A stretch of 35,721 nt of DNA. Origin: Acidiferrobacteraceae bacterium. GTDB lineage: Bacteria; Pseudomonadota; Gammaproteobacteria; Arenicellales; UBA868. Position 1 is the stretch's first letter, and every line of letters begins with the position of its first letter. The notes beneath the pieces are model-generated. The model made no database searches. It worked only from the letters and a program-made list of their open reading frames with translations, and was not told where the DNA came from. The stretch is taken from assembly GCA_018698075.1 (NCBI GenBank), contig JABINT010000185.1, forward strand, positions 1-35,721, written 5' to 3'. Shown in pieces: positions 1 to 35,721 of this stretch. The position numbers and the translations under genes are program-made.

Positions 1-399
1 ACCCGTTGTGAGCGGCAGCAGCGCTCGCACACGAGCCTGCAACAGATCGATGGAATAGCCCGAGATGTCCAGTGTTTGTCCGGTCAGAACTCTGGCGGCA
101 TCCACGCTCGCAGAGGGAATGCGCAGTACGAAGCGCGTTCTGGCAGACAGTTCAATAGTGCCGTCGTCTGCAGGCTGTTGCCAGCCATTGCTCGACTGGG
201 CCCCGTGAATCAAGTGAATGCCGGCCTGTTCTTGCTGTTCCAGCCAGGGCAGAACCTGGGTGATAGCCTCGGACAAAGGCCAGGCGTGATCGGCCGGGAT
301 CTGCCGGCCCCGGATAGCAAACACCAGGTCAACGACAGGATCGATATCGGGCGTGGTGGCTTGGGGCGGGGTCTCGCGCCAATAGTTGGAGGTCGCCAT
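1..399 (-). CDS. Cas6/Cmx6-like (type I-MYXAN Cas6 family, RAMP) protein, C-terminus beyond window edge
   Basis: Manual reverse-complement translation from ATG at 399: MATSNYWRETPPQATTPDIDPVVDLVFAIRGRQIPADHAWPLSEAITQVLPWLEQQEQAGIHLIHGAQSSNGW...IELSARTRFVLRIPSASVDAARVLTGQTLDISGYSIDLLQARVRALLPLTTG; open to window edge. The VDLVFAIRG..IPADHAW.L..A....PWL......GIH.I.GA and L..RTR.VLR.P pattern resembles Cmx6 as I remember it; not searched. Absent from the supplied ORF track because it is truncated. Confidence 0.6.
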   Translation of the reverse strand, partial: MATSNYWRETPPQATTPDIDPVVDLVFAIRGRQIPADHAWPLSEAITQVLPWLEQQEQAGIHLIHGAQSSNGWQQPADDGTIELSARTRFVLRIPSASVDAARVLTGQTLDISGYSIDLLQARVRALLPLTTG

Positions 400-407
400 G
401 ATCGTTG

Positions 408-1112
408 TCATTGTATGGGCAGCGAGGCTTGGATGAGATCGCGATCTATCCACCAGTCGTCCTGCACCAGTACGTCCACCACATTGCGTAGGCGCGGCAG
501 GAACTGTGCCGGATCATCAAGTTCCAGACGCTGAATCCATTGCTCGAAATCTTCCTGTTTTTCTATGCCACTGTGTCGGCGTGCGACGGTCCCCAGCAGT
601 TGGTTGGCAAAAAAGGACAGGGATTCGCGCATGTTACCCTGCGCTCGAAGATCGACGACGTAGGCGGCAGTGGCTGCTGCCACGGCTGCGCCATCTGAAT
701 CATCCGGCGTCTCATCGACGATATCTTGAAGCAGAGCAACCGACAACTCCGGATCGACAGGAAAGGTGACTGCGAGCCAGACAGCGTGTCCCAGTGCGAC
801 CAGCGCGTCGGGTTCACCGGACTGGAACATCACCCGGGCGGCTTCAGCGGCTTGCGCCCAGAGCCCCCCAGCGCAAAACTGTTCGAAACAACGTTGCGCG
901 CTGCGCCAGGCTTGTGCGCCTTCGTCCAGGTTGACCAGCAGTCGGCCCTCCTGCAGTGCCAGTTCACACCATTGTGGCGAGTCGATTGCAACCTCGCTTT
1001 CTTTTAGGCGGTCGCGCACAGCGTTAAGTTGTGCCTGTAATGCATCGGCGGATGCACCAGCGTCTTCACCTGACTCCGCGCCGAGGTCGAAATCCGTCCC
1101 TAAGTGTTTCAT
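408..1112 (-). CDS. conserved-looking hypothetical protein (234 aa), acidic, mostly alpha-helical in appearance
   Basis: ORF MKHLGTDFDLGAESGEDAG...DDWWIDRDLIQASLPIQ; starts inside the stop of the 70-aa ORF (4-bp overlap) and ends 8 bp before the Cas6-like start. Confidence 0.75.
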   Translation of the reverse strand: MKHLGTDFDLGAESGEDAGASADALQAQLNAVRDRLKESEVAIDSPQWCELALQEGRLLVNLDEGAQAWRSAQRCFEQFCAGGLWAQAAEAARVMFQSGEPDALVALGHAVWLAVTFPVDPELSVALLQDIVDETPDDSDGAAVAAATAAYVVDLRAQGNMRESLSFFANQLLGTVARRHSGIEKQEDFEQWIQRLELDDPAQFLPRLRNVVDVLVQDDWWIDRDLIQASLPIQ

Positions 1113-1321
1113 GGCCGTGTCTTGCCGGTGTCGGCATCGAGTGCGGCAGTGAATGCGCTCTCGACCTGGTCTTCCCAGTTATCCGGCGTGTCGGGGTAGG
1201 GCGGTTTGACATCCATACGCAGGAAGCGCTCGCCACTACCTGCTTTTTCACCTACCAGTGCAATCAGATGCGCAAAAGAGATAGGTTGGTTCTGCAGCAT
1301 GAGTTCACTGATCCAGAGCAT
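1109..1321 (-). CDS. small hypothetical protein (70 aa)
   Basis: ORF MLWISELMLQNQPISFAHLIALVGEKAGSGERFLRMDVKPPYPDTPDNWEDQVESAFTAALDADTGKTRP; 7 bp from the upstream dioxygenase stop, 4-bp overlap with the downstream ORF. Confidence 0.65.
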   Translation of the reverse strand: MLWISELMLQNQPISFAHLIALVGEKAGSGERFLRMDVKPPYPDTPDNWEDQVESAFTAALDADTGKTRP

Positions 1322-1328
1322 GGGGCAT

Positions 1329-2258
1329 TTACCTTAAAACCATTGTAGTTAGTGCCTGGGTGTAGCGCCCGCGGTAGATCAGGCGGGTACACCCGGGCTG
1401 TGACGAGTCGATAAATCCATCACGTCGATGCAGTACGTTGTTGCATACCAGCCCTTCGCCCGGCAACAGCCGGCGAAATACAGCCAGATCAGCACACGAA
1501 TCCAGAATTTCTTGCAGTGCCGCGATGGCTTCACCAACCACGGGATCGCTTTTCCAGATAATGTTGCGCTTGCGTGCGCTATAGCGCATTTGCAGTACAT
1601 CACCTTCATGAGAAAAAACCGGCCCGCTCACGCTGGCACGCACGCCAGACCCGGCTGCTTCATTTTCAGGTATGGTCATTGTGTCTGACTGGCTGAGTGC
1701 CGCGGTGTATCGAGGATCACAACGGTGTAGCAGACCAAATACGATTTCATGATCAATGACCTGAAGTGTGCCGCCGCTCATGGCCGGGCGGACACAATGC
1801 AGCGCCATGGCCCGGATGGTGCGTTCTGGCGTATGGTAATAGCCATCAGTATGCCAGCCGATCGGACGGTTGCTGTAGGGAATATAGCGCTGATGCGTGG
1901 AGCTATGATTGACTTCGAGTTCACTCAGGCCGTCATCGGCGGCGCACAGGTTACTGTCTGGTTTTCCCAGGCCCAGTTGCGATGTCAGTGCCTGTATGGC
2001 CGCACGGTCAATATTTTCTGGTTGGCGACATCGATAGACGGCCATGTTGGTATCGCGAACGCGCACGGCCAGGGCGTGACGTTCGTTAGCGCTGAGTTGC
2101 AGTGGGTCGGCGATCTCGACGCTGAGATCTTCAATTGCTCTACGATAACGCGAAAGGCGTTCGTCCCACCAGCGTGAAAAATCGCCGCCGCTGAAGTGCG
2201 CCGATGTGCCGGATCGGGTCTTGGATGCCACAGTGACTTGCGGTTCAGAAAGGTTCAC
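1329..2258 (-). CDS. TauD/TfdA-like Fe(II)/2-oxoglutarate-dependent dioxygenase
   Basis: 309-aa ORF with GWHTDGYYH (HxD) and a distal His in NNVLHRRDGF, fitting the 2-His-1-Asp facial triad; C-terminal R-L-I-Y-R-G-R compatible with a 2OG-binding Arg. Confidence 0.75.
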   Translation of the reverse strand: MNLSEPQVTVASKTRSGTSAHFSGGDFSRWWDERLSRYRRAIEDLSVEIADPLQLSANERHALAVRVRDTNMAVYRCRQPENIDRAAIQALTSQLGLGKPDSNLCAADDGLSELEVNHSSTHQRYIPYSNRPIGWHTDGYYHTPERTIRAMALHCVRPAMSGGTLQVIDHEIVFGLLHRCDPRYTAALSQSDTMTIPENEAAGSGVRASVSGPVFSHEGDVLQMRYSARKRNIIWKSDPVVGEAIAALQEILDSCADLAVFRRLLPGEGLVCNNVLHRRDGFIDSSQPGCTRLIYRGRYTQALTTMVLR

Positions 2259-2500
2259 GGGTGCTCGAAACGCTGTTGGCGCAGTAGGAACGGAAACAAA
2301 TTCTAGCCCGTGGCGTTGTTAGGCAAACTCTCCCAAAAGGTTGATTCCATCAGGCTCGGTCCAGTGGCCTGGTGCCAGAACGCGCTCTTACTCGCTCTTT
2401 CCGGCAGGTCTTTGTGAGTTAAATATATGAATGCATGATGTTTTTAAGGAAATACGTAGCCATTGTCGAAAGGAAATCTTGTGCACTGCAAGATAAATCC

Positions 2501-2516
2501 TATCCCTATAGGGATA
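2501..2516. promoter_or_regulatory. perfect 16-bp palindrome TATCCCT-AT-AGGGATA upstream of dsrA; candidate 7-2-7 NarL-like binding site
   Basis: Read directly in sequence; each half-site matches the NarL heptamer TACYYMT at 6 of 7 positions. Confidence 0.5.
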
Positions 2517-2724
2517 AGGTGGATTTTTGTGAGGCATACCCTCCCGGGGAATGGTGCGACCTCGGGCAGTGCATACAATGGACTCACATCAGCACCCTCG
2601 TGGTACGGACCTTGGTGTCGTAAGACCTTCTGCACGCGGGCAGCACAGCCCAAGCCAACGAATCGTGTATCGAGACGGCGCTTATCACCTTATGGTGCCA
2701 CAAACGCAATGGAGTAGCCCTGTT

Positions 2725-3993
2725 ATGGCTGATAACAAGCAACATGAAACCCCGATGCTGGATGAACTGGAGAGCGGCCCCTGGCCGAGTTTTGTCTCTG
2801 GGATTAAGCGCCTGCGTGACGAGCATCCGACTGATCGTATTAACGGGGTGGCGAATGATCTGCTCGGCCAGCTCGAGCACTCCTACGAAACCCGCAAGGG
2901 TTACTGGAAAGGAGGCACGGTAAGCGTTTACGGTTACGGTGGTGGAATCATCCCGCGGTTCTCAGAAGTCGGTCAGCAATTCCCCGAGTCCAGAGAGTTT
3001 CACACCGTGCGGGTTCAACCGCCCGCCGGTAACCACTACAGCACCGATATGCTTCGCCAACTGGCCAACAGTTGGGAGAAATGGGGTTCGGGCCTGGTGA
3101 CATTCCATGGCCAGACCGGGAACATCATGTTTATTGGCGCGACCACGGATAACACCCAGCACTTCTTTGACGATATTAACGACTATGGTTTTGACTTGGG
3201 CGGTGCCGGCCCGTGTGTGCGTACCGCCATGTCCTGTGTCGGCGGCGCGCGCTGTGAACAGTCGTGTGCCAACGAACACAAGATTCATCGAACTTTGGTT
3301 AATAACTTTACTGATGACGTGCATCGCCCAGCTCTACCGTACAAATTCAAATTCAAGGTGTCGGGTTGTCCCAACGACTGCATGAACTCAATCGAGCGCG
3401 CCGACATGGCGGTAATTGGAACCTGGCGCGATGACATGAAAGTCGACCAGGAAGCCTGGAAATCCTATGTTGCGAAAAAAGGTCGTCAGCACACCATCGA
3501 CAACATCATTACCCGGTGCCCGACCCGTTGCATGAGTCTTAAAGATGATGACTCAGTTGAGATCGACAACCGGAATTGTGTGCGCTGTATGCACTGTCTG
3601 AACGTCGTTCCCAAAGCACTATCGCCCGGAGACGACAAGGGCGTAACGGTCCTGATGGGCGGCAAACGGACACTGAAGATCGGCGATCTGATGGGCACGG
3701 TGATCGTGCCGTTCATGAAGCTGGAAACCGAAGAGGACTACGAGAAAATTACCGAGATCGCGGAAAGCACTATCGATTTCTGGGCAGAAAATGGCCTTGA
3801 GCACGAACGCTGTGGTGAGATGATCGAGCGCATCGGTCTGGTCAATTTCCTCGAGGGGGTTGGTATCGACGTCGATCCGCACATGATTGCCAGTCCGCGT
3901 CAATCTTCTTATGTGCGCATGGATGGCTGGGATGAAGAGGCGGTTAAATGGTTTGAGCGCCAGGCCGAAGATCGCCAGTCAGCAGCCGGTTAA
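2725..3993 (+). CDS. dsrA: reverse dissimilatory sulfite reductase alpha subunit
   Basis: MADNKQHETPMLDELESGPWPSFVSGIKRL...; siroheme/FeS Cys motifs CVGGARCEQSC and SGCPNDC; ferredoxin insert NCVRCMHCLNVVPKAL. Internal ATG at 2725 preferred over the ORF-track start at 2551. Confidence 0.95.
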   Translation: MADNKQHETPMLDELESGPWPSFVSGIKRLRDEHPTDRINGVANDLLGQLEHSYETRKGYWKGGTVSVYGYGGGIIPRFSEVGQQFPESREFHTVRVQPPAGNHYSTDMLRQLANSWEKWGSGLVTFHGQTGNIMFIGATTDNTQHFFDDINDYGFDLGGAGPCVRTAMSCVGGARCEQSCANEHKIHRTLVNNFTDDVHRPALPYKFKFKVSGCPNDCMNSIERADMAVIGTWRDDMKVDQEAWKSYVAKKGRQHTIDNIITRCPTRCMSLKDDDSVEIDNRNCVRCMHCLNVVPKALSPGDDKGVTVLMGGKRTLKIGDLMGTVIVPFMKLETEEDYEKITEIAESTIDFWAENGLEHERCGEMIERIGLVNFLEGVGIDVDPHMIASPRQSSYVRMDGWDEEAVKWFERQAEDRQSAAG

Positions 3994-4043
3994 ACCCACA
4001 AGTCCCATCGCAAAACAACCCCGAACGTTTACCGGAGAGAAAA

Positions 4044-5117
4044 ATGGCTAAGGAAATGCGCCAGCCGATTGAGTCGGGCTGCCCTGATGGGTTCCAGTAT
4101 ATGCACCCGCTGATGGTTAAGAACTTCGGACAGTGGCGTTGGCATGACCACCCACGCCCCGGCGTGCTTCGTCACGTTGCTCAAAGCGGTGACGCGCTGT
4201 GGACGGTCAAGGCCGGAACCCAGCGTATTCTGGATGTCTTTACCCTGAGAAAATTATGTGACATTGGCGACCAGTATGCCGATGGTCATGTCCGGTTCAC
4301 TATCCGCAGCAACATCGAGTACATGGTGGCGGACGAGATCAAGGTCGAGCCGCTGATTAGCGCGTTGGAAGAAGCCGGCTTTGTGGTTGGTGGCACTGCC
4401 AATTCAGTGGCGATGATCGCACACACTCAGGGCTGGTTGCACTGCGACATACCTGGCACCGATGCGTCGGGCGTGGTCAAAGCAATGATGGATGAACTCA
4501 TTGACGAGTTTAAAAACTGTGACATGCCCAACCGGGTCCATATCACCACTTCCTGCTGCCAGATTAACTGCGGTGGTCAGGGAGATATCGCCATCAACGT
4601 GCAGCATACCAAGCCACCCAAGATTAATCACGACCTGGTGGCTAACGTTTGCGAAAGACCCTCAGTAGTGGCACGTTGCCCGGTGGCTGCGATTCGCCCG
4701 GCGCAAGTCAATGGCAAGCCCACCCTGGAAGTCGATGAGAAAAAATGCATCTGCTGCGGGGCCTGTTATCCACCGTGTCCGCCGATGCAGATCAATGACC
4801 CTGAGCACACCAAGTTGGCGATCTGGGTGGGAGGCAACCACTCCAATGCACGCAGCAAGCCAAGCTTCCAGAAGTTAGTCGCTTCCGGTGTGCCCAACAA
4901 CCCGCCGCGCTGGCCCGAAGCCACGGCTATTGTTAAGCGCATCCTCAAGGCCTACAAGGAAGACGCACGAGATTGGGAGCGCGTCAATGACTGGATCGAC
5001 CGCATCGGTTGGCCACGCTTTTTTGAAGCGACCGGGTTGCCGTTTACCAAGTTCCATATCGATAACTGGCGTGGCTCACGGGCAAGTCTCAACGCATCCA
5101 CGCATATCCGTTTCTAA
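4044..5117 (+). CDS. dsrB: reverse dissimilatory sulfite reductase beta subunit
   Basis: TTSCCQINCGGQGDIAINVQHTKPPKINHD, CERPSVVARCPVAAIRP, ferredoxin motif CICCGACYPPCPPMQI. Confidence 0.95.
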   Translation: MAKEMRQPIESGCPDGFQYMHPLMVKNFGQWRWHDHPRPGVLRHVAQSGDALWTVKAGTQRILDVFTLRKLCDIGDQYADGHVRFTIRSNIEYMVADEIKVEPLISALEEAGFVVGGTANSVAMIAHTQGWLHCDIPGTDASGVVKAMMDELIDEFKNCDMPNRVHITTSCCQINCGGQGDIAINVQHTKPPKINHDLVANVCERPSVVARCPVAAIRPAQVNGKPTLEVDEKKCICCGACYPPCPPMQINDPEHTKLAIWVGGNHSNARSKPSFQKLVASGVPNNPPRWPEATAIVKRILKAYKEDARDWERVNDWIDRIGWPRFFEATGLPFTKFHIDNWRGSRASLNASTHIRF

Positions 5118-5126
5118 GCACTGACT

Positions 5127-5519
5127 ATGAAACTTGCAGTCATGGTGAATGAGGGGCCCTATACGCACCAGGCCTCAGATACGGCCTATAACTTCATCGT
5201 TGCGGCGCTCAATGCCGGGCACGAGATATTTCGTGTGTTTTTTTATCACGATGGAGTCAATAACGGTACGCGTCTGACCACACCGCCGCAGGACGATAGA
5301 CACATCGTCAATCGTTGGAGTGAATTGAGTAAGGCACATGATCTGGACCTGGTGGTCTGTGTGGCTGCAGCTCAGCGCCGCGGTATCGTTGATCCGGACG
5401 AGGCCAAGCGTAACGGCAAGGACAGTGACAACATCGCGCCGGGTTTTCGTATCTCTGGACTTGGTCAGTTGATTGAGGCTGGGATCCAGGCCGATCGTTT
5501 ACTGGTGTTTGGAGACTAG
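5127..5519 (+). CDS. dsrE: sulfurtransferase subunit DsrE (TusD-like)
   Basis: DsrE-fold small protein with Cys in DLVVCVAAAQRRG; position between dsrB and dsrF. Confidence 0.92.
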   Translation: MKLAVMVNEGPYTHQASDTAYNFIVAALNAGHEIFRVFFYHDGVNNGTRLTTPPQDDRHIVNRWSELSKAHDLDLVVCVAAAQRRGIVDPDEAKRNGKDSDNIAPGFRISGLGQLIEAGIQADRLLVFGD

Positions 5520-5535
5520 GAACTAGGGAATTGTC

Positions 5536-5943
5536 ATGAGCGAGACAAAGAAATTCATGTACATCAACCGTCGTCCGCCCTACGGCACTGTTTACCCTTT
5601 GGAGGGCCTGGAAGTAGTGCTGATTGGCGCAGCATTCGAGCAGGAGGTATGCATGGTCTTCATCAGCGATGGTGTGTTTCAGTTGAGACAGGGTCAGGAC
5701 ACGATCGATTCAGGTATGAAGAATTTCTCACCCACTTACCGTGCGTTGGGCGATTACGAGGTCACCCGGCTTTATGTCGAGCGCGAATCTCTTGAGGAGC
5801 GGGGCCTGACAGAAGCGGATCTGATGCCCTTGACCTGGGAGGACGAAGACGATGACTGGGCCGAAAAACCTTCTATCCAGATTGTCAGTCGCGCGCAACT
5901 ATCCGACCTGCTTGAAGAGCAGGATGTGGTTTTTAACTTCTAA
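5536..5943 (+). CDS. dsrF: DsrF (TusC-like) subunit of DsrEFH
   Basis: MSETKKFMYINRRPPYGTVYPLEGLEVVLIGAAFEQEVCMVFISDGVFQL; position dsrE-dsrF-dsrH. Confidence 0.92.
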   Translation: MSETKKFMYINRRPPYGTVYPLEGLEVVLIGAAFEQEVCMVFISDGVFQLRQGQDTIDSGMKNFSPTYRALGDYEVTRLYVERESLEERGLTEADLMPLTWEDEDDDWAEKPSIQIVSRAQLSDLLEEQDVVFNF

Positions 5944-5960
5944 TTCTGCAGGCCAGCACC

Positions 5961-6263
5961 GTGTTACATACCGTTAACAAATCTCCCTTTGAGTCAACGA
6001 GTCTTAAGACCTGCCTGGGCTTGGCGCAGTCTGGCAGCGATATTCTGCTGATCGAAGATGGGGTCTACGGTGCATTGGCTGGAACCATTCACACGGCCAT
6101 GCTGGCCCAAGCGACCGGCACGATAAGCGTTTACGCGCTCGGGCCGGATCTTAAAGCTCGAGGATTACCAGAAGATCGGCTGATCCCCGGCATCAAGGTA
6201 GTCGGCTACGATGGCTTTGTTGAGTTGGCCTGTGCCAACGACAAGGTCCAGAGCTGGCTCTGA
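5961..6263 (+). CDS. dsrH: DsrH (TusB-like) subunit of DsrEFH
   Basis: MLHTVNKSPFESTSLKTCLGLAQSGSDILLIEDGVYGAL; Cys near residue 20 present. Confidence 0.92.
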   Translation: MLHTVNKSPFESTSLKTCLGLAQSGSDILLIEDGVYGALAGTIHTAMLAQATGTISVYALGPDLKARGLPEDRLIPGIKVVGYDGFVELACANDKVQSWL

Positions 6264-6295
6264 TTTCATTTGATAAATAGTAACAGGAGACCGAA

Positions 6296-6628
6296 ATGGC
6301 ATTTGAACTGAACGGTAGGACCTACGAAACTGACGAGGAAGGTTACCTCGCTGATCTGAGTGAGTGGAATCGCGAGGTGGCCGGTTATATGGCCACAGAA
6401 GATGATTGCGACCTCAGTGAGAATCACTGGGAAGTGATCAACTTTCTGCGCGAGTATTACGAGGAGTACCAGATTGCGCCCGCGGTGCGTGTGCTGACCA
6501 AGGCGATTGGCAAGAAGTTAGGCAAGGACAAGGGCAACAGCAAGTACCTGTATGAACTGTTTCCTTACGGCCCAGCCAAGCAGGCCTGTAAGTACGCCGG
6601 CCTGCCCAAGCCCACCGGCTGCGTCTGA
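6296..6628 (+). CDS. dsrC: DsrC sulfur carrier protein (TusE/DsrC family)
   Basis: C-terminal arm CKYAGLPKPTGCV with two Cys separated by 10 residues and penultimate Cys; AGGAGA-type RBS upstream. Confidence 0.95.
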   Translation: MAFELNGRTYETDEEGYLADLSEWNREVAGYMATEDDCDLSENHWEVINFLREYYEEYQIAPAVRVLTKAIGKKLGKDKGNSKYLYELFPYGPAKQACKYAGLPKPTGCV

Positions 6629-6650
6629 GCTCGTATCACCCCCGGGTCGC

Positions 6651-6685
6651 ACCTGTATAGCCGGGGCCCGGCGGCCCCGCCAGGT
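6651..6685 (+). other. GC-rich hairpin between dsrC and dsrM
   Basis: ACCTG-tatagc-CGGGGCC-cggc-GGCCCCG-c-CAGGT: 7-bp perfect GC stem with 4-nt loop plus outer 5-bp stem; no following T-tract. Confidence 0.6.
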
Positions 6686-6756
6686 ACACGCCCTGGATTT
6701 TCCGACTCGGCGCACAAGTCATCAGTGTCGAGTCATTTGCTGGGAGGCCTATTCCC

Positions 6757-7500
6757 TTGGTGCTAGGTTCCGTCTTCGCCATCCTGTTTTACCTGGCGGC
6801 TATCATTCTGGTAACCGGCGTGGCCGCCCGGGTGACCCGGTATGCCCGCACTCCGGCCCCATTGGTGATCCCGACTACGCCGGCGCCGTTAACCCGCACC
6901 GGTGTCGCGGCACGAATGGCGCGCGAGGTGGTTTTTTTCGAGAGCCTGTTCAAAGGCAGCAAATGGACCTGGCTGTTCGGCTGGCTGTTTCACTTTGGCA
7001 TGTTAGTTGCATTGGCACGGCACCTGCGTTATTTCACCGAGCCGGTATGGTGGTGGGTGGCCATGATCCAGTGGATCGGCATCTATGCGGGCATGGCGAT
7101 GTTTGCCGGGCTCACGGGCCTGTGGGCACGTCGGCTGCTGGTTGATCGCGTCCGCTACATCAGCGCACCTTCTGATCATCTGATGTTATTGCTATTACTG
7201 GCTATTGCCGGCTCCGGGCTGGTTATGAAATACGTTCAGCATACCGATATCGTGTCACTCAAAGCATTCACTCTGGGACTGCTGACACTTGATTGGCAGC
7301 CGCTACCGGCCGATGGGGCGCTGCTGGTTCATCTGTCATTGGTCATTACGCTGATACTGATATTCCCTTTCAGCAAATTACTTCATGCGCCCGGCGTTTT
7401 TTTCAGCCCGACCCGCAACATGCGTGATACGCCTCGCGAGAACCGCCATGTCGCACCGTGGGCGCGGGATCTCCCGGGCGCCGGACCCGATCGCTCCTAG
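6757..7500 (+). CDS. dsrM: membrane cytochrome b-type subunit DsrM (TTG start)
   Basis: Multi-TM NarI-like protein; dsrC-dsrM-dsrK order; GGGAGG RBS upstream of TTG. Confidence 0.88.
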   Translation: MVLGSVFAILFYLAAIILVTGVAARVTRYARTPAPLVIPTTPAPLTRTGVAARMAREVVFFESLFKGSKWTWLFGWLFHFGMLVALARHLRYFTEPVWWWVAMIQWIGIYAGMAMFAGLTGLWARRLLVDRVRYISAPSDHLMLLLLLAIAGSGLVMKYVQHTDIVSLKAFTLGLLTLDWQPLPADGALLVHLSLVITLILIFPFSKLLHAPGVFFSPTRNMRDTPRENRHVAPWARDLPGAGPDRS

Positions 7501-7515
7501 GGCCGCAGCCTGATT

Positions 7516-9012
7516 ATGCTTAAGATCGAATTCGAGACACCGCCCCTGGGTGAGCTGCTGGTAACGCCCCCAGTCCAACCCGATGCCATGGCCCACAGCC
7601 GACCCTTTGTGGCTAAGCCGGAACACCAGCAGGGTCTGGGTTTTCCAGGCGAATTGGTCGATAACTGGCAGGACGTGGCTCTGGAAAAAATGGATGAGTT
7701 ATTGGGCAAGTACCGCTCACTGCCGGTCTTTCTCGACTCCTGTGTTAAGTGCGGCGCGTGTACTGATAAGTGCCACTACTATCTTGGCACCGGTGATCCC
7801 AAGAATATGCCGGTGGCCCGCCAGGATCTGTTACGCAAAGTCTATCGACGCTATTTCACGCTGGCTGGGAAATGGTTTCCTCGCCTGGTAGGCGCGGTGG
7901 AGCTGAGTGAGGACGTGATCAACGATTGGTATAGCTACTACCACCAGTGCTCTGAATGCCGGCGTTGCTCAGTGTATTGCCCGTTTGGCATTGATACCGC
8001 CGAGATCACCATGGCCGGGCGAGAGATTCTGGCATCGATCGGTGTGGGTCAGAAATACTCCAATGAAATCATTGGCAAAGTTCATATCATTGGCAACAAC
8101 CTCGGTCTTCCCGAGCCTGCCCTGGCAAATACCCTGGAAGGTCTGGAAGAGGAAGTTGAAGAAGACATCAATGTGCCAGTCAAATTTCCACTGGATCAGC
8201 ACGGCGCAGAGGTGTTGTTAGTGACACCATCGGCGGATTTTTTTGCCGAGCCACACGTAGACGGCCTGATTGGTTATGCCAAGGTGTTTCACCAAGCCGG
8301 TATCAGCTGGACCTTGAGCTCATACGCCTCGGAAGCGGCCAATTTTGGTATCTTTATCGGCAATTACGAGAATATGCAAAAAGTCGCGCAGCGTATTCGT
8401 CAAGCGGCCATTGATCTGGGCGTAAAGCGTATTGTCGTTGGCGAGTGTGGCCACGCATGGCGGGTGGCCTACAGTTTCTGGAACACTTTGATCGGGCCTT
8501 TTGATTTTTTGGATCCTGCGTACCCGGCGCCTCAACATATCTGCGAATTCACATACGACCTGCTACAGGGTGGTGCTTTGAAGCTGGATACTGAGGCGAA
8601 TGACGATAAGGTGGTTACCTTTCATGACTCGTGTAATGTCTCGCGAGGCTCGCGCTTAGGGAATGTTCCCGGAGGCCAGTTCACGATTCCGCGCGAGTTG
8701 ATCCGCTCCGCTTGCAGCCATTTTGTGGACATGGCGCCAGAGACGATTCACGAGCATACCTTTTGTTGCGGTGGCGGCGGTGGGTTGTTGACTGATGATC
8801 TTATTGAGCTGCGCGTGAAAGGAGCGCTACCTCGAGCTCAGGCGCTACAGCAGGTGATCGAGCAACATGGCGTCACTCATATGGCCGCGATCTGCGCGAT
8901 TTGTAAGAGCCAGTTCAGCAAGGTATTACCTTATTACGGCATGGAAATGGACATGATTATCAGCGTACACCAGTTGATTGGTGACGCACTGGTATTCGAC
9001 AGCGAACACTGA
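7516..9012 (+). CDS. dsrK: DsrK, heterodisulfide reductase-like FeS protein
   Basis: CVKCGACTDKCHYYL and CSECRRCSVYCPF [4Fe-4S] motifs; HdrD-like Cys-rich segments (ECGHAWRVAY, CCGGGGG, CAICKSQF). Confidence 0.93.
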   Translation: MLKIEFETPPLGELLVTPPVQPDAMAHSRPFVAKPEHQQGLGFPGELVDNWQDVALEKMDELLGKYRSLPVFLDSCVKCGACTDKCHYYLGTGDPKNMPVARQDLLRKVYRRYFTLAGKWFPRLVGAVELSEDVINDWYSYYHQCSECRRCSVYCPFGIDTAEITMAGREILASIGVGQKYSNEIIGKVHIIGNNLGLPEPALANTLEGLEEEVEEDINVPVKFPLDQHGAEVLLVTPSADFFAEPHVDGLIGYAKVFHQAGISWTLSSYASEAANFGIFIGNYENMQKVAQRIRQAAIDLGVKRIVVGECGHAWRVAYSFWNTLIGPFDFLDPAYPAPQHICEFTYDLLQGGALKLDTEANDDKVVTFHDSCNVSRGSRLGNVPGGQFTIPRELIRSACSHFVDMAPETIHEHTFCCGGGGGLLTDDLIELRVKGALPRAQALQQVIEQHGVTHMAAICAICKSQFSKVLPYYGMEMDMIISVHQLIGDALVFDSEH

Positions 9013-9059
9013 GTATCCGGCAACGAGTGGGCACGATAAACAATCAGAGGAATTTTGCA

Positions 9060-11009
9060 ATGGCAGCTTCCGAAGAACACACCGCGAATCCGACTTTTCT
9101 AAAGTATGAAGAGGGAGATTACGAGTGGCAGGACTTCAAGGAAAACATTTTTGATGCGGATCACTCGCACAAGTGTCCCACCTATGTTCATCGCACGCCG
9201 CCGTGCCAGGGCAGTTGTCCCTCGGGCGAGGATATCCGCGGCTGGCTGCAGATTGTTCGTGGTATGGAACCGCCCCTTAAGGATATGACATGGCAGGAAT
9301 ATGCGTTTCGCCGAGCCACCGAGGCCAACCCCTTTCCCGCCATGATGGGGCGGGTATGTCCGGCGCCCTGCGAAGACGGTTGTAACCGCAACAACGTTGA
9401 TGATTTTGTCGGTATTAACTCGGTGGAGCAATTCATCGGTGATACCGCGTTTTCTGAAGGTTACCGGTTTGAGAGCCCTCCACCGGTGGGTGGCAAGCGT
9501 GTCGCCATCGTCGGCGGAGGCCCTGCGGGACTCGCCGGGGCTTACCAGTTGCGCCGCAAGGGTTACAGCGCCACTATTTTTGAATTCCAAGAACAGCTCG
9601 GTGGCATGTTCCGTTACGGCATCCCCGGTTACCGCACGCCACGCGAACGACTTGATCGGGAAATTGAACGCATTATCGAACTAGGAGATATCGAAGTGCG
9701 CACCGGGGTGCGCATTGGCAAGGATATCTCGATTGCCGAGCTCGAGGCCGATTACGATGCGATCCTGTGGGCGATTGGCTGTCAGACCGGTCGTGATCTG
9801 CCGGTTGAAGGCTGGGCTGATACGCCTAACTGCGTTTCCGGTGTGGCATTTTTGGACGCGTTTAACAAGGGCACCATGAAGGTAACTGCTGAAAAGGTGC
9901 TTTGTATTGGTGGTGGCGATACATCCATCGACGTCGTTTCAGTGGCACGACGCCTGGGCAAGATTGACCAGATTCATGCGAAAGACCGCCCCGAAGAAGT
10001 AATCGGCGGTTACGCCGCACATGATGCGGCCATGGCTGCGGTTCGCGAGGGTGCACAGGTCACGCTCACGGCGTTGTTTGAGCGCCCTAAGATGACCGCG
10101 ACCGACGAAGAAGTCGACGATGCGCTGACCGAGGGCGTGACTATTCTTAATGGTGTAATGCCAGTCGCTTTGATCAAGGATAGCTCAGGTCGCGCCACCA
10201 GCTTGCGCCTGGCCAAATGCAGTGTTAACGAAAAGGGGGTACCGACACCCCTTGAGGGAACAGAGTTTGAGGTGGAGGCGGATCTGATCGTTTCTGCCAT
10301 CGGCCAATCCGGGGATCTCAACGGCATTGAAGAGATGGGTAACCAGAGGAACTTCATCGATGCTGATCGGTATTTTCAGGTGCCGGATCGGCCCGGACAT
10401 TTTGTAGCCGGGGACATTGTTCGTCCGCACCTGTTGACTACGGCCATTGGACAAGCCTCTATTGCGTCGGAGAGTATTGATCATTATTTACAGGCGCGCG
10501 ATGCGGCCCGGCGACCCAAAGTAGATGTGCACCATTTCAATCTGTTGTCCAAGCTCAATGAACAATCGTTGGCGCCGACAGCATACGATCACACCCAGGC
10601 CTGGGGTACCGCAGACGCAAATTTCGCAGTACATAACTACGAAGATCGTTCAGCACACGAAATCATTGCAGCCGATAAACTTTTCCTGGGACATTTTGAG
10701 CAGACTCCGCGCTACCTTCGTGAAGCGACCGTTCCCGACGCTGAAGAGGTGTTGGGGCATTTCGAAGAACGCCACCATGGCCTGGTTGATGAGGCTGCCC
10801 GCGCCGAAGCTGAACGCTGCATGAGTTGTGGTTTATGTTTTGAGTGCAACAACTGCGTGATCTTCTGCCCCCAGGATGCGGTATTTCGGGTCAACAAAGA
10901 CCAGTCCACCACGGGGCGTTATGTCGATACCGACTACGACAAATGCATAGGTTGCCATATCTGCGCCGATGTCTGTCCGAGCGGGTACATCGACATGGGG
11001 ATGGGCTAA
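9060..11009 (+). CDS. dsrL: DsrL, NAD(P)H:acceptor oxidoreductase (GltD-like) with C-terminal ferredoxin domain
   Basis: VAIVGGGPAGLAGAYQLRRKGY (FAD), second nucleotide fold LCIGGGDTSIDVVSVARRLG, C-terminal CMSCGLCFECNNCVIFCPQDAV and CIGCHICADVCPSGYI; ATG at 9060 after GAGG RBS. Confidence 0.93.
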   Translation: MAASEEHTANPTFLKYEEGDYEWQDFKENIFDADHSHKCPTYVHRTPPCQGSCPSGEDIRGWLQIVRGMEPPLKDMTWQEYAFRRATEANPFPAMMGRVCPAPCEDGCNRNNVDDFVGINSVEQFIGDTAFSEGYRFESPPPVGGKRVAIVGGGPAGLAGAYQLRRKGYSATIFEFQEQLGGMFRYGIPGYRTPRERLDREIERIIELGDIEVRTGVRIGKDISIAELEADYDAILWAIGCQTGRDLPVEGWADTPNCVSGVAFLDAFNKGTMKVTAEKVLCIGGGDTSIDVVSVARRLGKIDQIHAKDRPEEVIGGYAAHDAAMAAVREGAQVTLTALFERPKMTATDEEVDDALTEGVTILNGVMPVALIKDSSGRATSLRLAKCSVNEKGVPTPLEGTEFEVEADLIVSAIGQSGDLNGIEEMGNQRNFIDADRYFQVPDRPGHFVAGDIVRPHLLTTAIGQASIASESIDHYLQARDAARRPKVDVHHFNLLSKLNEQSLAPTAYDHTQAWGTADANFAVHNYEDRSAHEIIAADKLFLGHFEQTPRYLREATVPDAEEVLGHFEERHHGLVDEAARAEAERCMSCGLCFECNNCVIFCPQDAVFRVNKDQSTTGRYVDTDYDKCIGCHICADVCPSGYIDMGMG

Positions 11010-11023
11010 TAAAGCTAACCACT

Positions 11024-11452
11024 ATGATCTGGAGCGGTTTATTCGAGCACTGGTCCAAGCGCCGAAGTTGTGCCATACGGACAGGCGTGATCACTGTAGG
11101 CCTGGTGGCGGGCATGGCTTTGAGCGGAGCCTATGCACAAGTCAGCCAGCCGGTATTTCCCAGTGCACGTGGCGAACAATGCGTCGAGCCGGTAGATGTC
11201 ATGCGGCGGGATCACTTCGAATTTCTCAAACACCAGCGCGACAAAACCGTGCACGAGGGTATTCGCACCCCGCGGCACAGCCTGGCGGGATGCATTGATT
11301 GTCACGCAGACAAGGACGCACAGGGTCGATTCGTACCGGTGAACGCAAAGGGGCAGTTCTGCCAGAGCTGTCATGTCTATGCGGCAGTGAAGATAGACTG
11401 CTTTAGCTGTCACGCGGCCCGGCCGTCCGAGCGCGTCAGCCAGTCACCCTGA
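11024..11452 (+). CDS. dsrJ: DsrJ, triheme cytochrome c with N-terminal signal/anchor
   Basis: Three CxxCH motifs (CIDCH, CQSCH, CFSCH); conserved extra Cys in EQCVEPV; start at 11024 rather than 10844. Confidence 0.9.
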   Translation: MIWSGLFEHWSKRRSCAIRTGVITVGLVAGMALSGAYAQVSQPVFPSARGEQCVEPVDVMRRDHFEFLKHQRDKTVHEGIRTPRHSLAGCIDCHADKDAQGRFVPVNAKGQFCQSCHVYAAVKIDCFSCHAARPSERVSQSP

Positions 11453-11462
11453 ACCAATCGTT

Positions 11463-12212
11463 ATGGACATGAAAGATTCCAGCCCTGCCAGTGCACGCCG
11501 GACGTTCTTCACCCAGGCCAGTGCTGGTGTTGCCTTATTGGCGTTGGCGCCCGGGGTACGTCTGGTGGACTTGGCATTGGCTCGCGTGCAAGACGAGCCG
11601 GCCAGTGCCACTCAGCGCTGGGGCCTGCTGGTCGATGTAGATCGTTGTGTCAGCGGTTGTGATGCCTGTGTCTCAGCCTGCGATACCGAACACGGCCTCG
11701 ATGGCAACGAGCGGCCGCAGACCGATGCCCAGTGGATACGTAAAGTGGATCTCGTAGACAACAATACTGAGCACCAGCTGTCACTGCCCGTAATGTGTCA
11801 ACATTGTGAAGAACCGCCTTGTGTCGATGTTTGCCCCACCGGAGCATCGTTCCGCCGGGCAGATGGCATCGTGTTAGTGGACAAGCATACTTGCATCGGT
11901 TGCCGGTACTGCATGATGGCTTGCCCGTACAAGGCGCGCTCTTTCATTCACGAGGATCTTACCGGACAGAAAACCCACGCTCCACGCGGCAAGGGCACAG
12001 TGGAAAGCTGCACGCTCTGCGTTCATCGGGTGGATCGCGGCGAGTCGCCTGCCTGTGTTGAGGCCTGTACCGATGCCGGCCACGAGGCCCTGGTTTTTGG
12101 CGACATTAATGATCGCAACGATCCCTTGGCCACGCAACTCGCTGAGACGACAACCCGTGAACTTCGCGCAGACCTGAAACTCAATACCGCGGTGCGCTAC
12201 CGCGGCCTGTAA
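11463..12212 (+). CDS. dsrO: DsrO, Tat-exported FeS subunit
   Basis: N-terminal ARRTFFTQASAGVALLALAPG Tat-like signal; multiple 4Fe-4S Cys clusters (CVSGCDACVSAC, CQHCEEPPCVDVCPTGA, CIGCRYCMMACPY). Confidence 0.92.
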   Translation: MDMKDSSPASARRTFFTQASAGVALLALAPGVRLVDLALARVQDEPASATQRWGLLVDVDRCVSGCDACVSACDTEHGLDGNERPQTDAQWIRKVDLVDNNTEHQLSLPVMCQHCEEPPCVDVCPTGASFRRADGIVLVDKHTCIGCRYCMMACPYKARSFIHEDLTGQKTHAPRGKGTVESCTLCVHRVDRGESPACVEACTDAGHEALVFGDINDRNDPLATQLAETTTRELRADLKLNTAVRYRGL

Positions 12213-12217
12213 GCATA

Positions 12218-13405
12218 ATGAAGATCGCCTATTTTCAGAGCGTCAGCAGTAGCCGCGGTTATTGGCTGATATCAGCGATTGCCGGGGTGGTCACACTGGC
12301 CGGACTGCTCGGCGCCCATCACATGGAAAACGCGGGCCACTGGGTGACCGGCATGAGCAACCAGGTTGTCTGGGGTGTCCCCCATGTTTTTGCGATTTTC
12401 CTTATTGTCGCCGCGTCCGGTGCGCTTAATACCGCCTCGATCGCATCGGTCTTTGGGCGCGACGATTACAAGCCCCTGGCACGTCTGTCTGCACTGTTGG
12501 CTATCGCCTTGCTGTCGGGAGGGCTCGCGGTGCTGGTGCTCGATCTGGGTCGGCCGGATCGGTTGATTGTGGCTATGACCCACTACAACTTTAAGTCTAT
12601 TTTTGCCTGGAATATCTTTCTTTATATCGGTTTCATGTTTATCGTTGGAATCTACCTGTGGATGATGTTTGAGCCGCGCATGAATCGCTTTAGCGCGCGG
12701 GTGGGCACAGCAGCGTTTATCTGGCGTCTCGTGCTTACCACTGGCACAGGCTCTATTTTTGGTTTCCTGGTCGCACGTGAGGCTTTCGACAGCGCGGTCA
12801 TGGCGCCGCTTTTTGTCGTGATGTCACTGTCATTTGGCACGGCGTTGACGCTGCTGATCGGCATGCTGATCTTTTGGATCAACGGCGCGGCCATAGATCC
12901 AGCGCTGGCGCAAAAACTGCGCCGATTGCTGGGCTTTTTTGTGATCGGCGTGGCTTACCTGGTCGCGGTAGATCATTTGACCAGGCTGTACGTGACCGGC
13001 CACCACCAGCTGGAGCGGTTCATCCTGGTCGATGGGGGAATCTACACTTTGTTGTTCTGGGGAGTACAGATTCTGCTAGGCACTGTGGTGCCGGCTATCT
13101 TGCTGCTGCTGCCGCGTTTTTGCCAGCGCGGTTATCTCATTACTGCCGCTTTGCTGGTCGTTGTGGGCGCCCTGGCCCAGGTGTACGTGTTGATTATTGG
13201 TGGCCAGGTTTTCCCCCTGGAACTTTTTCCGGGTTACTCGGTTACCAGTACATTTTACGATGGCGTTATTGCCCACTACACGCCATCGCTGGCCGAACTC
13301 GCACTTGGTATGGGCGGGATGGGATTAGCAGTGCTGGTCACCCTGATCGGGGTTCGTATATTGCCGTTTGTACCGGTCCAGATGGCTGGCGAAAACCAGG
13401 ACTAG
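12218..13405 (+). CDS. dsrP: DsrP, NrfD-family membrane subunit
   Basis: 395-aa multi-TM NrfD-like protein (GVPHVFAIFLIVAASGALNTASIASVF) immediately after dsrO. Confidence 0.92.
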   Translation: MKIAYFQSVSSSRGYWLISAIAGVVTLAGLLGAHHMENAGHWVTGMSNQVVWGVPHVFAIFLIVAASGALNTASIASVFGRDDYKPLARLSALLAIALLSGGLAVLVLDLGRPDRLIVAMTHYNFKSIFAWNIFLYIGFMFIVGIYLWMMFEPRMNRFSARVGTAAFIWRLVLTTGTGSIFGFLVAREAFDSAVMAPLFVVMSLSFGTALTLLIGMLIFWINGAAIDPALAQKLRRLLGFFVIGVAYLVAVDHLTRLYVTGHHQLERFILVDGGIYTLLFWGVQILLGTVVPAILLLLPRFCQRGYLITAALLVVVGALAQVYVLIIGGQVFPLELFPGYSVTSTFYDGVIAHYTPSLAELALGMGGMGLAVLVTLIGVRILPFVPVQMAGENQD

Positions 13406-13460
13406 CCTGCCCCGCTGCCCGCTTTTGCAGCGTCCTGCAGGTATCGACTGACTTTGACCC

Positions 13461-14843
13461 TTGAACCGCCTACTTCTTTCTGCCGCACATAAATCCTCAG
13501 GCAAGACCCTGGTGAGTATTGGTCTTTGTGCGGCGTACCGGCGTCGTGGGCTGAGCGTATCGACCTTCAAGAAAGGGCCTGACTATATTGATCCACTGTG
13601 GCTGGCTCGGGCGAGCGCACGGCCTTGTTGGAACCTTGATTTTTTCACCATGGGTGAGAGAGAGATCCGGTCGTGTTTCCAGGCGCACCAGCATGATGCT
13701 GACATCGTGCTGGTCGAAGGCAACAAGGGCTTGCACGATGGGCTGGATGTAAAGGGCACTGACAGTAACGCCGCACTGGCCACTTTGCTGGACTTGCCGG
13801 TGATACTGATACTGGATGTCACTGGCATTACCCGCGGGGTGGCGCCGTTGCTGACGGGCTATACCCAGTTCGACCCCGATGTACGGATTGGTGGGGTTAT
13901 CCTCAACCGGGTGGCCGGATCACGCCAGGAGCACAAGCTGCGCGCTGCGATCGAGTACTACACTGATCTGCCGGTATTGGGTGCAATCGGTCGCACACCA
14001 AAGTTTGTGATCGATGAGCGTCACTTGGGTCTGGTACCTGGGAACGAGGATTGCGAGGCGGCATCGCGTATCGAGCAGATAGCAGACGTGGTTGAAAACG
14101 ACGTTGCCTTAGATGCCCTGTTGGCATTGACCGATGCGCCTTCCAGATCTCCAGGCCCAGCGAAGGTTTCTCCACCGAACCGCGTGACTCGTGGCCGCCC
14201 GATACGTATCGGCATCGCCCGTGATCGGGCATTTGGTTTTTACTACCCGGACGACCTTAGCGCTTTTGAGCGGGCCGGCGCCGAGTTAGTACCCTTTGAC
14301 ACCCTCAATGATGCCCGCTTACCACCGGTAGACGGGCTGTTCATCGGCGGCGGGTTTCCTGAGTGCTTTATTGAGGCTCTGTCGGCCAATACCCACCTGC
14401 GCGATGCCATTCGCGCCTTTATAGAAGGTGGTGGCCCAGCGTACGCCGAATGCGGAGGTCTGATGTATCTGACCCGCTCTATCAGTTGGCAGGGCGTATG
14501 CAAACCGATGGTAGGTGTGATTCCAGCCGACACGCAGGTTGGGCAAAGGCCGGTAGGGCGGGGCTACATGCAGTTTCGGGCCTTAGCCGAGCATCCCTGG
14601 CCGATGGCAGCAGGCGCACCGGACAAAATCTACAACGCACACGAGTTTCACTACTCCCACCTGGAAGGCCTCCCTGAGAGCACGAGTACAGTATTGTCCG
14701 TCGAGCGAGGCTATGGCCTGGACGGCGTTCGTGATGGCATCCACATTCACAATCTGCTGGCGACGTACGTCCATCAGCGCCACGTTCAGGCCAATCCATG
14801 GGTTGATGCCTTTAGTGCGTTTGTTCGCGCGCAGCGCACCTGA
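13461..14843 (+). CDS. dsrN: DsrN, cobyrinate a,c-diamide synthase-like (siroheme amidation), TTG start
   Basis: SAAHKSSGKTLVSIGLCAAYRRRGLSVSTFKKGPDYIDPLWL; GATase part FIGGGFPECF and YAECGGLMYLTRSI. Confidence 0.9.
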   Translation: MNRLLLSAAHKSSGKTLVSIGLCAAYRRRGLSVSTFKKGPDYIDPLWLARASARPCWNLDFFTMGEREIRSCFQAHQHDADIVLVEGNKGLHDGLDVKGTDSNAALATLLDLPVILILDVTGITRGVAPLLTGYTQFDPDVRIGGVILNRVAGSRQEHKLRAAIEYYTDLPVLGAIGRTPKFVIDERHLGLVPGNEDCEAASRIEQIADVVENDVALDALLALTDAPSRSPGPAKVSPPNRVTRGRPIRIGIARDRAFGFYYPDDLSAFERAGAELVPFDTLNDARLPPVDGLFIGGGFPECFIEALSANTHLRDAIRAFIEGGGPAYAECGGLMYLTRSISWQGVCKPMVGVIPADTQVGQRPVGRGYMQFRALAEHPWPMAAGAPDKIYNAHEFHYSHLEGLPESTSTVLSVERGYGLDGVRDGIHIHNLLATYVHQRHVQANPWVDAFSAFVRAQRT

Positions 14844-14898
14844 AAATCCTGCAGCCCACCAAAATTAACACGATATTAACTGGAGACACCGGACAAAT

Positions 14899-15219
14899 AT
14901 GTTGTTGCGTATAACGGAAAAGGCTGCAAAACAGATTCTTGTTTCAGCAAACAGCAGTGCTATGCAGAACCTGGCACTGCGCATTGCTGGCCTGCGTGTG
15001 GCCGATGGGTCGATCGAGTACGCGATGGGTTTTGATGAGCCAGCGGAAAATGACACCCGCTTCACTCAGCACGAGGTAGATATTCTGATAGCACCGACCA
15101 GCACGGAACTGCTTAGCGGCGCTGTGCTTGATTTTGACACGCCAGAAAATGAGACTGAGCCGCAGTTTATCTTCCTCAACCCAAACGACCCACTGTTTGA
15201 GCCGCCTGAGTCAGACTAG
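14899..15219 (+). CDS. dsrR: DsrR, A-type (IscA-like) protein lacking the Fe-S-coordinating cysteines
   Basis: 106-aa IscA-like protein (LRITEKAAKQILVSA...LRIAGLRVADGSIEYAMGFD); no Cys in the ORF; position after dsrN. Confidence 0.85.
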   Translation: MLLRITEKAAKQILVSANSSAMQNLALRIAGLRVADGSIEYAMGFDEPAENDTRFTQHEVDILIAPTSTELLSGAVLDFDTPENETEPQFIFLNPNDPLFEPPESD

Positions 15220-15235
15220 AAAGTGGTCAATGACA

Positions 15236-15264
15236 TTGTGGCGGGTCGTAGCTGCTCCTATACT
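15236..15264 (+). promoter_or_regulatory. putative sigma70-type promoter for the two-component system (TTGTGG-N17-TATACT)
   Basis: Box matches and 17-bp spacing in the dsrR-HK intergenic region. Confidence 0.4.
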
Positions 15265-15364
15265 TGTGTGTCGTGTACATATTCCCGTCCTTAACTTGCA
15301 AGCCCGGCAATGGAGACACAGGAGCTACCTGCGCCAGGCGTTGGCTTTGTAGCGAAATGATGCC

Positions 15365-16492
15365 GTGGATATAGCCGGCCCATCGAACGACCCACGTGCT
15401 GACCCTGGGGTGCCTTTAGGTACAACTCCATCTGCCAGTTCTCTGCCGCCCACAGGACGAGCTTTGCAACAGCGCTTTCAATGGTTGGCTGCCTTAATTC
15501 TGTTTCTGGCCATGGCAGCAACTGCGCTCGCATTGATACTCAGTATTCGCCCCGCCGCCCCCGGTCAGTTGGGTGCCTGGCTTGCGGCGACGTCCGTGGT
15601 TCTACTGGTGAGTCTTGGAGTTTTGCTGGCGCGGATACGTCAGTGGTTACTATGGCCGTTGCTACAGGTACGGCTTTGGGCATCTGAGATTCGCCAGGGC
15701 GACTTTTCTTCACGGCTGCAGTTATCCGACCCCGAAGCCATGAGTGGCCTGGGTGAGGACATCAACCGGCTCGCCGAGTGGCTGGAATCTCTGGCGCATG
15801 AGCGCGAGCATGAGTTACAGGCGCAACGGGATCGCCTGGAGGAGCGCGCGCAACTTGCCAATGAGTTACATGATTCTCTGGCCCAGACATTGGCCAGTTT
15901 AAGATTCCAGGTTCGTGTGCTTGACGATACTTTGCGCCAGGACAATGAATCGGCAGTATGGCAGGAGATGGAACGTATCCAGGGCAGCCTGGACGAGGCC
16001 AACGTCGAGTTGCGCGAGCTGATCGCGCATTTTCGGGCCCCCGTCTCCAAGCATGGGCTGATGCCCGGTATCCGTAAGTTGCTGTCACGTTTTCGCAAGG
16101 AAACCGGGACCGAGGCCGTTTTACAAAATCAGGCGCCTGATGTGGAACTTGGCGCCGAAGAAGAAAACCAGGTGTTGCGTATCGTCCAGGAGGCTTTGAC
16201 CAATGCCCGCAAGCACAGCCGGGCCAACATGGTTCGGGTGTTGCTGAGCGAGGACAACGCGGGTCGTTTTCGGGTGATTATCGAAGATGATGGCATCGGG
16301 TTTACACCAGGGGCCGAGGATCGCGACACAGACCGTCATTTCGGACTGGCAATCATGCGCGAACGTGCAGAGGCGGTGGGGGCCGCTCTTGGTGTCGAGA
16401 GTGAACCGGGAGAGGGCACCCGCGTGGTTGTGGAACTGTCCCTGAAGGATACTGTTGCCGATGGGCTTGAGACGAAAGCAGGAGTCTTATGA
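15365..16492 (+). CDS. NarX/NarQ-like sensor histidine kinase (HisKA_3/HATPase), GTG start
   Basis: ELHDSLAQTLASLRFQVRVLDD (HisKA_3 H-box), LRIVQEALTNARKHSRAN N-box, DDGIGF and HFGLAIMRERAEAVGA G-boxes; two TMs with a very short loop. Confidence 0.9.
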   Translation: MDIAGPSNDPRADPGVPLGTTPSASSLPPTGRALQQRFQWLAALILFLAMAATALALILSIRPAAPGQLGAWLAATSVVLLVSLGVLLARIRQWLLWPLLQVRLWASEIRQGDFSSRLQLSDPEAMSGLGEDINRLAEWLESLAHEREHELQAQRDRLEERAQLANELHDSLAQTLASLRFQVRVLDDTLRQDNESAVWQEMERIQGSLDEANVELRELIAHFRAPVSKHGLMPGIRKLLSRFRKETGTEAVLQNQAPDVELGAEEENQVLRIVQEALTNARKHSRANMVRVLLSEDNAGRFRVIIEDDGIGFTPGAEDRDTDRHFGLAIMRERAEAVGAALGVESEPGEGTRVVVELSLKDTVADGLETKAGVL

Positions 16493-17148
16493 ATGTACTG
16501 ATAGTGGATGACCATGCACTGTTCCGGGTCGGGCTGCAAGGATTGTTGGAGCGCCGTGGTATCGAGATCATTGGCACCGCGGCAGACGGTGAGGAGGGCA
16601 TTCGTCTGGCACAGGAACTGCACCCCGATGTGGTGTTACTGGACCTGCGAATGCCGGAACTGGGCGGATTGTCGGTGCTACGCCGTTTAGCCGATCAGGG
16701 TTTGGATGTTCCGGTGGTGATGCTGACAACCAGCGCCGATGAGACCGATCTTTCTGAATCACTGCGCAATGGCGCACGCGGTTATCTACTGAAGGACATG
16801 GAGCCCGATGAGCTGATTGTAGCGTTGCAGGATATCGTTGCAGGCAAAATTGTGGTCGCACCGGGCCTGACCGGTGTATTGGCAGATCTGGTGCGCCATG
16901 GTGACCGACGCGAACGTAAGGACGAAATGGCTCCGTTCAGCAGTCTCACCCCGCGCGAGCACGAAATTCTCTGTCACCTGTCTGAGGGGCAAAGTAATAA
17001 GGTGATCGCCCGTCACCTGGACATCTCGGACGGAACCGTAAAACTGCATGTCAAAGCCATTTTACGTAAACTGAGCGTGCATTCCCGTGTTGAGGCCGCC
17101 GTAATGGCTGTCGAAAAAGGCGTTTGCTCACGCCACAAGCGTGACTGA
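16489..17148 (+). CDS. NarL/FixJ-family response regulator
   Basis: REC domain (LIVDDHALFRVGL...VVLLDLRMPELGG) plus LuxR/GerE HTH (LTPREHEILCHLSEGQSNKVIARHLDISDGTVKLHVKAILRKL); 4-bp overlap with the kinase gene. Confidence 0.92.
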   Translation: MNVLIVDDHALFRVGLQGLLERRGIEIIGTAADGEEGIRLAQELHPDVVLLDLRMPELGGLSVLRRLADQGLDVPVVMLTTSADETDLSESLRNGARGYLLKDMEPDELIVALQDIVAGKIVVAPGLTGVLADLVRHGDRRERKDEMAPFSSLTPREHEILCHLSEGQSNKVIARHLDISDGTVKLHVKAILRKLSVHSRVEAAVMAVEKGVCSRHKRD

Positions 17149-17158
17149 GGGGTACGAC

Positions 17159-17467
17159 TTAGAGGTAGGATTTCCGTTCGCTACGCCGCCGGCCTGCACG
17201 CTGCGTTACCACACCGCGAATGACCCCCAGACCATCAATTCGGATTCGCGGGTAGCCTTGCGCCAGCGCTTGCAGTGACCAGTGTTCTGTCTCTATCACC
17301 AGTTGGCGTAGGATAACCCCGTTGCCATGTTCGGCAACGACAAAGGCGCCGTCACACACTGACCCGCCAGGCTCCACGATGACCACGCAGCCATCTTTAA
17401 ATTCAGGCGCCATGCTGTCCCCCAAGACCTGGAGCGCAAAGGGCTCGTTCGAGGCGCAACTGCTCAT
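17159..17467 (-). CDS. stand-alone S24/LexA-like peptidase-domain protein (102 aa), no HTH
   Basis: MSSCASNEPFALQVLGDSMAPEFKDGCVVIVEPG...GAFVVAEHGNGVILRQL...; ATG at 17467 immediately after the EI stop (TGACATG). ORF-track start at 17671 overlaps the EI gene and is rejected. Confidence 0.8.
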   Translation of the reverse strand: MSSCASNEPFALQVLGDSMAPEFKDGCVVIVEPGGSVCDGAFVVAEHGNGVILRQLVIETEHWSLQALAQGYPRIRIDGLGVIRGVVTQRAGRRRSERKSYL

Positions 17468-17468
17468 G

Positions 17469-19217
17469 TCAGCCGTCGATTTGGTTGAGTTGGTCGACCA
17501 GGTCGTACAGAGATCCGGTTTCCACGCAGTTGAGGATATCCGTAACCTGTCCTGGCAGCCCGGCCAGCGTGCTCTGGCGCACCTGCTGGCGGATTTCCAG
17601 TAGTTGCGAAGGCTCCATACTGAAATGACGCAGACCCAGTCCAAGCAATAGTCGGGTGAAAGCTGGGTCACCGGCCATCTCGCCGCACATCGAAACTGGG
17701 ATGTCGGCTTCGTGCCCGGCTCGAATCACGGTGCGGATCAGCCGCAATACCGAAGGATGCAGCGGATCGTAAAGGTAGTTGACGCTATCGTCGACACGAT
17801 CAATGGCCAGCGTATACTGGATCAGATCGTTGGTGCCGATAGATAAAAAGTCGAGTTTGCGCGCAAACAGGTCCGCTGAAACTGCCGCTGCGGGCACCTC
17901 GATCATGCCACCGAGCGGTACCTTCGAATTGAATGCCACCCCCTCACGCTCTAATTCGGCGCAGACTTCGCCAACCAATGCCAGGCTTTGTTCGAGTTCG
18001 TGCAAACTGGAAAGCATCGGGATCATTATCTGCGCATCGCCATGAACCGCTGCGCGCAAAATGGCGCGCAATTGTGGCTTGAACAGGGATGGCTCACTCA
18101 AGCACAGGCGAATGGCACGCAGTCCCAGCGCCGAGGTCGCAGTCGTCTCGCTATCAGGCCGACTGCCATCGACCTGCTTATCAGCGCCAAGATCCAGTGT
18201 GCGGATCGTAACCGGGCCTTCGACCCTGCGCAGTACGTGACAGTACGCTTGGTACTGTTCGTCTTCGCTGGGAGGCTTTGGGCGATTCATGAACAGGAAC
18301 TCGGTACGGTACAGTCCGACACCGGCCGCGCCGGCTGAGCGCAGACCTTCGATATCTTCAGGAAGTTCGATGTTGGCCAGCAGGGTGATCGCCTCGCCGT
18401 CTTGGGTCACTGCTTTCTCGTTCTTGAGCAGTGTCAGGCGTTGTTGATGTTCAAGATGCTGTTGCTGCAACTCGCGAAACTGCGTCAGCAACGGTTCGTC
18501 GGGTGCGACCAGTACCGTGCCGGTAGCTGCATCTACTATTAGCAGATCGTTATTGTGAATGGTGTCGATAACGTCATGCAGTCCAACAATGGCTGGCAGG
18601 CCCAGACTACGCGCAAGGATCGCTGTGTGGGATATGGGCCCACCCAGACTTGTCACAAAAGCCGCCATATTTCGGCCGCGCAGCATGATCGTGTCGGCAG
18701 GGGTCAGGTCACGGGCCACAATGATCTGCTCCGCCAAACTGCTACCCAGTGTTGCCAGGTCAGGCGGTTGCTCGCCCGGGCTGTGTGCCAACTCGTCCAT
18801 GATTCGCCCCACGACTTGGGCAACATCATTTTTCTTGCTGCGCAGGTAGGGGTCAGCGATATCCTCGAAAAAATCGATCAGCGTGTCGGCGTGACTTTTC
18901 AGTGCCCATTCGGCATTTTGCTGTTGTTCCTGTATGGTCTGTACCGGTTGCTGAGAAATTACCGGGTCGTCCAGCATGAGAAGGTGCACATCGATAAATG
19001 CGCTGGTTTCCGGTGGTGCATCGGTCGGTAGATTACGCTGGACTCGTTTGAGGTCGGCGCGCACCGCATCCACCGCGTGATTGAAGCGTTCGATTTCGCC
19101 AGACAACGCGGTGGCGCTGATGTGGTAACAGGGAATATCGTTATGCCCTTGATCGAGGACAATGGCGCGACCGATTGCGATTCCCCGGCCGATACCGGTG
19201 CCGCTAAGGGACAGCAT
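17469..19217 (-). CDS. ptsI: PTS enzyme I (phosphoenolpyruvate-protein phosphotransferase)
   Basis: LGGPISHTAILARSLGLPAIVG (active-site His), GLYRTEFLFMNR, SIGTNDLIQYTLAIDR, VSMCGEMAGDP. No N-terminal GAF domain. Confidence 0.93.
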   Translation of the reverse strand: MLSLSGTGIGRGIAIGRAIVLDQGHNDIPCYHISATALSGEIERFNHAVDAVRADLKRVQRNLPTDAPPETSAFIDVHLLMLDDPVISQQPVQTIQEQQQNAEWALKSHADTLIDFFEDIADPYLRSKKNDVAQVVGRIMDELAHSPGEQPPDLATLGSSLAEQIIVARDLTPADTIMLRGRNMAAFVTSLGGPISHTAILARSLGLPAIVGLHDVIDTIHNNDLLIVDAATGTVLVAPDEPLLTQFRELQQQHLEHQQRLTLLKNEKAVTQDGEAITLLANIELPEDIEGLRSAGAAGVGLYRTEFLFMNRPKPPSEDEQYQAYCHVLRRVEGPVTIRTLDLGADKQVDGSRPDSETTATSALGLRAIRLCLSEPSLFKPQLRAILRAAVHGDAQIMIPMLSSLHELEQSLALVGEVCAELEREGVAFNSKVPLGGMIEVPAAAVSADLFARKLDFLSIGTNDLIQYTLAIDRVDDSVNYLYDPLHPSVLRLIRTVIRAGHEADIPVSMCGEMAGDPAFTRLLLGLGLRHFSMEPSQLLEIRQQVRQSTLAGLPGQVTDILNCVETGSLYDLVDQLNQIDG

Positions 19218-19489
19218 TACTCATCTTCCTCGAAACGGTTGTTGATTAAGTGTTGCACCTGAGTCATGGCATCTTCAGCGTCAGCGCCGCTGGTGATCAC
19301 CGTGAGTCTGGTTCCCTGGGTGGCTGCCAGCATCATCAGCCCCATGATGCTTTTGGCATCAGCCTGGTGTTCGTTCTGGCGCAAAACAATATCGCTCTCG
19401 AATTGGTTTGCTGTCTTAACCAGTTTGGCGCAGGCCCGTGCGTGCAGGCCCAGCCGGTTGACGATCTGTAGCTCGCGCTGCAGTTTCAT
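19217..19489 (-). CDS. ptsH: HPr-family phosphocarrier
   Basis: NRLGLHARACAKLV (His15 region), SIMGLMMLAATQG. Confidence 0.92.
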   Translation of the reverse strand: MKLQRELQIVNRLGLHARACAKLVKTANQFESDIVLRQNEHQADAKSIMGLMMLAATQGTRLTVITSGADAEDAMTQVQHLINNRFEEDE

Positions 19490-20364
19490 ACAGTTTCGGC
19501 CTGGGCTATGGGGTGCAGGTCGCGATGGCGGATTTGTACCGAACGGTCAGCACTGTGGAACGTTTTTGCCAGGCGCTGGACCATGTACACGGAACGATGC
19601 TGTCCACCGGTACAGCCCAGGGCAATGGTCATATAACTACGGTCGCCGCTATCGAAATGCGGTAGCCAATGTGTTAGAAATGCGATGAGTTGATTGGCCA
19701 TCTCATGCGCCAGGGGGGAGTGTTCGAGAAAGGTGATCACTGGTGTATCCATCCCGGTCAGGTCACGCAGATCCTTTTCCCAGTAAGGGTTGGGCAGGCA
19801 GCGCAGGTCGAAGATATAGTCAGCATCTGCCGGCGTGCCGTGTTTAAAGCCAAAAGATTGAAACAATAGGGTTGGACCGCTTTGCAGTTCGCCAAAGGCG
19901 AATTCACGGATAACGGCGCGTAATTCATGCGGGGTCGTGATGCTGGTATCGATGGTCCGCTCAGCTGCGTCGGCCAGCGGAGCCAACAGGCGACGCTCCT
20001 CCAGGATGCCCTCGAGCAGGGGGGTATCTTTGTCGGTGAGCGGGTGACGTCGACGGGTTTCGCTGTAGCGCTGCAACAATCTTTTGTTGTCAGCTTCAAG
20101 GAAGACAATTCGAGCCGCAAAGCCCGCTGCACGCAGCTCGGCCAGGCCCAGATCCAGGGTTTGCAAGAATTCACGGTTGCGCGAGTCGATGCTGACCGCC
20201 GCGTTGCCCTCAGACCCGGATGAGGTGCGTTGCAGTTCCTGTGCCAACTGAACCAGCATGACAGCCGGCAGGTTATCAATACAAAAGTAGCCCAGGTCTT
20301 CCAGTGCGTGGAGGGCGATACTCTTGCCGGATCCGGACAGTCCGCTGACTATGATCAGATCCAT
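19486..20364 (-). CDS. rapZ: RNase adapter / P-loop protein RapZ
   Basis: MDLIIVSGLSGSGKSIALHALEDLGYFCIDNLPAVML...; ALGCTGGQHRSVYMVQRLA. ATG at 20364. Confidence 0.94.
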   Translation of the reverse strand: MDLIIVSGLSGSGKSIALHALEDLGYFCIDNLPAVMLVQLAQELQRTSSGSEGNAAVSIDSRNREFLQTLDLGLAELRAAGFAARIVFLEADNKRLLQRYSETRRRHPLTDKDTPLLEGILEERRLLAPLADAAERTIDTSITTPHELRAVIREFAFGELQSGPTLLFQSFGFKHGTPADADYIFDLRCLPNPYWEKDLRDLTGMDTPVITFLEHSPLAHEMANQLIAFLTHWLPHFDSGDRSYMTIALGCTGGQHRSVYMVQRLAKTFHSADRSVQIRHRDLHPIAQAETV

Positions 20365-20464
20365 GCTGGGCGTTCGCTGTGTTTGTCTCATGGCTAAGCG
20401 GGTCTTGCCGATGCTGTGAGTGACTGGGCGCCTTGTTTACTCAGGCGTGTCCACAGCGTGAAAC

Positions 20465-20947
20465 TCAAGTCAGCAGGCGGTACAGGGTATCGGCATCAGC
20501 CGCCTCGAAGATCTCTCGCCGGAACGACGAATCAGAAAATCCACCGGCGAGTTGGCTCAGTATTCTAAGGTGCTGATCAGTGGCCTCAGCCGGAACCAAC
20601 AGGCCAATCACGAGCGTAATGGGTTTGTCGTCGATAGCATCAAAATCCAGTGGTTGGTGTAAGCGCACTGCGGCAGCGATCGGCTCACTGATCCCGTTCA
20701 GGCGACCGTGAGGCAGGGCAATTCCGTGGCCAATACCAGTGCTGCCAAGGCGTTCACGCTCGTTGAGCACGGCGAACACGGTATGCTGATCCATGCCCGG
20801 CAGTTGCCGCGAGAGCAGTTCTGCCAGTTCTTCCAGCATGCGTTTCTTGCTTGATACCTTGATCGCCACAGCGACCCGGTCACGGGTCAACAGGGTACGC
20901 AGCGGACCCGCGCTGGTTGTTGCGGCGTTAGGTGCGGTCTGGCTCAT
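20465..20947 (-). CDS. ptsN: PTS IIA-like nitrogen regulatory protein (EIIA-Ntr)
   Basis: LGSTGIGHGIALPHGRLNGISEPIAAAVRL; operon position between hpf and rapZ. Confidence 0.92.
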   Translation of the reverse strand: MSQTAPNAATTSAGPLRTLLTRDRVAVAIKVSSKKRMLEELAELLSRQLPGMDQHTVFAVLNERERLGSTGIGHGIALPHGRLNGISEPIAAAVRLHQPLDFDAIDDKPITLVIGLLVPAEATDQHLRILSQLAGGFSDSSFRREIFEAADADTLYRLLT

Positions 20948-21272
20948 AGTTTTCTGACATCGTTTTGATACTGCCATCTATCTGATGATGATCAGTTGTT
21001 TTTTCCTTGTGTCGCATGGCCTGGCGGTCCAGTTTATCCATCATGCTGTCGATCGCGGCGTACATATCGACAGCCTTGCCGTGTGCATGCAACTGAATGC
21101 CTCGGGCGTTAACGGTCACCTCGGCAAGGTGGCTTGCTTTTTCTACGTGCAGGACCACATGGACTGTAGTGATCTCGTCAAAATGATGAACGAGGCGGTT
21201 CATTTTTTCACCGACATAATCACGCAGCGTATCAGTGATTTCCAGGTGCTGGCCGGTAATGTTGAGTTGCAT
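20928..21272 (-). CDS. hpf: ribosome hibernation promoting factor (HPF/YfiA family)
   Basis: MQLNITGQHLEITDTLRDYVGEKMNRLVHHFDEITTVHVVL; operon position. Confidence 0.92.
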   Translation of the reverse strand: MQLNITGQHLEITDTLRDYVGEKMNRLVHHFDEITTVHVVLHVEKASHLAEVTVNARGIQLHAHGKAVDMYAAIDSMMDKLDRQAMRHKEKTTDHHQIDGSIKTMSENYEPDRT

Positions 21273-21296
21273 GGAAAACCTCTTTTGAGAATCAGG

Positions 21297-22760
21297 CTAC
21301 AGGACACTTCGTCGCTGGGTCGCGGGTGGAATATTCATCTGCTCGCGGTATTTTGCCACCGTACGCCGGGCGATCTGGATGCCCTCGTTGTCGAGTATCG
21401 CTACTAGTTGGCTGTCGCTCACCGGCTTTAACGGGGCTTCGGATTCTATCACTTTGCGGATCCGCGCTTGTACCGCACGGGCCGAGGTTGCCGGCCCGGA
21501 CGACTCCCCCACCCCACCTGAAAAAAAATATTTGAGCGGATAAACCCCATGGGGCGTGAGCAGATGCTTTTGATCGACGGCGCGAGAGATGGTCGATTCA
21601 TGTAACTCGAGTCGTTGCGCAACCACGCGCATGGTCAGGGGAACCAGCGCCGAATCGCCGTGGTCCATAAAGCCTTGCTGGACATCAACGATCTCGCGTG
21701 CGACCCGCAAAATGGTGCTGTCCCGCTGTTCGAGGCTACGGATGAACCACTGGGCATTGCGCAGGTTCTCCTGCAGGTATTTCTGCGTTGGCGGGTCCTG
21801 GCCCCTGAGATACTGGCGGTAATGGTCGTTAAGCTGGACTCGCCGGGCGTTTTCCTGGGTTAAAGAGGTGGTCCAGCGATCGCCCTGACGACGCACCATC
21901 GCATCGGGGATGATACTGGTCGCCACTTGCTCGAAGAGGCGCTCGCCGGGCTTGGGGTCCAGCGAGTGGATCAAAGCCAGTGCCCGCGCGAGTGTCGGGC
22001 GGTCTATATCCAATAGCCGCACCAACTCATCGTAGCGGTGAGCCGATAACAGCGCCAAGTGTGTCTCGACCAACCGCTGGGCAGTGTTGAGTTCAGGGGT
22101 GTCGGGATCCAGTGCTGATAATTGCAGGGTCAGGCATTCGCGCAGGTCGCGTGCACCGATCCCAGGCCAGGACAACTGCTGTAACAGGTGTAGTACTGAA
22201 TTAATCTCGGAATCTTCCGGCGCCGTTTGTGGTGCCAGAATCTGACGTAATTCATCGTAGTTCACCGCCAGGTAACCTTGCGGATCAAGGCAGCCGATCA
22301 GGGCGCGGGCAATCCACTGATCAGATTCGCTCAGGCGGTGCAATGCCAGTTCGCCAAGCAGGACCTGCGTCATGCCGTCAGGGGGGTTTTGCCATTGTGA
22401 CTCAGCACTGACAGAAACACTCGAAAACGGGTCGAAACTGGACGAAGCCTGCGAAGATTGGTCCCAGCGGCGCTCTGAAGTTGCCGTGCTGTCCCAATAG
22501 TGTTCGTTGGGGTCATCCCGATCTGCATGGATCCCGTCTTCTAGTGCCGATTCCTCATCGGTATCGACGACGGGCAGATCTGGGAGTGGGGCATCCGGGC
22601 CGGTGGATTCAGCTTCCTCAAGAAATGGATTCGACTCCATGGCGCCGCTGATTTCCTGAGTCAGGTCGGCATACGACATCTGCAGAAGGCGGATCGATTG
22701 CTGTAACTGGGGAGTCAACTGCAGCCGCTGGCTGTGACCGATTTGAAGCGCCTGTTTCAA
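21297..22760 (-). CDS. rpoN: RNA polymerase sigma-54 factor (TTG start)
   Basis: LKQALQIGHSQRLQLTPQLQQSIRLLQMS N-terminus; RpoN box ARRTVAKYRE; TTG at 22760 chosen by similarity to MKQGLQ..LSQQLAMTPQLQQ. Confidence 0.94.
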   Translation of the reverse strand: MKQALQIGHSQRLQLTPQLQQSIRLLQMSYADLTQEISGAMESNPFLEEAESTGPDAPLPDLPVVDTDEESALEDGIHADRDDPNEHYWDSTATSERRWDQSSQASSSFDPFSSVSVSAESQWQNPPDGMTQVLLGELALHRLSESDQWIARALIGCLDPQGYLAVNYDELRQILAPQTAPEDSEINSVLHLLQQLSWPGIGARDLRECLTLQLSALDPDTPELNTAQRLVETHLALLSAHRYDELVRLLDIDRPTLARALALIHSLDPKPGERLFEQVATSIIPDAMVRRQGDRWTTSLTQENARRVQLNDHYRQYLRGQDPPTQKYLQENLRNAQWFIRSLEQRDSTILRVAREIVDVQQGFMDHGDSALVPLTMRVVAQRLELHESTISRAVDQKHLLTPHGVYPLKYFFSGGVGESSGPATSARAVQARIRKVIESEAPLKPVSDSQLVAILDNEGIQIARRTVAKYREQMNIPPATQRRSVL

Positions 22761-22797
22761 TTTTTTCCCTGTACCGGGTCGTAGAGCTGCGACACAG

Positions 22798-23523
22798 CTA
22801 CAAGCGGAAACTCGTGCCGAGATAGACCGAGCGCACCTCTTCATGTGCGAGGATATGCTCGGAGGTTCCGGAAGTCAGGACTCGGCCCTGCGTCAGGATG
22901 TAGGCGCGGTCACAGATATTCAATGTTTCCCGTACGTTATGGTCAGTGATCAGCAAGCCGATGCCCATATCTCGCAAGTCCGCGATGAGTTTCTGGATAT
23001 CGCCAACCGATATCGGGTCGATTCCAGCAAAGGGTTCGTCCAGCAGCATGAATGCCGGCCGCAGGCAAACGGCTCGGGCAATTTCGACCCGGCGCCGCTC
23101 GCCACCAGAAAGGCTGTAACCATAGTCGCCAGCCTTGTGAGCGATGCCAAAATGTTCCAGCATCTCGTCTGCTCGCTGTTCCCGGTCTGCACGAGCCAGA
23201 TCAGGCAGAGCTTCAAGGACAGCAAGCAGGTTCTCGCGCACCGTGAGGCGACGGAAAATAGAGGGCTCCTGCGGCAGGTAGCCAATACCTTTTCGCGCTC
23301 TTTGGTGCATTGGTAAAGTGCTGATATCTTCTGAATCCAGCCAGATGCTGCCGGCATCACGGCGCACGAGACCGCAGATCATGTAAAAGCAGGTGGTTTT
23401 GCCGGCGCCGTTTGGCCCCAGAAGGCCGACGACTTCCCCGCCGTTGACCTCAAGGTCGACCTCATCAACAACCACGTTGCCACCGAAGCGCTTAATCAAT
23501 CCTCGGGTTGTAAGTGTGCTCAT
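22798..23523 (-). CDS. lptB: LPS export ABC transporter ATPase LptB
   Basis: GLLGPNGAGKTTCFYMICGLV Walker A, LSGGERRRVEIARA signature, FMLLDEPFAGIDP Walker B; ATG at 23523. Confidence 0.95.
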   Translation of the reverse strand: MSTLTTRGLIKRFGGNVVVDEVDLEVNGGEVVGLLGPNGAGKTTCFYMICGLVRRDAGSIWLDSEDISTLPMHQRARKGIGYLPQEPSIFRRLTVRENLLAVLEALPDLARADREQRADEMLEHFGIAHKAGDYGYSLSGGERRRVEIARAVCLRPAFMLLDEPFAGIDPISVGDIQKLIADLRDMGIGLLITDHNVRETLNICDRAYILTQGRVLTSGTSEHILAHEEVRSVYLGTSFRL

Positions 23524-23574
23524 CAGGGTGCCATCTGCCGCCCGCATGGCGGGGGGCTGGTGCATTTAATCCGT

Positions 23575-24633
23575 CTAATCCGTCGTGCCAGGGCGTGCCA
23601 GCTTGCGCCAGTCATCTTGCCACTGCTCGGTCTTGCCGGGCTTGTGAATTCGGGCACTGGGTATCCAGGCCCTGAAATTTGCCGGGGGCTCAATCTGTTT
23701 CCAGTCGCCGCGCACCGCGATAACCCAGACCTTCTGTCCCTGGTTGGCTTCACCGGTCACCGTTGAGCCTGTTCCGGTCGAAGGAGCGGAACGCAGGCGC
23801 ACTCGCGAACCCGTCACCACTCCAACACCTGCACTGGATGAAACGAATTTTCCATAAATCCAGACTTTTATTCCTCGGGGCGCACTAATCTGGGCCCAGC
23901 CGTCGCTAGAGCGCAGTACCCGTACCGGGGTGTTAGCCGCCAGGGTGCCCAACTGGGGGGCGGTCACGCTGCGCTGGGCAAAAACCGTTGCTCCTTTGTT
24001 GCCGATATAACGCATATCAGATGTATTTACAGTCTCAACCTTCACTGTAGTGATAGGAGGTGTTGTTGCCGTGTTGCTGGTGTTTTTTGCATCAGGTTGG
24101 ATAACCAGCCGGGGCCGGCCTGAATCCCCCTGGGCGATGACCGTCGGTGCATCTTCGCCAGCACGGGTTGTACGGGTCGGTGCCGTGACTCCGCCACGCA
24201 CCTTCATTCGGTCCCGAGCCATATCGTACACAATGCGCTGACCTTCGATCGAATCCCGGCCTTGCCTTAGCTGGGCATCGGTAATGAAGGTAACGATATT
24301 GTGGACCTCGTCCAGTTCAATTGTCTGGCCGGTGCCGATAATGTCGTGATCTTTGCCTTCGGGCCTCTGGCGGAAAACAGCAGGGTTGCCCTTGGCCACC
24401 GCATGGTCCAGTTGTTCGCCGCGGTAAAAAAGTTCTATCTCGTCGGCGAGGATACGGATGGTGCCCTGGCGGACAGAGACATTGCCCCGGTAGATTCGCT
24501 TGCCACTGCCAAAATCCAATTCGACTTCATCGGCTTCAATCAACGCACTTTGGTCACGATCCGACTCCAGTGCCAGGGCGCTAAGTGGCGTTAGGGCGAA
24601 ACAGGCCAGCAGAAGGATCACAGCACGGTGCAT
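23575..24633 (-). CDS. lptA: LptA (OstA-like) with C-terminal extension containing two SH3b-like repeats
   Basis: N-terminal signal peptide and OstA-like domain (ALIEADEVELDFGSGKRIYRGNVSVRQGTIRILADEIELFY); residues ~207-330 contain two SH3b-like segments. Confidence 0.85.
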   Translation of the reverse strand: MHRAVILLLACFALTPLSALALESDRDQSALIEADEVELDFGSGKRIYRGNVSVRQGTIRILADEIELFYRGEQLDHAVAKGNPAVFRQRPEGKDHDIIGTGQTIELDEVHNIVTFITDAQLRQGRDSIEGQRIVYDMARDRMKVRGGVTAPTRTTRAGEDAPTVIAQGDSGRPRLVIQPDAKNTSNTATTPPITTVKVETVNTSDMRYIGNKGATVFAQRSVTAPQLGTLAANTPVRVLRSSDGWAQISAPRGIKVWIYGKFVSSSAGVGVVTGSRVRLRSAPSTGTGSTVTGEANQGQKVWVIAVRGDWKQIEPPANFRAWIPSARIHKPGKTEQWQDDWRKLARPGTTD

Positions 24634-24669
24634 AACTAAATTTTACCAAACCTGTTCGGCGGAGTTGGT

Positions 24670-25110
24670 TTAGCCACCGCGTTCGAGGCGAACGGTCAGG
24701 CGCTCGGTATGGGTAACGCTGCCGGGATCCCCTTCGCTGGGGTTCTGGGTGACCTTGACGTTGCCGGTGAGCAGCACCTCGTTGCCATCGCCCGACAGCC
24801 AGCCGGACTCACTGGTGGTATGGCGCAAGGGCTGATCGCCCTGATACTGCACGAGGCGTGGAGCATCCAGCAGCGAGGTGTTGTCGTCCGGGAAATGCAC
24901 TAAGCGCTGTGCCTTGAGTACGTAGATAACGCCAGCTTCGTCGCGGCCTGTCGCTGTGAAACTCTGGATGTAGTAATCGGGTTCATGTGTCGAGGACAGC
25001 GCGGGCTTGACCGCAGGGGGCTCCAACAGGCTGACCTGCAGCCAAATACCAAGTGCTGCCATAGTGCCCAGCACCCCCAGCAAGACCATTCGCTCAAGGT
25101 AGCGGCGCAC
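24670..25110 (-). CDS. lptC: LPS export protein LptC
   Basis: N-terminal TM, YYIQSFTATGRDEAGVIYVLKAQRLVHFPDDNTSLLDAPRLVQY; position between kdsD and lptA. Confidence 0.88.
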   Translation of the reverse strand: MRRYLERMVLLGVLGTMAALGIWLQVSLLEPPAVKPALSSTHEPDYYIQSFTATGRDEAGVIYVLKAQRLVHFPDDNTSLLDAPRLVQYQGDQPLRHTTSESGWLSGDGNEVLLTGNVKVTQNPSEGDPGSVTHTERLTVRLERGG

Positions 25111-25114
25111 GGAT

Positions 25115-26086
25115 TCAGAAGACTCCAGCGCGGATCAGATCCAGCGCATTCAGCGCGCCGGCTGGCCGGCCGTCAGCGTCCACCACGAAAACCCCATTGA
25201 TCGAATGACGCTGCATCAGCTCTACCACCTCGGCCGCCAGGGTGGTTGCAGGTATGGTGTGAGGTTTTTGCACCATGACCGAGCCCACCTCGCAACGGTT
25301 GACATCTACACCCTGGTTCAGCGAACGCCGAAGATCTCCATCGGTATAGATACCACAAAGCAGGCCGTCATCATCAATGACGCCGATCATGCCCAGGCGT
25401 TTGGCTGACATCTCGGCCAGCGCATCAAGCAGTGATGTCGTGTGGGTCACCAACGGCAGAGCGTCACCGGTATGCATGACGTCCCGAACATACACCAGCA
25501 GTCGCCGACCGAGTGCTCCACCGGGGTGCGAGCGGGCAAAATCGTCAGCACTAAAATCGCGTGCTTTGAGTACCGCAACTGCAAGAGCATCGCCCATGGC
25601 CAGCGTTGCAGTGGTGCTGGCCGTGGGTGCGAGGTTGTGTGGACACGCTTCGCGCTCGACGCTGACATCCAGGCAGACATCTGCAGCCGCGCCAAGCGAG
25701 GATGTGGTGCGCCCGGTCATCGCCAGCAGCGTAACACCCATGCGTTTTATGATAGGCAGGATGGTGAGTACTTCTGGGGTTTCACCAGAGTTGGAAATAG
25801 CGATGACGAGGTCCCCGGGCATGATCATCCCCAGGTCGCCGTGACTGGCTTCACCTGGGTGGACGAAAAATGCGGGTGTGCCGGTACTTGCCAGGGTAGA
25901 GGCGATCTTGCCACCGATATGGCTCGATTTGCCCATGCCGACGACCACCACCCGGCCGGCGCATTCCAGCAGGGCATGGCAGGCACGGGCGAAATTGTCG
26001 TCCAGCCGCTGCCCCAATTCTGCCAGGGCCTGGTGTTCGCGCGCGATTACCGCGCGGCCATCGGCAACAAAAGGGGATTCGGTCAT
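25115..26086 (-). CDS. kdsD: arabinose-5-phosphate isomerase (SIS + two CBS domains)
   Basis: VVVVGMGKSSHIGGKIASTLASTGTPAFFVHPGEASHGDLGMI and C-terminal CBS repeats. Confidence 0.94.
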   Translation of the reverse strand: MTESPFVADGRAVIAREHQALAELGQRLDDNFARACHALLECAGRVVVVGMGKSSHIGGKIASTLASTGTPAFFVHPGEASHGDLGMIMPGDLVIAISNSGETPEVLTILPIIKRMGVTLLAMTGRTTSSLGAAADVCLDVSVEREACPHNLAPTASTTATLAMGDALAVAVLKARDFSADDFARSHPGGALGRRLLVYVRDVMHTGDALPLVTHTTSLLDALAEMSAKRLGMIGVIDDDGLLCGIYTDGDLRRSLNQGVDVNRCEVGSVMVQKPHTIPATTLAAEVVELMQRHSINGVFVVDADGRPAGALNALDLIRAGVF

Positions 26087-26196
26087 GCCGGGAAATTACT
26101 CAAAGGATTGCTGATCTTGCGAATACCACGAAGCATAGGGTTCAATCCGGGTTATTCTAAAGGAAAGGCTTGAGCGAGATGGTCTAACGTTCTTTG

Positions 26197-26850
26197 ATGC
26201 AGACTTCATTGCAAATTGGCACTCGTGGGTGGATTTATCCCGCCTGGAATGAGGCATTTTATGATCCGGATCTGCCGGTGGAATGGCAACTGTCCTGGTA
26301 TGCTAATCATCTGCGTGCGGTACTGGTACCGGCTGATACTATGCATGAGGTGAACGTTGCAAGGGCGCAGGACTGGGTCGAGGACACGGATCCCGAGTTT
26401 CGTTTTATCGTTGAAATTGGTCCTACAGGCCCTGATGGGGGCGGGGGTCAGGCGAGAGCTTCTTTCGCCAGATCACTGGCCCAATCATTCGCCGGGCAAC
26501 TGGATGCGCTGCTTTTCACATCCCAGCCGGGCTCAGCTCCCGATTGGGCCGCACTTGACACGTTGCGCCAAGATTTTCCGCAAGTGGCGATCTGTGTCGA
26601 CGGAGTAACTGCCGATGCAATTCCGGCCGGTTTTGGTAACTGCTGGCATGTTGGCGAAGGCGCATCTTTGGTGCCCTCCCCTTACACGGTTGCTTTTTGT
26701 GCCCACGGCGCGCTACCGGTCTTGCGGGAGGTCATCCAGACAGTGCAGGACACACTGCCTGGTGGTGGCGCCCTGATACTGACCGACCCAGCGCTTGCCT
26801 ACCACCATGCCAAAGAGGCACGCATGATTGCTGACCTGCTAGACGCATGA
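26197..26850 (+). CDS. DUF72 (YecE-like) family protein, divergent
   Basis: LQIGTRGWIYPAWNEAFYDPDLPVEWQLSWYANHLRAVLVPADT resembles the DUF72 N-terminus; 4-bp overlap with the downstream permease gene. Confidence 0.55.
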   Translation: MQTSLQIGTRGWIYPAWNEAFYDPDLPVEWQLSWYANHLRAVLVPADTMHEVNVARAQDWVEDTDPEFRFIVEIGPTGPDGGGGQARASFARSLAQSFAGQLDALLFTSQPGSAPDWAALDTLRQDFPQVAICVDGVTADAIPAGFGNCWHVGEGASLVPSPYTVAFCAHGALPVLREVIQTVQDTLPGGGALILTDPALAYHHAKEARMIADLLDA

Positions 26851-29315
26851 TGGACCAGTTCGCTCGGCGCTACGATGCGTGGGTGCTCGGCCGGCCACTG
26901 CTGGTGCTACTGGCGCTGGCGCTGGTGCTGGGGTTTTTTGTCTGGCAAGCGCGTGATTTTCGCCTTGATGCCTCGGCGGATTCCTTGCTGCTGGAAGATG
27001 ATCACGATCTGCAGGTATTTCGCGATCTGTCGGATCGTTACCGCTCACGCAGTTTCCTGGTGGTTGCGCTGACTCCGCATGATGGGGTGTTTACGCCGGC
27101 AACACTCAAACGCATTGCCCGCCTGGCCGAAGATCTCGGTGCAGTGGGAGGTATTGAATCGGTGGTTTCCCTGCTTGATGCTCCGCTGTTGGCCCAGGGA
27201 GAGTCGTCTTTGATGCAGCTTAGTGGCGAGTATCGTACTCTGCGTGACACCGGGGTCGATCTCGCAAAGGCCCGCGAGGAACTGACTGCCAGCCCGGTGT
27301 TCTCCGAGCTTGTTATCAGTGTCGACGGCGCCGCCACGGCGCTTCAGTTAAACCTTGAAGATACCCCTGGTTTTCGCGAACTTCAGGATGAAAAACGAGC
27401 GCTCGCCGCACGAGTTCGTGACGGCATAGCCAGTCCTGCTGAAAGGGCGCGACTAGATCAAGTTCGACTCCAATACCGGGCGCTTAAGACAAGTGTAGAC
27501 CAGAGCAATCACGATACGATTGTTCACCTGCGCCAGGTCATGGAAGGTTACGACGATCTTGGTCAGTTGTACTTGGGCGGCGTTTCGATGATTGCTGATG
27601 ACATGATCACGTTTATCCGCAAGGATTTAATGATGTTTGGTTTTGGGGTCTTCGTTTTTCTGGTTGGCATGTTGAGCGTTATTTTCCGCTCCCCGCGCTG
27701 GGTGTTGCTGCCACTGGCCAGTTGCCTCTACGCGGGCGTGACGATGATCGGGCTGCTGGGATGGGTCGGCTGGCAGGTCACTGTGATCTCATCCAATTTC
27801 ATATCGTTGATGCTGATTCTGACCATGTCGATGAATGTGCACCTGGTGGTGCGCTACCGCCAGTTGGCTCTGGACCGGCCGGGATCATCACATCGTGAGC
27901 TGGTGCTGGCCACTATGTGCAAGATGGTGTGGCCATGCTTTTATACCGCACTGACCACTATTTTGGCCTTTGGTTCTCTGGTATTTAGCAGCATCAAGCC
28001 AGTGATCGATTTCGGCTGGATGATGTCTATCGGTCTGGCAGTGACTTTTGCTGTTTCCTTCTTGCTCTTTCCGGCGGCGCTAACCCTGCTCGGCTCGGCG
28101 CCATCCGCTGGGCGCCCCGCGCCGGCAGCCTCATTCACCGGCTGGCTGTCACACCTTGCGGCCGAACGCGGCCTTGTGGTGCTGGGAGTATCGTTCGCGC
28201 TGGCGTTGTTTAGCGCCGTGGGTATTACCCGCCTTGAGGTGGAGAACAGTTTCGTCAACTATTTCTCCACCGATACTGAGATTTATCAGGGGTTGAAATT
28301 GATCGATCGCAAACTGGGCGGGACTACACCGTTGGATGTCGTGGTGCGTTTCGAAGACGAGTCGGTGGCAGAGGCTACAAAGAGTAATGACGAGGACGAG
28401 TTGGAGTTGCTGCTGGGTAGCGTTTCACAAGGGGATCCGACGGATTACTGGTTCACGTCGCAAAAGATCGACACGATCAAGGCTGTGCATGACTTTCTTC
28501 AGAGCCGCTACGGTGTGGGCCAGGTATTGTCGCTGGCCTCGTTGATCCGGGTGGGCGAGGCGATCAGCGACGAAACCTTTGATACCTTCGAATTGGCAGT
28601 GCTGTACAAACGGATGCCTCAAGCACTCAAGGAAACGCTGCTGAGTCCATATGTTTCGATAGAGAATAACGAGGCGCGTGTAACGGCGCGAATTCGCGAC
28701 TCGCTAACCGATCTGCGCCGCAACGATCTGTTGGAGGGAATCCGTTTGGGCCTGGTCGAACAGGTGGGTTTGTCGAAGGACAGTTTCCAGTTGACCGGGT
28801 TGGCGGTACTGTACAACAACATGCTGCAGAGTCTGTACCGCTCGCAGATATTGAGCCTCGGCCTGGTGATGCTCGGCATTGCAATAATGCTGTTGATCCT
28901 GTTTCGTTCATGGAAGCTCGCTGTGATTGGTATCGTACCTAACCTGCTGGCGGCAGCGATCATCCTTGGACTGATGGGGTGGGGCGGTATCCCATTGGAT
29001 ATGATGACCATTACCATCGCTTCAATTACCCTGGGCATCGCGGTCGATAACAGCATCCATTACATCTACCGTTTTCGCGACGAGTATCCCCGTTTGGGTA
29101 ATTACGTACAGACTTTGCACTACTGTCACGCCAATATCGGCCGGGCCATCTTCTATACCGCAATCACTATCATCGCGGGCTTTTCCATACTGGTGTTGTC
29201 GAATTTTCTGCCGACAATATTCTTTGGCTTGCTTACCGCTTTGGGCATGGCCCTAGCGCTGTTTGCCGCCCTGACCTTATTGCCTCGACTGATCCTGCTG
29301 AGTCGACCTTTCTGA
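26847..29315 (+). CDS. MMPL/RND-superfamily permease (HpnN-like)
   Basis: 822 aa, two repeats each with an N-terminal TM, large periplasmic loop and a TM bundle; TM motif ITIASITLGIAVDNSIHYIYRFRDEY. Confidence 0.88.
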   Translation: MMDQFARRYDAWVLGRPLLVLLALALVLGFFVWQARDFRLDASADSLLLEDDHDLQVFRDLSDRYRSRSFLVVALTPHDGVFTPATLKRIARLAEDLGAVGGIESVVSLLDAPLLAQGESSLMQLSGEYRTLRDTGVDLAKAREELTASPVFSELVISVDGAATALQLNLEDTPGFRELQDEKRALAARVRDGIASPAERARLDQVRLQYRALKTSVDQSNHDTIVHLRQVMEGYDDLGQLYLGGVSMIADDMITFIRKDLMMFGFGVFVFLVGMLSVIFRSPRWVLLPLASCLYAGVTMIGLLGWVGWQVTVISSNFISLMLILTMSMNVHLVVRYRQLALDRPGSSHRELVLATMCKMVWPCFYTALTTILAFGSLVFSSIKPVIDFGWMMSIGLAVTFAVSFLLFPAALTLLGSAPSAGRPAPAASFTGWLSHLAAERGLVVLGVSFALALFSAVGITRLEVENSFVNYFSTDTEIYQGLKLIDRKLGGTTPLDVVVRFEDESVAEATKSNDEDELELLLGSVSQGDPTDYWFTSQKIDTIKAVHDFLQSRYGVGQVLSLASLIRVGEAISDETFDTFELAVLYKRMPQALKETLLSPYVSIENNEARVTARIRDSLTDLRRNDLLEGIRLGLVEQVGLSKDSFQLTGLAVLYNNMLQSLYRSQILSLGLVMLGIAIMLLILFRSWKLAVIGIVPNLLAAAIILGLMGWGGIPLDMMTITIASITLGIAVDNSIHYIYRFRDEYPRLGNYVQTLHYCHANIGRAIFYTAITIIAGFSILVLSNFLPTIFFGLLTALGMALALFAALTLLPRLILLSRPF

Positions 29316-29318
29316 CAC

Positions 29319-29350
29319 TGACAGCAAAATGCCATTTGTGGTCGCTGTCA
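29319..29350 (+). repeat. intercistronic inverted repeat TGACAGC-N18-GCTGTCA
   Basis: Perfect 7-bp arms between the RND and mlaC genes; no T-tract. Confidence 0.5.
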
Positions 29351-29384
29351 TAAATCCGCACAATAGCGGAACCATCCGAACTGT

Positions 29385-30041
29385 TTGAATGAACCACCTG
29401 ACTTGATTACATCTTTGTCTTTTTTGTGGCGTTGCCGTTTGTGCCCAGCGCTGGCGGGACTAGCGCTTGGCGCCATAAGTTCGGCTGTTCAGGCCGCCCC
29501 TTCTGCGGACGAGATGATTCGGTCCACCGTGTCGGGCTTGATTTTAGAGCTTAGCGAACGGCGCTTGGAGTTGGAATCCGATGAAGGGGCGTTGTACACG
29601 ATGGTTGACAAACTCGTGGTGCCGCATATTGCACTGGGCAAGGTCTCCAAGCTGATTCTGGGTAGTCACTGGAAAAGCGCCAGCGAGGTGCAGCGCCAGC
29701 ACTTTACAGTGGGTTTCAAAGATCTGCTTATTCGCAGTTACGCTACGGCGATGTTCGAGTACACCGGTCAGGAGGAACTGCGCTATCGACCTGTCAAACT
29801 AAAAGGTGGCGGGCGTATTGCTGTGGTGCCGACTGATCTCGTGATACCGGGACAGGCGCCGATTCCGGTGGATTATTACTGCCTGCTTGAGAAAAGCGGG
29901 GCCTGGAAAATTTACGACATTCAGATCGATGGGATCAGTCTGATATTGAGTTATCGCAACCAGTACGGCCAGTACATCGATACCAATGGCCTGGATGCGC
30001 TGATAGAATCACTGCAGTTAAAAACCGCTGAATTCAAGTAA
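29385..30041 (+). CDS. mlaC: MlaC/Ttg2D/HpnM-family periplasmic lipid-binding protein (TTG start, exact start uncertain)
   Basis: Signal-like N-terminus ...GLALGAISSAVQAAPSADEMIRSTVSGLI; VVPHIALGKVSKLILGSHWKSASEVQRQHFTVGFKDLLIRSYATAMFEY. Confidence 0.87.
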   Translation: MNEPPDLITSLSFLWRCRLCPALAGLALGAISSAVQAAPSADEMIRSTVSGLILELSERRLELESDEGALYTMVDKLVVPHIALGKVSKLILGSHWKSASEVQRQHFTVGFKDLLIRSYATAMFEYTGQEELRYRPVKLKGGGRIAVVPTDLVIPGQAPIPVDYYCLLEKSGAWKIYDIQIDGISLILSYRNQYGQYIDTNGLDALIESLQLKTAEFK

Positions 30042-30075
30042 AGAATTCGGGTTAATTTTTCAGGGGTTATTCAAG

Positions 30076-30312
30076 ATGGTTAGACCAGAAGACATCAAGG
30101 GCTGGATCGAGAGCAACCTTGTCGGCGCCGAGGTTGAAATATCGGGCGATGGACACCATTTTGAAGCCGAGATCGTTTGTGCTGATTTTTCGGGAAAAAA
30201 CCGGGTACAACAGCACCAGATGGTTTATGGCGCACTTGGGGATCGCATGAAGGCTGAGATCCACGCGCTGTCGATGCGGACACTGACGCCGGAAGAAAAG
30301 GCGGCACTGTAG
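30076..30312 (+). CDS. ibaG: BolA family protein (IbaG-like)
   Basis: IEISGDGHHFEAEIVCADFSGKNRVQQHQMVYGALGDRM-type BolA motif (here EVEISGDGHHFEAEIV...). Confidence 0.92.
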   Translation: MVRPEDIKGWIESNLVGAEVEISGDGHHFEAEIVCADFSGKNRVQQHQMVYGALGDRMKAEIHALSMRTLTPEEKAAL

Positions 30313-30340
30313 GGATAATCAGTAGGCACTGGACAGAAAC

Positions 30341-30358
30341 AAACAGGACAAACAGGAC
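30341..30358 (+). repeat. 9-bp tandem direct repeat (AAACAGGAC)x2 upstream of grxD
   Basis: aaacaggac|aaacaggac|aaagagaac read directly. Confidence 0.8.
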
Positions 30359-30370
30359 AAAGAGAACACT

Positions 30371-30688
30371 ATGGACGCAAATCAAAGAATCAAGGAAGTT
30401 GTAGAAGGCAATCGGGTGATGCTCTTTATGAAGGGGAATCGCGATTTTCCGCAGTGCGGGTTTTCCGGACGGGCGGTGCAGATACTGCAAGCGTTGGACA
30501 CCGAGTTTGAAACCGCCGATGTACTCGCTGATGACGAGATTCGCCAGGGCGTAAAAGACTACTCAAACTGGCCGACCGTCCCGCAACTGTACATCGGAGG
30601 TGAGTTTGTCGGCGGCAGTGACATCATGATGGAGATGTATGAAAACGGCGAGTTAAAAAAGAAGCTGGAGCAGACGCCGAGCTCATAG
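30371..30688 (+). CDS. grxD: monothiol CGFS glutaredoxin (Grx4)
   Basis: VMLFMKGNRDFPQCGFSGRAVQILQ; NWPTVPQLYIGGEFVGGSDIMMEMYENGEL. Confidence 0.95.
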   Translation: MDANQRIKEVVEGNRVMLFMKGNRDFPQCGFSGRAVQILQALDTEFETADVLADDEIRQGVKDYSNWPTVPQLYIGGEFVGGSDIMMEMYENGELKKKLEQTPSS

Positions 30689-30711
30689 CGGTTACTCAAT
30701 AGATTGCGATT

Positions 30712-32123
<1,412 letters not shown>

Positions 32124-32199
32124 CGCAGGGTAGCGCCATCTCGTCATGTCAGCATCTGATACACAGCTACCAATCGCAAACTCTGGGCTTCAGTGACGC

Positions 32200-33513
32200 G
32201 TGAGGATATTAGACGCTAACACACCCGGCTTTGATGCGGCACTTGAGGCCCTGTTGGACCGCGCCCAGTCCTTTGATGCGTCGGTGGATGAGGCGGTTCG
32301 GGACATAATCAGCTCTGTGCGTCACGAGGGTGATCAAGCGCTGCTGACCCTGACCGAGCGTTTCGATGCACTGAAACTGGATAGCGCCGAACAGCTTGAA
32401 ATACCTTCTGATCAGTGGCGCTTGGCCAGTGAGTCACTGGATCCTGAGTTGCGAGCCGCCCTGGAAACCGCAGCTGAAAGAATCCGGGAGTTTCATGAGC
32501 ATCAGCGCGAATCGTCATGGCAGTTTGAACAAGCCGACGGTACACGACTGGGTCAGCAGATCACGGCGCTGGATCGGGTGGGTTTGTACGTGCCTGGTGG
32601 CAAAGCGGCTTATCCCTCCTCGGTGTTAATGAATGCGATCCCGGCGCAGGTTGCCGGTGTTGGGGAACTCATCATGGTTGTGCCCACACCCGGTGGTGAG
32701 ATCAGCCCGGCTGTATTGGCGAGTGCACGCCTCGCGGGTGTGGATCGGTTGTTTCGCATCGGCGGCGCTCAGGCAATTGCGGCGCTGGCTTACGGCACGC
32801 ACACCGTGCCGCGGGTCGACAAGATTGTGGGCCCCGGGAATATCTATGTTGCCGCGGCAAAAAAGCAGGTATTTGGTGACGTGGGCATCGATATGATCGC
32901 TGGACCCTCAGAGGTCGTGGTGATTTGTGATGCCGGGGCTGATCCCGACTGGGTGGCGATGGATCTTTTTGCCCAGGCGGAACACGATGAGCAGGCCCAG
33001 GCTATTGCAATTTTCTTAGATAGGCGGATGTTAGAGCGGGTCGAAAAGGCGATATCCCGCCTGTTAAGCGGCATGGAACGGCGCACGATTATTGAAAAAT
33101 CCCTGGCGGGCCAGGGCGCCTTGATCGAGGTCGCTTCCATTGGCGAGGCTATTAACCTGGCAAATCGCATTGCGCCAGAACATCTGGAACTGATGGTGGC
33201 GGACCCGCAGCCATTGCTCGAGCAAGTGCGCCACGCCGGGGCGATTTTCTGTGGCTACCATAGCGGCGAGTCACTCGGTGATTACTGCGCTGGCCCAAAC
33301 CACGTACTGCCTACTGCCGGTACGGCACGATTCAGCTCCCCTCTTGGGGTCTATGATTTTCAGAAGCGCTCCAGCGTGATTCATTGCTCACCAGCAGGTG
33401 CAGCGGCATTATCACCCGTCGCATCCACTTTGGCCCGTGCCGAGAAACTGACGGCACATGCCCGATCAGCCGAGTACCGTGGCCAATCTACAGGGTCTGG
33501 TGAAGATGTCTGA
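32200..33513 (+). CDS. hisD: histidinol dehydrogenase (GTG start)
   Basis: [75 protein letters not shown]. Confidence 0.96.
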
Positions 33514-34597
33514 AAATCCAGTCTGCCAGCGTTGGATACCTTCTCGAATTCGCGAGTTGAAGGCCTATCAGGTCGCCAGTGCTCAGGGTCTCATCAAACT
33601 GGACGCGATGGAAAACCCCTACGTTTGGGATGAAGGTTTGCGGGACGCCTGGTTGGAACGGCTGGCGGGCGTGCCGCTCAACCGTTACCCCGATCCCGCT
33701 GCTGAGGCTCTGATCAATACCTTAACCAAGTGTTTCTCAGTACCGGATAAGGCGTCGCTGTTGCTGGGTAACGGTTCAGACGAGCTTATCCAGATGGTGG
33801 CTTTGGCCGTAGGTGGGCCCGGGCGGGTCATGCTGGCACCGGAGCCAAGCTTCTCGATGTATCAGGTCATCGCCAAGATCACCGGCTGTGATTATGTGGA
33901 TGTGCCCCGCCATTCGGATTTCAGCGTGGATGGTGATGCGCTATTGAGTGCAATCGATCAGCATGATCCATGTTGTGTGTTCCTGGCATGCCCCAATAAC
34001 CCCACCGGCAATTCCTGTGATCCTGCGCTGATCGAGAAGGTGGCCCGCGCCAGTAGTGGCATTGTGCTGGTCGATGAGGCCTATCATGCTTTTTGCGGCG
34101 AGTCTTTTATGGACCGCGCTGGCGCGTTGGATAACGTGCTGGTCATGCGCACGTTCTCAAAACTGGGCCTCGCCGCGCTGCGCCTGGGTTTTTTGGCAGG
34201 CCCAAAAGCGCTGGTCGACGAGATTAACAAGGTGCGCTTGCCCTATAACATCAGCGCACTGACCCAGATAACTGCCGAGTTTGCGCTGGAACATCTGAAC
34301 TGGTTTGAAGACAAAGCCCAGGCAATCTGTCACGCCCGGGACGATCTTTCTAAAGCGCTGGATGCAATGCCTGGGGTTACGGCTTATCCCAGCAAGGCTA
34401 ATTTTGTGCTCTTTCGCTTACCCACAGCTAAAGGCAATCTCGTTTTTGAGTCGCTTCGCCAGAGCGGCATTCTGGTAAAAAACCTTCACGGCGCCCACGA
34501 TGCGCTGAGCGATTGTCTTCGGGTAACCGTCAGCACGGCGTCCCAGAACCAGTTGTTTCTGGACGCTTTGACGGCATCGTTAGATGATGGCGGGTGA
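33506..34597 (+). CDS. hisC: histidinol-phosphate aminotransferase
   Basis: [52 protein letters not shown] at 33506 overlaps the hisD stop. Confidence 0.94.
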
Positions 34598-34605
34598 CTC
34601 GGGTT

Positions 34606-34634
34606 TTGGGTGAACCCGGGTGTTTTGCTAAAAT
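34606..34634 (+). promoter_or_regulatory. putative promoter for hisB (TTGGGT-N17-TAAAAT), overlapping a terminator-like hairpin (34598-34620)
   Basis: CTCGGGTT-N7-AACCCGGG stem followed by TGTTTTG; -10-like TAAAAT with 17-bp spacing. Confidence 0.35.
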
Positions 34635-34685
34635 AGTGCCACGACGGCCTATTTCCCACCCTTTGCTCTTTTTGGTATTAGCATA

Positions 34686-35285
34686 ATGTCATCGCGTACC
34701 GCCAAAATTCATCGCGAAACCCGCGAGACTCAAATCAGCGTATCAGTCGATCTAGATGGAACTGGCGCCAGCACGGTGCAAACGGGCTTGCCTTTTTTTG
34801 ATCATATGCTCGATCAGGTAGCTCGCCATGGCCTGATTGATCTCGACATTAAGGCCAGCGGTGATCTCGATATTGATGCCCACCACACGGTCGAAGACGT
34901 CGGCATCACACTGGGACAGGCAATCGCCCAGGCCCTCGGGGAGCCCCGTGGTATCAACCGCTACGGTCACGCCTATGTACCCTTGGACGAAGCCTTAAGC
35001 CGGGCAGTGATCGATTTCTCCGGTCGGCCGGGCCTTGAGTTTCGGGTTGACTGGCCGCGTGCCCGGGTTGGGGATTTTGATGTGGATCTGCTGGGCGAGT
35101 TCTTTCAGGGTTTTTGCAACCACGCCCAGGTCACTGTGCATATCGATGCTTTGCGGGGGCGCAACACCCACCACGTAGCTGAAACGGTGTTCAAGGCTTT
35201 TGGCCGCGCGCTGCGAATGGCGCTTGCCCATGATGAGCGCCAGGGTAATACAGTGCCGTCCACCAAGGGCTCTTTGCAGGGTTAA
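34686..35285 (+). CDS. hisB: imidazoleglycerol-phosphate dehydratase
   Basis: [51 protein letters not shown]. Confidence 0.96.
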
Positions 35286-35721
35286 TGCAGCGCATCGCGG
35301 TTGTCGATCTTGGTACCGGCAATCTACATTCAGTAGCCAAGGCGCTTGAAAAAGTTGCCCCCGGTGCCAGGGTTTCGGTTACCGCAGAACACGCTCGCAT
35401 CACTGACGCCACTCATGTGGTTCTGCCCGGGCAGGGTGCCATAGGATCCTGGCTGGATGCGTTGAGCGGCGCTGGTTTGCGCGATGTGATTGCCGGCGCT
35501 ATTGAATCCCGTCCGGTGTTGGGTATTTGCCTGGGACTGCAAGCACTGTTTGATCACAGCGATGAAGATGGCGGCACGACAGGCCTGGGTATTTTGTCAG
35601 GGGCTGTGCGTCGGTTTACCCCAGTGAGTGATAGTGCCGGCCCCGCGTTGAAAGTCCCTCACATGGGGTGGAACAATGTGGCGCAGCGTTGCTTGCATCC
35701 GTTGTGGCAGGGCATTAACCA
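35285..35721 (+). CDS. hisH: imidazole glycerol phosphate synthase subunit HisH, truncated by window end
   Basis: Manual translation [24 protein letters not shown]...VLPGQGAIGSW...PVLGICLGLQALF; nucleophile Cys in GICLGLQ; 1-bp overlap with the hisB stop. Confidence 0.92.
   Translation, partial: MQRIAVVDLGTGNLHSVAKALEKVAPGARVSVTAEHARITDATHVVLPGQGAIGSWLDALSGAGLRDVIAGAIESRPVLGICLGLQALFDHSDEDGGTTGLGILSGAVRRFTPVSDSAGPALKVPHMGWNNVAQRCLHPLWQGIN

Follow-up and report, generated by a model that had tools for sequence, protein, structure and literature searches.

NarL of Escherichia coli, partnered with the kinase NarX, is the described regulator closest to the one considered here. Acting alone, NarL activates the ogt promoter through sites at -44.5 and -77.5 (PMC7419079), and one NarL site, placed at -77.5 and thus 65 bp above the -10 element, suffices for activation (PMC9314961); NarL can repress too, at frdA, and an engineered NarL site used in electromobility shift assays has the sequence TACCCCTAAAGGGGTA (PMC4549865). 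Control of inorganic sulfur oxidation genes has been attributed to the two-component systems RsrSR (Acidithiobacillus caldus) and RegBA (A. ferrooxidans), and to a sulfide sensor and a sulfane-sulfur sensor in Bacillus licheniformis. These systems resemble the pair described below in the type of gene they control; in the accounts consulted, however, none is presented as a NarL-like pair of a dsr cluster or as a controller of dsrA. A search of the openly licensed literature, a scope outside which most subscription papers fall, returned no earlier description of a dsr-linked NarL-like pair. The dsr pathway is one of the main routes by which sulfur is oxidized in the sea, sediments and animal symbionts, and to our knowledge hardly anything has been established about how its genes are switched on.

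We put at roughly 83% the probability that a palindrome upstream of dsrA serves as the main site of a dedicated, NarL-like two-component activator whose genes close the dsr cluster, a reading drawn from sequence comparison.

A palindrome conserved upstream of dsrA

The window (the whole stretch of DNA analysed, 35,721 nucleotides) carries the following features around the start of its dsr operon:

1329-2258, minus strand: TauD-like dioxygenase gene, divergent, bordering the intergenic region opposite dsrA; not considered a target
2478-2492, unstranded: imperfect palindrome CTTGTGCACTGCAAG / TTGTGCACTGCAA, 9 bp upstream of site 1
2501-2516, unstranded: site 1, TATCCCTATAGGGATA, perfect 7-2-7 palindrome; predicted main site of the NarL-like regulator, centre at about -77.5
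2535-2552, unstranded: site 2, CATACCCTCCCGGGGAAT, degenerate inverted repeat; predicted to be a second, weaker site, near -44 to -41
2574-2579, plus strand: TACAAT, -10 box of the predicted dsrA promoter, which has no good -35
2586, plus strand: inferred dsrA transcription start, 12 bases past the first base of the -10 box
2725-3993, plus strand: dsrA, first gene of the dsr operon, predicted target

A previous sequence-only reading had singled out the element at 2501-2516 as a perfect 16-bp palindrome with the geometry of NarL-type sites (TACYYMT-N2-AKRRGTA). Inspection of the sequence confirms the palindrome; TATCCCTATAGGGATA is symmetric over all 16 bp, and it shares with NarL 7-2-7 sites the inverted heptamers, the 2-bp spacing and six of the seven positions in each half. 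Compared with TACCCCTAAAGGGGTA, it differs by one base per heptamer. The window holds no second match to TATCCCTATAGGGATA at up to three mismatches (0.04 expected), and the genome to which it belongs (2.67 Mb in 203 contigs) has this single exact match.

Simple arithmetic gives about 0.5 perfect 16-bp palindromes by chance per 35.7 kb, and about 0.007 in the 466-bp intergenic region between the TauD-like gene (1329-2258, minus strand) and the ATG of dsrA at 2725, so that the palindrome by itself is weak evidence. The case for site 1 is strong because it is conserved. Among relatives found through DsrA (33 genomes of the same family and 80 named genome contigs), all 82 of the dsrA upstream regions scanned contained a close match to TAYCYC-N4-GRGATA, imperfect in a few; the organisms include close marine relatives and reach as far as Thiogranum and the Solemya velum symbiont. 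Conservation in relatives was one of the checks that the sequence-only reading had set for its palindrome, and this check did not refute it: the conservation extends over many families. An exact pattern search within the family returned between none and a few such sites per genome, the recurring one being that of dsrA. Site 1 is therefore real, far beyond chance. In the aligned promoters conservation ends at 16 bp and the two inner bases are free; measured against the NarL heptamer TACYYMT, the third base is T, not C, in 78% of the relatives, and the seventh base is variable.

The imperfect palindrome at 2478-2492, which had also been pointed out before, is present as described, and no other perfect TTGTGCAYTGCAA occurs in the genome, but its conservation is restricted to close relatives; it is perhaps the site of another regulator.

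Layout of the dsrA promoter

The start of dsrA at 2725 (MADNKQHE...) is kept in relatives. The TACAAT box at 2574-2579 and the poor -35 hexamer ATGGTG at 2551-2556, both proposed earlier, lie at the positions given for them, and no consensus sigma-70 promoter was found between 2250 and 2750. When 164 dsrA promoters, reduced to 130 non-redundant sequences, were aligned on the palindrome, a -10-like hexamer formed a sharp peak at +72 from site 1 (z 21), and a degenerate copy of the site formed another at +32/+33 (z 13.5), with the best second site falling within +30 to +36 in 110 of the 130 promoters. How far the palindrome lies from the start of dsrA, by contrast, varies by more than 200 bp. 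In the window, site 2 is weak, scoring -8 to -10 where the background averages about -35.

Setting the -10 box at -12 to -7 places the centres of the two sites at about -76.5 and -44, and that of the window palindrome at -77.5. The earlier proposal of a NarL-type site near -77 in an activator-dependent promoter, with the product of 16489-17148 as binder, is supported by conservation over families, by the fixed distance to the -10 box and by the association of the site with that regulator (below); what it had missed is the degenerate second site near -44, which is part of the design. The modal spacings of the 130 promoters reproduce the ogt arrangement of sites near -77.5 and -44.5 above a -10 box, although the start is an inferred one and site 2 of the window is weak. 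As at ogt, two sites about 33 bp apart, near -77 and -44, lie upstream of the -10; the dsrA promoters differ in the degeneracy of site 2, in the gene served and in the regulator. Recurrence of the ogt layout in distant organisms argues for an activator of the NarL type.

The kinase-regulator pair and its association with dsrA and the site

Further downstream in the window lie three adjoining genes:

14899-15219, plus strand: dsrR-like gene (Fe-S_biosyn family), lying before the kinase gene, as it does in most relatives
15365-16492, plus strand: histidine kinase with a NarQ/NarX-like transmitter and, by reading, two membrane segments, without a PilJ or GAF domain
16489-17148, plus strand: NarL-like response regulator, predicted binder of sites 1 and 2

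The product of the last gene contains Response_reg (E 3.2e-29) and GerE (E 1.1e-20) domains and is accordingly a NarL/FixJ (LuxR-type) response regulator; among solved structures its best relative is NarL of E. coli (1a04, E 1.5e-48), and the TVK-x-HVK core of the NarL recognition helix is kept. The genome encodes a single protein matching the regulator at E <1e-30. Along with regulator architecture and recognition-helix core, the likeness to NarX/NarL takes in the transmitter of the kinase. The two systems differ in that the dsr regulator scores 230.3 bits against the NarL model, below the curated cut-off of 250 (NarL is still its best model), and in that the dsr kinase lacks the PilJ nitrate-sensor domain, to which none of ten kinases gave a match. 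Judged by these two properties the pair is not NarX-NarL, and the regulator, as far as sequence can place it, is NarL-like but not NarL. The kinase itself remains well below the cut-offs for NarQ (180 versus 553 bits) and NarX (132 versus 578 bits). Without a nitrate-sensor domain, a periplasmic nitrate signal of the NarX kind is unlikely. Distant homologues of the kinase mostly carry a GAF domain, and sometimes HAMP, whereas the window copy has a gap at the position of GAF; since the domain occurs in many distant lineages, sensing may have changed within the family.

The pair is linked to dsr genes and not, as NarX/NarL, to nitrate reductase. Within the family it adjoins dsrR on every stretch where both were recognised, and in distant lineages the order dsrN-dsrR-kinase-regulator recurs, even where the dsr cluster is split; in 5 of 20 distant neighbourhoods no recognised dsr genes adjoin the pair. 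Where dsrA and the regulator share a contig, the regulator lies 13-23 kb downstream on the same strand in 54 of 61 cases. In a set of 370 gammaproteobacterial genomes, dsrA and the regulator occur together in 115, dsrA alone in 9, the regulator alone in 10 and neither in 236 (Fisher p 1e-71, the species not being independent). The ten genomes with the regulator and no detected dsrA may be incomplete or may use the regulator in another role.

Presence of the site follows that of the regulator. Among 112 dsrA-bearing genomes with enough upstream sequence, 98 of the 104 that have the regulator also have the site, as against one of the eight that lack it (Fisher p 4e-7, again with species that are not independent). 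The site threshold was one passed by 1.9% of dinucleotide shuffles, and the matrix had been trained on relatives that may in part be present in the test set as well; under stricter thresholds the contrast was weaker but held (p 3e-5 to 4e-3). Six regulator-bearing genomes had no detectable site, and some others had partial sites only. Seven genomes have neither site nor regulator and represent three families (f32, f123 and f134, the genomes of the last being about 1 Mb), and the one genome with a site and no regulator, G417, is incomplete and of the same genus as the regulator-bearing G100.

Eleven genomes carry two copies of dsrA, and the second copy often shares no more than 65-69% identity with the query; the motif is present upstream of some second copies (G391, G364) and absent from others (G213, G271).

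Proposed switch, rival readings and sites beyond dsrA

These comparisons suggest that the palindrome is very probably the docking site of a switch that turns the dsr genes on, with the regulator at 16489-17148 as its likely binder. In the proposed sequence of events, the kinase (15365-16492) would phosphorylate the regulator, which would then bind as a dimer, with high affinity at the 7-2-7-like palindrome near -77 and less tightly at the weaker site near -44, and recruit RNA polymerase to a sigma-70 promoter in which no -35 accompanies the -10 box. The dsr operon would thereby be switched on, and probably the genes of the pair as well, if they are co-transcribed with dsr; the signal would probably be the sulfur or redox state of the cell and not nitrate sensed as in NarX.

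The rival that survives best, though we consider it unlikely, accepts the regulator as binder and alters its action: it would bind the palindrome as a repressor, or activate only under nitrate or low oxygen, coupling dsr to the electron acceptor instead of to sulfur. Repression of frdA by NarL (PMC4549865) provides a precedent, NarL comes closest to this regulator, and marine relatives come, by the titles of their records, from low-oxygen waters. Against repression, sites at -77 and -44 in front of a promoter without a -35 fit activation; against a nitrate signal stand the ten kinases in which no PilJ domain was found and the GAF domain that distant ones mostly have.

It is distinctly less probable that another protein, for example a further LuxR-type regulator or DsrC, binds the palindrome and that the NarL-like pair has a different target. 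A helix-turn-helix-like motif is present in DsrC, which reportedly binds dsr promoter DNA, as proposed for the region upstream of the dsr genes of Allochromatium vinosum (Grimm et al. 2010); moreover, the identity of a binding protein is not provable by sequence alone. The motif and its geometry are nevertheless those of NarL, and the genome offers only one candidate at the E value given above. As for DsrC, its gene lies in the dsr operon, so that its binding by itself would not account for the loss of the site from dsrA-bearing genomes without the regulator (seven of eight, in a search that covered dsrA, the regulator and the site).

Very improbable, and rejected here, is that the palindrome serves the divergent TauD-like gene instead of dsrA. 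This gene, which gives weak matches to trimethyllysine and gamma-butyrobetaine dioxygenase models, is divergent to dsrA in 69 of 80 loci. However, site and gene each occur alone: nine loci without a detected TauD match keep the site, while G305 and G392 keep the TauD-like gene and have neither regulator nor site, indicating that the site goes with the regulator and not with TauD. No promoter geometry, neither a fixed -10 nor a second site, was found on the TauD side.

An RNA hairpin, terminator or attenuator, for which the ability of the palindrome to fold as RNA (z -2.3) and a terminator-like match on the minus strand could be cited, is more improbable still and was rejected, as the palindrome lies some 77 bp upstream of the inferred start, its conservation stops at 16 bp with the inner two bases free, and its distance to the -10 is fixed. 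Least credible of all is a chance palindrome, for although one such element would be expected in about every second stretch of this length, conservation and fixed geometry across families contradict it.

The NarL-like activator is the preferred reading. We also lean, with appreciably less confidence, towards a broader one, in which most dsr-type sulfur-oxidizing Gammaproteobacteria would share one dedicated switch. This relative of NarX-NarL would have exchanged nitrate for a sulfur or redox signal from inside the cell; it would be passed on together with the dsr cluster, act on a fixed two-site promoter and in some lineages extend to sulfite oxidation further down the pathway (sat and a soeA-like gene). 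The regulator, its site and the promoter layout are hereby named over many families and, if the reading is true, would provide a marker for predicting dsr control in uncultured sulfur oxidizers.

The sole general target found for site 1 is dsrA. When 30 genomes were scanned for each of the two genes, clear sites upstream of the soeA-like gene (a molybdopterin oxidoreductase read as soeA, for sulfite oxidation, for which no curated model reached its cut-off) were seen in few lineages only, G099 (on L365) and G182, with weaker ones in four other genomes; clear sites about 100 bp upstream of sat (sulfate adenylyltransferase) were seen in G370 (on L367) and G166, both of one family. Being clear in so few lineages, these are not general targets; they fit the pathway but are lineage-specific. 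A wider regulon was considered and rejected on the same grounds, and four of the five two-mismatch matches to TATCCCTATAGGGATA in the genome of the window fall within open reading frames. In one further genome, G135 (L370), two strong sites (2026-2041 and 2061-2076) lie 35 bp apart in an intergenic region with no large gene close by.
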